From assembly GCF_023078455.1 (NCBI RefSeq), contig NZ_CP095740.1:2468001-2532000 (forward strand): a stretch of DNA of 64,000 nt, in the 5' to 3' direction. This DNA is from Luteibacter aegosomatis (GTDB lineage Bacteria; Pseudomonadota; Gammaproteobacteria; Xanthomonadales; Rhodanobacteraceae). The notes under the pieces were generated by a model that saw nothing but the letters and a program-made list of their open reading frames with translations, made no database searches and was not told the origin of the DNA. Below, piece by piece: positions 1 to 64,000 of this stretch. The first letter of the stretch is position 1; each line of letters starts with the position of its first letter. A program made the position numbers and the translations under genes.

Positions 1-954
1 GATCAAGGCGTGGGCTTCGTCGACCTCGCCCAGCGTGAACTCGGTGGGGTCTAGCCGCGGCGTGATCATGCCCGCGTCCGCCAGCCGGGAGGCTTCACGA
101 AGGATGTCGCCGTGGTGGGCCTTGCCTTCGCCGGTCAGCAACGGCAGCAAGGTGAAGACTCCCGAATAGCTCGCGGCACGGAACGAAAGCGGTGCCAGCG
201 CGTGCGTGCCCCAGCCCAGCGAACTAACCACGTGGCCGAACCGCGCCACGGCCTTGAACGACGCATCCAGTCGTGAACCACCCACCGTGTCGAAAACCAC
301 GTCGAACCCACGCCCGGCGGTATGGATAGCGACATAATCCTCGACCGTTTCCCGCTCATGGTCGATCGAAGTCGCCCCGAGTTCCCGGCTGATATGTGAG
401 CGTTCGGCGGCATCGGTCGAAAAGACGACCGCGCCGAAGGCGCGCGCGATCTGGATAACCATGCTGCCGACGCCCCCCGAGCCGCCCTGCACCAGGACGC
501 TTTGGCCTGCGCTTACGTGCGCGCGGTCGATCAAACCTTCCCATGCCGTGATGAAAATCAGTGGCAACGAGGCCGCCTCCCGCATGCTGAAATGCGAGGG
601 CTTCGAGGCCAGCAAGCTCGCGTCCACCGCGGCATACTCGGCCAGCGAGCCTTGGACGCCACCCACTCCGCCGGTCATGCCGTACACCTCATCACCGACG
701 TGGAACGTGGAGACGCCCGGCCCCACCTCGACGACGACGCCCGCCATATCGAGGCCCAGAACGGCAGGCAGCGGATGGCGAGCGTGTTCCGCCGTACCGC
801 CACGAATCTTCAGGTCGAGCGGATTGACGCCGCTGGCCATGATGCGAACCAGCACCTGCCCCGGCTGCGGCACGGGGCGTGCGATCGAAGCCAGGCGAAA
901 CGGGGCGCCGTAGTGGTCCAGAACGGAAGCTTGCATATCGAAAGACGGGGTCAT
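1..954 (-). CDS. Zinc-type alcohol dehydrogenase-like / quinone oxidoreductase, 3' end outside window
   Basis: The frame is open from an ATG at 954 to base 1 (318 codons), so the C-terminus lies beyond the left edge. The protein begins MTPSFDMQASVLDHYG and has the GroES-like N-terminal half of the MDR superfamily, followed by a Rossmann segment with the nucleotide loop GGSGGVGSMVIQIAR near residues 156-170. The catalytic-zinc cysteines of true alcohol dehydrogenases are not evident, so an NADPH-dependent quinone or enone reductase is more likely. It is divergent from the LysR gene at 1107, with an inverted repeat between them, which suggests LysR control. The family is well supported; the substrate cannot be read from the sequence. 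Confidence 0.85.
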   Translation of the reverse strand, partial: MTPSFDMQASVLDHYGAPFRLASIARPVPQPGQVLVRIMASGVNPLDLKIRGGTAEHARHPLPAVLGLDMAGVVVEVGPGVSTFHVGDEVYGMTGGVGGVQGSLAEYAAVDASLLASKPSHFSMREAASLPLIFITAWEGLIDRAHVSAGQSVLVQGGSGGVGSMVIQIARAFGAVVFSTDAAERSHISRELGATSIDHERETVEDYVAIHTAGRGFDVVFDTVGGSRLDASFKAVARFGHVVSSLGWGTHALAPLSFRAASYSGVFTLLPLLTGEGKAHHGDILREASRLADAGMITPRLDPTEFTLGEVDEAHALI

Positions 955-1023
955 GGCATATCCGACGGGGGGAAGACGTGACGATCAAGCTACGCCCATC
1001 CGCTCGCATGGGTAATAAAAATG

Positions 1024-1044
1024 TATGCATTCAAGTCATGCATA
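1024..1044. promoter_or_regulatory. Inverted repeat, likely LysR operator in divergent promoter
   Basis: Perfect 7-base arms TATGCAT and ATGCATA separated by 7 bases, in the AT-rich 152-base space between the dehydrogenase (start 954) and the LysR gene (start 1107). LysR regulators typically bind such dyads between themselves and their divergent target. Binding is inferred. Confidence 0.55.
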
Positions 1045-1106
1045 ATTGAATGGCAACTCGGCCCAACCTTTCGCTGGGCCGCTTGACCAACCTCCACAGG
1101 TGCGTA

Positions 1107-1958
1107 ATGGATTGGAGCGATCTACGGGTCTTTCTCGCCATAGCACGCGAAGGCACGCTGGGTGCGGCCGCACGCAAGCTGGGCCAGACACAGCCAACCA
1201 TGGGCCGCAGGCTGCAGGCGTTGGAGGAGGCGCTTGGGCACAAGCTGTTCCAGCGCACCAAGGACGGCTTCGTGCTTACCGCGGAAGGCACCGTGGTACT
1301 CGGCCACGCGGAACGTGTCGAGGAAGAGACGCTCGCGCTACAGCGCCAGCTTGCCGGCCAGGAACGTGAGCTCGACGGGCTGCTGTGCATCACCGCCTCC
1401 GACTGGTTCGCCGAACACGTGCTGACTCCGGTGCTGGCGGATTTCGCCCTGGAGCATCCCCGCGTCACGATCGAACTCCTGACCGATTCCCGCTTTCTCA
1501 GCCTGTCGCGCCGCGAAGCCGACCTTGCCTTCCGGATCAGGCCATTCGACGAGCCCGACGTGGTCTCGCGCCACCTGCTCGACATGCGTTATGGGGTGTA
1601 TGCCCATACGACCTACCCCCTGCCCCAGGCGTTCGATGGCGAGGGTACCGGTTTGATCATCATGGACACGGCGTTCGGCGGGATGCCCGATGTCGGGTGG
1701 CTACAGCGCATGCTCCCCAACGCGCGCGTGGTCTTCCGCAGCAATGCGCGTACGGTGCAGGCGAACATGTGTCGCCATGGCGTCGGTGTCGCGGTACTGC
1801 CACGCCCTTTGGGCGATGCGATCGCCGACTTGCGGCGCATCGACCTGGGGGAGGATCCACCGACGCGAGAGACCTGGATGGGTTATCACCGGGACATGCG
1901 CGGCCTTGCCCGGCTGCGGGCCCTGCTGGATCGGGTCATCGCGCAACTCGCCGACTGA
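1107..1958 (+). CDS. LysR family transcriptional regulator
   Basis: 283 residues from ATG 1107 (MDWSDLRVFLAIAREG), preferred over the upstream in-frame ATG at 1050 because the winged helix-turn-helix of LysR proteins starts within a few residues of the N-terminus and AGG lies about 8 bases upstream. The HTH occupies roughly residues 2-60 (LGAAARKLGQTQPTMGRRLQALE), followed by a periplasmic-binding-protein-like effector domain to the C-terminus. It is divergent from the dehydrogenase at 1-954 and the pair share an intergenic dyad at 1024-1044, so it probably regulates that gene and itself. The effector is unknown. Confidence 0.9.
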   Translation: MDWSDLRVFLAIAREGTLGAAARKLGQTQPTMGRRLQALEEALGHKLFQRTKDGFVLTAEGTVVLGHAERVEEETLALQRQLAGQERELDGLLCITASDWFAEHVLTPVLADFALEHPRVTIELLTDSRFLSLSRREADLAFRIRPFDEPDVVSRHLLDMRYGVYAHTTYPLPQAFDGEGTGLIIMDTAFGGMPDVGWLQRMLPNARVVFRSNARTVQANMCRHGVGVAVLPRPLGDAIADLRRIDLGEDPPTRETWMGYHRDMRGLARLRALLDRVIAQLAD

Positions 1959-2005
1959 GTGCCGCACGACATCTTACGCGTCACGCATCTAACGGTTTAT
2001 CGCAG

Positions 2006-2968
2006 TCAAAATCGGTCAAGGTCGGACGCGAAACGAATCGAGCCATGGAAGTTCGCGCTGATTTCCTTGGTCAATCGAGTTATTTGATCGGCTTGTCCCG
2101 TCGAACCGCCGAAATGTGTCAGGACCAACGCGCGGACGCCGGCGTGCTCGGCCAGGGAACCGACCTGCTCGGGGGGCAGATGCTCTTCGGTGAAGTGGTC
2201 GCGTACGAATTTGTAGGTGCCTTTTGATATGCGGGGCCGGTCGCGCTTTAGCTCGTCGAGCGCCGTATCCGCATCCATGATCTCGCTCACCAGGAGATCA
2301 GCTCCATGGGCCAGCTTTTCTACGTCGACGCTTGGGCCCGTATCGCCGGTGTAGACGATGGATCGATCCGGCAGGTCAAAGCGATAGGACAGCGAGACCG
2401 GTTTCGCGCCTGATCCGCGCCAAAGAAGGTAGTGGCTGTTGCTTGCAGTGGTGACTTTTACGTCTCCCAACGTAACGGACGAACCGTTGTCGAGTTCGAC
2501 GACTTTATAATCGGACGGTTTCTGTGGAAGCAGCGCGCTGCCAGGCTGCATGGCGGACCGGAGACCGTCGACCATCGCCTTCGTTCCGGGCGGCCCGTAG
2601 ATCGTCATCAACTTCCTGCCGGGGCCGCCGCCCTGGTCACGCATGCCGAGGAATGCGAACAGGCCACCCGTATGATCGAAATGGAGATGGCTGATGAAGA
2701 CCGTGTGGATACTATCGATCGGTATGTGCGCCTTCGCGAGTTGCTCAGCGGTGCCATCACCCACGTCCACGAGAATCGGCTGGCCCTGCCAGAGAAGAAC
2801 GTGCGCAGGTTCTGAGCGCGTCGGGCTTGGGATCGGGCCAGCCTGGGTGCCAAGCTCGATCCAAACGGATTTCGCCGGCTCTGCCCGCGCCGCTCCGCAA
2901 CTCAACGCCAGCAAGGTGCAAAGCAGCGACCGTGACGTTGGCTTTGCCTTAAATCTCAAGGTAGACAT
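2006..2968 (-). CDS. Exported metallo-beta-lactamase-fold hydrolase
   Basis: 320 residues. A signal peptide ends near residue 29 (SCGAARA). The zinc motif HLHFDH lies at residues 94-99, followed by the usual later ligands (VYTGDTGPS, VLTHFGG). The arrangement resembles RNase Z/arylsulfatase-like MBL hydrolases, but the signal peptide puts it in the periplasm, so tRNA processing is excluded and a small-molecule ester or phosphodiester substrate is more likely. It lies 31 bases downstream of the frameshifted hydrolase at 3000-4039 on the same strand and shares that gene's lower GC, suggesting they arrived and are transcribed together. Confidence 0.85.
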   Translation of the reverse strand: MSTLRFKAKPTSRSLLCTLLALSCGAARAEPAKSVWIELGTQAGPIPSPTRSEPAHVLLWQGQPILVDVGDGTAEQLAKAHIPIDSIHTVFISHLHFDHTGGLFAFLGMRDQGGGPGRKLMTIYGPPGTKAMVDGLRSAMQPGSALLPQKPSDYKVVELDNGSSVTLGDVKVTTASNSHYLLWRGSGAKPVSLSYRFDLPDRSIVYTGDTGPSVDVEKLAHGADLLVSEIMDADTALDELKRDRPRISKGTYKFVRDHFTEEHLPPEQVGSLAEHAGVRALVLTHFGGSTGQADQITRLTKEISANFHGSIRFASDLDRF

Positions 2969-2999
2969 TGGAATATCCTCTGCAGGAAGCCGCAGTTCA

Positions 3000-4039
3000 C
3001 TAGGCGCCTAAACCCTTCGCCCACCTGCCAAGCACCTTGGCAAACAACACGGGATCGGACTCGTGCATGGTGTGCGCCGCGGCGGGAAGATCGACATACT
3101 CCAGCGGTTGACCCGTGGCAGCAATCAACTCTCGCACCTTGGTCATCTGAAAGTCGGAGATGGCGCCAATCAGGTGACCGGTAGCGTGGTCGATGTTGCG
3201 GAAGTGATGGGTCACGAGTACCGGAACCTTGACCTGTGAGAGCATGCGCTGGTGCGGGCAGCTTTGACCGACCGTGCCCTCGTGAAACGCGCGCGCCCAC
3301 TCGGGATCGTACTCCTTGAGGTTTTGCGGCGGCTCAGCTGATTTGCCTCCGCCAAGCGCAAGCCCTCCGCGTTGTCGGGCGCGTGCAGCCAGCAGACCAC
3401 CCCAGTCGCCGACGCTCCACTGGTCTCCCAGGTATCGCGACAAGCCTTCGAAGAGCGGTCCCGCGGCTTGGCGGATGGATTGGCCGTAAGGTGGGTTGTA
3501 CTCGGACGCGAAAAGGGGCGGATCCTCGTAGTGCGAAGCGCGTATCTGGCCCGGCATGGCGAATGCGGAAAGGCAGCAAGACAAAACCCCGCCCGAGGAA
3601 CAGCCGCTCGTGATCGTAGCCGTTGGATAACCAGGCTGATGAAACGGACCAGGTCGGCGCCCATGTTGTCGTAGGTATAACGTCCCGGCGTCCAGGTCGT
3701 CCGGCCTTGCCCGCGCAGGTCCACGCAGAATACCTGAAAATCGGGCGCCAACAGGCCGATGGCCTTCTCGTAAGCCCACCATGACTCGGTTTGACCGGGA
3801 ATCAGCAGCAGCGCGGGTTTGCTGGCGGATCCAGCCGTCACATAGTTCATGGTGACTTCGCCGAGATTCACCATGTGCTCTTCATACGCATGCTTGACGA
3901 AGATGTTGCGAGCCGGCGGTCCTGCGGCCGCCGATCCTGCCGCAGCTTTGGGTGCGACTGCGGCGGTCGCGAGAAGAAGAGGTGCACTAACGGCGACCTG
4001 CATCAACGCACGGCGATACGTATCCGTTGTTTCGGACAT
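3000..4039 (-). pseudogene. Exported alpha/beta hydrolase, single-base frameshift
   Basis: Two overlapping frames form one protein. From ATG 4039 (GGAG ribosome site upstream) the frame gives a signal peptide, then a hydrolase N-terminus (LLLIPGQTESWWAYEKA, VFCVDLRGQGRTTW) up to FISLVIQ. The next frame continues with TITSGCSSGGVLS, which holds the nucleophile elbow G-C-S-S-G, and runs through EDPPLFASEYNPPYGQS to the C-terminal histidine region (AAAHTMHES) and stop at 3000. The span is 1040 bases, one short of a multiple of three, so a one-base deletion near 3622-3626 explains everything; restored length would be 346 residues. It is either a real inactivation or a sequencing error. Probably co-transcribed with the MBL gene at 2006. 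Confidence 0.8.
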
Positions 4040-4342
4040 CTATCGTTCTCCTTCAATGAGGGCGATTTGATGCCATGACCACGCCTCGTAGGGCGGCGAT
4101 AGCGCAAAGCCTCCCGATCCACAGGGTGGGCGGCCGCATTCTCCGTGGCTTCATGGGAATCCTTCGCGGAAAGGTAAACACTCAGGAGCCCTTGCCGCAC
4201 GGCATGGATGGCCGAAAGAATACTTTCCTATGAGAAAGCATGACCGTCTCCGTGCGAACAGGCGATGCAGAGACTAGGTCCAAATTGTTAGCGAACTATG
4301 TCGTGTGCCAATGAAGTTGTTACAGGTTGTTTCCCGGCGAAC
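4040..4342. other. Intergenic region, no gene seen
   Basis: About 300 AT-richer bases upstream of the frameshifted hydrolase and downstream of the FetB gene. No reading frame here looks like a protein. One small dyad is visible at 4223-4238 (CTTTC, 6-base loop, GAAAG). It probably holds the promoter of the minus-strand hydrolase. Confidence 0.5.
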
Positions 4343-5137
4343 CTACGCACCTCGCAACCGGTCGAGGCGTAGCCTCTGGCGCTCGTCGGCGAGCTGCCTT
4401 ATTACGAGCCGCGCGGACACCACGGCACCGAGGCCGCTCCCGCCGGCCAGCAACAGCATCAGCACGATCTGGTAGGTCGCCGCCTGCAGGGGATCCATGC
4501 CGGCCAGCACCTGGCCGGTCATGATGCCCGGCATGGTGATGATGCCCGCCGCGCTCATCTGGTTCACCAGCGGGACCATCGCACGTCGTATCGCGCGCCG
4601 TTGGAGATGGCCGATCGCCACGCTGAACGTGTGCCCCAGCATCAGGCGCGCCTCGATCGCCGGGGCCTCGACCGTCACGCCCTCGAGTATCTCGGCCATG
4701 CCCAGGCTCACCGCGTTCAACACGTTGCCCAGCAGGATGCCTGCCACGGGCACCACGAAGCGCGGCGACCAGCCATCGTCACCGGGTAGCAGGGAGATGA
4801 GCGCAAAGACACAAGTCAGCAGCGCCGGCGCGGCGACACTGATGAGGCTGGTGAGGTAATGGGTGCGCCGCAAGCGCTGTTGCGGCCGCGCGCCGGCCTC
4901 GCGGGCCGCTGCCAGGGTCATGAGCAGCACGAGGGCGGCGGTGAGCCATAGCGCATCGATGGAGAAAACGGTGCGCAGGATGAAGCCGAGCGCAACCAGT
5001 TGGAGGATCATGCGCGCCGCCGCGACGGCCAGCGAGCGGTGTATGCCCAGACGCAGCACGACCGAGAGCGCGCCGTCGAAGACCAGGATGACGCTGGCGA
5101 CGGCCACATCGACCGCACTGAAAGTGACGGCGTTCAT
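4343..5137 (-). CDS. fetB: FetB-type ABC transporter permease (UPF0014)
   Basis: 264 residues from ATG 5137 (MNAVTFSAVDV); the longer frame to 5257 lies inside the ATPase gene and is rejected. It is a multi-span membrane protein with about seven hydrophobic segments and the family motifs around GMAEILEGVTVEAPAIEARLM and MPGIMTGQVLAGMDPLQAATYQ. In E. coli FetAB exports iron and protects against peroxide. The start codon overlaps the stop of the ATPase gene (ATGA, 5134-5137), so the two are translationally coupled and form one transporter in the inner membrane. The family is clear; metal specificity is inferred by homology. Confidence 0.9.
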   Translation of the reverse strand: MNAVTFSAVDVAVASVILVFDGALSVVLRLGIHRSLAVAAARMILQLVALGFILRTVFSIDALWLTAALVLLMTLAAAREAGARPQQRLRRTHYLTSLISVAAPALLTCVFALISLLPGDDGWSPRFVVPVAGILLGNVLNAVSLGMAEILEGVTVEAPAIEARLMLGHTFSVAIGHLQRRAIRRAMVPLVNQMSAAGIITMPGIMTGQVLAGMDPLQAATYQIVLMLLLAGGSGLGAVVSARLVIRQLADERQRLRLDRLRGA

Positions 5138-5772
5138 CCAGGCTGGAGGCTCCCGTCCTTCAACAGGTAAATACGCGTGGCCATGCGCGATGCCTGGCCG
5201 GCATCGTGAGTGACGAGCAAGATGCCCGTGCCTTTGCCAAGCAGCCCCTTTAAGCACGTCTCGACCGCCGATGCCGCCTCCCGATCGAGACCACTTGTCG
5301 GCTCATCGAGGAGGAGGATGTCCGGGCGCTCGACGATGGCGCGAACAAGTGCCAGCCGCTGTTTCTCACCGGTCGACAGATGGGCCACCGCGCGACCCAT
5401 GATGTCATCGGGTAAGCGGAGTTCCCGGCAGAGAGCCGCAACGTCCGCCCGCGTGGCATCCGTGAAATGTTCACCTGCGGTGGCGGCCCACCAACCGGCT
5501 ACCGCGGACACGAGCATGACCTGCCGCCGCCAGTCCGGCGGTGACATGCTGTCCCGTTCCACGCCATCCAGCGAAACGCTTCCTTCACCGGGATCCAGAT
5601 CGGCGAGGAGGCGAAGCAGGAGCGTCTTCCCTGCGCCCGATGCGCCCATGACGGCCACGCACTCGCCGGGGCGCAGATCGAACGACACCGGGCCGATGCG
5701 ATGGCTTCGCAATGCGTTGACGGCAAGGCCGGGTCCGCTCATGTGCATGGGGATGGTGTCGGCATTAGCCAT
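5134..5772 (-). CDS. fetA: FetA-type ABC transporter ATP-binding protein
   Basis: 212 residues, the usual size for a stand-alone ABC ATPase. It has Walker A GASGAGKT, the signature LSTGEKQR (T in place of the usual G), Walker B ILLLDEPTSGLD and the switch histidine in LLVTHDAG. The C-terminus is short, as in FetA/YbbL. It energises the FetB permease encoded immediately downstream with a 4-base ATGA overlap. Putative role: iron export and oxidative-stress resistance in the inner membrane. No metal-responsive operator was recognised upstream. Confidence 0.9.
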   Translation of the reverse strand: MANADTIPMHMSGPGLAVNALRSHRIGPVSFDLRPGECVAVMGASGAGKTLLLRLLADLDPGEGSVSLDGVERDSMSPPDWRRQVMLVSAVAGWWAATAGEHFTDATRADVAALCRELRLPDDIMGRAVAHLSTGEKQRLALVRAIVERPDILLLDEPTSGLDREAASAVETCLKGLLGKGTGILLVTHDAGQASRMATRIYLLKDGSLQPG

Positions 5773-5823
5773 TCGAAGATCGCCGCCAGCAGCGCGTTCG
5801 AAACGAGGTGGCGTCCATGATCG

Positions 5824-6249
5824 TCACCGTGCGGGACTCATTTCGAAATAGCCGCGCGGAGCGCTTCCTTCCAGCCCCAGGCTGAAGTAGTCGCCCTTCA
5901 CCGAAGGACCGCCAAGCGAACCTCTCAGCCAGAGATACGCATCACACAACTCGTTGCGCCCCATCGTCAGCTGACTGCCTTCGATCCGATACGAGAGCGG
6001 GTCCGAGGCCGGAAAAAAATGGGGGTCGCGGGTCTTTGCCGAAACGACCTTCAGGACCTTCCATTCGCCGCGCATGCAGGATCTGGCGGGTTTGTCGGTG
6101 AACTTCACGGTGAGCGTCGCGACGACGACGTGCTCGGGATTCTCGATGGAGAGAGTCCACTTCCCGGGAAGCTCGTCGCCGAAAGCGACATCGGAAAGAA
6201 AGAAGCCTGCGCCAATGAGCAGGGCGCCGAGAAGGGATTTCGTCACCAT
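5824..6249 (-). CDS. Small exported protein of unknown function
   Basis: 141 residues from ATG 6249; a much longer frame to 6957 is an antisense artefact of the racemase gene. The N-terminus is a signal peptide (MVTKSLLGALLIGAGFFLSDVAFG) followed by a domain with two cysteines (RSCMRGEW and NELCDAYLW) that could form a disulfide. The ATG overlaps the stop of the racemase gene (6243-6249), so it is translationally coupled to it. I do not recognise the family; a periplasmic beta-rich domain is plausible from the alternating pattern (ELPGKWTLSIENPEHVVVATLTVKF) but not shown. Confidence 0.7.
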   Translation of the reverse strand: MVTKSLLGALLIGAGFFLSDVAFGDELPGKWTLSIENPEHVVVATLTVKFTDKPARSCMRGEWKVLKVVSAKTRDPHFFPASDPLSYRIEGSQLTMGRNELCDAYLWLRGSLGGPSVKGDYFSLGLEGSAPRGYFEMSPAR

Positions 6250-6929
6250 GCCCACTCCATCGCGGCTTCGCAGTGAACCAACGTCGTATCGAACACCGGC
6301 ACGGAGACGTTCCCCTGATCGAGCAACATCCCCACCTCCGTGCAGCCGAGGATAAGGCAATCCGCCCCTCGCGCCACGAGCCGCTCCGCGATGCCGACAT
6401 AGGCCTGCCGGCTCGCCTCGCTGACGATCTGTCGGCATAGCTCGTCGTAGATGATCCTGTGTGTTTCCGCGCGGTCGGCTTCGTCGGGCAGGATCACGTC
6501 CAGCCCGGCCTCGGCGAGGCGATCGGTGTAGAAGCTCTGCTCCATCGTGAACGCCGTCGCCATCAGGCCCGGTGATCGCAGCCCGGCCGCGGCGATGCGG
6601 GATGCGGTGGCGTCGGCGATGTGCAGCAGCGGGATGCCCACGCCGTCCATCATCTGAGCCGCCACCGTGTGCATGGTGTTGGTCGCAAGGATGAGCAGTT
6701 CGGCCCCGCCCCGTTCGAGGGCTTTCGCCTCCGCGTTCAGCCGTTCGCCTGCCCTTCCCCACTCGCCCGCCATCTGCAACGCCTCGATGTCGGCGAAGTC
6801 GACCGAGCGGATCAGCAACTCCGGCGAGTGGAGGCCACCGAGACGCTCGGCGGTCAGGCGGCAGAGTTCGCGGTAATAGATCTGCGTGGACGCGGCGGAC
6901 ATGCCTCCGAGGATGCCTAGGGTCTTCAT
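6243..6929 (-). CDS. Aspartate/glutamate racemase family protein, YgeA-like
   Basis: 228 residues from ATG 6929 (MKTLGILGGMSAAST); the seven-codon extension to 6950 is not typical. Two-domain Asp/Glu/hydantoin racemase fold. The first catalytic position is threonine (LATNTMH, T83) rather than cysteine, and the second is cysteine (LGCTEVG, C196). The same Thr/Cys pair occurs in E. coli YgeA, an L-Asp/L-Glu-specific racemase, so a cofactor-independent amino-acid racemase with L preference is the best guess. It overlaps the small exported gene downstream by 7 bases. Cytoplasmic. Confidence 0.88.
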   Translation of the reverse strand: MKTLGILGGMSAASTQIYYRELCRLTAERLGGLHSPELLIRSVDFADIEALQMAGEWGRAGERLNAEAKALERGGAELLILATNTMHTVAAQMMDGVGIPLLHIADATASRIAAAGLRSPGLMATAFTMEQSFYTDRLAEAGLDVILPDEADRAETHRIIYDELCRQIVSEASRQAYVGIAERLVARGADCLILGCTEVGMLLDQGNVSVPVFDTTLVHCEAAMEWAW

Positions 6930-7053
6930 GGTCGCCGTCGTTCCTCGCACGCTTCATGGCTCAGGACGGAAGAAGATACATGCAAGACCCGCCGCTTGGA
7001 GCGACGGCCGGGCGCTGGTGAACGTCTCGACGGTGGGCCACCCGGGCGCCCCA

Positions 7054-8697
7054 TCACTGCACGATATCCGGCCTCCAACCGCATTCCCACGCCTGGCGCC
7101 ATAGGAGCATCCGTGGCTGGTCGGTCGTGGCGTCCAGTGTGTGAGGCCCGGCGCCGAGCGACCATGACGTGCCGGGGCGCTGCCCATCGATGGAGACGGG
7201 AACCTCTCGCCGACCGTCCGTCACGATGTAGTCGCCGGCTAGGTCCAGGTCGAATCGCTGTCGGCTGGCGGACGGAACCAGCGACAAACCCGCCATGCGT
7301 ACGCCCGCCGTGCCCGGCCGGTAGTTACGTTCGATGAACGCCTGCGCCGCTGGCGGGTAGCGGTCGTCGAGCGCCGTCATCGTATGGTTCGCGATCAGCG
7401 CAGCGGCGATGTCGTCGGGTAGGCGTCCGTTCTCGAAGCGCTGCCGGGCCAGGCTCTCGATGACCGGGTAGTACGGTCTCCGGCGGAAAATGCTTCCGCT
7501 CTTCGCGTCCATCAGCATATCGGTGGGGATGGTGCACGCGAGCACGACGCGCAACTGGGACTGAAATCCGGCCAGGGCATCGTGCCAAGGCGGCGCGTGC
7601 CTGATCACCAACGCCGCTTCCGCGAGCGCGACGACGGACACGAGTGCGACCTTGCCCTTGGCTGGCACGACGGCCGTACGATCGACGAGGCCCACCAGCG
7701 AAAGCACCGCCATCGGGATCACGGGCAGGAAATCCTGCTCGGTCGGCAGCGGCCAGGCGATCCAGATCATCAGCATGAAAAGCAGCGCGTGCACGCCGAG
7801 AAACGCCTGCCATCTCGCCGTCGCGTCGATCAGTCGGGCGCGCCATGCCGTCCAGGCAAGCACTCCGAGGGCAACCAGCAGGTAGCCGAAAAGGTGCCAG
7901 GGACGCCCCGAAACGCCGGTGGGAGCGAGGTTGTACGCCACGATGTCGTACCAGGCCGGTGCTGTGTCGTGGTGCGATACCAGCCATAGGACGAACGCCC
8001 CCGGAACGACGAATACACCCGCGAGCAGGGCCAAGGCATTCGTCGACGCGACGCGGCGGCTTGCCCGCCACGGCACGGCCCAAACGGCCGTCGCGACCGC
8101 GATGGCCATGGCCGCCAACGGCAGCGTCTTTTGCGACACGGATAACGCCGCACCGAACATCAGGCCACTCGACAGCCAGCGCCACGGTCGCTCCCGCGCG
8201 AGGACGGCGATCGCCGTACCGGAGAGCCACAAGGCCGCCCACAGATCGTCCGTCCGGAACTCGCCCGACTTGATGAACACGATGGGAAACAGGCCAACGA
8301 GAAGCGCCGTCGCGTCGGCGACCCCGCGCGAATAGAGCCGTCGCGCGATGAGCCAGGTCGCCACCAGCACGAGCGCATACCAGGGCACGACGGCCAGCCG
8401 AAGACACCACAGGATGTCCGGGCGCTCGCCGAGCGCGGATAGCAGGACCGAATACATCGTGCTGAAGAGCGGTCCGTGATTGTCGAAGACATCGCGGTAC
8501 GGCATGGCGCCCTGCGCGATGCTCCACGCCACGTGGGCATGCTGCGGCTCGTCGGAGTTCAGCGGAGAGGCGGACAGCCATGAAAAGCGGATGCCGAGCA
8601 GGGCGACGAGACCGCCCACCCGCATGGCAATGAGCTGCGTCGAGCGATGAGCACTCGCAGCTCGCTCCGACAAGCCCACGGGATAGTCGACTAACAC
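7054..8697 (-). CDS. Multi-span membrane glycosyltransferase, GT39/ArnT-like
   Basis: 547 residues from a GTG at 8697, chosen because GGAG lies 8 bases upstream and the upstream extension to 8826 is low-complexity and arginine-rich. About a dozen hydrophobic segments. The first large periplasmic loop carries the acidic motif SDEPQHAHVAWSIAQG and YRDVFDNHGPLF, matching the DE and D-x-x-H/GPL features of the PMT/ArnT superfamily, whose members use polyprenyl-phosphate sugars. A C-terminal non-membrane domain of about 150 residues follows (RPGTAGVRMAGLSLVP). No neighbouring glycan-synthesis genes, so the acceptor is unknown. Confidence 0.8.
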   Translation of the reverse strand: MLVDYPVGLSERAASAHRSTQLIAMRVGGLVALLGIRFSWLSASPLNSDEPQHAHVAWSIAQGAMPYRDVFDNHGPLFSTMYSVLLSALGERPDILWCLRLAVVPWYALVLVATWLIARRLYSRGVADATALLVGLFPIVFIKSGEFRTDDLWAALWLSGTAIAVLARERPWRWLSSGLMFGAALSVSQKTLPLAAMAIAVATAVWAVPWRASRRVASTNALALLAGVFVVPGAFVLWLVSHHDTAPAWYDIVAYNLAPTGVSGRPWHLFGYLLVALGVLAWTAWRARLIDATARWQAFLGVHALLFMLMIWIAWPLPTEQDFLPVIPMAVLSLVGLVDRTAVVPAKGKVALVSVVALAEAALVIRHAPPWHDALAGFQSQLRVVLACTIPTDMLMDAKSGSIFRRRPYYPVIESLARQRFENGRLPDDIAAALIANHTMTALDDRYPPAAQAFIERNYRPGTAGVRMAGLSLVPSASRQRFDLDLAGDYIVTDGRREVPVSIDGQRPGTSWSLGAGPHTLDATTDQPRMLLWRQAWECGWRPDIVQ

Positions 8698-8976
8698 GTC
8701 ACTCTCCAAACGGCGGCACCTGCCAAACCCGCTAGAGCGCGAACACGGCTTCGATACCGAAGGCAAACGAATTAATGAGTGCCGTACGCCGCCGTCTTCC
8801 GTGCGTCCGTTGAATACGTCGTCCACGTCGCAGGCCAGGTCGCGCGGAACAGGACCTGGAACGACGGTACCGCCGTGAACTTTCCACCTCCTTTCTGGTG
8901 GTTTGCTCGCAGTCCCAGGCTATCCAGCGGTCGCCAGGAGGCGACGATGCATGCCCGCCCGACCCCGCATCCCGTC
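8698..8976. other. Intergenic region with a small hairpin
   Basis: No convincing gene in this 279-base stretch. A short hairpin GTCGCC-AGGA-GGCGAC at 8930-8945 lies just after the YCII gene stop on the minus strand and may act as its terminator; the part nearest 8697 must hold the promoter of the glycosyltransferase gene. Confidence 0.4.
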
Positions 8977-9348
8977 CTAGGGGACGAGATAGAAATCCAT
9001 GGGAATCAGTTCGACAGCCCACCCACCCTCTTCGCCCAGCGTCGCCGCCGGGTGCATGGACGCGATGCGAAGCGCCTCTTCCTGGCTATCCGCCTCGATG
9101 ATGAAGAGGCCGCCGACGATCTCCTTCGACTCGGTGTAGGGTCCGTCGCTCACGCGCGTCTTGCCGCCTTGCGGGCGAAGCGTCCGCCACTGCTCCAGGT
9201 CGCCGAGGGAGGCCGAGACCAGCATCTTGCCGGTGGCGCGCATCTTCTCGTCCAACGGGGGGCATTGGCTGACCAGCGCCTTGACGGCCTCCGGCGCCAT
9301 GGCATCGAATTTTTCAGGGGTGAAATAAGCCAGGCCTAGGTACTTCAT
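8977..9348 (-). CDS. YCII-domain (dimeric alpha/beta barrel) protein
   Basis: 123 residues from ATG 9348 (MKYLGLAYFTPEKF); AAAGGA sits upstream, and the longer frame to 9468 has no support. It matches the YCII/DGPF family: DGPYTESKEIVGGLFIIEADSQEEALRIA carries the family DGP and G-G signatures. These small cytoplasmic proteins form ferredoxin-like dimers; many are encoded next to ECF sigma factors, but none is present here. Enzymatic role unknown. Confidence 0.88.
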   Translation of the reverse strand: MKYLGLAYFTPEKFDAMAPEAVKALVSQCPPLDEKMRATGKMLVSASLGDLEQWRTLRPQGGKTRVSDGPYTESKEIVGGLFIIEADSQEEALRIASMHPAATLGEEGGWAVELIPMDFYLVP

Positions 9349-9525
9349 GGGAGGTCCTTTCTTGGGTGGATGCACTGACGACGAACCGGACGGCCGGAAA
9401 TCGACAGCATGACGGGACGAATTTCCATCCCGGAGCGTCACCGGACAAAAAAGCTCGCCAAGGCGCACCCTACCCTCGCCTCACCCGGTCATCCTGGTCA
9501 ACCGTTCTCGATAAACGAGCGCCTG

Positions 9526-9560
9526 CCTGCCGGGCGCGAGGCAGCCTGGCGCCCGGCAGG
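9526..9560. terminator. Strong 12-bp hairpin between PAP2 and YCII genes
   Basis: Perfect 12-base stem CCTGCCGGGCGC / GCGCCCGGCAGG with an 11-base loop. It lies 52 bases beyond the PAP2 stop on the minus strand; there is no clear U-run, so termination is inferred from stem strength and position. Confidence 0.5.
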
Positions 9561-9611
9561 TTTCCATCGTCGATAGGCCGAACCTCGGTGACTCCTGGCG
9601 TTACCGGGGTA

Positions 9612-10238
9612 TCAGCGGAAATGGTGCACGAACCCTACCCTGAAGCCGCCAGGGAGCAGGCTGAGCACGAAGGGCGATTCGGTGCGACGGCTGCTCCACC
9701 AGCCGATGCCGAATCCCAAGGCAGCGCCTGCGAGAACGTCGCTCTGCCAGTGCCCCTGCACCTTCACCCGGGCGATCGCGTCGTAGGCAGGCAACAACGC
9801 CAACGCGTACACCATGGGATGGTCTTCGCCGTAGTTGACGATGAAAGGCGTCACCGCCGCGGTGATCGTCGATACCTCACCGCTGGGGAAACTCCTTCCG
9901 CCGGATTTGAACCAGCGGTTGGGGTCGTTCGTCTGTTCAGGGCGCTCGCGTCGGAATACGTGCTTCATGACGGTCACGGTTCCGGTCGTCACGACGATCG
10001 AGTCGACGGACCGCCAGAAGGTGTCACCCAGGGGATCGTTGTCGCCTTTCGCCAGGGCGCCGATGCCCACGGTGAGGAGGGTGCCGTAAAGCAGGACATG
10101 CTGGTTGGAACGTTTCCAGATGCCACTGTCGTCCCTCGCCACCCGATGATCGATGCCGAACGGGCCGCCGGACGCGTAGACCACGGGCGATACGGCCAAG
10201 AGCAGAACGATGGCGAGACTCGCTGATAATCGTCGCAT
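9612..10238 (-). CDS. Exported PAP2-family protein with altered active site
   Basis: 208 residues with a signal peptide (cleavage near YASGGP, residues 21-24). The three phosphatase motifs are recognisable: K92-x6-RP (KHVFRRERP), SFPSGE at 116-121, and R157-x5-H163-x3-D167 (RVKVQGHWQSD). The second motif is normally PSGH; here the histidine that acts as acid in phospho-enzyme chemistry is glutamate (E121). The protein has fewer membrane spans than lipid-phosphate PAP2 enzymes and looks periplasmic or singly anchored. It could be a periplasmic acid phosphatase or lipid phosphatase relative; activity with E121 is uncertain. Confidence 0.85.
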   Translation of the reverse strand: MRRLSASLAIVLLLAVSPVVYASGGPFGIDHRVARDDSGIWKRSNQHVLLYGTLLTVGIGALAKGDNDPLGDTFWRSVDSIVVTTGTVTVMKHVFRRERPEQTNDPNRWFKSGGRSFPSGEVSTITAAVTPFIVNYGEDHPMVYALALLPAYDAIARVKVQGHWQSDVLAGAALGFGIGWWSSRRTESPFVLSLLPGGFRVGFVHHFR

Positions 10239-10287
10239 GACACCCCTTCCATCGGCCGAAAGACGGATTGCGCAACCGGCACGCCCA

Positions 10288-13164
10288 CTACGTTGTACGC
10301 CGAACGGTCCTCGTGGTGAACAGTTCGCCAGGGGCCAGCGAAAAGCCGTCGGGCAAACGATCCCGTTCGGACTCCGCGGTGTCGCTCATGTACGTTGCGG
10401 TCGCGCCGGCGCGCTCCGACCATCGGATTCGAGCCTGCACCGCCGCACCCGAGGCATTGCGCAGGCGCATGATCCACGCCCGGCCATCGGCACTGGGCGT
10501 GAGCGCTTCGACGAGGACACTTTCGGGCTCCACCCTTACAAAAGCCTTAGCGCGGCGTGCCGTGTCCTCGGTGACCGGCAGCACGAGGAGCGGTTGGCTC
10601 AGGCCCGTGGCGAAGCGGCTGGCCTCGGCGGCATCGGCCCGGCCATGGGGCCGCAGCGCGTACCGGAAGGTCACCGGCCCTTCCTGCCACGCCCGGTAGT
10701 TGGTGCCCCAGTGGTTGTTCATTACCCAGGAGAAGAAGGTCTGCGTGGGCTCGAGGTTGCGAATCCACACGTCGGGGTCGGTCTGGGAGTTGAGCTTGGT
10801 CGCCGTGACGGCGCCCACTTCGACCAGGGGCGCATCCAGCGTCGCCCACGTCACGCCGTGGTCGGCGTTGGATACGTCGGCCCAGCGGCCGACCGGCATC
10901 CAGTTCTTGCAGGAGCCCGGCAACTGGTCGTATTCGGGACGGACCTGGGCGAACGGTTCGTCGAGCGTGAGTTGACCGCCGGGCACCGCGAAGGGAAACG
11001 CGAACTGGATGCTCTCCTTCAGCGCCGGATGCCGCTTGTCGCGGTCGAGCGCCTGGCTGTATGCGGCGCGCTCCTTGTCGACGGTGTTGTGCAGCTCGAC
11101 GAAATCCTGTCCCGCGGCGAGCCTCACGCGTCGTGTCAGGCTACGGCACAGCGGTGCGGCGGCATCGATGCGCAGCGTAACCACGAGTGGCCCGTGGTCT
11201 TCGACGACGAGGGTGGCATCGTGGCTTCGTTCCAGGTGGTCGACGTCGTCGCCACGGAGCAGGAGGAACTGGTTGAGTGCCCAGCCTTCTCGGCCGTCGA
11301 CGAGATTGACGTCGCCGCCGTGGGCATGCAGACCCACGACGTCGCCCGACGATGGATGGATATCGACACGCACCAGGCCGTTCGATAGCACGTTGTTCCG
11401 GAACGTCACCGACGTCGCGGGCGCATGCGCCGCCTGGTCCGACAGCGTGACGACGGTCGACGCGTAGCCGGCGATGGATGGCACGAGTACGGCGAGGTCG
11501 CCGTTCGCCAGGCGCTGCGACGGCCATGGCGCGCCACGGGCATCGGTGACCCGATCCCCCGTGCCGGAAAGCGATTTCGGCAGCATCGCGATGCCGCCGC
11601 GTGGCCACGACGACGTGTTGACGATCTCCAGGCGGCTCGTGTCGCCGCCCTGCCCGGCCAACGCCAGCAGCTCGCTCGCACGCCGGTCCGCTTCTACCGC
11701 GAACGATCGCTTGACCTCCCACTGTGCCGTCGTCATCGCGGCCTCGGGCTCGGTCACGCTCGCCGCGGCGCCCCAGGTGTGCTCGGAATACAGCAGCACG
11801 TTACGCCATGCCTCATCGAATGCCTTGCGGTCGAACGCTTCGGGGCGCACGAGCGAGAGCGCCGCGGAGGCCTGGGAAAGGCGATCGGCGGCGTTGCGGT
11901 TCAGGGCGGTCTCGGCGGCCGACGATGCGGCGCCGTCTTCCCAGTAAGGCGTGAGGTCGCCCTGCATCTGCGGCAACTGATGGCCGTACTTCTGCTCGAA
12001 GGCCCGGAACGCCGTGCTGGTCGAGGCGATGGTGAACTTCGGCCATTCGTAGGTCGCGTTCCATGCCTTGACGAAATCGACGATGCCCGGATCGGGCTCG
12101 GCATTGTCGCCATGCCCTGCCCACCGCACGTAGGAGATGTCGTAGGGAAACTTCACCTCGTCCATGCGCGCCTGGTATTTGCCGACCCAGTCGTCGTCGG
12201 CCTTCATGACATGGGACATGGCGTAGCCCGTCCAGGGAATCCAGAAAAGCACTTTCGAGGTGCCCGACGGCGATACCCACCAGAACGGCTTGTCCTGGAG
12301 CGTATCCATGAAACGCCCGATGCGGTCGAAGTAATTGGGCGCCGCGGAGAAATAGCGGATGCCGGCCTGCGCCATGGCCTCGACGGTGCCCCACGTATAC
12401 CCCGGTACGTCACTCATCATGGCCGAATCGACGGGAGTACCGGTGCGTTCGGCCAGTTCAGTGCCGAAGCGGAACAACTGGATCAATTCCTCCGGGCGAC
12501 ACAGCCCGGTCAGTTCGTTGGCGTAGGCGCCGTTGAGCGCGATCCAGCCCTTCTTCACCGCCTCGACGAACTCGGCTTGTCCGGCGGCCGATGCCCGTCG
12601 CAGGTAAAGGTCGGCACCCCATAGGACCTCGAGGTTCCAGACGAAGCGCGAGCCTTCCGGATGGTGCTCCGTTTGCCGGGCAAGCTCGATCGCCCGGGTG
12701 ATGTTGCGCACCTGGCGATCCTCGACGTCGGCCTGGCGTTCGGTGTAACCGAGGTCATGATGCGAGTGCGGCAGTACGAAGACATCCATGCGGCGAACGG
12801 GCTTCAACTCGAGCCGTTGCGTGAGTTTCCTCGTGCCGATGGTCACGACGAGGTCGACCTGCCGGGGCGCGGAAACAGGGTCCAGGAAGACGTCGAACGA
12901 CGTGCCGCCAGGCGATAGCGTCCGGCGATCGACGTCGTGTCCGTCGATGGCCACGGCGATCTCCTGGCCCGATGCGGGAGAAGGCGGCGTGATGCGTATC
13001 GGCTGCCTGAGCCGTCCATCGACGCGGCGAAGGCCACGGATCGATCGCGCGATGTCGGTGCCGTCGTTTTTCGTCGGCTCGGCCGCATAAGCCATGCCGG
13101 GGCCGGCGAGCGTCAAGGCGCCGGTAGCGAGGGTAAAGCCCTTGAGGAGGTCGCGACGTTTCAT
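10288..13164 (-). CDS. Tat-exported GH38-like alpha-mannosidase family protein
   Basis: 958 residues from ATG 13164, with GGAG 7 bases upstream; the five-codon extension to 13179 is not needed. A twin-arginine signal (MKRRDLLKGFTLATGALTLAGPG) sends it to the periplasm. The N-terminal catalytic domain has the zinc histidine-aspartate motif HSHHDLGY (residues 133-140) and the candidate nucleophile in MMSDVPGYTWG (D252), both arranged as in glycoside hydrolase family 38. WAGHGDN follows near residue 352. The C-terminal half is the long beta-rich region of GH38/DUF5054 proteins. It probably removes alpha-mannose-type sugars from glycans. It is followed by the PAP2 gene 50 bases downstream. Confidence 0.82.
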   Translation of the reverse strand: MKRRDLLKGFTLATGALTLAGPGMAYAAEPTKNDGTDIARSIRGLRRVDGRLRQPIRITPPSPASGQEIAVAIDGHDVDRRTLSPGGTSFDVFLDPVSAPRQVDLVVTIGTRKLTQRLELKPVRRMDVFVLPHSHHDLGYTERQADVEDRQVRNITRAIELARQTEHHPEGSRFVWNLEVLWGADLYLRRASAAGQAEFVEAVKKGWIALNGAYANELTGLCRPEELIQLFRFGTELAERTGTPVDSAMMSDVPGYTWGTVEAMAQAGIRYFSAAPNYFDRIGRFMDTLQDKPFWWVSPSGTSKVLFWIPWTGYAMSHVMKADDDWVGKYQARMDEVKFPYDISYVRWAGHGDNAEPDPGIVDFVKAWNATYEWPKFTIASTSTAFRAFEQKYGHQLPQMQGDLTPYWEDGAASSAAETALNRNAADRLSQASAALSLVRPEAFDRKAFDEAWRNVLLYSEHTWGAAASVTEPEAAMTTAQWEVKRSFAVEADRRASELLALAGQGGDTSRLEIVNTSSWPRGGIAMLPKSLSGTGDRVTDARGAPWPSQRLANGDLAVLVPSIAGYASTVVTLSDQAAHAPATSVTFRNNVLSNGLVRVDIHPSSGDVVGLHAHGGDVNLVDGREGWALNQFLLLRGDDVDHLERSHDATLVVEDHGPLVVTLRIDAAAPLCRSLTRRVRLAAGQDFVELHNTVDKERAAYSQALDRDKRHPALKESIQFAFPFAVPGGQLTLDEPFAQVRPEYDQLPGSCKNWMPVGRWADVSNADHGVTWATLDAPLVEVGAVTATKLNSQTDPDVWIRNLEPTQTFFSWVMNNHWGTNYRAWQEGPVTFRYALRPHGRADAAEASRFATGLSQPLLVLPVTEDTARRAKAFVRVEPESVLVEALTPSADGRAWIMRLRNASGAAVQARIRWSERAGATATYMSDTAESERDRLPDGFSLAPGELFTTRTVRRTT

Positions 13165-13243
13165 GGGATACTCCGGCAATCCGCCGAGTATCCCGATAAA
13201 TCCGGTGATTTGTCACGATCAAAATGGGCGGTAGACTAGCGGC

Positions 13244-13435
13244 ATGACCGAATTCACCGACATCGCCTGTCCCTACTGCGGCGAAACCATCGACGTGGCC
13301 GTGGACGTCTCGGCCGGTAACCAGACGTATACCGAGGATTGCCAGGTGTGCTGCCGTCCCATCGTGATGCGGTTGACGGTCGACGAGGGCGACGACAGCT
13401 TTTCGTTATCCGCCTCGACGGAAAACGACGGCTAG
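13244..13435 (+). CDS. CPXCG-motif cysteine-rich protein
   Basis: 63 residues, a complete small protein. ACPYCGETIDVAVD and DCQVCCRPIVM give two CxxC pairs that would bind one zinc ion, the hallmark of this short conserved proteobacterial family. The acidic C-terminus (VDEGDDSFSLSASTEND) is typical. It is divergent from the GH38-like gene and its stop overlaps that of the AraC gene by 4 bases on the opposite strand (13432-13435). Function unknown in the family. Confidence 0.9.
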   Translation: MTEFTDIACPYCGETIDVAVDVSAGNQTYTEDCQVCCRPIVMRLTVDEGDDSFSLSASTENDG

Positions 13436-14367
13436 ACCGGCTCTGCCGCGCGTTCGTCCATCCTTGCCTCGCCCGTGGCCGGAGCCACGTAGCGCGACGG
13501 CGGAACACCGGTATGTCGGGTGAAGGCCACGCTGAAGGTGCTCGCCGAACTGTAGCCGACGCGCGAGGCGATATCGCTTACGCTGGCGTTGGTGCGCTTG
13601 AGCAGGTCTTTCGCCAACGCCATGCGCCAGGTTAGCAGGTATTCCATGGGTGCCACGCCCACCGCGCGTTGAAAACGCTCGAAGAACGCCGAGCGCGACA
13701 GCGCCGCTTCGCTCGCCAGTTGCGGTACCGTCCAGGCGCGCGCCGGATCCTCATGCATGCGTCGCAAGGCGGCCGCCAGGCGCTCGTCCGCGAGCCCTCG
13801 CACCAGTCCCGGCAGCGCGTCGGTGGCCGGCAGGGAACGCAGCGCCTCGATGAAGAGCACCTCCAGCAGTCTTGCGATGACGATGTCGCGCGCCGGCAGT
13901 CGTGCCCGTGATTCCTCGCCGACCAGTTGCACCAGGGTGGTAAGCCGCCGCTGGTTGCGCACGTGCAGGAATTGCGGAAGCAGCGACACCAGGAGCGACG
14001 CATCGGGCGAAGCGAATACGCAGTGCCCCACCAGCGAGCGCATGTCCACTGCGCCGTCCGGCGAGCCGAGCCGGAATTCGCTGTTACCCAACGCCTCGGG
14101 CACGGAATGGACATCGTCGGACGGCGGCGGGAAGCTCGTCATCGTGAAATCGAGGGCGGCGGGAATGAGCACGAAGTCTCCCTCCTGGAGCACCACGGCC
14201 GGATGGCCGTCGACGGCGAGATGGAGCCGGCCTTCGAGCACCACGCCATAGAAAGGCTGGCCGTATTCCGTGCGGCGCAGACGCCAGCGCCCGGCCGCCG
14301 CGACCATCTTGAAATAGCCGGCGCCAGGCTGGAGAAGCGAAACCACTTCGGCAAGCGGGTCGGTCAT
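13432..14367 (-). CDS. AraC family regulator with cupin-6 sensor domain
   Basis: 311 residues. The N-terminal two thirds form a cupin_6 ligand-binding domain (YGQPFYGVVLEGRLHLAVDGHP, then EGDFVLIPAALDFTM), and the C-terminal ~100 residues form the double helix-turn-helix (LASEAALSRSAFFERFQRAVGVAPMEYLLTWRM; ASRVGYSSASTFSVAFTRHTGV). Such regulators often control a divergent SDR or aldo-keto reductase gene, and here the SDR at 14470 is divergent with a 102-base shared promoter region. The ligand is unknown. Confidence 0.92.
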   Translation of the reverse strand: MTDPLAEVVSLLQPGAGYFKMVAAAGRWRLRRTEYGQPFYGVVLEGRLHLAVDGHPAVVLQEGDFVLIPAALDFTMTSFPPPSDDVHSVPEALGNSEFRLGSPDGAVDMRSLVGHCVFASPDASLLVSLLPQFLHVRNQRRLTTLVQLVGEESRARLPARDIVIARLLEVLFIEALRSLPATDALPGLVRGLADERLAAALRRMHEDPARAWTVPQLASEAALSRSAFFERFQRAVGVAPMEYLLTWRMALAKDLLKRTNASVSDIASRVGYSSASTFSVAFTRHTGVPPSRYVAPATGEARMDERAAEPV

Positions 14368-14469
14368 GGCCGGACTCTCGCCAATGAATTAAGGACTTTG
14401 AATGGTAGCAAGTCCGGCGGACGGAACCTATCTTTTGTGGGGTCCCCCTTCCCTCACCAAGGATCCGCC

Positions 14470-15210
14470 ATGAAAACCGTCCTCATCACCGGCTGCTCGT
14501 CGGGCTTCGGCCTGGAAACCGCCCGCTATTTTCTCGACAAGGGCTGGAACGTCATCGCCACCATGCGGACGCCGCGCGAAGACCTGCTGCCCTCGTCCGA
14601 ACGGCTGCGCGTGCTTCCGCTCGACGTGAGCGACGCCACCAGCATTCGCGATGCACTGGCGGCGGCGGGGCCGATCGACGTGCTGGTGAACAACGCCGGC
14701 ATCGGACTGCTCGGTGCGCTCGAGAGCCAGTCGATGGACGTCGTTCGCGACATCTTCGAGACCAACACGCTCGGCACCGTCGCCATGACGCAGGCGGTGA
14801 TTCCTCAGTTCCGCGAGCGCGGCGAAGGCGTGGTGGTGAACGTGACGTCCACCGTCACCCTTCGCCCGCTTCCCCTCCTGCCGGTCTATACGGCCAGCAA
14901 GGCCGCCGTGAATGCGTTCACCGAGTCCCTTGCGCTTGAACTCGAACCGCTCGGCGTGCGCGTTCGCCTGGTGTTGCCCGGCATGGCGCCGGAAACCCGC
15001 TTCGGCGCGAACGCGACGCCGCGCAGCATGCAGGGCGAGGCCCCCGAGGCTTATGTCGGCCTCATGCAGCAGGTCATGGCGGGCTTCCAGAATCCGGGTC
15101 CCATCACGCGATCCATCGATGTGGCCGAAGCGGTATGGCGAGCGGCCACGGATCCCGCCGTTCCGATGCGCTTGCCCGCCGGCGAGGACGCGAAGCTGTG
15201 GGCAGGTTAA
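14470..15210 (+). CDS. SDR family oxidoreductase
   Basis: 246 residues from ATG 14470, with AAGGA 6 bases upstream; the frame extends far upstream but only as a shadow of the AraC gene. Classical SDR: TGCSSGFG cofactor loop (residues 7-14), NNAG at 74-77 and active-site Y140-T-A-S-K144. The sequence resembles the retinol-dehydrogenase-like or YbbO-like subgroup. NADP(H)-dependent reduction of a carbonyl substrate in the cytoplasm is likely. Expression is probably controlled by the divergent AraC regulator at 13432-14367. Confidence 0.92.
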   Translation: MKTVLITGCSSGFGLETARYFLDKGWNVIATMRTPREDLLPSSERLRVLPLDVSDATSIRDALAAAGPIDVLVNNAGIGLLGALESQSMDVVRDIFETNTLGTVAMTQAVIPQFRERGEGVVVNVTSTVTLRPLPLLPVYTASKAAVNAFTESLALELEPLGVRVRLVLPGMAPETRFGANATPRSMQGEAPEAYVGLMQQVMAGFQNPGPITRSIDVAEAVWRAATDPAVPMRLPAGEDAKLWAG

Positions 15211-15249
15211 ACCGCCTGATGCCGGACGCGTTCCGCCGAGCATGAGTCA

Positions 15250-15951
15250 TCAAGGCCAGTCCCGCAGCAGTCGCGGGACTTCGTCGCTGGCTTTACCTTG
15301 CAAGAACATGTAACCGTCCGGCACTTGCTGGTGGCTGTCAGGCGAAATGACGTATCTTTCGGCATCGAACGGTGCTTCCTTCACGAGTCCTGCTACAGGA
15401 AAAACGGTCAGCGAGGTGCCTACGACAACGACTCGCCGTGCGTTCCGCATGGCTTTGCGGGCTTCCGCCAACGCGTAGACGCCTTCCCCAAAGAAGACCA
15501 CGTCGGGGCGTAACTGACTTCCTTTCTCGCAAAGATCTCCCATGTCGATCGTCGCCTTCGCAAGGCGGTATACGAGACTCGGATCCACCGTGCTTCGTGC
15601 CTTCAGTATCTCGCCGTGGACGTGCAGGACGTTTCGAGAACCCGCCCGCTCATGAAGATCGTCGATATTCTGCGTAACGACGATCACCTCGCATCGCTCC
15701 TCCAGTGCAGCGATCGCTTCATGCGCGACATTCGGGCGTGCATCACGTACCGCACGCCGACGCGCGTCGTAAAAGGCGAGGACCATCGACGGGTCCTTCT
15801 CCCACGCCTCGGGTGAGGCGACGTCTTCCACGCGATGGCCGTGCCACAGTCCACCCGCGTCGCGAAACGTCTGCAGTCCACTCTCGGCGCTGATGCCAGC
15901 ACCGGTAAGGAATACGATTGTTTCTTTCACGCGCGACTTCGCCGATGTCAT
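15250..15951 (-). CDS. Sir2 family NAD-dependent protein deacylase
   Basis: 233 residues from ATG 15951 (MTSAKSRVKE). All NAD-binding and catalytic motifs are present: GAGISAESGLQTFR (17-30), TQNIDDLH (93-100), HVHGEI with catalytic H112, RPDVVFFGE (148-156) and VVGTSLTVFPVAG. The zinc tetracysteine of most sirtuins is missing: only C87 and C141 remain, so the zinc-ribbon module is degenerate. The start overlaps the stop of the DUF4760-like gene (ATGA), making it the last gene of a tight three-gene operon with lower GC than its surroundings. A regulatory deacylase is the default; a role in a stress or defence cassette is conceivable. Confidence 0.9.
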   Translation of the reverse strand: MTSAKSRVKETIVFLTGAGISAESGLQTFRDAGGLWHGHRVEDVASPEAWEKDPSMVLAFYDARRRAVRDARPNVAHEAIAALEERCEVIVVTQNIDDLHERAGSRNVLHVHGEILKARSTVDPSLVYRLAKATIDMGDLCEKGSQLRPDVVFFGEGVYALAEARKAMRNARRVVVVGTSLTVFPVAGLVKEAPFDAERYVISPDSHQQVPDGYMFLQGKASDEVPRLLRDWP

Positions 15952-16436
15952 GAGCGTGCCGCGCGTGAGACGACCCTTTCTTTCAGCCAGTCGAAGTTGG
16001 ACCAATAGCTAGGGTCGCCTTCTGCCTGTCGGCGTATTTCGTCCATATAAGGCGAAAGCACCTTATGGCAATGCAGGATGCTCGAACCCCAGTTCACTGT
16101 GAAGAGCTCCATGTGCGACAAGTTCGACCGAATCAGGCAAGCAAGCACGTCATAGTTGGAACATACCAGGGATGCATGCCGCCGTTCCGTATCGTTCCAC
16201 TGATCATGCGTCTTCTTGGAGAGCACTGACCGGACACACTCACGTGCCTCGCGCACATCACGTGATTGGAGAAAATCGACCAAGCTCAGTGATGCCTGAG
16301 TGCGGCTCGCCTCCTGCGCCGTGGTGATCTGTTTTGTCATGGCACGCATCTGGGCAAAGAGGAAGCCCAATGTAACCAGGCCCGCTATCAACGCGAATGC
16401 CTGCAGTATGATGGTGTAGGTTTCGAATGTCGTCAT
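15948..16436 (-). CDS. DUF4760-like single-span membrane protein
   Basis: 162 residues. One N-terminal membrane segment (YTIILQAFALIAGLVTLGFLFAQM, about residues 7-30), then a helical cytoplasmic region starting with a coiled-coil-prone stretch (MTKQITTAQEASRTQASLSLVDFL) and ending in a domain rich in aromatic residues (DPSYWSNFDWLKERV). The pattern matches the DUF4760 type of small membrane proteins, whose function is unknown. It overlaps both neighbours by 4 bases (stop/start ATGA at 15948-15951 and at 16433-16436), so translation of all three genes is coupled. Confidence 0.75.
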   Translation of the reverse strand: MTTFETYTIILQAFALIAGLVTLGFLFAQMRAMTKQITTAQEASRTQASLSLVDFLQSRDVREARECVRSVLSKKTHDQWNDTERRHASLVCSNYDVLACLIRSNLSHMELFTVNWGSSILHCHKVLSPYMDEIRRQAEGDPSYWSNFDWLKERVVSRAARS

Positions 16437-16864
16437 GACTGACCTCCCTGGAGAATATGAAGGGTTCTCTCATCGCGTCTTCCGTCGGCGAAGCGCTGGA
16501 TCGCCTGGTCGAATTCGGAACGTTCCGGCGCGGCGCTCGCAAAAAGAGTCATACAGGATATGAACTTGAGGTCATCCGGATATGGAAAGATATCGACCAG
16601 AGCCAAGTCCGTATGGTGAAGCACTATCGAAGTCGCCAAGATCAGGCGCTCTCCCAATATCGGATGTTCCAGGTACTCGCACGCTTCGGCTTTGCCGTCG
16701 ATACCAAAGTAAGACGACCTTTCGCTCGTCCCCAGGCCACGGACCTGGGGGAAGACGAACCACATCCAATGTGTTTTTTTCTGGCCGGACCTTAACTCAC
16801 GAAGCGCCCGCTCGTAAGTATTTTCCTGCGCATCCAGGAATCGATCTAATGAGATGTCGTTCAT
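16433..16864 (-). CDS. DUF1810 family protein
   Basis: 143 residues, first gene of the operon, with GGGGAAAG before its ATG. The family signature is clear: FLDAQENTYERALRELRSGQKKTHWMWFVFPQ, then the GLGTSERSSYFGI segment and HPILGERL. DUF1810 proteins are compact cytoplasmic proteins (once mis-named calpastatin-like) of unknown function. Its position in front of a membrane protein and a Sir2 protein, in an AT-richer patch, is unusual and is discussed as a finding. Confidence 0.9.
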   Translation of the reverse strand: MNDISLDRFLDAQENTYERALRELRSGQKKTHWMWFVFPQVRGLGTSERSSYFGIDGKAEACEYLEHPILGERLILATSIVLHHTDLALVDIFPYPDDLKFISCMTLFASAAPERSEFDQAIQRFADGRRDERTLHILQGGQS

Positions 16865-17028
16865 ATCTTTCCCCTAAGAGCTTGTCCGTTGCTATCTGAG
16901 GAACCGCCTGGATCGCGCGCTGGCGATACCTCCAAGCGTGGCCTTGCCGGCCGGGAGCATCCCATCACCGGATCTCGACATCGATGTGTCGACGACGAGT
17001 CTATCGGCACGGCTTAGCAGATCTTTAA

Positions 17029-17054
17029 ATGCCTGCTTTGGCGACGGCAGGCAT
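17029..17054. other. Hairpin in the 16865-17149 intergenic region
   Basis: Eight-base stem ATGCCTGC / GCAGGCAT with a 10-base loop. The 285-base region separates the divergent DUF1810 operon and PQQ dehydrogenase; no gene was recognised in it. Role unknown; it may be regulatory. Confidence 0.3.
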
Positions 17055-17149
17055 GGCGTTGTCTGTTCGGGAACGATGCCGTGACAACAAGAGCGCTTCG
17101 GGGCGCTAATATGGTCAGATAATCCGAAGCGACGGGGAATGTGCCAATC

Positions 17150-18367
17150 ATGAAGCGGAAAAGCGCGATAATCTTTGCGGCCTTGGCAACGGGCTCGGTC
17201 CACGCACAGACCAATGCAGGCGACCAGAAACCCGATGCCGACCTGCCCTTCAACATCACCAAGGTGGCCGACTTCCAATTGCCCTGGCGCATCGCGTTCC
17301 TGCCCGACGGCCGCATGCTGGTGACCGAAAAGGTCGGTCACCTCCAGCTCGTGACCCCGCAGGGGGCCAAGACCGAGGTCCAGGGCGTGCCGCCCGTCTA
17401 TTTCGAAGGCCAGAACGGCATGCTGGGCGTGTTTCTTTCGCCCCATTACGCCAAGGATCACAACGTCTACCTCACCTACGTCGCACCGGGTGATTACGGC
17501 GGTGGCCTGGCCATGGGGCGCGGAAAGCTCGTACTGGACGGCGACCAGGCCCGGCTCGAGGGCTTCGAGGTGCTGTGGCGACAGATGCCCACCGGCAAGG
17601 GTGGCCAGGCCGGCGCCCAGATCGCCTTTTCACCCGACGGGAAGTATCTCTTCCTCACCGTCGGCGATCGCCAGCGCTTCACGCCCGCGCAGGATCCCGA
17701 CCAACCCGTCGGCAAGATCCTGCGACTCACCCTCGACGGCAAACCGGCACCGGGCAATCCGTGGGCGGGCAAGGAAGGTGCGCGCACCATTCCCCTGATC
17801 GATCCGGCGGGCAACACCGAGGAGGCCAAGACGGCGAAGGTGGTGAGTACCTATACCTTCCCCGGTCCCAACCTGACGCCGGCCGAAACCTGGAGCATCG
17901 GCCATCGCACGCCGTATGGCCTGGCGTTCGCGCCGAACGGCCAGCTATGGGAACTCGAGCACGGTCCGCGCGGCGGCGACGAACTGAACCTCATCCAGCG
18001 CGGCAAGAATTACGGCTGGCCGCTGGTGTCCTACGGCGTCAACTACGACGGGGTCGCCATTCCCAGCCCCGACACGCGGCCGGATCTCGTCAAGCCGGTG
18101 ATCTACTGGGTACCGGTGATCGCGCCGGGCAATCTCATGTTCTACAAGGGCAACCTGTTCCCGCACTGGAAGGGCAGCGCCCTGCTCAGCGGCCTGGTCA
18201 GCATGGGCATCGTTCGCGTCACCTTCGACGGCAAGGGCGGCGCCACCGCGGTGCAACGCTGGGACCTCGGCAAACGCATCCGCGACGTCGAAGAGGCGCC
18301 GGACGGTTCGCTCTGGATCCTCCAGGACGCATCGCCGGGCGGCCTGTTCCACCTGACGCCGAAGTGA
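17150..18367 (+). CDS. Soluble PQQ-dependent aldose sugar dehydrogenase
   Basis: 405 residues from ATG 17150; GTG 17141 is in frame, but the GGGGAA site suits the ATG. A signal peptide (MKRKSAIIFAALATGSVHA) leads to a six-bladed beta-propeller of the GSDH/YliI family: LPDGRMLVTEKVGHLQ, FSPDGKYLFLTVGDR, LEHGPRGGDELNLIQRGKNYGWP and the final RDVEEAPDGSLWILQD are all family landmarks. It oxidises aldose sugars in the periplasm with pyrroloquinoline quinone and calcium. PQQ synthesis genes are not in the window. The next gene encodes a putative c-type-haem protein that could take its electrons. Confidence 0.93.
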   Translation: MKRKSAIIFAALATGSVHAQTNAGDQKPDADLPFNITKVADFQLPWRIAFLPDGRMLVTEKVGHLQLVTPQGAKTEVQGVPPVYFEGQNGMLGVFLSPHYAKDHNVYLTYVAPGDYGGGLAMGRGKLVLDGDQARLEGFEVLWRQMPTGKGGQAGAQIAFSPDGKYLFLTVGDRQRFTPAQDPDQPVGKILRLTLDGKPAPGNPWAGKEGARTIPLIDPAGNTEEAKTAKVVSTYTFPGPNLTPAETWSIGHRTPYGLAFAPNGQLWELEHGPRGGDELNLIQRGKNYGWPLVSYGVNYDGVAIPSPDTRPDLVKPVIYWVPVIAPGNLMFYKGNLFPHWKGSALLSGLVSMGIVRVTFDGKGGATAVQRWDLGKRIRDVEEAPDGSLWILQDASPGGLFHLTPK

Positions 18368-18385
18368 TGCCGAACGGGAATGCGG

Positions 18386-18408
18386 CCTGCGGCGCAATGC
18401 GCCGCAGG
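18386..18408 (+). terminator. Hairpin after the PQQ dehydrogenase
   Basis: Perfect 10-base stem CCTGCGGCGC / GCGCCGCAGG with a 3-base loop, 18 bases after the stop codon. No strong U-run follows, so it may be an imperfect terminator or an attenuating hairpin before the next gene. Confidence 0.55.
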
Positions 18409-18550
18409 TCACAGTTTGCGACATGAAGCGGGACGTGGCGCCCGAAACGCCGGTGTGGATCATGATTCTGCAAGCGGTGCGGCAGGTCCCACCCTAGGTT
18501 GACGCGCGCCGCCCTGCGCGTCCCGCGTGGGCCCTGCCATGGATCCGCGC

Positions 18551-21097
18551 ATGTCCACCTTCTCCCGGGCGCTCATCGTCGCGTCCCTGCTCCTCGCCAT
18601 GCCTCTTGCCACGTCGGCCACGACGCGGACGACGGTGGGCCCCGTGACGCTGCCCATCGAGGTCCTCGGCGACGGCAATCCCGACACGCCCCTGGTGGTC
18701 GAGGCGGACTTCTCGCTGACGGCCGAGGATGCCGCCGCGACGACGGCGCTCTGGTTCGTCTGCCACCGGTGCGGTTTTTACGGCGCTCCCGAATACGAAG
18801 CGACGACGCATGCACCGACGAAGGTCAAGGCGAGCGTGCGGGTGCTGGGTGATGCATCGCCCTCGAACACCACCCTCCCCTGGACCGACATCACGGATGC
18901 GACGGTGTCCCTGCCTGATGCCGAGCGCATCCACGGCGGTATCGACGGCGGGTTCTACACCACGCACATCACCCTCGCGCTCGACGCATCGACACGCGCG
19001 CGGCTCGTCGCCGCCCCCGGCATCAACCGCGTGCAGTTCCGCTTCAACGGTACCGACGGGGAGTCCAACGGCTTTCGCGTGGTCGACGTGCAGTTTCGCG
19101 ATGCGCAAGGCCGGCAGCGCGACCGGCAGGGCACCGTGGCGGTCGACCCGAAGCTGGAGCGCACGGCGGGCGCGGCCTACACGGCGGATGTCGAAGCGGG
19201 ACGCACCCTCTGGTATGCGCGGGACAACAACCGGAAGTCATCCATCGTCGACCGCACCATCGACGCGGCGTGCGCGCAGTGCCATGCCGACAACGGGCGG
19301 GACCTCGAATACTTCAACTACTCCGACGCGGCCATCAAGGCACGCGCGCGATTCCATGGCCTGAGCGCCGTACAGGCCGCCCAGATCGTCGCCTATCTGC
19401 GCTACTCGCTACGCGACGTGCCTTTCGCCGCGCGTGCCCGGCCCTGGAATCCGCCCTACCAGCCCGGCCCCGGCATGGAATGCACGGGACCCGCGTGCGA
19501 AATCGACTGGGCGGCCGGCGCCGGTCTCGATGCCGTGCTCGACAACCCGTCCGATGCGATGGCGGCGCTGTTCGGCAAACCGGTGGGGCATCCCCTGGCG
19601 CTCACGCAGGACGACATCGACCGCGTGATGGACCCGAACGCGACGATGAACGTGCGCGCCATTCCGGTGGCCATGCAGTTCCCCGACTGGAACGCGTGGC
19701 TGCCGACCATCCATCCCGACGACGTCTGGCCGGACGGCACCGCCGGCGGATCGTTCGAGCAGGGCGCGCGCTTCAGTGCATCCGGCGACCGGGTGCTCGA
19801 CCCCAACGGGCAGTACCACGCCATGGTGTCGTGGCTGACGGACCATCTCAACCCGAACGGCGTCCGCGGCGACTGGAGCCACCTGTCTCCCGCCGAACGC
19901 GAGCAGGCGCAAGCCATGTTCACGGCCTTCGGCTGGGAGGCCTATACCTTCATCGGGGGCGGTCGCGGCAACCACATCGCGACCAACGGCGTGTACGGTG
20001 CGCAGGTCGGCGCCGACGCGCTGCGGGCGATGGCATCGACGGCGACCACCGCACAGGGCGACCCCGCCGCGTTCACCCGCGAGGCCTTCGTCGAACGCGC
20101 CGTGAGCAGCGTGCTGCACTGGAATGCCGTCAAGCAGTGGGAGGTCACCCAGGACTTCGCGCTCGAAGGCAACCAGACATGGTTCATCGGCGACAAGGAT
20201 CCGGTCTCGGGTGCCTGGCGCGGCCGGGGCGAAGCGCACGGTTGGGTCTTCAATACGCCCAGTGCGTTCTATCTCGCGCCCCACATGCTCTATCAGGACG
20301 CCTACGGTGCCGACGGATCGCATCGCGAGTGGATCCTCGGCTGGGAGACGGGAAACGTCGTCGCGTCGTATTACCGGACGAACCAGTGGTACCAGTTGCA
20401 GATGACGCTCAACCCCGGCGGACAGAGCGGCTGGGTGAACTATCCGATGGACTGGCCGTATCTCACCGGGTTCGATGAAATCCTCGGCAACCTCGTCGGC
20501 GACGCGGACCCGGTGACCAAGGCGCAGCAAAGCACGCATTTCGTCCGCCTGCTGCAGGCGCGCATCAAGTCCGCGCAATACGTCGACAACGGCATCACGC
20601 TCTACGATCCGAACGAGCCCGACCTCGTCGCCAACGCCGGGCGTTACGGCCGTGCGCAAACGGAAAAACACCTGACGCCGACCAATTTCATGGACAACGG
20701 CGTCGCGCTCGGCATCTGGCCGTCGAAATTCCGCTTCCTCGACGATTTGCAGCCAGGGCTGTTCCTCGACGTCGTCAATGGCGCCATCAGCCAGTTCAAT
20801 GCGCTCTATGCCGCCACCGATGCGGCCGCGTGGCGACGGTGCGATCCGGCTAACACGATGCTCGGCGATACGGAGACGTATTCCGGCTTCCGATACTGCC
20901 TCGATGCCCACCGCACGCCGATGGGCATCGACGGCAACGGACGCATGTACATGGTCCAGGACGCCTACTACCGTTCGAGCACGGAACAGACCGACCAGTT
21001 CGGCGTGTGGGAGGCCACCCGCATGGGCGCCGAACCCAAGCGCCTTGCCACGTGGTCGGCATGGGTCGACCGGATGTGGCCAAGGTCGAACCCCTGA
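18551..21097 (+). CDS. Large exported protein with one c-type haem site, unknown family
   Basis: 848 residues from ATG 18551 (alternative ATG 18539); the chosen start gives a normal signal peptide (MSTFSRALIVASLLLAMPLATSA). An N-terminal beta-rich domain of about 180 residues carries a CHRC pair (71-74). A haem-attachment motif CAQCH is at 241-245, followed by helices reminiscent of a cytochrome c domain (YFNYSDAAIKARARFHGLSAVQAAQIVAYLRYSLRDVP). About 550 further residues, rich in Trp and Tyr, match no family I know. It follows the PQQ dehydrogenase on the same strand, 183 bases downstream. Role as a periplasmic redox enzyme or electron acceptor is inference. Confidence 0.75.
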   Translation: MSTFSRALIVASLLLAMPLATSATTRTTVGPVTLPIEVLGDGNPDTPLVVEADFSLTAEDAAATTALWFVCHRCGFYGAPEYEATTHAPTKVKASVRVLGDASPSNTTLPWTDITDATVSLPDAERIHGGIDGGFYTTHITLALDASTRARLVAAPGINRVQFRFNGTDGESNGFRVVDVQFRDAQGRQRDRQGTVAVDPKLERTAGAAYTADVEAGRTLWYARDNNRKSSIVDRTIDAACAQCHADNGRDLEYFNYSDAAIKARARFHGLSAVQAAQIVAYLRYSLRDVPFAARARPWNPPYQPGPGMECTGPACEIDWAAGAGLDAVLDNPSDAMAALFGKPVGHPLALTQDDIDRVMDPNATMNVRAIPVAMQFPDWNAWLPTIHPDDVWPDGTAGGSFEQGARFSASGDRVLDPNGQYHAMVSWLTDHLNPNGVRGDWSHLSPAEREQAQAMFTAFGWEAYTFIGGGRGNHIATNGVYGAQVGADALRAMASTATTAQGDPAAFTREAFVERAVSSVLHWNAVKQWEVTQDFALEGNQTWFIGDKDPVSGAWRGRGEAHGWVFNTPSAFYLAPHMLYQDAYGADGSHREWILGWETGNVVASYYRTNQWYQLQMTLNPGGQSGWVNYPMDWPYLTGFDEILGNLVGDADPVTKAQQSTHFVRLLQARIKSAQYVDNGITLYDPNEPDLVANAGRYGRAQTEKHLTPTNFMDNGVALGIWPSKFRFLDDLQPGLFLDVVNGAISQFNALYAATDAAAWRRCDPANTMLGDTETYSGFRYCLDAHRTPMGIDGNGRMYMVQDAYYRSSTEQTDQFGVWEATRMGAEPKRLATWSAWVDRMWPRSNP

Positions 21098-21187
21098 GGG
21101 CGCGTACCGCTCCGGGGAGGGAACGATTGCGCAAGCCCGCTTGGGTGTCGCGCGCCATGATGACGCTTTCCCCGACCGGAGCCTTCC

Positions 21188-21814
21188 ATGAGCACGCCTC
21201 CACTCCTCACTCCCGATGACTGCGCCGTGGTGTTGGTCGATGAACAGGCGGGCCTCGCGTTCGCCGCAGGATCCCAGGACCACCAGGTACTCCGCGGCAA
21301 TGCCGTGGCGCTCGCGCGCACGGCGGTCGCGTTCGGCATCCCGGTCGTCGTCAGCACGTCGGCATCCAAGGTTTACAGCGGTCCGTTGATGCCGCCGCTC
21401 CGCGCGGTGCTCCCGGACGTCGTCCCCATCGAGCGGCGAAACATGAACCTGTGGGAAGACGACGCGGCGCGAGCGGCGGTCCTCGCCACGGGTCGCAAGA
21501 CCCTCGTGGTGGCCGGCCTCCTTACCGAGGCGTGCGTGAGCTTTCCCGTGCTTTCCGCGCTCGACGACGGTTATCGCGTCCACGTGGTCGCGGACGCCTG
21601 CGGCGGGCTCACGGTGGCGAGCCACGAGGCGGCGCTCCGTCGGCTCGAGCAGGCGGGCGCGGTGCTCACGTCGTGGCTCCAGTTCCTGCTGGAGATGCAG
21701 CGCGACTGGACGCGACATGAGACCTATGAGGCTGCGCGCGGCATCGTCGTCGACCATGGCGGCGGGTACGGCATTGGCCTCGACTACGCCCGGGACACGA
21801 TAAAGCCCACTTGA
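21188..21814 (+). CDS. Isochorismatase-fold cysteine hydrolase
   Basis: 208 residues. The catalytic triad of the family is visible: aspartate in VVLVDEQAG (D18), lysine K61 in TSASKVYSGP and cysteine C116 in GLLTEACVSFPVL. The sequence is close to YcaC-type hydrolases of unknown substrate and is paralogous to the gene at 29262-29903, with the same overall layout including FLLEMQRDWTR near the C-terminus. Cytoplasmic. It starts 90 bases after the haem protein gene and is followed by a hairpin at 21830. Confidence 0.9.
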   Translation: MSTPPLLTPDDCAVVLVDEQAGLAFAAGSQDHQVLRGNAVALARTAVAFGIPVVVSTSASKVYSGPLMPPLRAVLPDVVPIERRNMNLWEDDAARAAVLATGRKTLVVAGLLTEACVSFPVLSALDDGYRVHVVADACGGLTVASHEAALRRLEQAGAVLTSWLQFLLEMQRDWTRHETYEAARGIVVDHGGGYGIGLDYARDTIKPT

Positions 21815-21829
21815 GCGGATACGCGCGAC

Positions 21830-21853
21830 AGCCCCCTCGGTTAAGAGGGGGCT
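21830..21853. terminator. Terminator hairpin between convergent genes
   Basis: Perfect 9-base stem AGCCCCCTC / GAGGGGGCT with a 6-base loop, placed between the isochorismatase stop (21814) and the convergent hydrolase stop (21895). It could serve both strands. Confidence 0.6.
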
Positions 21854-21894
21854 AGATGCTCACCCTACCCTCGAGCACCCCGCGATCGACCGGA

Positions 21895-22668
21895 TCACTT
21901 GCCTGCGGCGACCGACTCGGCGGCCTCCTCGATGACCTTGGCCACGTCCCTCGGATGCGACAGGAGCGAGACGTGGCTTGATTCGAGCACCGTGGTCTTG
22001 GCGTTCATCTGCTTTGCCGCATCGCGCTCGAGCTGTGGATTGATCACACGATCATTGGCCGAGACGATGTACCACGTCGGGTGGTTCTTCCACGCCGCGT
22101 GGGTGACCTTGTCACCGAACGTGCTGGCGGCGAGTGCGCCTTGCGTCACCGCCATGGTCCTGGCCTCGGCGCGCGGGAGATCCGGCGCGAAGTTCTCGAT
22201 CACGCCCTGCTCGGTCTGGTAGAGGAAACCGTGACCGTCGTCGCGGATGGTGCCAAGCGCCGGCGTCTTCGGATAGGCGTTGACCAGCTCACCGGCGGCC
22301 TGGCCGTCCTTGTTGGCGAAAGCCGCGACATAGACGAGCGCCGCGACTTTCGGATCGTTGCCCGCCTCGGTAATGACCGTACCCGCCCAGCTGTGGCCGA
22401 CCAGAACCACCGGAGCGGTGGCCGATTCGAGGACCTGCCTGGTGGCCGCGACGTCGGCGGCGAGCGACGTCAGGGGATTCTGGACGGCAAGGACCTTGTA
22501 CCCCTTCGCCTGGAGGAGAGGGATGACCTTGTTCCAGCTCGAGCCGTCCGCCCATGCACCGTGCACGAGAACGATGGTCGGCGTCGTGCCCTCGGCGTGC
22601 GCGCCGGTAACCGAACCGATGGTCAGCGCGGCGAATGCCAACGCGCGAGAGAGGAGATGCTTCTTCAC
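21895..22668 (-). CDS. Exported alpha/beta hydrolase
   Basis: 257 residues with a signal peptide (cleavage after TGAHA, residue 25). Compact alpha/beta hydrolase with IVLVHGAWADGSSW as oxyanion loop and nucleophile S93 in GHSWAG, and a late histidine in ESSHVSLLSHP. It is a close paralog of the unexported protein at 35614-36321 (shared VHGAWADGSSW, AVQNPLTSLA, DVAAT and GHSWAG segments), so one ancestor was given a signal peptide or lost it. Substrate unknown; this group includes salicylate-ester and pyrethroid hydrolase-like proteins. Confidence 0.9.
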   Translation of the reverse strand: MKKHLLSRALAFAALTIGSVTGAHAEGTTPTIVLVHGAWADGSSWNKVIPLLQAKGYKVLAVQNPLTSLAADVAATRQVLESATAPVVLVGHSWAGTVITEAGNDPKVAALVYVAAFANKDGQAAGELVNAYPKTPALGTIRDDGHGFLYQTEQGVIENFAPDLPRAEARTMAVTQGALAASTFGDKVTHAAWKNHPTWYIVSANDRVINPQLERDAAKQMNAKTTVLESSHVSLLSHPRDVAKVIEEAAESVAAGK

Positions 22669-22785
22669 GGGAGTGCTCCTGGATACGAGTCGAACGACAC
22701 CGTCGACTTCGCCAGCAGCATAGAAAGCCTTGCGCCCTTCGCGATTGCATCATCGGCAGGCATCGACGGCACGTGCATGCACCCG

Positions 22786-24207
22786 TTACCAGCCGATGAG
22801 TACCTGCACGCTTCCGTAGTTGCCGTCGGTGCCGCCCGCGTCGCGAAGGGTGCGGCCGGCACGGAAATGGTCCCCCTCGATGGAGAAGGTGATGCCCGGG
22901 CGCCACTTCCAGTCGAGGCGAAGCTGGCCGTACATTCCCGTCCACTTACCACCGCGGCCCGCCGTGCCGGCGAGGGCGTTGTTGGGCTGCACGTAGATCG
23001 CATCGCCCGTGGTCCGCCGCCACTGCAATCCGACCGCGCCGAGCAGCGTCAGGGCGGATGCCGGCTTGAGCGTGATGCTCGGCTTGACGTGAACCAGGTT
23101 GGCGTAACCGGTATAACCGGCGAGCGAGAAGTAATAGCCGTTAGGAAAGAGCGGATTGAAGGTGCCGAGCCGGCCGTCGCCGGGTCGGCTATCGCCGGAC
23201 GCCGTGTCGACCTGCAGACCGAGCCGCGGCGTCCATGCGGTGTCCGTCAGCGTCCAGCCCGCGCGGGTGCCGACGGCCCACGCGTGAATCGCGCTGTCGC
23301 CCACCCGTCCGCGCTGGCGCATGGCTTCGAGATCCCAGTCGAGCGGACCGCTCTTGCCGGCGAAGCGCACGTCGTCGACGTGGCGGCGTTCGTTGCCGTG
23401 GGCATCGAGGAAACGCGCGTCGCCGCTGTCGTACCAGGCGTGGTAGTACGACAGTTCGTTCGTGCCCAGGACATGACGCTCGACGCGAACCATGTGGAAC
23501 CGGTTGCCGGAGCCTGACGTATCGTCGAAGGCGTGGTCGTCGCGGTACTGCACCGGGTGGCTGAGGAAGGCGATGATCCGCCAGGGGCCGCGTTCGAAGT
23601 TGGCCCACAGTGCGTCGAACGATTGCCGCACGTTGGGCCCGTCGCGCAGCGAGACGAAGCGCTGCAGGTCGAGTGCGAAATCCTGGCGCCCGACGCGGGC
23701 GCGTACCGTGCCGCCGAGGAAGTCGCCCTGCCAGGCGAGAAAGGCGAGGCGCACGTCCGCATGGTTGCGATCGGTCGGCCCCCAGCTCGCTTTCGCGAAG
23801 GGACGAGCGTCTTCCAGTTGCACGAAGGCAAGCCACGGCGTGCCCCAACGCAGGCCCGCATGCACCTGGAAGCGCTGCAGCAGATACGTATCGTCGTCCC
23901 GCCCGATGCCGAAGGCCGGCGCGTTGTTGGTCTCCACGCGCTCGCGCAGCAGCGCGCCGAAGGTGAGGTAGTGATCGCCTCCCGGGCCGAACGGAACGTA
24001 TTTCAGGGCATCGCCGGGTTGGCGGGGCACGGCCGGGTCGGCGAGGACCGACCAGTCCTCCTGCCAGCGGTTGGGCAGGATGGCTGGCCGGTCCGGCGTC
24101 CTGACGAGGCCGTCGTTCGTCGTGGCCTTCTCGTCGGGCACGTCCTGGGCGGAGGCCGTGGCCGCGAGGAAAAAGGCCGCGACGAGCGGCAGGCCGGTGC
24201 GTTTCAT
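22786..24207 (-). CDS. Alginate-export-family outer-membrane porin
   Basis: 473 residues with a signal peptide (MKRTGLPLVAAFFLAATASA). The alginate_exp beta-barrel domain is indicated by LTFGALLRERVETNNAPAFG, LARVGRQDFAL-type strands (RARVGRQDFALDLQRFVSLRDGPNVRQSFDALWANF) and repeated amphipathic strands up to the end. Its ATG overlaps the stop of the VOC gene (ATGA, 24204-24207), so it is the last gene of the run starting at 29903. In this context it would be the outer-membrane channel for the same substrate that the MFS pump and secreted VOC protein handle. Confidence 0.88.
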   Translation of the reverse strand: MKRTGLPLVAAFFLAATASAQDVPDEKATTNDGLVRTPDRPAILPNRWQEDWSVLADPAVPRQPGDALKYVPFGPGGDHYLTFGALLRERVETNNAPAFGIGRDDDTYLLQRFQVHAGLRWGTPWLAFVQLEDARPFAKASWGPTDRNHADVRLAFLAWQGDFLGGTVRARVGRQDFALDLQRFVSLRDGPNVRQSFDALWANFERGPWRIIAFLSHPVQYRDDHAFDDTSGSGNRFHMVRVERHVLGTNELSYYHAWYDSGDARFLDAHGNERRHVDDVRFAGKSGPLDWDLEAMRQRGRVGDSAIHAWAVGTRAGWTLTDTAWTPRLGLQVDTASGDSRPGDGRLGTFNPLFPNGYYFSLAGYTGYANLVHVKPSITLKPASALTLLGAVGLQWRRTTGDAIYVQPNNALAGTAGRGGKWTGMYGQLRLDWKWRPGITFSIEGDHFRAGRTLRDAGGTDGNYGSVQVLIGW

Positions 24208-25076
24208 TGACCGCTGTGGACTTCGGCGACGTAGCCGCCGGGGAATTGCAGCATCGCGGCACGACGGTTGCCTTCGGCGTGCGCGTCGACCACGACCTTC
24301 GCGCCACTGTCCTTGGCGCGCTTGAGCGTGGCATCGAGGTCGCCGACCTCGTACCCCGTCAGTTCCGTGCCGTAGGGCCAGTCGAGATGGCCGTCGGTCA
24401 CGAGCACGGTCGCCTTGCCGTACGTGGACTCGATGCGGATGCGACGGTAGGTCCCGTCCTTACGGCCGATCTCGATGCCCGGTGCATGGCGATCGTCGGA
24501 CACGACCTTGCCGTGGGCGAACCGGACGAAGGCCTTGGTGAAGGCGTCGGCCGACTCGGCGGGGAGGTAGATGCGATTTTCCGGGACATGTTCGAACGCG
24601 ACGTACGCGGGCTTCTTCGTGTGCCAGTACAGCTGCATGTTGACGCCACCCGGCCAGGTGACGACCGCGTCGCGCCCGATGGGATCGTCGAAGGGAGCGA
24701 CCAGGGTGGCCGCACCGGCCGCGTTCGCCGCCTTGACGGCCGCATCGAGGTCGGTCACGAGATAGCCGGTGCGTTCCAGGCCGAAGGGATACGGAACCGG
24801 TGTGCGAAAGCCGAAGACCGATACCGTGCCGACCGGTGTCTGCACGAGTTGGGACGACGTGCTCGACGGCGTCGGTGTCACGGTCACCACGACCTGCTTC
24901 GTCGACTGCCCGCCGAAGGTCGCCGTGAAGCTCTTGACGAACGCGTCTACGTCGCCGGGGGCGACGTAGACATGGGTCGTGTCGTACTGCGCGCCGACCG
25001 CGTAGTTGGGTGCTTCGGCCAGGGCGGCCGAGGAGATGAGCAGCGCAAGGGATGCGACGAGGGTATGCAGGCGCAT
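24204..25076 (-). CDS. Exported double VOC (glyoxalase-fold) protein
   Basis: 290 residues with a signal peptide (MRLHTLVASLALLISSAALA). Two VOC modules are visible: GLERTGYLVTDLDAAVKAANAAGAATLVAP in the first half and GTELTGYEVGDLDATLKRAKDSGAKVVVDAH in the second; each is followed by a strand ending in a glycine (FPGGYVAEVHSG). Glyoxalase-fold proteins are usually cytoplasmic, so secretion is unusual and suggests binding or conversion of a compound in the periplasm. It is coupled to the porin gene downstream by a 4-base overlap and lies 39 bases after the MFS gene. Confidence 0.85.
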   Translation of the reverse strand: MRLHTLVASLALLISSAALAEAPNYAVGAQYDTTHVYVAPGDVDAFVKSFTATFGGQSTKQVVVTVTPTPSSTSSQLVQTPVGTVSVFGFRTPVPYPFGLERTGYLVTDLDAAVKAANAAGAATLVAPFDDPIGRDAVVTWPGGVNMQLYWHTKKPAYVAFEHVPENRIYLPAESADAFTKAFVRFAHGKVVSDDRHAPGIEIGRKDGTYRRIRIESTYGKATVLVTDGHLDWPYGTELTGYEVGDLDATLKRAKDSGAKVVVDAHAEGNRRAAMLQFPGGYVAEVHSGQ

Positions 25077-25115
25077 GCGGAACGTCCTTTGATCAGGGAG
25101 AAGACAGGCCCTGCG

Positions 25116-26711
25116 CTATCGCGCGGGCGTTGACACCGATGAGGTGCGTGACCGAGGGCGGCTGGGCGCCACGGTGGAAGGCGAGGCTTCGGCCTGGATG
25201 TCCGCGCCGGCGTGGCTGAAGCGCTCGTGCTGGCGGAGGTGCTCGGCCCACGATTCGACCATGAACCATTCGACGACCCGCTCGGGATTCCCCGAGTCCT
25301 GGGTCACACCCCAGGCGTAGGCACCGTCGCGCAACCGCTCCATGGAGAATCGCTCGAGGACGGCGAGGAAGTCGGCAAGCCGCTCGCGGGCGACGTCGTA
25401 CTCGACGAGGATGAGCACGGGTCCGCGATCGTTGGCCACCGGTTCGGCGGTGAGCGGCTCCGCCCACTGGTGTGCCGAGGTCAGGTCGAGTTCGGCGGAC
25501 GGCAGCGGCATGGCGCGCATGACGAACGCCGCGACGGCGAGACCGGCCGCGCTCGCGAGTAGCGTGTAACCCACGCCCACCGCCTCGGCCAGCGCGCCCC
25601 AGCCGATGCTTCCGGCGGCCATCGCGCCATTGAACACGGTGAGGTAGACCGCCAGCGCCCTGCCCCGCACCCAGTTCGGCAGGATGCCCTGGGCGACGCC
25701 GTTGAAGGTGGTCAGCGACATGATCCATGCGCCGCCGAGCACCAGCAGCGCGACGAACGCGACGAGCTTGTCGGGAACGAGGGCCAGAACGACCATGACC
25801 AGTGCGGAGAGGAGCGCCGCACCGAGCAGCAGGGCGTCCGCGGAGCACCGCGCGCGCATCTTCGGCAGTAGCAGCGCGCCGACGATGGCACCGGCACCGA
25901 CCGCGCCCATCAGCACGCCGTAGAACCCCGCCCCGCCTTTCAGCGTGCCGCGCGCGACCAGGGGAAGGAGTGCCCACACGGCGGAGGCGAAGGCGAAGAA
26001 GACCGCCGCCCGGATGAGCACGACGTGCAGCTCACGGCTCGCCTTGGTATAGCGAAGTCCCGCCCGGAACGCCCCGAGGAAGTTTTCCGGCAGGGCCGTG
26101 TCCGCCGCGCTCTTTCGCCGCCACCAGACCAGCGCCGCGATGACGAGGAAGTAGCTGCACACGTCGGTACCGTAGGTCACGGCCGCGCCCATGCCCGCGA
26201 GAATCAGGCCGCCCGCGGCGGGGCCGATGGCACGGGAGATGTTGACGCCCAGCGAGTTGAGGGAGACGGCGTCCTTGAGTTCCGCTCGGTCGACCAGTTC
26301 GGGCACGATGGACTGCCAGGTCGGACCGATCAGTGCCGCGCCGATCCCGCCGACGAACGTCAGGGCGATGAGCGCCGCGATGCTGAGGTTGTGGGTGGCC
26401 GCGAGCATCATGAGTGTCGCGCTGACGCAGGCCAGGAGCACTTGCACGGCGATGAGGAAACGGCGGCGGTCGAGGATGTCGGACAACACGCCGGCCGGAA
26501 TCGCGAGAAGGAAGATGGGCAGCGATCCCGCCGCCTGGATGAGCGAGACGGCCGCGGGGCCACCGCCGAGTTCGGTGACCATCCAGGAACTGGCGATGTC
26601 GCGCATGAAGGTGCCGGTGTTGCCCAGCACCGTCGCGACCCAGAGGACGGCGAAGGTCGCGTGCTTGAGGGGCCTGAGACTGTCGGCCAGCCCGCCCTGT
26701 TCAGTGGCCAT
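25116..26711 (-). CDS. MFS exporter (MFS_3 type) with C-terminal ferredoxin-like domain
   Basis: 531 residues, longer than a 400-residue MFS protein. Residues 1-410 form the 12-span MFS_3 (EntS/transmembrane secretion effector) unit, starting SLRPLKHATFAVLWVATVLGNTGTFMRDIASSWM and including VGGIGAALIGPTWQSIVPELV. Residues ~425-510 form a soluble domain (GPVLILVEYDVARERLADFLAVLERFSMERLRDGAYAWGV, then NPERVVEWFMVESWAEHLRQHERFS) that looks like an antibiotic-biosynthesis-monooxygenase-type dimeric barrel. Such fusions are known in MFS_3. It overlaps the DoxX stop by 11 bases. Probable efflux of a hydrophobic product. Confidence 0.87.
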   Translation of the reverse strand: MATEQGGLADSLRPLKHATFAVLWVATVLGNTGTFMRDIASSWMVTELGGGPAAVSLIQAAGSLPIFLLAIPAGVLSDILDRRRFLIAVQVLLACVSATLMMLAATHNLSIAALIALTFVGGIGAALIGPTWQSIVPELVDRAELKDAVSLNSLGVNISRAIGPAAGGLILAGMGAAVTYGTDVCSYFLVIAALVWWRRKSAADTALPENFLGAFRAGLRYTKASRELHVVLIRAAVFFAFASAVWALLPLVARGTLKGGAGFYGVLMGAVGAGAIVGALLLPKMRARCSADALLLGAALLSALVMVVLALVPDKLVAFVALLVLGGAWIMSLTTFNGVAQGILPNWVRGRALAVYLTVFNGAMAAGSIGWGALAEAVGVGYTLLASAAGLAVAAFVMRAMPLPSAELDLTSAHQWAEPLTAEPVANDRGPVLILVEYDVARERLADFLAVLERFSMERLRDGAYAWGVTQDSGNPERVVEWFMVESWAEHLRQHERFSHAGADIQAEASPSTVAPSRPRSRTSSVSTPAR

Positions 26712-27111
26712 GGAAACGTCCCCGACGATCGAGCCAGCCCACGTAGACGAACGCCCCTGCCAGGCCGAGGTGTTCGAAGAAGCCGTTCATCATCATATCG
26801 CATGCGGGTCCCGCCGCTTCGTGCCACCAGGCGTTGGCGAGGAAATTGGCGGCGAAGGTGAACAGCGCGAGGGCGAACGCGCCGAGCCACCGCAGCTGGC
26901 CGGTCAGGATGGCCAATGAGCAGACGAGCTCGAACACGATGACGCCCGCCGCGAACAACACGGGGGGTGCCAAGCCGAAATGCCGCATCTCGCCGATGGC
27001 GGTATCGAAGTCGATGAGCTTGCAGACGGCGCCCTGGAGGTATGCCGAACACAGCGCAAGAAGCGCGAGCCACGGCACGATATCCATGCGGAGCGAGGCC
27101 GGGCGGTTCAT
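26701..27111 (-). CDS. DoxX-like membrane protein
   Basis: 136 residues from ATG 27111 (MNRPASLRMDIVPW), overlapping the amidohydrolase stop (ATGA). Four membrane segments with the DoxX landmarks: LQGAVCKLIDFDTAIGEMRHFGL near the first span, FELVCSLAILTGQLRWLGAFAL in the middle and the late FFEHLGLAGAFVYVGW. DoxX-family proteins are small quinone- or redox-linked inner-membrane proteins of uncertain function. It ends inside the MFS gene start, so all genes of this run are tightly packed. Confidence 0.88.
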   Translation of the reverse strand: MNRPASLRMDIVPWLALLALCSAYLQGAVCKLIDFDTAIGEMRHFGLAPPVLFAAGVIVFELVCSLAILTGQLRWLGAFALALFTFAANFLANAWWHEAAGPACDMMMNGFFEHLGLAGAFVYVGWLDRRGRFHGH

Positions 27112-28994
27112 ACGGCCCAGCACGCGCAACCGAGCGCGCCCCAGAAGCTCTTGAAGTCGTCGACCGGAAGCGGCGCCGCATGCGAACGCCCGTGGTCGTG
27201 CCCGTGCACCGAACAGCCGCTCGCGCATCCGCAGGCGGCTTGAGGGCGCCGCTCGGCCCCGCCGATGCGCCGCTGCTGATCCGCCCACGCCGCATAGCCG
27301 CCGTAGTCGTTGACCGGCGACCAGTCCGGCATCGCGGCCGGGACGGAACTCTCGTCGAGCGGGCCGAACGGACCGGCGGCATAGACGACTTTGCCGCCCA
27401 CCATGGTCAGCAAGGAGGTCGTACCGACGATCTCGTCTTCGGCACATGCGAAGAAGTCGCGATCGGGAACGATGAGATCGGCAAGCTGGCCTTCGGCGAT
27501 GCGTCCCTTCTTGCCCTCCTCGTTGGAAAACCAGGTGACGTTCTCGGTCCACATGCGCAATGCTTCCTCGCGATCGAGGCAATTGCGCTGCGGATAAAGG
27601 CGCAAGCCGCCCACGGTGCGGCCCGTGGTCAGCCACGCGAGGGAGACCCAGGGGTTGTATGACGCCACGCGCGTCGCGTCCGTGCCGGCGGATACCTTCA
27701 CGCCCGCGTCGAGCATCTTGCGGACCGGCGGGGTCGCCTGCGCGGCACCGATGCCGTAGCGTTCGACGAAGTACTCGCCCTGGTAGGCCATGCGATGCTG
27801 GACGGCCACGCCGCCGCCGAGTGCCGCGATGCGGTCGATCGACGCGTCGGAGATGGTTTCGGCGTGGTCGAAGAACCAGTGGATGCCGTCCAGCGGAATG
27901 TCCTGGGCGACCTTCTCGAAGACGTCCAGCGCCCGGCTGATCGTTTCGTCATAGGTCGCATGCAACCGCCACGGCCAACGGTTCTGCGCGAGGATCCGCA
28001 CCACCTCCTCGAGTTCGCCTTCCATCTCCGGGGCCATATCGGGCCGGGGCTGGCGGAAGTCCTCGAAGTCGGCCGCGGAGAAGACGAGCATCTCTCCCGC
28101 GCCGTTGTGGCGGAAGTAGTCGTCGCCCTGTTGGTAGGTGACCGATGTCGTCCAAGCGAGGAAATCGTCCTTTTCCTGCTTGGGCTTTTGCGTGAAGAGG
28201 TTATAGGCGATGCGGATGGTCAGCTGGCCGGCGTCCGACAGCTGTTGCACGACCGCGTAGTCGTCGGGCCAGTTCTGCGATCCACCGCCCGCGTCGATGG
28301 CGCCCGTGATGCCGAGGCGGTTGAGTTCGCGCATGAAGTGCCGGGTGGAATTGACCTGGTACTCGAACGGCAGCTTGGGTCCCTTCGCCAGGGTGGCGTA
28401 GAGGATGGAGGCGTTGGGCTTGGCGAGCAATAGTCCGGTCGGGTTGCCGCTGGCGTCCCGCAGGATCTCGCCACCCTGCGGATTGGGCGTGTCTTTCGTG
28501 TAACCGCACACGCGCAACGCCGCGGCATTGAGCAGCGCGCGATCGTACAGGTGCAGGATGAACACCGGCGTGTCCGGTGCGACCGCGTTGAGTTCATCGA
28601 TGGTCGGCAGGCGTTTTTCGACGAACTGGTGTTCGGTAAAGCCACCGACCACGCGCACCCACTGCGGTGGAGGCGTGATTTCCACCTGCCGGCGGAGCAT
28701 GCGCATGGCGTCGGCGAGGCTCGGCACGCCGTCCCAGCGCAGCTCCATGTTGAAGTTCAGGCCACCGCGAATGAGGTGGAGGTGATTGTCGATGAGCCCG
28801 GGAAGCACCCGGCGCCCGCCGACGTCCACCACGCGCGTCCCCGGCCCGGCCAGCGCCAGCACCTCATGGTCGTCGCCCACCTTGAGAAACCGGCCGTCGT
28901 GGATGGCCACGGCGCTGGCCGTGGGCCGACGGCGGTCGAGCGTGGTGAACAGGCCTCGGTGCAGGATGAGGTCCGGGACGGGAACGTGTGACAT
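27108..28994 (-). CDS. YtcJ-like amidohydrolase with Cys/His-rich tail
   Basis: 628 residues from ATG 28994 (GGAG upstream); the frame to 29201 is not used. TIM-barrel metal-dependent amidohydrolase of the YtcJ subgroup: RVLPGLIDNHLHLIRGG carries the H71-x-H73 metal pair, IHWFFDHAETISD and AGTDATRVASYNPW give later ligands. YtcJ proteins act on N-substituted or cyclic amides; the substrate here is unknown. Residues ~588-606 add a tail not typical of the family: CGCASGCSVHGHDHGRSH, then a hydrophobic end with CAC. This could bind a metal ion. Its start is 20 bases after the XapX gene. Confidence 0.87.
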   Translation of the reverse strand: MSHVPVPDLILHRGLFTTLDRRRPTASAVAIHDGRFLKVGDDHEVLALAGPGTRVVDVGGRRVLPGLIDNHLHLIRGGLNFNMELRWDGVPSLADAMRMLRRQVEITPPPQWVRVVGGFTEHQFVEKRLPTIDELNAVAPDTPVFILHLYDRALLNAAALRVCGYTKDTPNPQGGEILRDASGNPTGLLLAKPNASILYATLAKGPKLPFEYQVNSTRHFMRELNRLGITGAIDAGGGSQNWPDDYAVVQQLSDAGQLTIRIAYNLFTQKPKQEKDDFLAWTTSVTYQQGDDYFRHNGAGEMLVFSAADFEDFRQPRPDMAPEMEGELEEVVRILAQNRWPWRLHATYDETISRALDVFEKVAQDIPLDGIHWFFDHAETISDASIDRIAALGGGVAVQHRMAYQGEYFVERYGIGAAQATPPVRKMLDAGVKVSAGTDATRVASYNPWVSLAWLTTGRTVGGLRLYPQRNCLDREEALRMWTENVTWFSNEEGKKGRIAEGQLADLIVPDRDFFACAEDEIVGTTSLLTMVGGKVVYAAGPFGPLDESSVPAAMPDWSPVNDYGGYAAWADQQRRIGGAERRPQAACGCASGCSVHGHDHGRSHAAPLPVDDFKSFWGALGCACWAV

Positions 28995-29014
28995 GGCAAA
29001 GCTCCGGGGATGGC

Positions 29015-29257
29015 TCAGGTGGGGTCGTCGTCGGAACGGGGCGTATCGTTCTTCGAGATGGCGAAGCTCTTGCTGTGCCAGAGGCTGGCCCAGACGTCCG
29101 GATGCCCCTTCGCCCACGACACGGCCGCCTCGCCGGCGAGCATGCCGAGCAGGCCAAGGAGGGCGATCATCGGCGGCGCCGGCGAACGCACGCCGAAGCA
29201 TCCGTAGGCGATGCCGACGGCCAGTCCGAAGCCGAGCGAAATCAGATAGGGCGACAT
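29015..29257 (-). CDS. XapX-domain small membrane protein
   Basis: 80 residues. Two membrane segments (YLISLGFGLAVGIAYGCFGV and MIALLGLLGMLAGEAAVSW) separated by RSPAPP, the hallmark of the XapX domain, plus a short basic/acidic cytoplasmic tail. Function unknown; XapX proteins are commonly found next to isochorismatase-like and amidohydrolase genes, exactly as here. It starts 4 bases after the isochorismatase stop. Confidence 0.9.
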   Translation of the reverse strand: MSPYLISLGFGLAVGIAYGCFGVRSPAPPMIALLGLLGMLAGEAAVSWAKGHPDVWASLWHSKSFAISKNDTPRSDDDPT

Positions 29258-29261
29258 GGTC

Positions 29262-29903
29262 TTAGCCCGCCTCGGAAGCGTGTTCGCCGAGCGCCCACTT
29301 GGAGAAGCGCACCTGGATGCCGTACGGCGTCAACGCGCGCAGGATGTCCATCACGCCCTCGTACGTGCCCGAACGGGCCCAGTCCTGCTGGAGCTCGAAC
29401 ACGAACTGCAGCGTGGTCATCGGCACGGCGCCGGCCTGGACCATGCGCTGCACGGCGCGTTCGTGCGCTTCCACGCTCGTGTCGCCGCAGGCGTCGGTGA
29501 CGACGGTCACGTCGAAGCCTTCGCGCAGCATGTCGAGCGTGGGGAAGTTCACGCAGGCGCCCGTCCACAGACCCGCGAGCACGAAGCGCTTCCTCCCCGT
29601 GGCCGCCACGGCCTTGCGGAAGTCCTCGTTCAGCCATGAATTGATGGAGGTGCGGTCGATGACGGTCTGGCCGGGGAAAACGTCCTCGGTGACTTCCGGC
29701 ATGAAGGGGCCGGAGAAACTGTCCTTGGCGACGGTCGTCAGCACGGTCGGCACCTTGAAGAGCTTCGCGGCGCGGGCGAGGATCTGCACGTTGTCCATGA
29801 TGACCTTGCGGTCATGGCTCTGGACGCCCTGGAACATCGCCGGCTGGAAGTCGATGAGCGCAAGCGCACAGTTGTCCGGGGTGATGAGTTCGTTGAACGA
29901 CAT
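29262..29903 (-). CDS. YcaC-like isochorismatase-fold hydrolase
   Basis: 213 residues from ATG 29903 (MSFNELITPDNCALALIDFQPAM; GAGG upstream). Catalytic residues are D18 (LIDFQ), K60 (TTVAKDSFSGP) and C117 (GLWTGACVNF), as in YcaC and related octameric hydrolases. It is the first gene of the run isochorismatase, XapX, amidohydrolase, DoxX, MFS, VOC, porin on the minus strand, so the putative promoter lies in 29904-30026. Together with the amidohydrolase it points to C-N bond cleavage of an amide or imide compound, with the MFS pump and porin for traffic. Substrate unknown. Confidence 0.92.
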   Translation of the reverse strand: MSFNELITPDNCALALIDFQPAMFQGVQSHDRKVIMDNVQILARAAKLFKVPTVLTTVAKDSFSGPFMPEVTEDVFPGQTVIDRTSINSWLNEDFRKAVAATGRKRFVLAGLWTGACVNFPTLDMLREGFDVTVVTDACGDTSVEAHERAVQRMVQAGAVPMTTLQFVFELQQDWARSGTYEGVMDILRALTPYGIQVRFSKWALGEHASEAG

Positions 29904-29951
29904 GGGATGAGGCCTCGTTGATGTATCGCAGGCCGTTCCTGCGACTGGATT

Positions 29952-29967
29952 CACGTTACGTAGCGTG
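29952..29967. promoter_or_regulatory. Imperfect palindrome upstream of the isochorismatase operon
   Basis: CACGTTACGTAGCGTG, centred on TACGTA, lies 49 bases upstream of the start at 29903 and just after the 3' end of the fusion regulator gene. It shares the TACGTA centre with the 20-base palindrome at 31458. A regulator site is possible; this is weak evidence on its own. Confidence 0.3.
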
Positions 29968-30026
29968 GCGGTGCACGAATAGAAGCTTTGGAATCCGTCG
30001 TGCGGCCGGTTTGAAAAAAAGCGCCG

Positions 30027-31343
30027 CTAGCGGAAGAATCCCCGCGCCTGCGCGATGGACACCGCGTGCGCACGGTTGCTCGCGCGCAACTTGGCCATCG
30101 CGTTGGACAGGTACTCCTTGACGGTCTCGGGAGACAGACCGAGACGGGAAGCGATCTGCTTGTTCTCGAGCCCCGCGGCGACGCCGCGGAGAACGTCGAG
30201 CTCGCGCTCGGACAGGACGTCCTCGCCCTGGAAATCGGCGAGTTGCCGGGCCACTTGCGCGTCGATGCGGTGCTCTCCGCGCTGGACCGCGCGAATGGCT
30301 TCGACGAGGTCGGTGCCCATCGAGGTCTTCAACAGGTACGCCTGCGCGCCGGCATGGAGTGCGCGACGCGCCACGCCGTCGCCGCCGAACGTGGTCACGA
30401 CGATGCTTCGGGCCGTGGGATCCAGTTGACGGATGCCCAGGATCACGCGCTCCCCGGGCATGTCGGGAAGCACCATGTCGATCAGCGTGACATCCGGGCG
30501 ATACCTGCCGAAGAGAGCGATGGCTTCCTGTCCCGTGGCCGCTTCGGCGACGACGGACACGTCATCGGAACCGGCGAGAATGGCGACGAGTCCCGCGCGG
30601 AACACCGGATGATCGTCGACGACCAGGACACGAATGGGTCGGACCGGGGCATCGGCCAGGGATGTCCGCTGACGCTGTCCCGCGGGGATGATCGGTCGTG
30701 CGGTCATGGGCGCGGCAGGTGCCTGTGATGGATAAACTTGCGTTGCATCGGACTCGTTCGTGTCGTTGAGGAAAGCGGTAGACGGCGGATCGGGGCGCGC
30801 GCCGATGTCTTCCACGCGTTTTGACTTGCGATACGAATGGGGCGTGACGCCCATGGCGGACTTGAACGAACGGGTGAAGTGCGCCTGGTCGTTGAAACCG
30901 CATGCGATGGCGATGTCCGCGAGACTCCCGGTGGTATCGGAAAGCTGGCGGCACGCGTATTCGATCCGTTTGCCATGGCGCCACCTGTGCGGGCTTTCGC
31001 CGAACGTCACCTTGAACGCGCGGCTGAAATAGCCCCTCGACAGGCGGCACGCCGCGGCGAGCTCGGTGACGGAAAGCCCGAGGTCGAGTCGCGCGAGCGC
31101 CACATCCTTCACCGTCCGGACCTGCCATGCGGCGAGACCACTCTGCGGACGCGGCGCTTGGGCGGTGATGCCTTCCTGGTGGATCCGCAACGCCTGCGCG
31201 ATGTAGTGCGCGCAAGCGTCGCGGTCCGTCGTCTCGACATCCGCCATCTGGCGCAGCGCATGGTCCAGCAGTTGCTGCACGACGCGCACCGCCGACAGGC
31301 CGTCGTCGGACGCGGCCGACGGCAACGAGGTATCGATTCGCAT
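30027..31343 (-). CDS. Fusion regulator: AraC HTH + response-regulator receiver + LuxR HTH
   Basis: 438 residues from ATG 31343; the frame is continuous with no stop between the parts. Residues ~90-175 form an AraC-type double helix-turn-helix (ELAAACRLSRGYFSRAF; DIAIACGFNDQAHFTRSFKSAMGVTP). A disordered linker of about 60 residues follows (180-235). Residues 237-352 form a NarL-type receiver with DD 243-244, phosphoacceptor D289 (TLIDM), T318 and K339. Residues ~377-434 are a LuxR HTH (LSERELDVLRGVAAGLENKQIASRLGL). The last 200 residues are clearly paralogous to the regulator at 32995-33618. Two DNA-binding domains in one response regulator is a rare architecture. No kinase is adjacent; the sensor at 42567 is a candidate. 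Confidence 0.9.
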   Translation of the reverse strand: MRIDTSLPSAASDDGLSAVRVVQQLLDHALRQMADVETTDRDACAHYIAQALRIHQEGITAQAPRPQSGLAAWQVRTVKDVALARLDLGLSVTELAAACRLSRGYFSRAFKVTFGESPHRWRHGKRIEYACRQLSDTTGSLADIAIACGFNDQAHFTRSFKSAMGVTPHSYRKSKRVEDIGARPDPPSTAFLNDTNESDATQVYPSQAPAAPMTARPIIPAGQRQRTSLADAPVRPIRVLVVDDHPVFRAGLVAILAGSDDVSVVAEAATGQEAIALFGRYRPDVTLIDMVLPDMPGERVILGIRQLDPTARSIVVTTFGGDGVARRALHAGAQAYLLKTSMGTDLVEAIRAVQRGEHRIDAQVARQLADFQGEDVLSERELDVLRGVAAGLENKQIASRLGLSPETVKEYLSNAMAKLRASNRAHAVSIAQARGFFR

Positions 31344-31405
31344 AGAGCCACCATCTTCACAGCCAGAAGGCGGATCGGATGCTAGCCGCCCGCTTCGCCG
31401 GATTG

Positions 31406-31423
31406 ACCCCCTGTATGGGGGGG
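31406..31423. promoter_or_regulatory. CCCCC-N5-GGGGG inverted repeat, candidate regulator site 1
   Basis: ACCCCCTGTATGGGGGGG lies 63 bases upstream of the fusion regulator start and 165 bases before the porin start. A nearly identical sequence occurs at 42016-42032 (ACCCCCAGGATGGGGGG). The dyad form and repeated use suggest a binding site for one of the response regulators; inference only. Confidence 0.5.
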
Positions 31424-31457
31424 CATTTTCGTAGGAGCGACGTGTATCGCGAACCCG

Positions 31458-31477
31458 CGCGCGATACGTATCGCGCG
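31458..31477. promoter_or_regulatory. Perfect 20-bp palindrome in the divergent promoter
   Basis: CGCGCGATACGTATCGCGCG reads identically on both strands. It sits between the fusion regulator (start 31343) and the porin (start 31588). It is a strong candidate operator for a dimeric regulator, possibly the fusion protein itself. Confidence 0.5.
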
Positions 31478-31587
31478 ACCGGCGCGCATGCGTTTGGTCC
31501 GAATGTGACCTTCGCCATCGCATGGGAGGCCAATCGCGTTCGCCGGCGCTTTCGCATACTGGGGCACCTATCGCCGAGCGCCCTTCC

Positions 31588-32943
31588 ATGCGCCTTCGAC
31601 CATCGCCGGTTCGCCCTCGCCATTTGCCCACGCGCATTCGTCGCCAAGCGATGTGGGCGGGTTTGCTGCTGTCGGCATGGTCCGTGGCGTGCAACGCGAA
31701 CGACGTCGTTGCCGGCGCGCAGATGGACGGTTCGGTGCGCCTGTACGACTACCGGCGCATGTATGCCTCGCCGGCGATGCCCGATGCGTCCGCACTCGCC
31801 GCCGCCCTGCTCATCAATCTGCGCAGTGGCGATGCGGGAGGTGTGTCGGTAGCCGTTTCGCTTGCCTATGCGAATGCCCTCGGCACGCGCCATTCGCCCG
31901 TCGACCGCATCGACGTGACGCTGATGGGCAGGAAGAACGCGCTCGGCGCCGTCAGCCAGGCCTACGTGCAATACCGCGCGTCGGGTTGGACGCTTCGCGC
32001 GGGCGACCAGTACCTCGACACGCCCTGGCAAGGCGTGAGCGATTCACGGGTGCTGCCGGCCGCATACCGCGCGCTCAGCGCCCGGTTCGATGCGGGGCAA
32101 GACGTGTCGTTCGAATTCGCACGGACCTTCCGATGGAAGAGCCGCACGTCCGACCGATTCTTTTCCGACAATCTCTACTACCCCACGCGGTACGACGGCG
32201 ACCCGCTGTATGGGGGCAACGCGTCGTTGCCGAGCGACGCGAGAGCCTACGGCGGCACATGGCTCGTCGGCTCGACCTACAGGCACGGGATGTTTTCCGG
32301 CCAGACATGGCTCTATGACTTCACGCGTTTCGCCCGGATGGCGTATACCGACGGCACGCTGACCTTCCCCGCCCTCCACGGTATGACCCCTTTCCTCTCC
32401 GGGCAGCTCGTCGAGGAATGGACCACCACCGACAACACCCTCGTGGACACCGGCACGAAGATACTGGGCGTGGCCGGTCGCCGGGTGCGTAGCGAAGTGT
32501 CGGGCATCCAGGCCGGCTTCCGGATCGAGCGCACCCGGTTCGACGTGTCGTGGAACCGGGTGGCCCGCCAAGGCGGCGACACCGTCGGCGGAGGCGCGCT
32601 CATCTCCCCGTTCACCGCCACCTACGCCACGGACCCCCTCTACACCACCTCGATGCTGCGGGGCCTCGTGGAACAGGGGCCGGGATGGGCGTGGAAGGCG
32701 AGGCTCACCCAGGCGCTCCTCGGCAACCGCCTCCAGGTGGTGGCGGCCTATACCCAGTACAGGACCCTGTACCGGGGCGACAGCCACGACGTCTACCTCG
32801 ATCTCGTCTACCGGTTCACCGGACCGCTCCATGGCCTGCAATTGCGCAACCGATGGGAGCGGTCCGTGGGCGGGGCGAACCACCTCAATCCGGGCAACCG
32901 CCCGTTTTCGTACAACCGGGTGATGATCTCGTACGCGTTCTGA
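31588..32943 (+). CDS. OprD-like outer-membrane porin
   Basis: 451 residues from ATG 31588 (MRLRPSPVRPRHLPTR...); a later ATG (MWAGLLLSAWSVACNA) could give a shorter signal sequence. The mature part is a beta-barrel: repeated amphipathic strands (SQAYVQYRASGWTLRAGDQYLDTPW, LSARFDAGQDVSFEFARTFRWKSRTS) and a C-terminal phenylalanine (YNRVMISYAF), the usual barrel-insertion signal. Parts such as VLPAAYRALSARF resemble OprD-type substrate-specific channels. It is divergent from the fusion regulator and followed 51 bases later by a NarL-type regulator, so its expression is likely under two-component control. Confidence 0.8.
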   Translation: MRLRPSPVRPRHLPTRIRRQAMWAGLLLSAWSVACNANDVVAGAQMDGSVRLYDYRRMYASPAMPDASALAAALLINLRSGDAGGVSVAVSLAYANALGTRHSPVDRIDVTLMGRKNALGAVSQAYVQYRASGWTLRAGDQYLDTPWQGVSDSRVLPAAYRALSARFDAGQDVSFEFARTFRWKSRTSDRFFSDNLYYPTRYDGDPLYGGNASLPSDARAYGGTWLVGSTYRHGMFSGQTWLYDFTRFARMAYTDGTLTFPALHGMTPFLSGQLVEEWTTTDNTLVDTGTKILGVAGRRVRSEVSGIQAGFRIERTRFDVSWNRVARQGGDTVGGGALISPFTATYATDPLYTTSMLRGLVEQGPGWAWKARLTQALLGNRLQVVAAYTQYRTLYRGDSHDVYLDLVYRFTGPLHGLQLRNRWERSVGGANHLNPGNRPFSYNRVMISYAF

Positions 32944-32994
32944 CGGATCCGGGCATCCGCTGTATCCTGATCCGCAGTCCGCCCGGGCACGCCC

Positions 32995-33618
32995 ATGTCA
33001 CAGCAAGCCATCCGCATCATCGTCGTCGACGACCATCCCCTCTTCCGGGCCGGCGTGGTCGCGATGCTGGCCGCCGAACCGGACATCCTCATCGTCGGTC
33101 AGGCCGGTACGGGGGCGGACGGCATCGAGGCGTACCGGTCCATGCGGCCGGACGTCGCCGTCGTCGACCTCAAGCTGCCGGACATGGACGGCGACGAGGT
33201 CGTCGGCGCCATACGGAAGATCGAGCCCATGGCCCGCGTGATCGTCCTGACCACGTTCGGCGGAGACGCCGCGGCGCGCCGCACGCTTGCCGCCGGTGCC
33301 CAGGGTTACCTCCTGAAGACCTCGCTCGCCAACGACCTCGTCGGTGTCGTCCGCGCGGTCCATGCCGGCCAGCACCGCGTCTCGGCGGAAGTCGCCAAAC
33401 GCCTTTTCGAGTACCGCGGCGACGAGCCCCTGACCGAGCGGGAGCTTTCCGTCTTGCGCGGCGTGGCCGCCGGCCTGGAAAACAAGCAGATCGCCCGGCA
33501 CCTGGGCATCGCCGCCGACACGGTCAAGGAACACCTCTCGCACGCCATGGCGAAGCTCCGCGCGACGAACCGGGCGCATGCGCTGTCCATCGCGCTCGCG
33601 CGCGGATACCTCGCCTGA
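32995..33618 (+). CDS. NarL/FixJ-type response regulator
   Basis: 207 residues. Receiver with DD 12-13, phosphoacceptor D58 (VAVVDLKLPDMDGDEV), the T of LTTFGGD and K in GYLLKTSLA; LuxR helix-turn-helix at ~145-200 (LTERELSVLRGVAAGLENKQIARHLGIAADTVKEHLSHAMAKLRA). It shares long blocks with the last 200 residues of the fusion regulator (TTFGGD, GVAAGLENKQIA, NAMAKLRA-type helix, NRAHA), so the two are recent paralogs. It lies behind the porin on the same strand. No histidine kinase is adjacent; the HisKA_3-type sensor at 42567-45500 is the nearest match in class. Confidence 0.95.
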   Translation: MSQQAIRIIVVDDHPLFRAGVVAMLAAEPDILIVGQAGTGADGIEAYRSMRPDVAVVDLKLPDMDGDEVVGAIRKIEPMARVIVLTTFGGDAAARRTLAAGAQGYLLKTSLANDLVGVVRAVHAGQHRVSAEVAKRLFEYRGDEPLTERELSVLRGVAAGLENKQIARHLGIAADTVKEHLSHAMAKLRATNRAHALSIALARGYLA

Positions 33619-33619
33619 A

Positions 33620-34561
33620 TCAGGGCGTGCGGGTGTAGTTGGCCGGTACCCATAGGTAACCGTCGCCGTTCCGACGGATGTGGCCGAGGCCGGGGAACGA
33701 CACATGGGCCGCCGCGACCCAGTAGCCCTTGGCCGCGGCTTCCTCGAGCGCGCGCCTGCGCGAGACCGCCGCGGCTTGCTCATCGTAGTCGTAGCGAATG
33801 GAGGCGCCCGGCTCGGCCAATTGCACGGTGGCCACATGCACCGTGTCGCCCCAGGCGAGGAGGTGATCCTGCCCGCTCGTCACCAGGTACCACGTGTGGC
33901 CCGGCGTGTGGCCCGGTGCCGGGATGGCGTGAAAACCGGGCAGCACGTCCGTTTCGCCGCGGAATGTCACCACGTGCCCGGCCTTTCGGTAAGGCGCGAG
34001 GGAGTCCATGGCACCCGGGAACATCGGCAGGAGGATCGTCGGCACCTTGCCCTCGTTGGCCGGGTCGAGCCAGAAGTCGGCGTCGGCCTGGTTGACGTGG
34101 ACGATCGCACGGGGAAAGAGCATCGTGCCGTTGCGGATGAGGCCGCCCACGTGGTCGCGATGGAGATGGGTAAGCAGGATGTCGGTCACGTCCTCGGGAC
34201 GGTATCCGGCCGCGAGCAACGCGGTGGGAAGAAATCCGCCGTCCCCGGCGTAGAGCGGACCCGCCCCGGTATCGATCAGTACCAGGCGTTCCGCGGTCTT
34301 GACGAGGAAGGCGTTGATGGAGCCCTGCACGGGAGAGGCGAGATAATCGGCCTCGAGAAGGCGGTCGACCTTCGTGCGATCGACGTGCGTGAGCAGTTCG
34401 TCCGCGGGGAATGGATGGGTGCCGTCGAGCAAGGCGGTGACCTCGTCGGTCCCCATGCGCAGGCGGTAGAAACCGGGGCCCTGCGGTCCCACCCTCACGT
34501 CGTCGGCCACGGCGACGCCGAGGGCGAACAGGAGTGCGGCCGCCAGGCAGAACCGCTTCAT
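33620..34561 (-). CDS. Exported MBL-fold metallo-hydrolase
   Basis: 313 residues from ATG 34561 (signal peptide MKRFCLAAALLFALGVAVA); the longer frame to 34942 is a shadow. HLHRDH at residues 132-137 with later GHTPGHTW and AWGDTVH segments gives the usual MBL metal ligands. Its ATG overlaps the stop of the epoxide-hydrolase-like gene (34558-34561), so the pair is coupled. It is a paralog of the protein at 39662-40612 (SINAFLVKT / SVNAFLIDT, VLIDTGAG / ILIDTGSG). These proteins resemble quorum-quenching or sulfatase-like MBL enzymes, but the substrate is not shown. Confidence 0.88.
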   Translation of the reverse strand: MKRFCLAAALLFALGVAVADDVRVGPQGPGFYRLRMGTDEVTALLDGTHPFPADELLTHVDRTKVDRLLEADYLASPVQGSINAFLVKTAERLVLIDTGAGPLYAGDGGFLPTALLAAGYRPEDVTDILLTHLHRDHVGGLIRNGTMLFPRAIVHVNQADADFWLDPANEGKVPTILLPMFPGAMDSLAPYRKAGHVVTFRGETDVLPGFHAIPAPGHTPGHTWYLVTSGQDHLLAWGDTVHVATVQLAEPGASIRYDYDEQAAAVSRRRALEEAAAKGYWVAAAHVSFPGLGHIRRNGDGYLWVPANYTRTP

Positions 34562-35421
34562 GCCGCACCCCCGTTCCAGCCGTCGAGGAAGTCGAGCAGC
34601 AAGCCGTTGACGATCTCCGGCTGCTCCTCCTGGGGCAGATGCCCGCACTGGGCGATCGGCTCGGCACGAAGATGGGTCGCCATGCCACGCCAGACGGCGG
34701 CCATGTCGAAGGTGCCGCCGACGGCCTCGAAGTCGGCGCCCCATATCGACATCGTCGGGCACGCGATGAGCCGGTCGGCGTCCTGCTCGTCCTGGAGCAC
34801 GTCTTCCGGTGCCGCGCGGTAATCGGCCATGGCGCCGCGAACGGCACCCGGCTCGCGGTATGCCGAGACGTACGCCTCGAAGTCGGCTCCTTCGATGGTG
34901 TGCGGGTCGTAGCACCAGTCGGTGAAGAAGTGCCGCAGCCACACGTCCTCACGACCCGCGATGAGCGCCTCGGGCAGGTCGAGCACCTGGTGGAAGGCAA
35001 AGAACCAGTAGGCCTTGGCGACCTTCGCGTTCATCGACGCGGCCACGATGCGCGTGGGTACGTTGTCCATCACGACGAGGCGGTCCAGGCACCGCGGGTG
35101 GTCCTTGGCGAAACGTGTCGCCACGCGCGCGCCGCGGTCGTGGCCGACGAGCGCGATGCGGTCGATGCCGAGATGGTCGAGGAGCGCGGCGAGGTCGTTC
35201 GCCATGTTGCGCTTGTCGTAGCCCGTGGCGGGCTTGTCGGTCTTTCCGTAGCCACGCAGGTCCGGCGCGATGACGCGGTACCGTTTCGCCAGCACGGGAA
35301 TCTGGTGGCGCCACGCGTAACTGGTTTCGGGAAATCCATGGAGAAGGACGACCGGTGCGCCTTCGCCCGCTTCGACGAAATGCTGGCGGATGCCGTTGGC
35401 CTTAACGGTGTGGTGTTTCAT
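34558..35421 (-). CDS. Alpha/beta hydrolase with aspartate nucleophile
   Basis: 287 residues from ATG 35421 (MKHHTVKANGIRQHFVEAGEG); the extra N-terminal frame is unsupported. The nucleophile elbow is GHDRGA with D95, and the oxyanion loop is VVLLHGFPETSYAW, so it belongs to the epoxide hydrolase / haloacetate dehalogenase group rather than the serine esterases. The late histidine is in AQCGHLPQEEQ. Cytoplasmic. Coupled by a 4-base overlap to the exported MBL gene downstream and divergent from the hydrolase at 35614. Confidence 0.9.
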   Translation of the reverse strand: MKHHTVKANGIRQHFVEAGEGAPVVLLHGFPETSYAWRHQIPVLAKRYRVIAPDLRGYGKTDKPATGYDKRNMANDLAALLDHLGIDRIALVGHDRGARVATRFAKDHPRCLDRLVVMDNVPTRIVAASMNAKVAKAYWFFAFHQVLDLPEALIAGREDVWLRHFFTDWCYDPHTIEGADFEAYVSAYREPGAVRGAMADYRAAPEDVLQDEQDADRLIACPTMSIWGADFEAVGGTFDMAAVWRGMATHLRAEPIAQCGHLPQEEQPEIVNGLLLDFLDGWNGGAA

Positions 35422-35613
35422 CGCGCGTCGACCGCAGCCGGAGGAGCGTGCAGCGTATCGATGCCGGCCACGCGGAAATAGCACGATTGGATCGTCCGCC
35501 GACGCGGCGCGAGGGGGATATTGAACGATCGTCCGCACCGCCTTCCTGCAAGCTCCGCACAACCGCTTGCCCTAGCTTGGCGGTACCTTCATCGCCACCG
35601 AAAGGACCTTGCC

Positions 35614-36321
35614 ATGAGCACCCCGTCCAACGTTTCACCCACGATCGTTCTCGTCCACGGCGCCTGGGCCGACGGCTCGAGCTGGAGTGCCGTCATTCCC
35701 AAGCTGCTGTCGAAGGGCCTGAAGGTCGTGGCCGTGCAGAACCCCCTCACCTCGCTCGCCGAGGACGTCGCCGCGACGAAGCGCGTCATCGATTTCGTCG
35801 AGGGGCCGGTCGTCCTCGTCGGTCACAGCTGGGCCGGTTTCATCGTCACCGAAGCGGGCGAGGATCCGAAGGTGAAATCGCTGGTGTACGTGTCGGCCTT
35901 CTCGGGCAACGCGGGCCAGACCACGGGCGAACTCGTCGGCAAGTACCCTGCCCCGCCGGCGCTCGGCGGCATCCGCGAAGACGGCAACGGCTTCGTCTAT
36001 CTGTCCGAGCAGGCGTTTATCGACGACGTCGCCCAGGACCTGTCGCCGGATACCGCGCGCCTCCTTGCCGCCACGCAGGGGCCGCTGGCGAAGAGCACCT
36101 TCGGCGATGCCCTGACGAAGACCGCATGGCGCACGCGTCCGTCGTGGTTCGTCGTCTCGACGAGCGACCGCGCGGTATCCCCGGACCTGCAGCGCGACGC
36201 GGCGACGCTGATGGGCTCGACGGCGACGGAAGTGGCATCGAGCCACATGTCGCTCATCTCCCACGCCGACGAGGTCGTCGACGCCATCGTGCAGGCCGCC
36301 GAAGCGGCCGCACGGGACTGA
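35614..36321 (+). CDS. Alpha/beta hydrolase, cytoplasmic paralog of 21895-22668
   Basis: 235 residues from ATG 35614 (AAAGGA 7 bases upstream); the upstream frame to 35521 is not used. It has no signal peptide. IVLVHGAWADGSSWSAVIP and GHSWAGFIVTEAGED (S72) are nearly identical to the exported protein encoded at 21895-22668, and a late histidine (SSHMSLISH) completes the triad. It is divergent from the epoxide-hydrolase-like gene with 192 bases between the starts, and followed by a strong terminator at 36336. Substrate unknown. Confidence 0.92.
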   Translation: MSTPSNVSPTIVLVHGAWADGSSWSAVIPKLLSKGLKVVAVQNPLTSLAEDVAATKRVIDFVEGPVVLVGHSWAGFIVTEAGEDPKVKSLVYVSAFSGNAGQTTGELVGKYPAPPALGGIREDGNGFVYLSEQAFIDDVAQDLSPDTARLLAATQGPLAKSTFGDALTKTAWRTRPSWFVVSTSDRAVSPDLQRDAATLMGSTATEVASSHMSLISHADEVVDAIVQAAEAAARD

Positions 36322-36335
36322 TCGGCATATACATG

Positions 36336-36365
36336 AAAAAAGGGCGCCGGGTGGTGCCCTTTTTC
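36336..36365. terminator. Intrinsic terminator, bidirectional
   Basis: Stem AGGGCGCC / GGTGCCCT with one G-T pair and a 4-base loop, flanked by an A-run on the left and a T-run on the right, 15 bases after the hydrolase stop. It can end transcription from either side and separates the hydrolase from the AT-rich patch. Confidence 0.8.
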
Positions 36366-36483
36366 TAAAACACGTTGTTTGTGGCGCAAACGCCCAAACG
36401 TCGACGCAACTTAGACAGAACACAAAAGGAGAGGCCACGATTGCCGTGATCTCAATTCATCCGCCCGTGTCAAACGCGCTGGA

Positions 36484-37041
36484 TCAATTCAACTTGAGTC
36501 CAATCTCGCTCACGAGAACCAAGTCGTAGGCTTTTAACAGCCTCCCCTCGTCATTCCAATGCTGAATTTTTACCGACGTCACGACGCCTGCTTGATCGAC
36601 GTCGTATTGGTAGGCCTCAACGAGCTTTTTCGCATCAACATGCGATGCGCAGCCGGTTCGGGTAACCATTGAGCACGTTGCAGAGCCATGCCATCCACCA
36701 TTGGCGAGACGCCTAATTACTATATGTGGTCCACCTGAATATTGTGCAGAATGCTCCGCTCCCGTCGGGATCGCGAATACCAGACCACCGATAGATCGAC
36801 ATTTGAATGCACGGGACGAACAATTTTCAACTGGCCCGTCGGCTTGCGGCATATCACTGGAAGGACTTTTTATATCGCGGATAGCAGTACCTATCAAAGC
36901 GTTATTTTTTTCGATGCCGATAAAATAACCTTGTCGCTCATCTATATACCGTATCGGGCAGGTGAGATCGCTAATCGAATGGACGGTATCATCGAAGCAC
37001 GAAGCGCCAGCAACAGCCAGGATCATTGCCACGACGTTCAT
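36484..37041 (-). CDS. Exported protein of unknown function in AT-rich patch
   Basis: 185 residues beginning MNVVAMILAVAGASCFDD, a short signal-peptide-like start. The rest contains five further cysteines (TCPIRY, NCSS, KCRS, TCSMV, GCASH) that may form disulfides in the periplasm. No family recognised. Base composition is visibly lower in GC than the flanks. The ATG overlaps the stop of the upstream frame at 37038 (ATGA), which supports a co-translated pair. The C-terminus (LLKAYDLVLVSEIGLKLN) is not membrane-spanning. Confidence 0.55.
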   Translation of the reverse strand: MNVVAMILAVAGASCFDDTVHSISDLTCPIRYIDERQGYFIGIEKNNALIGTAIRDIKSPSSDMPQADGPVENCSSRAFKCRSIGGLVFAIPTGAEHSAQYSGGPHIVIRRLANGGWHGSATCSMVTRTGCASHVDAKKLVEAYQYDVDQAGVVTSVKIQHWNDEGRLLKAYDLVLVSEIGLKLN

Positions 37042-37397
37042 TGGTCTGGCCCCAAAAAGGAACTCGCTGCATCGTTATAAGCGTCTTGATGAGCATCTTG
37101 ATCGCTACCCATCCGTATTTGCCCGGAAAATCCTAGAGCTTTCCTTTCTTCGGAGCTCTGATGGATTCCCTCATGTAAAAACTCGACCTCTTGCGTTCTC
37201 TTTGCATCTCCGAATATGGTGCGACCAGGCTGCAAGCCAGCCTGCTCAACATGGGTGGTATTGCGTTGCGTATACATGGCTCCGGCGACGACCGCTGCTC
37301 GACTGATAACCATCCCTTGCTCCGCTGTCCGCCACCCGTTCCTCATGGCGTGCGCGTTACGAGATGTAACCAGCAATAGGGAAGCCGTCAAGCTCAC
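37038..37397 (-). CDS. Short putative exported protein with an HExxH-like motif
   Basis: 119 residues from GTG 37397 (a TAA lies in frame shortly upstream). The start is hydrophobic (SLTASLLLVTSRNAHA), then a basic region, then VEFLHEGIHQSSEER, which fits the HExxH zinc-metallopeptidase signature, and an acidic C-terminus (DQDAHQDAYNDAASS). No family recognised; the motif in so short a protein could be chance. Coupled to the downstream gene by ATGA. Lower GC than neighbours. Confidence 0.45.
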   Translation of the reverse strand: MSLTASLLLVTSRNAHAMRNGWRTAEQGMVISRAAVVAGAMYTQRNTTHVEQAGLQPGRTIFGDAKRTQEVEFLHEGIHQSSEERKALGFSGQIRMGSDQDAHQDAYNDAASSFLGPDQ

Positions 37398-37409
37398 TGC
37401 CCGTCGGCA

Positions 37410-37739
37410 TTATTCAGATTTTTTACCTGCGCTAGTGGTTAGCAGGTATCCGCAAGGTGGTTGGTTCATGGTGCCGCGCAATCCTTCGTCATCCGCCAGC
37501 AAAACTTGCCATCGGAGTGGTCCGTGGTAGGCCACTGGCACTACGAAAATCGCGCTATCGTCGCCGAGAAAACCGTTCCCTGTGCGGTCGGCTTTCTTTT
37601 CGGCTTGGGGATGCGGGATCGCCGTACGATCGTCTGCATAAGTGATGAAGGGGTGCGCCATACCGCGCGGCAACGCTATACATGGCATGGCGCTTCGTTT
37701 CGGGGCATTTACGCTAAAGAGCGTTAGAACTCGCTCCAC
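37410..37739 (-). CDS. Possible hypothetical protein (strand uncertain)
   Basis: 109-residue frame on the minus strand, 12 bases upstream of the 37397 gene. An 88-residue frame runs antisense on the plus strand (37461-37727). Both are plausible in length and composition. I favour the minus strand because it fits the packing of the two genes downstream, but neither resembles a known family and the frame overlaps the chemoreceptor end by 16 bases. Confidence 0.25.
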
Positions 37740-39415
37740 TCCCCAGCTAACGCCGGTGTAGACGCCTGCGCCTTCGGTCGGTCCACCGTGACGGACCGGG
37801 TCTCCTTTCGGACGGCATGCGCTTCGTGAACCGGCGCCGCGGTAGCGCCGGCGACCTCGTCCCCGAGCTTGAAGAAGGCCACCTGGCGCAGGAGCTCCTG
37901 CGCCAGTTCGAGCGCCTGGCGACTGGCGGCGCTCGCCTCCTCCACCAGCGCCGCATTCTGCTGGGTCACGTCGTCCAGCGCGGCGACGGCCCCGTTGACC
38001 TGCTCGACCCCGGCGGACTGCTCCTGCGAAGCGGCTGCGATTTCGGCGACGATGTCCGCGACGCGCGTTGCGCTGCTGCCGATGTCGACCAGGGCGCGGC
38101 CCGTCCTGTCCACCAGATCGGCGCCCGACGCCACGCGCTCGACCGTCGTGCCGATCAACGTCTTGATGTCCTTGGCCGCGGCGGCGCTACGCTGGGCAAG
38201 GTTGCGAACCTCGGCCGCGACGACCGCGAAGCCGCGTCCCTGCTCACCGGCCCGGGCGGCTTCGACGGCCGCGTTCAGGGCGAGCAGGTTGGTCTGGAAG
38301 GCGACTTCGTCGATGAGCACCGCGATCTCGCCGATGCTTCGGCTGGCGTCGGTGATCTGTTTCATCGCTTCCACGGCGTCGACGGCCACCTGGCCGCCGG
38401 TCTGCGCTTCGGTACGCAAGCCCTGGGAGATCTGTCGGGCGAGCGCGGCACCCTCGGCGTTCTGCTTGACGGCGGAGGACATCTCTTCCATCGACGCGGC
38501 CGTCTCTTCGAGCGAGGACGCCTGCTCCTGCGTACGACTGGACAAGTCGTCGTTGCCCGCCGAGATGTCGCGTGCCGCGTACTCGACCTGTACCGCGTTG
38601 CGACGCACCGATCCGACGATGCGGGCCAGGTTTTCGTCCATCGTATGCAGCGCGTTGAGCATGCGACCCAGGTCGTCGTTTCGGGTGACCGAAACGGACT
38701 CGCCGAGATGGCCGTCCGCAATGCGCGCGGCGACCGCCGAGGCACCTTGCAGCGGAGTCAGAATGCTGCGGATCAGCGCGGTCGCCACGCCCAGAATGGC
38801 AATGAGCGAGAGTACTCCGCCGCCGAGCAGTACCACCCGGCTGCGCGTGTGTGTCGCCTCGTCGCGGGCGGAGCGCTCCTTGAGGAGTACCGTCTCGGCG
38901 CCGACGAATTTCGCCAACAGGTCTCTCATACCGTCCATGTGCAGCTTGCCTTTGCCCAGCCGCATGAAGGCAACGGCTTCGGCGCTGGTCGACCCGACCG
39001 TGCCCTGCTTTTTTTGCAGCGAGATGGTCGGCTCGATCGCATCGGCCATCCATGTGCGGTAGCTCGCATCCAGATCGTCCAGGCGCCGTTGCTGCGCCGC
39101 ATTGTCGACCGTCAGGCGACGCAGTGCCTGGAAGGCATCCTCGTACTCGGCTTGCCCGCGCCGCGTGGGCTCCAGCGAAGCGTCATTGCCGGTGAGAAGG
39201 TATCCGCGCTCTCCGGTTTCGATATCCACCAGTCCCGTCAGAAGCCGGGCTTCGGTCCGAAGCACCTCGTTCGTGTGCACATCCATGCGGGTGGATTCGG
39301 CCAACGCCTGGAGCGAGGCATAGACGATGCTCACCAGTACGACGACGACGACGGCAATGGCTGCGAACCCGCCAAAGATCAATTTGTTTCGTGAAGCGAG
39401 CTTCAAAATCTGCAT
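37724..39415 (-). CDS. Methyl-accepting chemotaxis protein with CHASE3 sensor
   Basis: 563 residues from ATG 39415 ([16 protein letters not shown]); the longer frame is not used. One N-terminal span, a periplasmic CHASE3-type helical domain (~35-190), a second span ([22 protein letters not shown]), HAMP (~210-265) and a cytoplasmic signalling domain whose hairpin tip is [42 protein letters not shown]. The C-terminus EWSEF fits the xWxxF pentapeptide that tethers CheR/CheB. Preceded by a sigma-28-like promoter at 39529-39555, consistent with flagellar regulon control. The chemoeffector is unknown. Confidence 0.96.
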
Positions 39416-39528
39416 AGTGTCCCCTGCCAGCAAGTCGGCCCCCCCGGCCCTATGGATACGCTGCCAAGGGAACGATGGCGGCGTCGAGGAACGCCCCGCG
39501 CCACCAAATGCTCCCGGCATCGCCCGAC

Positions 39529-39555
39529 TTATCGGCCTTGACCACAAAATCTTGA
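39529..39555 (-). promoter_or_regulatory. Sigma-28 (FliA) promoter for the chemoreceptor
   Basis: On the minus strand: TCAAGATT, 11 bases, GCCGATAA, about 115 bases upstream of the chemoreceptor ATG. The sigma-28 consensus is TAAAGTTT-N11-GCCGATAA; the -10 is exact and the spacing is exact. Rest of 39416-39661 holds no gene. Confidence 0.75.
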
Positions 39556-39661
39556 TAGGTGCTACACGAAATCGGCATAACTTTCTTGCGAAAGACCCGT
39601 CCCCACCGGACGCCGCCCCATCCCCTGGTATATCGGCCGCGCCGGTCTTGTCTTTTCGTCC

Positions 39662-40612
39662 CTATCGTTCGACCGGCGTCCATGTGTAGGCGCTGCCGGC
39701 CTTGCCCACCGTTCCGATGCCCGGGAACGCCATGTGGGCTCCTGCCACCAGATACCCGGATTTGCTCGCCGCCGCGAGTGCCTTTTCGCGACTACGGACG
39801 GCATCGGCCGGCGTGCTGTCGAAGCGGATGGTGACCTTCGGGTCGGGAAACTGCGCCGCCGCCAGGTGGACGAGGTCGCCCCACACGAGCAGCACCTTGC
39901 CGTCGCTCACGATGCGGTAGCCGGTGTGCCCCGCCGTGTGACCCGGCTCGCTCCATGCGGTGATCCCCGGTCCGACGGTTTCGCCCGAAGCGAGCGTTTT
40001 GACGTGCCCGATCGCCTCATAAGGCTTGAGGGCCGTCGCGACCGCGTCGAACGTGGCCTTCACCGAGGCGTCGACCTGGCCGACGTTGCGACGGTCTTCC
40101 CAGAAGGTCTTCTCGCGGGCGTCGACGCGCACGATGGCGTTCGGATACACCATCCTGCCGCGGTCGATGAGTCCGCCGACATGGTCGGCATGCAGGTGCG
40201 TGATCAGCACTTCGTCGATCTGGTCGGGGCGGTAACCCGCCGCCTGCAGGTGCTGGCTGACCTGGCCCAGCGTCGCGCCGAGAAAGGCGCCCGAGCCGGT
40301 GTCGATGAGAATGCGTTTGTCGCCGGTATCGATGAGGAAGGCATTGACGGACGTCGGCACGTCGTCGCTGAGGTGGGCCTTCGAGAGCGCCTCCTGCACT
40401 TCGCCCTTGCGGGCTTCGACCATCAGCGTCGATGCCGGAAGCGTGAAGCGGCCGTCGGAAAGGGCGATGACCGTGACCTTGCCCAGGGGCATTTTCAGGA
40501 AGCCCTCGTCGGCCTCGTCGGCGGCATGCGCGGCGGATGCGGTGAGCGTGGCAAGCAGGAGTGCGGTCATTCCGCGGAACGGACGACGCGGGAAGGATGA
40601 GTGAGCTGGCAT
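39662..40612 (-). CDS. Exported MBL-fold metallo-hydrolase
   Basis: 316 residues from ATG 40612; a signal peptide ends near SAAHA (residue 30). Metal motif HLHADH at 139-144, later EPGHTAGHTGYR and VWGDLVHLA. It is a paralog of 33620-34561 and keeps the same C-terminal ending style. The longer frame upstream is a shadow of the MFS gene. No strong ribosome site was seen, so the start is moderately sure. It lies between the chemoreceptor and MFS genes on the same strand. Confidence 0.88.
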   Translation of the reverse strand: MPAHSSFPRRPFRGMTALLLATLTASAAHAADEADEGFLKMPLGKVTVIALSDGRFTLPASTLMVEARKGEVQEALSKAHLSDDVPTSVNAFLIDTGDKRILIDTGSGAFLGATLGQVSQHLQAAGYRPDQIDEVLITHLHADHVGGLIDRGRMVYPNAIVRVDAREKTFWEDRRNVGQVDASVKATFDAVATALKPYEAIGHVKTLASGETVGPGITAWSEPGHTAGHTGYRIVSDGKVLLVWGDLVHLAAAQFPDPKVTIRFDSTPADAVRSREKALAAASKSGYLVAGAHMAFPGIGTVGKAGSAYTWTPVER

Positions 40613-40704
40613 GACAAGGCACCGTTGGGCAGGACGGGCCGAGTGTCGGCAACACCCACGGTTCGGGATAGCAGAAAGGTGACCCGTGCTCCCGCACGCC
40701 GCAT

Positions 40705-40725
40705 GCCGGGGCGCAAGGCCCCGGC
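40705..40725 (-). terminator. Hairpin after MFS gene
   Basis: Stem GCCGGGGC / GCCCCGGC with a 5-base loop, 7 bases beyond the MFS stop codon on the minus strand; no U-run. Probably separates the MFS gene from the MBL gene. Confidence 0.45.
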
Positions 40726-40731
40726 CGCCGC

Positions 40732-41925
40732 CTAGTGTTCCTGCTGGGCGCGTGGAGCCCGACGCCGGGCGAGGCTGAGCAGCAATGAGCCGATGGGAAG
40801 CACGCCGCCGAGGACACAGACCGCGAGCCAGCCGCCATGGCCCCACGCCACGGATGCCAAGAGCGAACCGAGGGCCCCGCCCACGAACATCGTGGTCATG
40901 AAGAGCGTGTTGAGCCGGCTCTTGTATTCCGGGTGCAGGCCATAGATCACGTGCTGGTTGGAGACGAGGGAAATCTGCACGCCGAAGTCGAGCACGATCA
41001 CGCCGACGACCAGGCCGACGAGGCCTGACGAAAACCCGAAAACGAGCCACGCCACGATCGTCGCCGCCGCACCGAGGGCGATGACCGGTGCGGGTCCGCG
41101 GCGGTCGGCCACCCGCCCCGCCACGGGGGCCATGGCCACGCCCACCGCCCCGACGATTCCGAACAGTCCCGCCGACGCCGCGCCGAGGTTGAGCGGCGGC
41201 TGGGCCAGGCGAAGTGCAAGGGTCGTCCAGAAAGCCGAGAACGAAGCGAAGAGCAGCGCCTGGGTGATGGCCGCGCGACGGAGTACCGGCTCGTCGCGCC
41301 AGAGGTGGATGAGCGATCCCAGCAGGTCGCCGTAACGAAGTCGCTTCGCCGGAGGATGTGCCGGCAAGCTGCGCGCCATCAGCACCGCGCCGAGCACCGC
41401 CAGCGGCACGGCGAGCCAGAACATGGCGCGCCATCCCGCCATGCTCGACACGAGACCGGCGAGCGTCCGGCTGAGGAGGATGCCCGTGAGCAGGCCGCTC
41501 ATGACGGTGCCGATGGCGGCGCCGCGCTTCTCCGGCGCGGAAAGGATGGCCGCGAAAGGCACGATCTGCTGGGCGACCGTGGCTGCCGCACCCACCAGCA
41601 CCGAGGCGAGCGCGAGCACGGGCAGGCCGGGAGCGATCGCCATCACCACCAGGGCCAGGGCGAGCACGCCGAACTGCACGACGATGAGCTTGCGCCGTTC
41701 GAGCATGTCACCCAGTGGCAGCAGGAACAAAAGTCCCGCGGCGTAGCCGAGTTGGGTGAGCGTGGGTATCCATCCGCCGACCCGCGCGTCGTGGAACGCA
41801 TCGGACATCACGCCGAGCATGGGCTGGTTGTAATAGATGGAAGCGACCGCAAGACCGGCGGCCAGTGCCATGGCGAACAGGGTGCCCCGCCCGATGGCGC
41901 CGACGGGTTGGGTGGATGAGGACAT
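40732..41925 (-). CDS. MFS transporter (YnfM-like efflux type)
   Basis: 397 residues from ATG 41925 (MSSSTQPVGAIGRGTLFAMALAAGLAVASIYYNQPML). Twelve predicted spans. IYYNQPMLGVM and the cytoplasmic loop GDMLERRKLIVVQFG are typical of the arabinose-efflux/YnfM-like MFS subgroup. No substrate can be assigned. Its promoter region contains the CCCCC-N5-GGGGG site at 42016-42032, 91 bases upstream of the start. Confidence 0.92.
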   Translation of the reverse strand: MSSSTQPVGAIGRGTLFAMALAAGLAVASIYYNQPMLGVMSDAFHDARVGGWIPTLTQLGYAAGLLFLLPLGDMLERRKLIVVQFGVLALALVVMAIAPGLPVLALASVLVGAAATVAQQIVPFAAILSAPEKRGAAIGTVMSGLLTGILLSRTLAGLVSSMAGWRAMFWLAVPLAVLGAVLMARSLPAHPPAKRLRYGDLLGSLIHLWRDEPVLRRAAITQALLFASFSAFWTTLALRLAQPPLNLGAASAGLFGIVGAVGVAMAPVAGRVADRRGPAPVIALGAAATIVAWLVFGFSSGLVGLVVGVIVLDFGVQISLVSNQHVIYGLHPEYKSRLNTLFMTTMFVGGALGSLLASVAWGHGGWLAVCVLGGVLPIGSLLLSLARRRAPRAQQEH

Positions 41926-42015
41926 GGTGGACTTCCAGCAAAGAAGGAATGGTGCGCATGCTACGCGCCGAAGGCGTGGTTGCTTAGCAGGATAAGAACA
42001 TCGGCCGCGGGACAA

Positions 42016-42032
42016 ACCCCCAGGATGGGGGG
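42016..42032. promoter_or_regulatory. CCCCC-N5-GGGGG inverted repeat, candidate regulator site 2
   Basis: ACCCCCAGGATGGGGGG, 15 of 17 bases identical to the site at 31406. It lies in the 264-base region between the MFS start (41925) and the GNAT start (42190), where no gene was seen. A shared regulator is inferred. Confidence 0.5.
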
Positions 42033-42189
42033 CCCGGAACGGAAACCGCGACGATGGGGCGTGGCGGGCGGCCTCGTGCGGCGATGCCGGAACCGTCGCT
42101 TCCGTGACGCCAATAATACAAGCCGGCCCTTGATCCACACGCTACGATTTCGCCGTCGCCGGCATGCCGGCCCTTCCATTGGCGTCAGC

Positions 42190-42498
42190 ATGGCAGCGGA
42201 CATCGTTATCAGGGATGCGCCCGACGAAGGGCGTTTCGTCGCGGAGCTCGGCCGCCAGAGCGCGAGCGCGTGGTACGAACGCGGACCGGGCATGCTGCGT
42301 TTCGTCCGCGTCGATATTTCCCAGAGCCTCATCGCCGACGGGGTGGGCATCCAGCTGATGCGGGTGGCCATGTCACAGGCGCGGGCGCAAGGCCTGCTGG
42401 TCGAACCCGCCTGCGACTTCGTGGCCAACTACATGCGCAACCATCCCGATACGCAGGACCTCCTGACGAGCGAGGGTTGGCGCCTACTCCGCCGATAA
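42190..42498 (+). CDS. Short GNAT-type N-acetyltransferase (YjdJ class)
   Basis: 102 residues from ATG 42190; the frame to 41980 upstream is not coding in style. The small Gcn5-related fold of this class is shown by MLRFVRVDISQSLIADGVGIQLMRVAMSQARAQGLLVEPACDFVANYMRNHPDTQDLL, where the C-x-F-V-x-x-Y-x-x-x-HP segment is the family signature. Known members use acetyl-CoA and an unusual active-site cysteine. It precedes the sensor kinase gene by 68 bases on the same strand. Confidence 0.85.
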   Translation: MAADIVIRDAPDEGRFVAELGRQSASAWYERGPGMLRFVRVDISQSLIADGVGIQLMRVAMSQARAQGLLVEPACDFVANYMRNHPDTQDLLTSEGWRLLRR

Positions 42499-42566
42499 GG
42501 CATGCATCGCTGGACCTCCCCGTAAGCCATGGCCACAATCGGTCGAAACCGTCCTGGGGAACACCG

Positions 42567-45500
42567 ATGCGTCGACCGCTGAAGCACCTGCTGGCCATCC
42601 CTGGCCTGCTCTTGCTCCTGTACGCATCCACCGTCCTTGCGGACGCGCCGTCGGCCCCCGCGTATCGTCCCATCCGGCAATGGATCCATCGTGCCTTCCC
42701 CGCGAGCGAGGGGGCGCCGGCCGGCGTCTGGGCGATGACGCAGGATGCGGATGGCTACCTCTGGTTCGGCGGTCCGACGGGTCTCTTCAAGTTCGACGGC
42801 GTCACCTTCGACGGCAGTCTCAGCCACCTGTTGCCCCATCCGCAGATCATGGCGCTGCTCGCCACGCCGGACGGCACGTTGTGGGTAGGCGATCGGACCG
42901 GCTACATCACGCGCATCGCCGACGGCAAGGCGCAGGTGTCTCCCGGGAAGGAAGGCGCCGGCTCGGTCCTGTCCTTCGCCCGAACCAGGGACGGCACGCT
43001 GTGGGCCGTTCGCACCAACGGGCTCTACCGTTTCGACGGGATCGCCTGGCAACGCTTCCCGTCGACGGAACCCGGACCGCGGGAATACATCCAGCAGGGC
43101 TTCGTCACACCCGACCAATCCGTGTGGCTCCTGCGCGAGCACAGCGCGCTACGGAAACCGCCCGATGCCTCGACGTTCGAACTTCGGACGGTCGCCGACT
43201 ACCGCGCGGCGCAACTCGGGCGTCCCGGCGGCATGTGGCGGCCGGATAACCAGCTCGCCGACGAGAGCCTCGACGACGAAGGCGCCCTGTGGTGTGGGAC
43301 GAACGCGGGCGTGGTGCGCATCGTCTGGCCGGGACGGGGCCCGGCGACGGATCCGCCGATCGTCGAAACGTACGGCGAAAAGGACGGTTTGACGGGCATA
43401 GCCGCCATGGCCGTCATCAGGGATCGTGAAGGCACGATCTGGGTAGCGACGCCCAAGGGCATCGACCAGTTCCGCAAGGGGCGCTTCGACCCCGTCGATC
43501 TGCCTCCGGACACCTACAAGCCGGCCATCGCGACGGATGGCCTGGACCATCTCTGGGTCGCCGCCGAAAACGGCGTGTTCGAGTTCGGTGCCACCCGGAA
43601 GGCGTGGCCCCAGGCCGGCAAGCAGGTGAACGCCATCGCCAGGGCCCCGGATGGCAGCTTGCTGATGACCTCGGACAAGGGCCTTTTGCATATCGACGGA
43701 ACGGAAGTGACCGTCGCGCCCCTGCCCGATGCCATCACCGGCATGCCGAGGCAGGTGCGCGCCCTTGCCCAGGCACGCGACGGCTCGGTGTGGATCGCCT
43801 TTCGGCAGGCGTTCCGGTGGGCGAAAGGCACCATCGAGACCTTGGGCCAGGACGAGGGCCTTCCCGGAAAGGGAAAGAACCTCCGCGCGATCGCGCGGCG
43901 CGCGGATCATGGCTTGTGGCTGGGATACGACGACGACACGGTCGCCGCCATCGAGGATGACGGAACACGGGCGGCCGTCTACACGCAGTCATCGGGCATC
44001 GGCGTCGGGCAGGTCACCGCCCTGTGGCCGCGGCGGGACGGCGTATGGGTGACCGGCGACCATGGCGTGCAGTTCCTCGCGCCGGGACGACCGACGCGCA
44101 CGCTCCTGTTCGCCGACGGTCGCGCGGTGCGGGTGGGCACGGGCATCCTCGAGCAGCCCCATGGCGACCTCTGGATCAACGCGTCCGACGGACTCCATCA
44201 TGTCTCCGCGGCCGACATGGCACGGTGGTGGGCCGCCCCGGAAAAACCCGTGCCGGCGCAGCACTTCGACGAACGCGACGGTTGGCCTGGCCTGCGCGAT
44301 ACGGTCCCCGCTCCCTCGCTGATCGCCGGTGTCGGCGGTCGGCTCTGGGTGGCATCCGATACCGGCGTGGCCGGGCTCGACCCGGCGAGCCTGATACGAA
44401 ATCCGCGCGTGCCGGTGGCGACCATCCTCGGCGTCAACGGCGAACCGCTTGCGCCTGACGCGGACCTCGCCGCCGGCACCACCCGTCTCGAATTTCGCTA
44501 CACGGCCCCCGTCCTCGCCATTCCCGAGCGCGCCAGGTTCCGCTATCGGCTCTCGCGGGTGGACGAGGGGTGGCGGGACGTGGGCAACGTGCGGGAGGCG
44601 ACCTACACGAACCTCGCGCCCGGCGACTACACCTTCGAAGTCGTCGCCGCCAACGAGGATGGCGTCTGGTCCGCCTCGCCGGCCCGCCTGTCCTTTCGCA
44701 TCGCGCCTTTCTTCTATCAATCGGCGTGGTTCGCGCTGCTGTGCGCCGCCGTCGCGATCGCCTTGCTCTATGCGCTTTACGCCTGGCGACTCCGGGTTCT
44801 CGGCACGGTCTTGCTGGCCCGGGTCATGGAACGCGAACGCATCGCCCGCGAACTGCACGACACGGTGCTCCAGGGGCTTCACGGCGTGCTCCTCTACGTT
44901 CGCGTGGCGGCCAACTCGCTCAAGGACGGTACCGTCAGGGATCATCTCGAGCGCGCCCTGCGCGTCGCCGAACAGGCCATGGCCGAAGGACGCCAGCGCA
45001 TCGTCGACCTGCGCACGGCACCCAGGCCGTCGACGTCCCTGGTCATGCGCTTGCGCGCCGCCCTGGACGAATGCCTCGCCGACACGGGCATCGAGGGTGT
45101 CGTCGCCATCGACGGCGAGGAAAAGCCCATCAGCTCGGAAGCCGAGGAAGATCTCAATGCCATCGTCCTGGAACTCGTCCGCAACGTGCGCAAGCATGCG
45201 AAGGCCAACTCCGTCTGCGTCAACGTCAGGTTCGGCAAACTGCATCTGGACATCGAGGTGAGCGACGACGGCATCGGGCTGGTGCCGGGCGCCACGACCA
45301 AGCCGCTATCGTTCGGATTGCAGGGCGTACGGGAGAGGACCGCACGCTGGTCGGGCCACTTCACCATCGGTCCGGGGGAGCCCACCGGCACGAGCGCATT
45401 CGTCACCCTTCCCGCGATCGCGGTCTATGCGTCGGATGCGGGACGTCGCCGATGGCTGCGACTGCCCTGGAAACCCGCGAACCGGCGGCTTCACGATTGA
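42567..45500 (+). CDS. Reg_prop / Y_Y_Y sensor histidine kinase
   Basis: 977 residues from ATG 42567 (GGGGA upstream). A signal peptide is followed by a periplasmic double beta-propeller of Reg_prop repeats (WAMTQDADGYLWFGGPTGLFKFDG, LLATPDGTLWVGDRTG, VIRDREGTIWVATPKGIDQF and others, ~50-620), a Y_Y_Y domain (~638-714), one span (~715-740), a HisKA_3 dimerisation helix with H764 in RELHDTVLQGLHG, and HATPase_c (N box near 870, GIG near 901). HisKA_3 kinases pair with NarL-type regulators, but none is adjacent; the ones at 30027 and 32995 are ~10 kb away. It probably senses an extracellular compound in the periplasm. Confidence 0.95.
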   Translation: MRRPLKHLLAIPGLLLLLYASTVLADAPSAPAYRPIRQWIHRAFPASEGAPAGVWAMTQDADGYLWFGGPTGLFKFDGVTFDGSLSHLLPHPQIMALLATPDGTLWVGDRTGYITRIADGKAQVSPGKEGAGSVLSFARTRDGTLWAVRTNGLYRFDGIAWQRFPSTEPGPREYIQQGFVTPDQSVWLLREHSALRKPPDASTFELRTVADYRAAQLGRPGGMWRPDNQLADESLDDEGALWCGTNAGVVRIVWPGRGPATDPPIVETYGEKDGLTGIAAMAVIRDREGTIWVATPKGIDQFRKGRFDPVDLPPDTYKPAIATDGLDHLWVAAENGVFEFGATRKAWPQAGKQVNAIARAPDGSLLMTSDKGLLHIDGTEVTVAPLPDAITGMPRQVRALAQARDGSVWIAFRQAFRWAKGTIETLGQDEGLPGKGKNLRAIARRADHGLWLGYDDDTVAAIEDDGTRAAVYTQSSGIGVGQVTALWPRRDGVWVTGDHGVQFLAPGRPTRTLLFADGRAVRVGTGILEQPHGDLWINASDGLHHVSAADMARWWAAPEKPVPAQHFDERDGWPGLRDTVPAPSLIAGVGGRLWVASDTGVAGLDPASLIRNPRVPVATILGVNGEPLAPDADLAAGTTRLEFRYTAPVLAIPERARFRYRLSRVDEGWRDVGNVREATYTNLAPGDYTFEVVAANEDGVWSASPARLSFRIAPFFYQSAWFALLCAAVAIALLYALYAWRLRVLGTVLLARVMERERIARELHDTVLQGLHGVLLYVRVAANSLKDGTVRDHLERALRVAEQAMAEGRQRIVDLRTAPRPSTSLVMRLRAALDECLADTGIEGVVAIDGEEKPISSEAEEDLNAIVLELVRNVRKHAKANSVCVNVRFGKLHLDIEVSDDGIGLVPGATTKPLSFGLQGVRERTARWSGHFTIGPGEPTGTSAFVTLPAIAVYASDAGRRRWLRLPWKPANRRLHD

Positions 45501-45506
45501 GTCGTT

Positions 45507-46379
45507 TCACCAACGGTTGGCGATCTGCCCAAGCCCCGCCAGGAACCGGAGCACCGTGCGATTGAACGTCGCGGGCCGTTGCAGCGGCGCGAAGTGACTC
45601 GCCTCGGGGAGCAGCACGAATCGTGCGCCCGGGATGGTCCGGGCGATATATTCGGCATGCCCGCGCTCGATGAACTCGTCGTGCTCGCCCAGGACGCTCC
45701 ACACCGGAACGGTGACCTGCCCTAGTTGCCCGGGGCCGTAACCGGGCTGATCCGCCTGCATCGCGCCGAGGTCGTCGCGCATGGCTTCGAATTCGGAAAG
45801 GGAGCGTGCCGCTGCCCCTTTCGCGGTGGGGGAAAGCGCTGCATGCTCGGCCACGTGATGCCTGTAGATGCGATCGATCACGGCGGACGACTGGAAAGGC
45901 CGGGTGCCCGTGGCGTCGACGTTGCACGCGAAGAAGAACACGCCCGCCGAGCGATCGGGCGTGTCGTGCGATAGCACCAACGCGATGTCCGCCCCGTCGC
46001 TCCAGCCGACGAACGCCGCCCTGGCGACGCCGAGCGCATCCATGACGGCGCGCGTGTCGGATGCCATGAGGTGGTAGCTGTACGGTCTTGCGTCGCGCGT
46101 CGAACGCCCCTGTCCCCGGCTGTCGATCACGATCGCGGTATAGCCCGCCTCGACCAGCGCCGGAACCTGGTAGCCCCAGTTGTTCGAGTTGCCGAGCCCG
46201 CCGTGAAGCAGGACCACCGGCGGCCCATCGCCGAAGGTCGCATGCCAGATGCGGGCGTGTTCGTTATCGACGTACCCGCTCGCGAGCGGCGCGGGAAGCG
46301 ATGGCATCCCGTGGGCCTCGAGATGCGCGAGGTCGTCGTCGCGAAAAGTCGGGTCGACGGTGGCGATGGCGGGCCTCAT
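45507..46379 (-). CDS. Alpha/beta hydrolase
   Basis: 290 residues. VVLLHGGLGNSNNWGYQ is the oxyanion loop, the nucleophile is S127 in GWSDGADIAL, the acid is in VLGEHDEFIERGH, and the histidine is in EASHFAPLQRP. No signal peptide, so cytoplasmic. It converges on the sensor kinase gene (6 bases apart) and is divergent from the DUF1737 gene. Sequence pattern resembles 3-oxoadipate enol-lactonase-type hydrolases, but the substrate is not determined. Confidence 0.9.
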   Translation of the reverse strand: MRPAIATVDPTFRDDDLAHLEAHGMPSLPAPLASGYVDNEHARIWHATFGDGPPVVLLHGGLGNSNNWGYQVPALVEAGYTAIVIDSRGQGRSTRDARPYSYHLMASDTRAVMDALGVARAAFVGWSDGADIALVLSHDTPDRSAGVFFFACNVDATGTRPFQSSAVIDRIYRHHVAEHAALSPTAKGAAARSLSEFEAMRDDLGAMQADQPGYGPGQLGQVTVPVWSVLGEHDEFIERGHAEYIARTIPGARFVLLPEASHFAPLQRPATFNRTVLRFLAGLGQIANRW

Positions 46380-46418
46380 GAGGGATCATCCACGTCCGGT
46401 ACGGAAACGGAAGATGCC

Positions 46419-46622
46419 ATGACCTCGTCGTCACCGCCAAACGACCTGCCCCGCTATCGGCTCCTGACCGGCAAGGACGACGCCACGTTCTGCCACCGCG
46501 TTTCCGAAGCCCTCGACCTGGGCTATCGGTTGCACGGATCGCCCGCGGCCACGTTCAACGGACGCGACGTCATCGTCGCGCAGGCACTCGTCTGGCCGGG
46601 TGCCGGATCGTCCGACGGCTAA
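46419..46622 (+). CDS. DUF1737 small protein
   Basis: 67 residues from ATG 46419 (GGAAG upstream); the long frame to 46071 is antisense to the hydrolase. YRLLTGKDDATFCHRVSEALDLGYRLHGSPAATFNG matches the DUF1737 family core. Cytoplasmic, function unknown. Its stop overlaps that of the ATP-grasp gene by 4 bases on the opposite strand. Confidence 0.85.
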   Translation: MTSSSPPNDLPRYRLLTGKDDATFCHRVSEALDLGYRLHGSPAATFNGRDVIVAQALVWPGAGSSDG

Positions 46623-47845
46623 GTCGGCCCCGAACCGTGCAACGCCGCCGGGGCGGCCTGCTGCCGGCGTGACGCCCGCTTGCGCGCCAGGTTCGCAAGA
46701 ACCTGCATCGCCGGTAGCGGATCGTCCATGCGGAACACATGCAGATCCGCCCGTAGCCACTGCATCGCGATGGTCGCCCTGCCCTTCAGGCCGAGCGTCG
46801 GCGTTCGGGCAAGGCTGGCCAGGTCGTGATAGAGGTCGACGCACAGCTTGCCGACCGGGTAATCCCGCGACGCCGTCGGTACCGGTTCGCCCAGCGCATC
46901 GCGCCAGGCCATGTCGCATACGTTCACGCCGTGGCGCGCGGCGAATTCGACGTAGGTCCACGCACGGGTGTTCACCTCGATGATCCGGAAGCGTCCGTCG
47001 CGCGGGTCACGCTTGAACTCGGCGCTGAAGATGCCCCTGTAGCCGACATCGTCGAGCAAGCGGCACGCGTGCGAGACCGCCTCGTCCGCGTCGGCGAGCG
47101 GAATCGAGCGGGAGCAGGAGCTGTTGCCGAAATCCGGCGGCGACATGCGCATCCGCTGGCGGGCGAACAACCCCGGGTAGGCACCGCCGGCGTCGCGGAA
47201 GCCGTCGATGAAGAAGTGTTCGGTCGGCGGTCCCGGAATGTATTCCTGCGCCATGAGCGAAAAGCCCTGGACATGCAGGCGTGCCCACGTGTCCCTCAGC
47301 TCGTCGCGGCCATGCACCCAGACGCCCTTGGCACCGATGACGTCGCTGAAGCGTTGCGAGTTCACGGGCTTGATGAAGACGCGCCGGAGCGTTTCCATCG
47401 GCACCGCGTCCGCGTCGGCCAGGGAGCCGAGATGGAAAGTGCACGGATGGGGAATGCCCAAGCGGTCGAGCCGCCGCGCGAACGTGGCCTTGTCTTGCAG
47501 TAGCGCCTGGATCTCCCGGCTCGCGGTGGATACCCGGAAGCGTTCGCGCAGCTCGGTCGACGGCAGGTCGGACAACCACATGGCCGCATCGTCCGCACCG
47601 GCGACGAGTACCGCCCGTTTCAGCGGCATGTCGCGTAGGGCGTCCATGGCGGCCGCTCCGGGACGACCGTCCCAGGCGACGCCCGGCGTCGGGCGATACC
47701 AGCGCGATCGCGTGGTCAGGTCGCCGGGCGGACACGCCACGTAGGCGGGAATCCCGGCAAGCGCCAGGCTGCGCAGGATGCCGAGTGCCGTGGGCCCCTG
47801 GCCCATCACGATGACCGGCACGCGGCCGGCGTCGACGACATTCAT
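46619..47845 (-). CDS. ATP-grasp ligase-like protein
   Basis: 408 residues. An N-terminal Rossmann-like part (VIVMGQGPTALGILRSLALAGIPAYVACPP) is followed by an ATP-grasp fold: LLQDKATFARRLDRLGIPHP, RRVFIKPVNSQRFS (ATP lysine region), QEYIPGPPTEHFFIDGF and EFKRDPRDGRFRIIEVNTRAW with the metal-binding E-x-N motif. Such proteins make amide or phosphopeptide bonds. It lies upstream of no RiPP precursor that I can see. It is followed by an acyltransferase gene 102 bases away on the same strand, and the pair may modify an envelope or small molecule. Confidence 0.87.
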   Translation of the reverse strand: MNVVDAGRVPVIVMGQGPTALGILRSLALAGIPAYVACPPGDLTTRSRWYRPTPGVAWDGRPGAAAMDALRDMPLKRAVLVAGADDAAMWLSDLPSTELRERFRVSTASREIQALLQDKATFARRLDRLGIPHPCTFHLGSLADADAVPMETLRRVFIKPVNSQRFSDVIGAKGVWVHGRDELRDTWARLHVQGFSLMAQEYIPGPPTEHFFIDGFRDAGGAYPGLFARQRMRMSPPDFGNSSCSRSIPLADADEAVSHACRLLDDVGYRGIFSAEFKRDPRDGRFRIIEVNTRAWTYVEFAARHGVNVCDMAWRDALGEPVPTASRDYPVGKLCVDLYHDLASLARTPTLGLKGRATIAMQWLRADLHVFRMDDPLPAMQVLANLARKRASRRQQAAPAALHGSGPT

Positions 47846-47947
47846 GGCGTTCCCCTGCGCGCCACCCTGTCGGTGACGGCTCCCATTACATCGTACGCAC
47901 CGGAGGTGAGACAGTACGACGGACGGTCTATCACCTTAAGAACGGGC

Positions 47948-49138
47948 TCAGGGCGCGTCGATCTTCTCGGCGGTGGTCTGCCAGGCTTTGCCGCCGAGCT
48001 TGAGTTGCTCGAGCAGTCGACGGCCCCATTGTTGGCCGGGTTTCTCCAGCAGGTGATAACCCACGGCCGCGAGCGCGTACGTCACGATCGCCACCACGGG
48101 GAAGACCGTCATGAATCGCCAGGACGGCGGTTGCGTCATGCCACCATGAGCGAGCACCCAAGCCGCGACGGGATGCAGGATGAGCAGGTGGATCAGGTAG
48201 CACCCGTACGAGAGTTCACCCAGCCAATAGAACGGCCTCGATCCGAGCGTGCGCGATACCGCGCCGACGACGGGACGGTCCTGGAAGTTGACCACCAGGA
48301 AGAACGCCACCACCAGCGCTTCGCGAACGATCACGTGAAGCGCGTCGATGCTCCCGCCATAGGGAAACGCCATGAGGATCATGGCAGCCACCAGGTGCTT
48401 GCCGTTCCTCGGTGCCGCGGCGATCAGGATACCGGCGAGGAACACGTGCAGTTTCAACGGCAGGAACGACGGCATCGGGAGGCGGATGTGCAGCGCCTTC
48501 AGGCCCAGGGCCACCGCGAACGCGGCCAGGGCCACGCCGGCCGTCATGCGTAACCAACCCATGCGCGCATGAAGCACGATGAGGAACGGAAACACGGCAT
48601 AGAACTGCATCTCCAGGCCGAGGCTCCAGTCGGGCAACGGCGTACGGAAGGCGTAATCGGGAAACAGCCCGTAGAGGTACGTCAGGTGCATCGCGATGTT
48701 GCCGATGCTCAGGTCCGCATAGCGCTCTTCCAACTGCAAGGGACGGCCCAGCGCCTGGTCGATGAAGACGCGATCGGCGTAGATCCCCGCGCCGGCGATC
48801 AGCGCGATGATGAGCAGCGGGAAATACAACGGCGACAGCCGGAAGAAACGGCGTATCCAGAACGCCCGCCACGTGGACGGCCGCGACCAGTCTTCCCTGT
48901 GCCGTCTGACCAGATACTGATAGGTCATCAGGTAGCCCGACAGCAGGACGAAAAGATCGACGCCGAGATCGGGACTGCCGACGATGGGAAGACTGAAACC
49001 GGTCAGCAGCATGCAGTGCCCCGCAAGCACCCACAGCGCCGCGATGCCCCGGGTCCCGTCAAGGCACTGGATTCGCAAGACGGGCTGGGCGGCGGTCGCG
49101 GATCCTCGGTTCACGTCGTGGCATCCCGTGTCAGGCAA
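47948..49138 (-). CDS. Acyltransferase-3 (OafA/YrhL) membrane protein
   Basis: 396 residues from TTG 49138; a GTG at 49114 with GGGA 10 bases upstream is an equally good start. Ten or so spans. The family motifs are present: CLDGTRGIAALWVLAGHCML (catalytic histidine in AGH), LGVDLFVLLSGYLM, RFFRLSPLYFPLL and PDWSLGLEMQFYAVFPFL. These enzymes transfer acyl groups to sugars or lipids in the inner membrane. A 10-base inverted repeat pair (49130-49139 and 49215-49224) spans its start. Confidence 0.9.
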   Translation of the reverse strand: MPDTGCHDVNRGSATAAQPVLRIQCLDGTRGIAALWVLAGHCMLLTGFSLPIVGSPDLGVDLFVLLSGYLMTYQYLVRRHREDWSRPSTWRAFWIRRFFRLSPLYFPLLIIALIAGAGIYADRVFIDQALGRPLQLEERYADLSIGNIAMHLTYLYGLFPDYAFRTPLPDWSLGLEMQFYAVFPFLIVLHARMGWLRMTAGVALAAFAVALGLKALHIRLPMPSFLPLKLHVFLAGILIAAAPRNGKHLVAAMILMAFPYGGSIDALHVIVREALVVAFFLVVNFQDRPVVGAVSRTLGSRPFYWLGELSYGCYLIHLLILHPVAAWVLAHGGMTQPPSWRFMTVFPVVAIVTYALAAVGYHLLEKPGQQWGRRLLEQLKLGGKAWQTTAEKIDAP

Positions 49139-49262
49139 AAAACCATTGAATCATGGTCTACCCGGGAGGCCGAGGTCCCGATGCGCAAAGTGTCGACTGT
49201 CCGTTAATTCGACCTTTGCCTGACTCGCATCGATCACCATGGCGACGCGACACGCACCGAAT

Positions 49263-49287
49263 GCCGCCTCTCGCGAGAAGAGGCGGC
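49263..49287. terminator. Hairpin downstream of the small gene at 49331
   Basis: Perfect 9-base stem GCCGCCTCT / AGAGGCGGC with a 7-base loop, 44 bases after the stop of the 49331-49501 gene on the minus strand. No U-run. The rest of 49139-49330 has no gene. Confidence 0.5.
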
Positions 49288-49330
49288 GTACGTCATCCCC
49301 TTCGGGCGATCGTCTCGACCGGCCCGGCCA

Positions 49331-49501
49331 TCAACCGCCGTCGGTCGGATGGCGGGTACCGAACATGCCCAGGTCGGTGCTCTCGGCGACCTTGGGATTG
49401 ATCTTCGACACGCGATCGGTGCGCTGCAACGGCTTTTCCATCGGAATGCCGAACGGGTTGGCGGTCGTCTCGTCGTGCATGGTCATGTGCAACTGTTCCA
49501 T
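49331..49501 (-). CDS. Small conserved-looking hypothetical protein
   Basis: 56 residues from ATG 49501, with GGAG 7 bases upstream. Sequence MEQLHMTMHDETTANPFGIP then MEKPLQRTDRVSKINPKVAESTDLGMFGTRHP. Not membrane-spanning; no family recognised. The clear ribosome site and the terminator-like hairpin support a real gene. It lies 88 bases downstream of the tautomerase stop on the same strand. Confidence 0.6.
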   Translation of the reverse strand: MEQLHMTMHDETTANPFGIPMEKPLQRTDRVSKINPKVAESTDLGMFGTRHPTDGG

Positions 49502-49589
49502 GAGAACGCTCCATCGGTTTGAGCCGCCGGACGGCGGCATCCCGAAACCTAGCATGGACATGATCGTCAAAGCCGGACGGGGTCGACGT

Positions 49590-49982
49590 TCAGGCCACCG
49601 GCGCGTACTGCATCTCTCCCGCCCCGAACGACCAGTCCTCACGCGTGTTGCCGACCAGGGTGATCCAGACGTCTTCCTTGCGTATCCCCGTTCGCTCGTG
49701 GATGAGGTCGGCCACCATCCGGTAGAAGGCTTTTTTCGCCTCGATGCTACGACCCGCCACCCAGGTGACCTGGATGAACACGATGTCGGGCGAATAGCCG
49801 ATGCCCAGATACCCTTCGCTGGGATAGATCAGTTCGTCGTCGTCGTGCCGGGTCACGATCTGGAACTTGTCGTGGATGGGCACGTTCGCGGTCAGGGTCA
49901 TGGCCTCGTAGATCGATTCGGTGATCCGGCCGACGACATCGGGCGTCACCCGGCGGCTGAGGTCGATGCGGGCGAGTGGCAT
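49590..49982 (-). CDS. Tautomerase family protein
   Basis: 130 residues. After removal of Met1 the N-terminal proline (MPLARIDLSRRVTPDVVGRITESIYEAMT) would be the catalytic base of the tautomerase/MIF superfamily. The size is double that of the single-domain 4-OT subunit, as in the tautomerase_2 or MSAD-like groups; VWITLVGNTREDWSFGAGEMQYA is the C-terminal signature. Cytoplasmic. Divergent from the LysR gene at 50085 with a dyad between them, so it is probably that regulator's target. Confidence 0.9.
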   Translation of the reverse strand: MPLARIDLSRRVTPDVVGRITESIYEAMTLTANVPIHDKFQIVTRHDDDELIYPSEGYLGIGYSPDIVFIQVTWVAGRSIEAKKAFYRMVADLIHERTGIRKEDVWITLVGNTREDWSFGAGEMQYAPVA

Positions 49983-50036
49983 GGCGGTGCTCCTGTCTGG
50001 GCGAATGGCTCCGGAACAGCGTAGGATGATGCCAGG

Positions 50037-50053
50037 TATGCGGCAAGCGCATA
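50037..50053. promoter_or_regulatory. Inverted repeat, likely LysR operator
   Basis: TATGCG / CGCATA arms with a 5-base spacer (T-N11-A form), between the tautomerase (start 49982) and LysR (start 50085) genes in an AT-rich stretch. Confidence 0.55.
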
Positions 50054-50084
50054 ATTTTCATAAATATCATGCGTCAGGTGCAAG

Positions 50085-50993
50085 ATGATCGAAGATCTCC
50101 AGGCCTTTGTCGCCGTGGTGGAAGCCTCGTCGCTCAGCCGCGCGGCGAGTCGCCTGCACATCACGCAATCGGCCGTCTCGCGACGTCTGCAGCAATTGGA
50201 AAGCCGCCTCGACGGCGTGCTCCTGGATCGGGCGCATCGCCCCCCGCTGCCTACGCCGCTGGGCACGCGCGTGTACGAAAGCGCCAAGGCGGTGCTGCGA
50301 CAGGTCGACTCCCTCGTGTCGCTCGCCGACGAGAGTGCCGAGCCCAGCGGCACGTTCCGGCTCGGCTTTTCCATGGGACTGGGTGACGGCGTACTGGAGC
50401 GTGTCGTCGAGCGGCTGCATGCCGACTTCCCGAAGGTTCACCTGCAGATTCGCAGCGACTGGAGTCACGGCCTCGTCGAGCGGTTGGAAGGAAACGCGCT
50501 GGACGCCGCCATCGTGCTGTCCCAGGCGTCCGCGCCGGTTCCATCCTCCCTCGCGGTACGGACGGTGGGCGCGGTGGACCTCGTCATCGTTCAATCGCGC
50601 AGCCAGATGCCGTTCCGGCGCCCCGTCCGGCTGGCCGCGCTGGTCAATGCGAACTGGGTACTGAATCCGGTGGGATGCGGTTATCGCGCGGCGTTGGAAT
50701 CGGCGATGGGCAAACAGGATGCGTGCCTGCGGGTCGCCATCGACGCCCTGGGGTCGGAGCTGCAGCTTCGCCTCGTCGCCAAAGGCATGGGGCTGGGCCT
50801 GGTGCCGCGTATCACCCTCGTATCGAGTCCCAGCGCGCGGGCCATCCATCCCGTGGCGGTCAGCGACTTCCAGCTCTCGATGGACGTCCGCCTGGCCCAT
50901 CACCGCGAGCCCGGTCCGTTCAGGGCCGTACTCGCGGCGGCGCAGGCGCATGCGACGGTCGCCCTTGCGCCCGCGAGGAAAACGCGTCGCTGA
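50085..50993 (+). CDS. LysR family transcriptional regulator
   Basis: 302 residues, full family length. HTH at residues ~2-60 (IEDLQAFVAVVEASSLSRAASRLHITQSAVSRRLQQLE), then an effector domain (AEPSGTFRLGFSMGLGDGVLERVVERLHADFPKVHLQI). It is divergent from the tautomerase gene with a dyad between them, and converges on the FAD monooxygenase (6 bases apart). Likely activator of the tautomerase; the effector is unknown. Confidence 0.95.
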   Translation: MIEDLQAFVAVVEASSLSRAASRLHITQSAVSRRLQQLESRLDGVLLDRAHRPPLPTPLGTRVYESAKAVLRQVDSLVSLADESAEPSGTFRLGFSMGLGDGVLERVVERLHADFPKVHLQIRSDWSHGLVERLEGNALDAAIVLSQASAPVPSSLAVRTVGAVDLVIVQSRSQMPFRRPVRLAALVNANWVLNPVGCGYRAALESAMGKQDACLRVAIDALGSELQLRLVAKGMGLGLVPRITLVSSPSARAIHPVAVSDFQLSMDVRLAHHREPGPFRAVLAAAQAHATVALAPARKTRR

Positions 50994-50998
50994 AGCGG

Positions 50999-52135
50999 CT
51001 ACGCGGTGTCCCGGAACGTGGACGCGTAATGGACGAATTCCGCGGACAAATTCCTGGAATGGTTCACCAACGCCCGGATGTAAGGAAGGCGGGCGGCTTC
51101 GTAGCGTTTCAGCAGGTCGGCGACCGGTTCGGCGGGGTCGGCACGCGACAGCATGTCCGAGAGCAAGCCCGCATCCTCCACGCCGGTGGCGTAGCCGCTT
51201 CCCGTCATCGGCGACAGCACATGGGCCGCATCGCCGACGATCGCCAGGGGGCCGAGGGCCAGCCGCTCGGGACGGTACTCCGCGATGGGCGCGCCTCGCA
51301 TCGCGTTCGGCAGACGAACGCCGACGCTCACCGCTTCGCGCCATGGCTCCGGCCAGAGCGTCGGTACGAGCGAGGCGAGCTCATCCCGGATGTCCTGGCC
51401 GATGGCCTCGGCGCCCAGCGTGCCGATGACGTATCCGTCGCCGGTAAGGCATCCGGCGTCGCGTAACGTGTCTTCCCTGCCCGCCTCGAACCACGCGAAC
51501 GTCACCTGCCGCTTCCCCGGCTCGAGGGATCCGTCGCGCCCCGGAAGGACGGCGGCTACCAACCGATAGCCGTTTTCGTAGGCGATCCACAGGCCGCGGT
51601 GGGACGACCAGTCTACCGGCGAGGCCAGCCGGCTCTCCTCGATCAGGCCGCGCCAGACGACGTACCCCGCGTAACGGGCGAGCGGGAGCGCGGAAGCGAC
51701 GGCACGCCGCACGGTGCTGCGGTAACCGTCGGCACCGATGACGGCGTCCGCCGAAACGATGCCGCCGTCGTCGAACGTCAGGATGGCACGGCCGCCTTCC
51801 GAACCGACGGACGCGACGGCCTTGTCTTCCTCGAGGGTGATGGAAGGCATCTCGCCGGCGCGATCGCGCAACCATCGATACAGGGCGGGCCAACTCGTCA
51901 GGTGGCGATCGCGATAGGCGTGCACCACGGGCAGTTTCGGCGCCGAGCGCGGATCGCATCCCACGGTGGCCGCTATCGACGCCAGGTCGACGCTGAGGTT
52001 GTCGCCACCGTGCGTCTTGCGCACCGTACGCTCCACGACCCGCGTGGGAACGCCACGTTTCGCGCAGGCGAGGGCCAGGGTCAATCCCGCGAGGGATGCC
52101 CCGACGATGACGATGTCACGCTTCGGTGGTGCCAT
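50999..52135 (-). CDS. FAD-dependent monooxygenase (PHBH family)
   Basis: 378 residues from ATG 52135 (MAPPKRDIVIVGASLAGL); an upstream TTG at 52171 adds 12 residues without a ribosome site. The dinucleotide loop is VGASLAGLTL (residues 11-20), the DG region is DAVIGADGYRSTVRR, and the GD motif GDAAHVLSPMTGSGYATGVEDAGLL binds FAD. These are the landmarks of aromatic hydroxylases of the PHBH/UbiH class. It is the last gene of a minus-strand run with hydrolase, MFS and SDR, suggesting hydroxylation of an aromatic or phenolic compound in the cytoplasm. Confidence 0.9.
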   Translation of the reverse strand: MAPPKRDIVIVGASLAGLTLALACAKRGVPTRVVERTVRKTHGGDNLSVDLASIAATVGCDPRSAPKLPVVHAYRDRHLTSWPALYRWLRDRAGEMPSITLEEDKAVASVGSEGGRAILTFDDGGIVSADAVIGADGYRSTVRRAVASALPLARYAGYVVWRGLIEESRLASPVDWSSHRGLWIAYENGYRLVAAVLPGRDGSLEPGKRQVTFAWFEAGREDTLRDAGCLTGDGYVIGTLGAEAIGQDIRDELASLVPTLWPEPWREAVSVGVRLPNAMRGAPIAEYRPERLALGPLAIVGDAAHVLSPMTGSGYATGVEDAGLLSDMLSRADPAEPVADLLKRYEAARLPYIRALVNHSRNLSAEFVHYASTFRDTA

Positions 52136-52209
52136 GGCGACGTTTGAATCCTGCGCTGTCTGGTCCCGCAAACGGGATGCGGCTCCCGAGGAAGGCGCAT
52201 CCCGTTCCC

Positions 52210-53163
52210 TTACTTCCTGTCGGCGAGGAAGTCCACGATGACTTCGTTAAAAGGCGCGGCGCATTCCTCGGGCACCCAGTGGCCGCAGTTGGGCAGCACC
52301 ACGCCCTTCATCGAGGTGGCGTACTTAGCCAATTGGTCGACCTGGAACTGGCCGACCGATACCTCGCTGCCGCCGCCGATGGCCATCGAAGGTACGGTGA
52401 TCTTCCGCTTGAGCAACGGCGCGTTACGCTTTTCCGTCTCGTTGAGCGCCCTGTAGTACTCCATGGCGGCGTGCAACGAAACCGGCTTCGCGTACGACTT
52501 CGCGTACATCGCGAAGAGCTTCGGCGTGAAGACCTCCTTGTTGACGGCGTGCGCCAGGATGAAATGCTTGAAAAACGCCAGTTCGCGACCGGCGATCAAC
52601 GTCTCGGGCAGGTTGTCGCCCGCGGCGAAGAAACTGAAGTGCCACACGAGCGACTCGCCCCTGGGCGTAAATGCCGGGAACGTATAGATGCTCTCATCCG
52701 GGATCGGCGCCTCCATGAACACCACGTGTTTGAAGTCGGCCTGGTTCTCGACCACCATCGGATAGGTGTTCCAGTTACCGATGTCGTGGGACACGAGGTC
52801 GAACGGCGCGTTCGGACTGAAGGCCTTCGCGAATGCGTGGATCGTCTTCGCCACGTCCTGCCCGGCATACGACTTCGGCGCACTCGACATCCCAAGGCCC
52901 GGCAGGTCGATGGCGATCACCGTATGGTCTTTCGCCAGGATGGGCATGAGCTGGTGCCACTCGTACCAGGTTTGGCCGAATCCATGGACCAGCAACACCA
53001 TCGGGCCCGAGCCGCCCTTGAGATAGTGGATCTTCACGCCGTCGACGTCCTTGAACGCCGGCGTGAAACCTTCCGGTGCCGGGAATTCTTCCGCGGCGAA
53101 CGCCGGCAAGGCAAACATGAGGGCGAACGCGACCGTCACCCGCTGGATCAAACGGCTGATCAT
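52210..53163 (-). CDS. Exported epoxide-hydrolase-like alpha/beta hydrolase
   Basis: 317 residues with a signal peptide ([23 protein letters not shown]). [14 protein letters not shown] is the oxyanion loop, the nucleophile is D127 in VSHDIGN, and the late histidine is in [12 protein letters not shown]. The Asp nucleophile places it with epoxide hydrolases or dehalogenases, here periplasmic. It lies 24 bases downstream of the MFS gene, in the middle of the TetR-linked run. Other related exported hydrolases in the window are at 21895 and 60580. Confidence 0.9.
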
Positions 53164-53187
53164 GGGAGTCTCCTGGTTGAATACACG

Positions 53188-54375
53188 TCAGGCGGGCTGT
53201 CGCGCGCCTCCGGCGCGCACGAGCACCGCGATGCAAAGGGCGACGGTCACCAAGGCGAAGGCGCTCGTCGCCCATCCGAGGGCTACCATGCCCCAGCGAT
53301 CGATGGTCCAGCCGCCGGCGAAGGCACCCAGTGCGATGCCGAGATTGGCGGACGACAGGTTCAACGTCATGGCGAACGCGGGCGCATGGCCTCCGGCCAG
53401 CGTGACGCGTACCTGGCTCAGGGTGACGCTCGCCGTATGCGCGATGCTCCACGTACCCAGCGGCACGACCGCGAAGGCGATCGTCGAGGGGACGAGCCCG
53501 AGCACGTTCGTGGCCAGGACCAGCAGGATCACCACCGCCGCCGTCGCCTGCACCGGTATGCGATCGGCGACGTGCGCCGCGGCGGCGTTGCCGAGCAAGC
53601 CCGCCGCGCCGAAGAGAAACAAGGCGATCGCCACGCCACCGGCGCCGAGGCCCAAATGGCCTTCGAGCCAGGCGCCGAGGAACGTGTAGGAGGAAAACAT
53701 CGCGGCGAACAGCGCCACGGAGAGCGCCAGGTGCATGAGGAACACCGGCTGCCGGAGCAGGTCGAGCTGTTGCGCCCGCGATGCCTGCACGATCGGCCGA
53801 CATGTCGGGAAGCGAAACCACACCAGCAGCAACACGGGCAACGACACGACGATCAGGGCCATGAAGGGCGCGCGCCAGTGTCCGCCCTGCGCCAGCGCGA
53901 TGCCTGCCGGCAGTGCCACGAGCACGCCCAGCACGAAGCCGACGTTGGCCTGCGCGAGGGCCTTCCCCCTCTGGTCGTGCCGGGCCAGCGTGGTAACCGA
54001 CGCGGCGCCCACGCTGATGAACGCCGGCAAGGCCGCGCCCTGCACGGCGCGCGCGGCGAGCATGAGCGTGATATTCGGCGCGACCACCATCACCACGTTG
54101 CCGGCCGCGAAAAGCACCAGCGTCGCCGCCAGCACGTGGCGCGGTTGCCAGCGGCTGGCCAGCAGCGTCACGCCGGGCCCGGCCACCGCGGCGGAAAAGG
54201 CGAACACCCCGGTCAGGCGCCCCGCTTCGGCGAGCGAGGTGTCCAGCTCGGCGGCTACCAGCGGCAACAACCCCACGACGATGAACTCGGTGGCGACCAC
54301 GAGCGTGATCGCCGGAGCGAGCATCCATATCACCCTGCGAAGGACCGCGTCCTGGCCCGTGGCCACCGTGTTCAC
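53188..54375 (-). CDS. MFS transporter (DHA1-type)
   Basis: 395 residues from GTG 54375, which overlaps the SDR stop (GTGA). Twelve spans; TPAITLVVATEFIVVGLLPLVAAELDTSLAEAGRLTGVFAF is the typical start of sugar-efflux/chloramphenicol-resistance-like MFS pumps. It is part of the SDR-MFS-hydrolase-monooxygenase run, so it may export the product or the toxic compound handled by those enzymes. Confidence 0.92.
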   Translation of the reverse strand: MNTVATGQDAVLRRVIWMLAPAITLVVATEFIVVGLLPLVAAELDTSLAEAGRLTGVFAFSAAVAGPGVTLLASRWQPRHVLAATLVLFAAGNVVMVVAPNITLMLAARAVQGAALPAFISVGAASVTTLARHDQRGKALAQANVGFVLGVLVALPAGIALAQGGHWRAPFMALIVVSLPVLLLVWFRFPTCRPIVQASRAQQLDLLRQPVFLMHLALSVALFAAMFSSYTFLGAWLEGHLGLGAGGVAIALFLFGAAGLLGNAAAAHVADRIPVQATAAVVILLVLATNVLGLVPSTIAFAVVPLGTWSIAHTASVTLSQVRVTLAGGHAPAFAMTLNLSSANLGIALGAFAGGWTIDRWGMVALGWATSAFALVTVALCIAVLVRAGGARQPA

Positions 54376-55112
54376 GCGTTGGCTCCGCCGTCGACGGTCA
54401 ACCCCGTGCCGTTGATCGAACGGGCTTCATCCCGCGCGACGAAGGCGACGAGGGCGGCGACGTCCTCCGCGCGGCCGTAACGCTTGATCGCCATCCGGTT
54501 GAGCTGCGCGGCCGAACGCGGGCCATCGATCGGATTCATGTCGGTGTTCGTCGAGCCCGGGTGCACGATGTTCACCGTGATGCCGCGCGGGCCCAGGTCG
54601 CGCGCCAGGCCCTTGGTCCAGCCGATCAGCGCGGCCTTGCTGGCCGAATAGAGGCTCGTGCCCTCGGCCGGCACGCGCTCGGCGAGATTGCTTCCCGTCG
54701 AGATGATTCGGCCGCCCTCGCCCATGTGGCGGATGGCGGCTTGCGAAGCCAGGATCACCGAACGGACGTTCACCGCGAGGGTGTCGTCCACGTCCTGCAG
54801 GGACATCGATTCGATGGGGCCGCCGCGGATGATGCCCGCGTTGTTCACCAGGATATCGAGGCCGCCGAAGGCATGGGCGGCGCTGTCCACGGCCCGCACG
54901 ACCGAAGCCGGGTCGGCGGCGTCCATCTGGATCGCCACGGCGCGCCGTCCCTGTGCTCTTATCTCGTCGACGATGGCACTCACGGCGAAGGCCGACTTCT
55001 CGTAGCCGAGCGCGACGTCGGCACCTTCCGCGGCCATCCGCCGTGCGATGGCGGCGCCGATGCCGCGACTGGCGCCGGTCACGAACGCCCGCTTTTTCTC
55101 CAGTGGAAACAT
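54372..55112 (-). CDS. SDR family oxidoreductase
   Basis: 246 residues from ATG 55112 (MFPLEKKRAFVTGASRGIGAAIARRM). Classical SDR with TGASRGIG cofactor loop, NNAG at 90-93, and active-site Y155-S-A-S-K159. The upstream frame to 55172 is not used. First gene of the minus-strand run; it is divergent from the TetR gene, with a dyad (55122-55147) between them, so this promoter is likely TetR-controlled. NADP(H)-dependent reduction of a carbonyl is expected. Confidence 0.94.
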   Translation of the reverse strand: MFPLEKKRAFVTGASRGIGAAIARRMAAEGADVALGYEKSAFAVSAIVDEIRAQGRRAVAIQMDAADPASVVRAVDSAAHAFGGLDILVNNAGIIRGGPIESMSLQDVDDTLAVNVRSVILASQAAIRHMGEGGRIISTGSNLAERVPAEGTSLYSASKAALIGWTKGLARDLGPRGITVNIVHPGSTNTDMNPIDGPRSAAQLNRMAIKRYGRAEDVAALVAFVARDEARSINGTGLTVDGGANA

Positions 55113-55121
55113 GGGAACCTC

Positions 55122-55147
55122 ATTTGTATAATGACTGCTACACAAAT
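55122..55147. promoter_or_regulatory. TetR operator candidate
   Basis: Imperfect dyad with arms ATTTGTATA and TACACAAAT (8 of 9 positions complementary) 8 bases apart, in the 89-base space between SDR (start 55112) and TetR (start 55202). It is AT-rich against a GC-rich background and overlaps the likely -10 of the SDR. Confidence 0.6.
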
Positions 55148-55201
55148 TAGGCCGGCGGTTTTTCGCTGTCAAGAACTTTCTGTAGTGACTGAGATAGAAT
55201 T

Positions 55202-55834
55202 ATGAAAACGGCGCCTCCGACGCGCGGCCGACCGCGCGGCTTCGACAGGGACAAGGCCCTCGCCAAGGCCATGGAACTCTTCTGGGACAAGGGCTACGAG
55301 GGCGCGTCGATGGCCGAGCTGACGTCGGTCATGGGCATCGGCGCACCGAGCCTCTACGCGGCGTTCGGCTCCAAGGAAGAGCTGTTCCGCCAGGCCGTGG
55401 ACCTGTATTGCGACACCGAGGGAGGCATCATCTGGCGCAACGCGCTGGCGGCGCCCACCGCGTTCGAATCGGTGAAGGCGTTCCTCATGACCACGGCCCG
55501 CGAATTCACTCGCGCGGACAGGCCACGCGGTTGCCTGGTGATCCTCTCCGCCCTTCACGCGACCGAGTCGAGCGCGACGGTGCGCGCCGAACTCACGGCC
55601 AAGCGAAGGCAATGCATCCGTGTGCTCGCCGATCACCTGGGAAGCGGCATCGAACGCGGCGAGATCGCGCCGGGCACGGATCTGGAAGGCCTCGCCCGCT
55701 ACTACCTGACCGTGCAGCAAGGCATGTCGATCCAGGCCCGCGACGGCGCCGACCAGCGAATGCTCGAAGTGATCGCGGAAGCGGCCCTGGCGTCATGGGC
55801 TCCCATGACGGGCGCGACGACCGCCCGCCCGTAA
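55202..55834 (+). CDS. TetR family transcriptional regulator
   Basis: 210 residues. The helix-turn-helix is at ~15-60 (ALAKAMELFWDKGYEGASMAELTSVMGIGAPSLYAAFGSKEELF), followed by a ligand-binding helical domain with the TetR_C-type sequence RGCLVILSALHATESSATVRAEL. It is divergent from the SDR-MFS-hydrolase-monooxygenase run and probably represses it until a toxic compound binds. The ligand is unknown. Confidence 0.95.
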   Translation: MKTAPPTRGRPRGFDRDKALAKAMELFWDKGYEGASMAELTSVMGIGAPSLYAAFGSKEELFRQAVDLYCDTEGGIIWRNALAAPTAFESVKAFLMTTAREFTRADRPRGCLVILSALHATESSATVRAELTAKRRQCIRVLADHLGSGIERGEIAPGTDLEGLARYYLTVQQGMSIQARDGADQRMLEVIAEAALASWAPMTGATTARP

Positions 55835-55875
55835 CGGCACACGACGACCGGCGAAAGCGGCGGCCTGCCCGGCGA

Positions 55876-57582
55876 TCATGCGCGGCGCAGGATCAGGTTC
55901 CTCCAGGTGGGCCGCGGCCCGCGGAAATCGACGGCTTCGCCGTCGCTGGTGAAGAACAGTCCTCGTTCGTGTTCGTCGACCAGTTTGACGCCGTTGATGA
56001 AGAGGTAGCCGTTGCGCCGGTCGAGCAGCACGTCCATCGACGGCTTGCCCCATTGGTCGACGACGTACTTTCCTTCATAACCGGACCAATGGGCCGCGTC
56101 GGGGCCCTTCGGATCGTCCGGACCGTCGTTGTAGTCCAGGCCGGCTTCGCCTTCGCTGCATTCGAGATGGGCCGGCATGCCGTCGGACGGAGCGCTGAAG
56201 CGCCACTCCACCCATTCCCCCGTCTTGTCCCTGGTGAAGAACGTATCCTGGTCGACGGCGATCAGCGCACCGTCGACCTCCAGGGCCTCGGACCGGAAAC
56301 GGAGGCCGTCGCCGTCCTCGCCGATGACGGCCACGAGGTTGCGACCGACGTAGTCGCCCCGAACGGCTTTCCTTACGGTCGGCGCTGGCTGGATGGGGGC
56401 GATGGCGTCGACCGCGAGCCTCGGGCGCCTGGCGCCGAAGCGCGCGGCGAGGAGGCCGTCGATCAGTTTTTCGCCGAAGCGGTACGGTGCCGAAGCGGAC
56501 CGGTTGAACAGCGCCGCCCATGCCAGCCGGGCCTCCGGGCAATAGACGAAGACGCAACCGAAGCCGAAACCACCGCCCTTGTGGCTGAGGATGCGAACGG
56601 GCGTATCGCCATAGCGCGCTTCGTTCCGGATCACCCCCAACCCGTAGTCGCCGCCGAGACCGAACCCGTGCATCTCCTTCCATAGGCGCTCGTCCAGCAG
56701 CGCGGTACCGGCTCGTCGGCCCTGGTCGAGATGGAAGGATGCGTAAGTCGCCATGTCCCGCGCGCTGATATACACGCCCCCGGAAGCGACCAGGGGCGTG
56801 ATCCGCGGTACGGCGTCGTAGCCTTCGACGTGGCCGACGGCCCGGTTCGGGTTGGCGGTGTAGGTCGTCGCGTCGGCCGTGGCCTCATGCATCGCCAGGG
56901 GGTCGAAAAGCTTCTCACGCAACCATTGGGCATAGCTCATGCCGGTGCGCTCCTGCAGGATGAAGCCGGCCAGGTCGAACCCGAGATTGGAATAGCGATA
57001 GCGGTTGCCGACCGGATGGCGAAGCCAGGTCTGCGCGATGCTGTGGACATGCTCGGCGAAACCCTCCGTGCCCGGCACGTAGTTGTTGCCGACGGGGGCT
57101 TCGTGCGTGAAGCCGGCACGGTGGCTGAGCAGCAGGCGCAGCGTGATCCGGTCTTGCGGCTTCGCCTCGAAACGGCTGTTGACCCGGAACCAGGGAAGAT
57201 ATCGGGATATCGGCGCGTCGAGATCGAGCAAGCCCTGTTGCACGGCCAGCAGCACTCCCACGGCGGTGAAGTTCTTGGAGGTGGACTGGATGCTGAAGAT
57301 CGTCGTCTCGTCCACCGTCCTGGCCTTGCTGCCGCCGGTGCTGCCGAACCCTTCCACCCAGACGGGCTTTCCGTTCTCCAGCAGGCACACCGCGGTGCCT
57401 TCCACGCCGTGGGCCGTCATCGAATCGACGATGGCGGCGCGCTCGGCCAGGGCGAGCGCACCCAGCGAGGGCGCGGGCGACCGGGACCACGCATCGCCCG
57501 GTTCAGCGGCGCCGACGACGCCGATCGCCATGCCGGTCGCGGCCTGGATGAGGAACTGCCGGCGTTTCTGGTCGTGCGTCAA
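55876..57582 (-). CDS. Tat-exported serine hydrolase (beta-lactamase-related)
   Basis: 568 residues from TTG 57582 (AGGAG 8 bases upstream), where the start overlaps the M61 peptidase stop (TTGA). A twin-arginine signal (KRRQFLIQAA) exports it. It is a class C beta-lactamase/DD-peptidase relative: S100-x-x-K103 in SIQSTSKNF, YSN near 198-200 and HKG near 339. The C-terminal ~180 residues form an additional beta-rich domain. Probably an esterase or peptidase in the periplasm; it is encoded with an M61 peptidase, so the two may act on the same substrate class. Confidence 0.9.
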   Translation of the reverse strand: MTHDQKRRQFLIQAATGMAIGVVGAAEPGDAWSRSPAPSLGALALAERAAIVDSMTAHGVEGTAVCLLENGKPVWVEGFGSTGGSKARTVDETTIFSIQSTSKNFTAVGVLLAVQQGLLDLDAPISRYLPWFRVNSRFEAKPQDRITLRLLLSHRAGFTHEAPVGNNYVPGTEGFAEHVHSIAQTWLRHPVGNRYRYSNLGFDLAGFILQERTGMSYAQWLREKLFDPLAMHEATADATTYTANPNRAVGHVEGYDAVPRITPLVASGGVYISARDMATYASFHLDQGRRAGTALLDERLWKEMHGFGLGGDYGLGVIRNEARYGDTPVRILSHKGGGFGFGCVFVYCPEARLAWAALFNRSASAPYRFGEKLIDGLLAARFGARRPRLAVDAIAPIQPAPTVRKAVRGDYVGRNLVAVIGEDGDGLRFRSEALEVDGALIAVDQDTFFTRDKTGEWVEWRFSAPSDGMPAHLECSEGEAGLDYNDGPDDPKGPDAAHWSGYEGKYVVDQWGKPSMDVLLDRRNGYLFINGVKLVDEHERGLFFTSDGEAVDFRGPRPTWRNLILRRA

Positions 57583-59534
57583 GGGAGGGGCTCCTGGTTC
57601 GTGTGAGGGGATGGGGAACGACGTGGCGCGAGCAGCTTTTGCAACACGTCCGGGGTGCCGGCAAGCCGCCGCAGGTGGGGCTCACGCAAACCCGCGTGCC
57701 ATTCGAGTTCGACCGTGCGGGTCACGTCGGCATAGGCCAGTCGCAGCCCGATCGGCGTACGGGACGATTCACCGTCGCGTAGCGCACTCCGCAGGGATGC
57801 CACCGACCATGCACGGTCGTCGATGCCGACGATGCGCCAGCCGCTGGCCATGCCGTGTCGGGCGGCGATGGAGCCCGAGGCGACGTCCTGGATCGTTCCT
57901 TCACGGTCGATCCAGACGCCGAGCGTGGACGAAAAATTGAACGTGCCGTTGTCCTGCTGGACGAGCTCGGCGAACGGGTTGGGGACGTCGTCGTAAGCGA
58001 TGTCCCACCCTGCCCCGCGAAGGCCGGCCAGGGGATCCGATGCCGCCACCCGATCGACGCGCGATGCGAAAAAGCCCTCCCAATCCAGCGCCGCCGTCTG
58101 GTGGAGTGCCTTCGTGACGTCGTCCATGTCATAGGCCGAGACGTCCATGGGCGCACCGCGCTGCGCGAAGAACAGCCGGCAGAAATCGTCGAGCGATCGC
58201 GCTCCGTGCGTGACACGGCGGATGAGTACGTCCGCCTCGAGCCATACGAGCATGCCTTCGTTGTAGTAATCGGCACCCCGGCGATCCGCGCTGCCTTCGA
58301 AGGGCGCATCCGCGAAGCCCGGAATGGCGGTGGCCGTGTCGGCGAGGCTGCGCCACATCCTCCCCGGACGGCCGTACTGCAGCTGGGCAGCGACGTAGGC
58401 CAGGTAATCGAGCGTCTGCTCCCGCGAGGCGAGCCCGCTTCGTGCGGGAAGCAGCACGTCGCCGTAGTACCGGGTCAACCCCTCGTAGATCCACAGGAGG
58501 TGATCGTCGACGGGTGACTGGAAGTTGCGCGTGACCATTCCCGCAGGCCGCCTGAACTTCCCGTTCCAGGCATGGAACAGTTCGTGCGGAAGCACGGTCC
58601 ATCGATACGCCCGCGACGCGTCGCGGAAGAAATCCGCGGCCTCGCGCACGTCGGCGCTGTCGCGGTGTTCGGTGCCGTCGTGCGTCAATACGTCACTGAG
58701 CGCGACGAGCCAGGTGTAATCGGCTCGCGAGGGCGGGCCGACGACCGCCACGGTCTCGTCCATGAGCCGGGCGAGCGTGTCCACCATGCCTTGCCGCACG
58801 TCCAGCGCGGCCGTATCGTCCGCGGCGATCCAGAGCGTGGCACGTGCGGCCTTCGTCGGAATCGCGACGGACCTGACGTGCTCGCCCGCCAGGATAGGCG
58901 AGTCGACCAGTCGCGAGAGCGGCATCTCGGGCAGCGTCACCGTGCCGTCGGCTGTCCGCGTTCCCTTTATGGCGCCGTCGTACGCCCAGCCCGCGGGCAG
59001 CCGGAAGCTGGCCCGGACGGGAAACGTGTCGGCAGGAGCGTCGGCCGGATACAGCAGGAGCTGGCCGAACAGGAGTGCCTGCAGATGGGGCGTGACGTTG
59101 GGCGACTTTCCGAACCCGGCACCGAAGGAAGCAAAGGGCGACACGTAGTCGGCGTCGATGTCCAGGGTACTCACGCCCGGCGGGATATCGAGGTGGAACG
59201 CGAAGGCGTCGTCGACGTCCCTCTTCCACGCGATGTCCCGGCCGCCCGCACGCATGCGCAATTCCATCAGTTGCGTGATCGGTCCGTTGGGCCGGTGCTC
59301 CCCGGGCACCCATTTGGGGTACGCAAGGGTCAAGGGACCCGGGGTAACGGGCAGTGACAGATGAGCATGCTGCCGCCGCGACAGGACATCGGTGGCATCC
59401 ACGCGCAGTTCCATCCCGTCCCGCGCCGAAGCCAGCATGGGCGCAAGCATGACCAGCGCCAGCAGGCGTCCGACCGAACGGATCGAGCGTGGAACGTACG
59501 ACGGGAAACGGGACGGCATCGACGACATCGGCAT
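57579..59534 (-). CDS. M61-family exported metallopeptidase with PDZ domain
   Basis: About 651 residues from ATG 59534 (59528 and 59519 are alternatives; no clear ribosome site). Signal-like N-terminus (SIRSVGRLLALVMLAPMLASA). HELFHAWN carries the zinc motif (H317, E318, H321), and LLWIYEGLTRYYGDVL supplies the third ligand, as in glycyl aminopeptidases of MEROPS family M61. A PDZ-like domain near the end (TLGVWIDREGTIQDVASGSIAARHGMASGWRIVGID) is usual in this family. Translationally coupled to the serine hydrolase gene. Confidence 0.9.
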   Translation of the reverse strand: MPMSSMPSRFPSYVPRSIRSVGRLLALVMLAPMLASARDGMELRVDATDVLSRRQHAHLSLPVTPGPLTLAYPKWVPGEHRPNGPITQLMELRMRAGGRDIAWKRDVDDAFAFHLDIPPGVSTLDIDADYVSPFASFGAGFGKSPNVTPHLQALLFGQLLLYPADAPADTFPVRASFRLPAGWAYDGAIKGTRTADGTVTLPEMPLSRLVDSPILAGEHVRSVAIPTKAARATLWIAADDTAALDVRQGMVDTLARLMDETVAVVGPPSRADYTWLVALSDVLTHDGTEHRDSADVREAADFFRDASRAYRWTVLPHELFHAWNGKFRRPAGMVTRNFQSPVDDHLLWIYEGLTRYYGDVLLPARSGLASREQTLDYLAYVAAQLQYGRPGRMWRSLADTATAIPGFADAPFEGSADRRGADYYNEGMLVWLEADVLIRRVTHGARSLDDFCRLFFAQRGAPMDVSAYDMDDVTKALHQTAALDWEGFFASRVDRVAASDPLAGLRGAGWDIAYDDVPNPFAELVQQDNGTFNFSSTLGVWIDREGTIQDVASGSIAARHGMASGWRIVGIDDRAWSVASLRSALRDGESSRTPIGLRLAYADVTRTVELEWHAGLREPHLRRLAGTPDVLQKLLAPRRSPSPHTNQEPLP

Positions 59535-59623
59535 GGGGATGGGGCACGGCCTACGATAAGGCGGGTGGGCCGGAAAGCCTTGAATCCACTTGACCCCTCC
59601 CGGACCCACGGTCACCATGGGGA

Positions 59624-60310
59624 ATGACCTGCGACTGCATCGCACCGACGCTGCCTGGGAAGCTGCGTCACCCATCGAACGAAAAGCTCGGCCGCCACCG
59701 CCACGATTGCGGCTTCGCGGCGGTCGTGCTGAGCGGCAGCTATACCGAAGCCGGCGACCGCGGAAGGGTGTGCGTGTCTCCGGGGGACGTGGTGTTCCAT
59801 GGCGCTTACGAGTCACACAGAAACGATGTCTCGCTTTCCGGTGCGGATGTGCTCGTCGTTCCGTGGCATGGCGGCATCCCGTCCTCGCTGGGCCGCATCG
59901 ACGACGTCGATGCGGTGGTACGGGCGTTCGAGAAGGGCGTCGATGCGGCGGCACGCGCGATCGCACAGGCCGTGACCTGCACCACACTCGCACCGATGGA
60001 CTGGCCCGACCGCCTCGCGGACGCCATTCGATGCGACCCTTTCCTCCATCTGGAAACCTGGGCGGAACGGCACGGCCTTCGCCCGGAAACGGTCAGCCGT
60101 GGCTTCCGCAAGGCCTACGGCGTGACGGCCGTCGCATACCGGGCACGCATCCGTACGCTCCGCGCGCTCGATGCCATGGCATCGTCGCGCTCGCTCGTCC
60201 AGATCGCCGCCGATTGCGGATTTTCCGACCAGGCCCATCTGACGCGAAGTTTCAGCGCGCTTACCGACGCCTCGCCTTCCGCCTGGCGCAGGCGCCTGGC
60301 CCGAAGCTGA
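59624..60310 (+). CDS. AraC family transcriptional regulator
   Basis: 228 residues, start at ATG 59624 (ATG 59617 is in another frame). N-terminal cupin-like sensor (HDCGFAAVVLSGSYTEAGDRGRVCVSPGDVVFH), C-terminal AraC HTH (LETWAERHGLRPETVSRGFRKAYGVTAVAYRARIR; QIAADCGFSDQAHLTRSFSALTDASPSAW). It is divergent from the M61/serine hydrolase pair (90 bases apart) and precedes the exported hydrolase at 60580, with 269 bases between. Either could be its target. Confidence 0.9.
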   Translation: MTCDCIAPTLPGKLRHPSNEKLGRHRHDCGFAAVVLSGSYTEAGDRGRVCVSPGDVVFHGAYESHRNDVSLSGADVLVVPWHGGIPSSLGRIDDVDAVVRAFEKGVDAAARAIAQAVTCTTLAPMDWPDRLADAIRCDPFLHLETWAERHGLRPETVSRGFRKAYGVTAVAYRARIRTLRALDAMASSRSLVQIAADCGFSDQAHLTRSFSALTDASPSAWRRRLARS

Positions 60311-60579
60311 CGCCGGAAACCGTCGTTCGAACAGAAGCCGCGCATATTGCTGCCTTACGCAGTTTTCTTTCCGCGACGCATCCGTCTAACGTGGTGGCTA
60401 TCGTCCGCCGTGGTGAACGTTGCGTCCGGGTCGTCGCGACTTCCTTTCCCTGGATGCAAGACATACATTTTCCGCCACGGGCTTCAGGGTTCCAATGTGC
60501 AATACGTTTGGTCACGCTTGACTGTTCAATGGTCGAGCGGGTCGATGTTTCACTTTTCACAATCATTGGGAGGATGGTC

Positions 60580-61590
60580 ATGAGCAACAAAGATAAGGTC
60601 GAGGTCGTCAGCGAATCGCGCCGGAAGGTCATGGTCGGGGCCGGTGCGGTGGCTGCCGCCTCCGTGGCGATTCCCCTGCTCGCTTCGGAAGGCGCGGCGA
60701 ACGCCGCCGCCAAGACGGCGCATTCGGCCGGAAGCCGCCCGACCAGCGGCAAGGTGCTGACGAAGGACGGCGTGGAAATCTTCTACAAGGACTGGGGTCC
60801 GAAGGATGCCCAGCCGATCGCCTTCCACCATGGTTGGCCGCTGTCGTCCGACGACTGGGACAACCAGATGCTGTACTTCCTCAACCAGGGTTACCGCGTC
60901 GTGGCGCACGACCGTCGCGGCCACGGCCGTTCCACCCAGGTGGATTTCGGCCACGACCTCGACCATTACGCCGCCGATGCCTCGGCGGTGGCCGAATACC
61001 TCGACCTGAAGAACGCCATCCACGTCGGCCACTCGACGGGCGGCGGTGAAGTGGTCCGCTACGTCGCGAAGTACGGCCAGCCGCAGGGCCGCGTCGCCAA
61101 GGCCGTGATCATGGCCGCGATCCCGCCGCTGATGCTCAAGACCGCGAACAACCCCGGCGGCACGCCCATCGAGGTGTTCGACGGCTTCCGCAAGGCGCTG
61201 CTCGACAACCGCTCGCAGTTTTACCTCGATGTGGCGTCCGGTCCGTTCTACGGCTACAACCGCGCAGCCAACAAGAACGACAAGACCATGCAGGGCAATA
61301 TCCAGAACTGGTGGCGCCAGGGCATGATGGGTGGCGCGAAGGCCCATTACGACGGCATCAAGGCCTTCTCCGAAACCGACCAGACCGACGACCTCAAGGC
61401 CCTTACGGTGCCGGTGCTCGTGCTCGCCGGCGACGACGACCAGGTCGTTCCGTACAAGGACGCCGCGGAACTGCAGGGCAAGCTGATCAAGAACGCTACC
61501 GTCAAGATCTACCCGGGCTACCCCCACGGCCTGATGACGACGCATGCCGACGAGATCAACGCCGAAATCCTGAAGTTCATCAAGAAGTAA
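60580..61590 (+). CDS. Tat-exported haloperoxidase-like alpha/beta hydrolase
   Basis: 336 residues from ATG 60580 (GGGAGG 6 bases upstream; ATG 60574 is too close to it). A twin-arginine signal ESRRKVMVGAGAVAAASVAIPLL leads to a cofactor-free chloroperoxidase-type hydrolase: FHHGWPLSSDDWDNQM, VVAHDRRGHGRST, nucleophile S152 in GHSTGGGEV, then VLAGDDDQVVPY and YPHGLM for Asp and His. These proteins act as esterases or perhydrolases. A strong terminator follows directly. Confidence 0.94.
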   Translation: MSNKDKVEVVSESRRKVMVGAGAVAAASVAIPLLASEGAANAAAKTAHSAGSRPTSGKVLTKDGVEIFYKDWGPKDAQPIAFHHGWPLSSDDWDNQMLYFLNQGYRVVAHDRRGHGRSTQVDFGHDLDHYAADASAVAEYLDLKNAIHVGHSTGGGEVVRYVAKYGQPQGRVAKAVIMAAIPPLMLKTANNPGGTPIEVFDGFRKALLDNRSQFYLDVASGPFYGYNRAANKNDKTMQGNIQNWWRQGMMGGAKAHYDGIKAFSETDQTDDLKALTVPVLVLAGDDDQVVPYKDAAELQGKLIKNATVKIYPGYPHGLMTTHADEINAEILKFIKK

Positions 61591-61607
61591 GTCGCAAAAC
61601 GATCGGG

Positions 61608-61644
61608 GGCGCTGCGCGATGCCTGTCCGCAGCGCCTTTTTTTT
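61608..61644 (+). terminator. Rho-independent terminator
   Basis: Stem GGCGCTGCG / CGCAGCGCC with an 11-base loop followed by eight T residues, 18 bases after the hydrolase stop. Confidence 0.92.
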
Positions 61645-62400
61645 GCCGGGCGCTTTCGCGCAGTTGATCCACGTCAACCGCCTCGACGGTGCGCGAGCCA
61701 AGAATGGCGCCGCGTGCAAACCTGAGGGTCGCGCCATGGCCACGGCCCCCCGTACCACCACCCGGCAGGCGGCGCAGCCATCGGCTGCATGGCGCGATAT
61801 CGGCAGCGTGGCCGCACAGTTGCCCTGCGACGGCACGGCCCTCCGGCTCCGCCACCGATGCCGCCTACACCCACGCGATCTTCGCCGGGCTGCTGGATGC
61901 ACGGGGTTCACCGCGATGTCCCACGCCTGGATACTGGTGTACGACATCACGCGTGCGCGCCTGTTCGAAGCTCCGGACAGGACGCACGCCTGGAAAGAAC
62001 TGGCGTGCTACGCCAATGCCCCGTTGCGGGTGCCTCCCGCAGCGCGGTTAGGTCGAAGCGTGCGCGTGTCCCGCGCGACCCGGTGAATTCTCGCGGACCC
62101 AGGCGGGAGCCGACGTTCAAGTGCGAGGATCTCGCTTGAAGCCATTCCACTCATGGCCATCTCCGCCGTGCGCCACGTGGGCTTTCAGCGTACCGAGGAT
62201 CGTCCGTCGTCCGCTTGATACCGATCCACTTCACGAGGCCATCGGATACCGCGGCCGAGCCCTGTGCATTTTTTCGCGGTGGCTGCGCGGAGAACGCGAC
62301 TTACGCCGGGACCGTCACGGCCCTACCTTTTTTCCCGAGTCAGGCCGCCGCCTCACGCCGGCGGACGACGAGTCCACCTCCCCATCTCAGGAAAAGTGCC
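61645..62400. other. Mostly degenerate or non-coding stretch
   Basis: About 750 bases without a convincing complete gene. Three overlapping plus-strand frames change quality along the way (coding-like segments ATAPRTTTRQAAQPSAAWRD near 61740 and SATDAAYTHAIFAGLLDA near 61855 lie in different frames), which suggests decayed genes. The last 310 bases precede the SDR and hold its promoter. Confidence 0.5.
61916..62086 (+). pseudogene. Possible N-terminal remnant of a host-attachment-type protein
   Basis: 56 residues starting MSHAWILVYDITRARLFEAP. The first 20 residues match the beginning of host-attachment (PF10116-like) proteins, in which WILVADASRARLFE is typical, but those run to about 140 residues. 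The rest (LRVPPAARLGRSVRVSRATR) is degenerate and ends early. Low confidence. Confidence 0.35.
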
Positions 62401-63111
62401 ATGTCCCCTATCCAGAAAGTCGCCATCGTCACCGGCGCGTCGCAAGGCCTCGGCGAAGGCATCGTCCAGGCCTACCTCCGGCGCGGATTCCGCGTGGTGG
62501 CCACCTCCCGCTCGATCGGACCGTCGAACGATCCGCGCCTGGTCACCATCGCCGGCGACATCGGCGAGCCGGAAACCGGCAAGCGCCTCGTGGCCGAGGC
62601 CATGACGAGGTTCGGCCGCCTCGATACGCTGGTGAACAACGCCGGCATCTTCATCGCCAGCCCGTTCACCGATTACACCGAAGAGCAGTATCGCCGAAAG
62701 CTCAGCACCAACCTCGACGGCTTCTTCTTCGCCACGCAGAACGCGATCCCGGCGATGCTCGAGAGCGGCGGCGGCCATGTCGTGCAGATCACCACCACGT
62801 TCGTGCAGTACGCCGATGCGCGCGTTCCCTCCGTCCTCGCCGCCATCACGAAGGGTGGCCTCGACGCCGCGACGCGCAGCCTGGCCATCGAATACGCCAC
62901 GCGCGGCATCCGCGTGAATGCCGTGTCCCCGGGCATCATCAAGACGCCGATGAACGAAGGCGCGGACCGCGACATGCTCGCCACGCTCCATCCGGTCAAG
63001 CGGATGGGTGAGGTCGAGGATATCGCCAACGCCGTCCTGTACCTCGAGGACGCACCGTTCGTGACCGGCGAGATCCTCCACGTGGACGGCGGCATGATCG
63101 CAGGCCATTGA
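62401..63111 (+). CDS. SDR family protein without the catalytic tyrosine
   Basis: 236 residues from ATG 62401 (AGGAAAAG upstream). TGASQGLG cofactor loop (11-18) and NNAG at 79-82 are intact, and the C-terminal VTGEILHVDGGMIAGH is typical. The position of the YxxxK tyrosine is alanine (A147 in SVLAAITK, with K151 kept). It may be a non-catalytic homologue or use another residue. It is preceded by a degenerate stretch and followed by a hairpin. Function unknown. Confidence 0.9.
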   Translation: MSPIQKVAIVTGASQGLGEGIVQAYLRRGFRVVATSRSIGPSNDPRLVTIAGDIGEPETGKRLVAEAMTRFGRLDTLVNNAGIFIASPFTDYTEEQYRRKLSTNLDGFFFATQNAIPAMLESGGGHVVQITTTFVQYADARVPSVLAAITKGGLDAATRSLAIEYATRGIRVNAVSPGIIKTPMNEGADRDMLATLHPVKRMGEVEDIANAVLYLEDAPFVTGEILHVDGGMIAGH

Positions 63112-63120
63112 CGCGCTCGA

Positions 63121-63143
63121 GGGGCGGCTTCGACGGCCGCCCC
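63121..63143. terminator. Hairpin between convergent genes
   Basis: Stem GGGGCGGC / GCCGCCCC with a 7-base loop, between the SDR stop (63111) and the asparagine-synthase-like stop (63147). Works for either strand; no U-run. Confidence 0.6.
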
Positions 63144-63146
63144 CGT

Positions 63147-64000
63147 TCATGCGGCCTGGCGCGCGCAACGCTCCAGCGACAGGAACGATACGAACGCGGA
63201 AGTGGCCGCGTGCGCCTGGGTCTGCGCGATGGTATCCAGCAGCGCGAAGACCGCCTGCCGGTCGACGAGACCCAGATCGGCCAGGGCGCACTCCTGCAGC
63301 TGCGCGGCCAGCGTCTTCGCATGCCGGGCGATGAGCGGCGGAAACACCCCCACGAAGGTCTCCTTGAGGTAACCCTTGGTGAAGACGTCGTCCCCTAGAT
63401 GGGCCTGCAGGTAACGCCGCATCACTTCCCGTCCCTGCCGGCTGCTCTTCGGCAACCGATGGCAGAACAGCGCCAGGTAGGGATCGCTCAACGGGTTGAC
63501 CGGCCACTGGCCGTGCTTCAACAGATCGGGAGCCCGGCACGCGTGGGCCAGCAACGACGTCGTCGGCACCGGGCTTTCCGGCGCGTCGAAGGTGGGAAGG
63601 CTGCGCGCCGCACTGGATGCGCGGCGCGTCAGCAGACCCTCGGCATAGGTCCTGGCGTCGCGAGCCCAGGCGGGATCCTTGACGCCGCGGTGGGACACCT
63701 CGCCGACATAGGCTGGAAACAGTTCGTCGCCACCGATGCCGGTGAAGAGCACGCGCCGCCCCTGCGCCCTGGCCGACGCCCACAAGGCCGAGCAGGCTTC
63801 GAGGTAGAATTCGCGATAGAAACCGTACGGTTCACCGCCCGTCCGCAGGTCGAGGCTCGGCGGATACGCGGCGATATCCACGGTGTCGTCCAGGAGACCC
63901 AGGCGTTCGATCATCGCCGCGCGTCGCTGCACCTGCGGTGCGCGCACCTCACCGTCGAGCAGGATGCCCCTGGATGCGACGTTTCCGTGCTGCCTCGTCA
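63147..64000 (-). CDS. Asparagine-synthase-like protein, 5' end outside window
   Basis: The frame is open to base 64000, so at least 284 residues are present and the N-terminus lies beyond the right edge. VLFTGIGGDELFPAYVGEV is the synthetase loop of asparagine synthase domains; the segment before it (FYREFYLEACSALWASARAQG) and after it (HLGDDVFTKGYLKETF) are typical of stand-alone or RiPP-associated synthase homologues, such as lasso-peptide cyclases. Whether a glutaminase domain precedes it cannot be seen. It may belong to a biosynthetic cluster outside the window. Confidence 0.82.
   Translation of the reverse strand, partial: TRQHGNVASRGILLDGEVRAPQVQRRAAMIERLGLLDDTVDIAAYPPSLDLRTGGEPYGFYREFYLEACSALWASARAQGRRVLFTGIGGDELFPAYVGEVSHRGVKDPAWARDARTYAEGLLTRRASSAARSLPTFDAPESPVPTTSLLAHACRAPDLLKHGQWPVNPLSDPYLALFCHRLPKSSRQGREVMRRYLQAHLGDDVFTKGYLKETFVGVFPPLIARHAKTLAAQLQECALADLGLVDRQAVFALLDTIAQTQAHAATSAFVSFLSLERCARQAA

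Follow-up and report, generated by a model that had tools for sequence, protein, structure and literature searches.

A gene of Luteibacter aegosomatis, located in the window (the whole stretch of 64,000 nucleotides analysed here), encodes a polypeptide in which an AraC-type DNA-binding domain precedes a NarL-type response regulator. This arrangement raises three questions: is the fused gene real, from which genes was it built, and what could a protein carrying two DNA-binding domains do at its own locus?

The fusion gene and its rarity

The gene and its parts are as follows.

30027..31343, minus strand: fusion gene, 438 aa, with AraC HTH, linker, receiver and LuxR HTH (open reading frame and Pfam)
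30825..31061, minus strand: AraC-type HTH (HTH_18, residues 95-173; Pfam)
30642..30809, minus strand: linker, residues 179-234, a putative former intergenic spacer, fast evolving (alignment with G161, AlphaFold)
30705..30707, minus strand: internal ATG, residue 213 (MTARP; alignment with G161)
30291..30629, minus strand: receiver, residues 239-351, with D243, D244, D289, T317 and K339 (Pfam, alignment with VraR)
30051..30221, minus strand: LuxR/GerE HTH, residues 375-431 (Pfam)

The frame runs from the ATG at 31343 to a stop ending at 30027 and encodes 438 aa with no internal stop. All three domains score well above their Pfam cut-offs (HTH_18 3e-23, Response_reg 1.6e-22 and GerE 5.9e-20). The AraC part, with PF12833 at residues 95-173 and PF00165 in two stretches, constitutes a two-HTH AraC DNA-binding domain. 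The receiver belongs to PF00072 and keeps the acidic pair, the phosphorylated aspartate, the threonine and the lysine, and the C-terminal HTH matches PF00196 at residues 375-431. The open frame and the Pfam matches thus bear out the proposal of the initial annotation that one polypeptide combines an AraC HTH, a receiver and a LuxR HTH, and hence two DNA-binding domains. The phosphorylation residues that it listed also stand (D243, D244, D289 and K339), except that the switch threonine is T317 and not T318, also a threonine, according to the alignment with VraR. No kinase domain is matched by Pfam in the fusion protein (hereafter P0001), nor do residues 1-83 have any Pfam match at E 0.01; a sub-threshold HTH_31 match covers residues 84-108, ahead of the AraC HTH. 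The initiation codon (MRIDTS...) is conserved with G161 and is preceded in each genome by a Shine-Dalgarno-like stretch (duplex of -8.1 kcal/mol). The start of the 438-aa protein is supported by these features, and a 555-aa open reading frame is an upstream extension of it.

The AlphaFold model (58-row alignment, mean pLDDT 74.3, pTM 0.48) does not settle the contacts between domains. Its pLDDT is mostly above 90 in the receiver and LuxR parts and about 50-85 in the AraC part, and falls below 50 in the linker at residues 183-208 and 213-216. The residues preceding the AraC HTH are modelled as helices only, with low confidence. In Foldseek, the protein is best matched by regulators of the NarL type, among them LiaR, VraR and RcsB.

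A search for proteins of AraC-REC-LuxR architecture, as suggested by the initial annotation, was carried out on about 5.8 billion proteins (E threshold of 1e-3, 8000 candidates scored) and gave 142 matches. Among the 120 of them that were listed, only three combine an AraC HTH, a receiver and a GerE domain: P0001 itself, P0002 (96% identical) and P0003 (84% identical), the latter two fused in the same way and encoded on contigs 5.1 and 7.6 kb long. P0002 and P0003 are known as proteins only, and the DNA of the fusion from a single genome. The window provides the one full-length match found in the 23 Luteibacter genomes (its own included), as it does among the matches listed for 197 genomes of the family (at most eight candidates scored per genome). 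In 369 genomes of the class, no other full-length match was obtained at E <= 1e-46 (at most four candidates scored per genome). A search of contigs for exact peptide patterns, which reaches close relatives only, confirmed 258 loci; the 80 of them that were kept had halves, and none had a full-length copy. Searches of an open-licence library on the architecture, the genus, the palindrome and propeller kinases listed no paper on the fused protein, as judged from titles and abstract starts. The initial annotation had considered that homologs with halves always separate would speak against the fusion; the halves are indeed separate in every other genome in which both were found, and are joined in P0002 and P0003.

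Relatives of the locus and origin of the fusion

The genes flanking the fusion were used to compare the locus between genomes.

32995..33618, plus strand: RR2, a NarL-type response regulator encoded by its own gene and paralogous to the C-terminal half of the fusion (Pfam, alignment, tree)
31522..32943, plus strand: OprD-like porin, divergent from the fusion, its true start probably further in (sub-threshold Pfam match, 17.1 vs a cut-off of 25)
29262..29903, minus strand: isochorismatase-family hydrolase, with which the downstream cluster begins (NCBIfam: YcaC as the best match, below cut-off)
27108..29201, minus strand: amidohydrolase (Amidohydro_3; Pfam), the start of this frame being probably placed too far upstream
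26701..27126, minus strand: DoxX-family membrane protein (Pfam)
25116..26711, minus strand: MFS_3 transporter (Pfam)

The last ~204 residues of the fusion (hereafter RR1, like their unfused relatives) share 59% identity with RR2. In trees of 24 and 15 rows, one clade (support 100/99) groups RR1 of the window, P0002, P0003, G161, G178 and P0004, with RR1 of G010 as its sister (85/73) on a long branch, and a second clade (100/99) groups RR2 of the window, G161, G178, G047, G033, G076 and G101. As the RR1 clade includes unfused members, the RR1/RR2 duplication is, according to the tree, older than the fusion. The tree does not settle the branching order of the window, P0003 and G161 within RR1, and that of the AraC proteins is poorly resolved. 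The initial annotation had proposed that a duplicated response regulator was fused to an AraC-type protein; the duplication is supported, and the second step can be refined, as RR1 would first have been a separate gene behind AraC and would have been fused to it later.

Thirteen stretches, taken from 11 other genomes, were compared by mapping the proteins of the window onto them. G033, G076 and G101 harbor an AraC gene alone, a divergent RR2 and the isochorismatase cluster; G197 resembles them, but the kinase (see below) sits between AraC and RR2. AraC is followed by RR1 as a separate tandem gene in G161, and the two are likewise separate on contig 1 of G010, with an acetyltransferase-like ORF between them. 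In G178, AraC is gone from the locus and RR1 is kept behind the AraC promoter. The fused stage is represented by the window, P0002 and P0003. Other layouts include AraC-porin-RR2 with no cluster within the stretch fetched (G047 and the second G010 locus) and an AraC-regulator tandem without the cluster (G196); G062 is a more distant relative, and the AraC match is absent from the stretch examined in G112. The stand-alone AraC genes of Luteibacter, found at the same locus in most cases, encode proteins 47-79% identical to the AraC half of the fusion. Eight of the 11 end at most about 10 residues past the HTH, the others having tails of about 23 (G010 contig 1), 28 (G062) and 61 residues (G196).

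Several further features of these loci deserve mention. An open frame of 583 aa in G010 that includes both halves was considered as a second fusion and rejected, as its translation placed the halves in separate frames, divided by a further ORF. This ORF (L132:7256-7561, minus strand) encodes a small GCN5-type acetyltransferase (PF14542). Inspection by eye of the translated RR1 next to it (L132:6570-7292, minus strand) shows Ala in place of the second acidic residue and of the switch threonine, and this protein seems to have partly lost its phosphorylation signature. In the window, G178, G047 and one of the G010 loci, the porin separates RR2 from AraC or from the position that AraC once occupied, and it has no match in the stretches examined of G161, G033, G076 and G101; it is, by this comparison, a variable piece of the locus. 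The window also carries a second isochorismatase-family gene (21188-21814, 45% identical to 29262-29903) and two alpha/beta-hydrolase paralogues (21895-22668 and 35521-36321, 59% identical).

The junction differs from that of G161 by several changes. In the alignment, the TGA stop of the G161 AraC gene reads CGC in the window, one extra base is found in the window and in neither G161 nor G178, and the TAA stop that lies ahead of RR1 in G161 reads CAA. This TAA is missing in G178 too, so it may be specific to G161. The spacer aligns poorly, so the position of the extra base is approximate, the difference in frame between the two halves of G161 being plain. With the AraC stop gone, one base added and the second stop gone, the spacer would therefore have become the linker. 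Since most stand-alone AraC proteins end near the HTH and the halves are in different frames in G161, the fusion is most simply viewed as the derived state. A frameshift introduced by sequencing or assembly would also join two genes, and a one-base indel relative to G161 is what such an error could leave; this indel lies among other changes, two stops being also missing. Furthermore, P0002 and P0003 come from other contigs and are fused alike, and the genome consists of one contig listed as 100% complete. An artefact is thus extremely improbable, and this reading was rejected on account of the two other fused proteins and the several separate changes at the junction.

The fused proteins differ mainly by their linker. 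Compared to the window, P0002 differs at 13 of the 56 linker columns (1 gap), 4 of the 178 AraC positions and none of the 204 positions of residues 235-438; the corresponding counts for P0003 are 27/56 (9 gaps), 10/178 and 24/204. The dN/dS ratios relative to G161 are 0.155 for AraC, 0.071 for RR1 and 0.047 for RR2 (dS 0.73-0.93), and both halves are under purifying selection.

The fusion might nevertheless have brought little new function, the full-length protein working for the most part either as an AraC regulator or as RR1, with the internal start at 30707 still supplying RR1. The internal ATG aligns with the sole ATG, GTG or TTG that G161 has from the upstream stop to 96 bases past it, and, as judged from this alignment, this codon must be the start of RR1 in G161. 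The initial annotation had taken the lack of a ribosome site at the internal ATG as an argument against two separate proteins. This argument does not hold, as the predicted ribosome-site duplex is equally poor at the internal ATG and at the RR1 start of G161 (values of -2.6 and -2.5 kcal/mol for these two codons, in either order); the RR2 start is likewise at -2.5 and that of RR1 in G178 at +0.7. Since the RR1 start of G161 and the RR2 start are no better, a second product limited to the response regulator is possible. The fast evolution of the linker also agrees with a fusion of little consequence. However, purifying selection acts on both halves, and the frame is kept in all three fused proteins despite the divergent linker, including P0003, which has nine linker residues fewer. 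A fusion of little consequence is rather unlikely. Taken together, these data show that the fusion is real and that both its halves are under selection, and comparison with its relatives gives good support to its being derived and young.

Candidate operators, sensor kinase and proposed circuit

Five other features of the window are relevant to the regulation of the locus.

31406..31423, minus strand: P1, candidate operator, an 18-bp near-palindrome CCCCCCCATACAGGGGGT located 62 nt before the fusion ATG (conservation)
31379..31384, minus strand: TAGCAT, a putative -10 box separated from the operator by 21 bp (conservation)
29976..29996, minus strand: P2, block GGATTCCAAAGCTTCTATTCG located before the isochorismatase gene, candidate site of the AraC half (conservation)
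29926..29944, minus strand: TCGCAGG-N5-CCTGCGA inverted repeat preceding the isochorismatase ATG (alignment)
42270..45500, plus strand: candidate sensor kinase with Reg_prop, Y_Y_Y, HisKA_3 and HATPase_c (domain matches)

The P1 near-palindrome ACCCCCCATACAGGGGGT (with variants), followed by exactly 21 bp and TAGCATC, is found in 12 of 13 promoters, i.e. those of 12 AraC genes (window included) and that of RR1 in G178, the exception being G062. In the nine AraC promoters for which the match starts at an ATG, 62-64 nt separate the end of the G run from this codon; for G010b, G196 and G062, it starts within the gene, so that their distances are not comparable. The exact core CCCCCNTACAGGGGG occurs at nine sites in eight of the 23 genomes, each at this promoter, vs none for the reversed control. 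Relaxed searches were less specific: the looser motif CCCCNNTNNNGGGG has 9+14 matches in the genome of the window vs 11+7 for the control; the 18-mer with two mismatches is, in the 197 genomes, no commoner outside this promoter than the control; and the core with two mismatches has three matches in the window alone, a number reached by 3 of 100 shuffles. Weight is given to the exact matches across genomes. In the family-wide search, ACGCCCAATACAGGGGGA and the closely similar ACGCCCAGTACAGGGGGA also turned up repeatedly in several further genera, where no link to the locus was seen.

P1 is present in relatives that lack RR1 and is thus independent of the fusion. If TAGCAT is the -10 box (-12 to -7), the center of P1 lies at -42.5. 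It could alternatively be bound by the AraC half or by another regulator (autoregulation), the LuxR half acting elsewhere. The exact P1 sites all precede an AraC gene or, where AraC has been lost, RR1, and none is found before a separate RR2 unless RR2 is divergent from AraC, as expected from autoregulation. However, AraC-family sites are usually asymmetric, which counts against binding by the AraC half. Moreover, G178 keeps P1 before RR1 without AraC, although its other AraC gene, 22 kb away, has its own P1. Finally, P1 is a near-palindrome that would be placed as is the lux box of LuxR, a 20-bp inverted repeat centered at -42.5 (PMC3376562). Binding of P1 by the AraC half or another regulator is thus unlikely, and the spacing and near-symmetry of P1 suggest that it is probably a LuxR-type activator site recognized by RR2 and RR1.

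The P2 pattern TTCCAAAGNTTCTATTNG is found exactly once in each of six of the 23 genomes (the window, G161, G033, G076, G101 and G178), upstream of the isochorismatase gene. The block is common to the eight loci compared, being weaker in G010 and G197. With two mismatches, the 23 genomes give eight matches, which add G112 and G200, vs 20 for the reversed control, so that weight can be given only to the exact matches and to where they lie. In the window, the sole match with up to three mismatches is that at 29976-29996, and a match of this kind was absent from all 100 shuffles. From these data, we infer that P2 is a candidate site of the AraC half. In G047, P1 is present without the P2 block, and no isochorismatase cluster was found in the stretch examined. 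The inverted repeat at 29926-29944 is kept in several aligned loci and is possibly an RNA hairpin.

The candidate sensor kinase has matches at E <= 1e-100 in 15 of the 23 genomes. In eight genomes (including that of the window) the identity is at least 38%, and in seven of these eight the kinase lies 0.1-19 kb from the regulator, only 88 bp away in G197; in the eighth, G010, the distance is 140.8 kb. These linkages are not independent events, as synteny is inherited, and in G062 and G196 the linked regulator is more distantly related to RR2. G076, G101 and G178 keep AraC and RR2, with no close linked kinase at this identity, which speaks against the partnership, as does the distance in G010.

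The following model can be drawn, to which we give an even chance. The ancestral locus would have consisted of a short AraC-type gene devoid of any recognizable cupin sensor domain and of RR2. In some species, a second copy, RR1, would have come to lie between AraC and the isochorismatase-amidohydrolase-DoxX-MFS cluster. In the lineage of the window, the AraC stop would have been lost and the reading frame displaced by one extra base; as the stop before RR1 would have been absent or lost as well, an AraC-linker-RR1 protein would have resulted from this recent fusion of adjacent regulators. The propeller-type sensor kinase would phosphorylate RR2 and the RR1 part of the fusion; the phosphorylated LuxR domains of both would activate P1 at the palindrome centered near -42.5, and the AraC part would activate the isochorismatase cluster from P2. 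The former cascade, in which the regulator would switch on AraC and AraC would switch on the enzymes, would thus have its two steps partly merged into one molecule, with the AraC part coupled to a phospho-switch absent from its stand-alone relatives. The assignment of domains to sites, the partnership with the kinase and activation rather than repression are inferred. More specifically, the fusion might bind both promoters of its own locus, the LuxR domain on P1 and the AraC domain on P2, ~1.4 kb apart and possibly with looping, which is rather unlikely.

Comparison with known systems

The split, tandem and AraC-less relatives would preserve the stages of this evolution; if so, the effect of the fusion on the circuit could be measured stepwise. 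With a candidate site for each half in its own locus and earlier stages still living, the locus makes testable the question whether the fusion of two steps of a cascade changes its logic or speed or is merely tolerated.

The receiver and the LuxR HTH of the fusion (residues ~235-438) are like those of NarL/FixJ-type regulators (structures of VraR, LiaR, NarL and RcsB), and its phosphorylation residues align with those of VraR. However, these regulators have two domains with the receiver first, whereas the fusion has an AraC part of about 180 aa and a linker of ~56 residues before it. The stand-alone AraC genes of Luteibacter share the promoter layout of the fusion in all 11 cases but G062 and, unlike it, lack a receiver. 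A receiver and an AraC HTH also coexist in the REC-AraC regulators P0074 and P0118 of the protein search, which we take to be of the YesN type; in these, AraC follows the receiver, whereas the order in the fusion is AraC-receiver-GerE. The sensors of Bacteroides hybrid two-component systems are often of the propeller type. In these hybrids, as described in PMC11253607, an AraC-type domain is tied to a receiver as in the fusion, but the kinase belongs to the same polypeptide; the fusion has no kinase, another domain order and a second DNA-binding domain. Classical members of the AraC/XylS family have a separate cupin ligand-binding domain, for which the fusion has no Pfam match. To our knowledge, bacterial response regulators have as a rule one DNA-binding domain per phospho-switch. 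The fusion is thus a rare combination built from known families.
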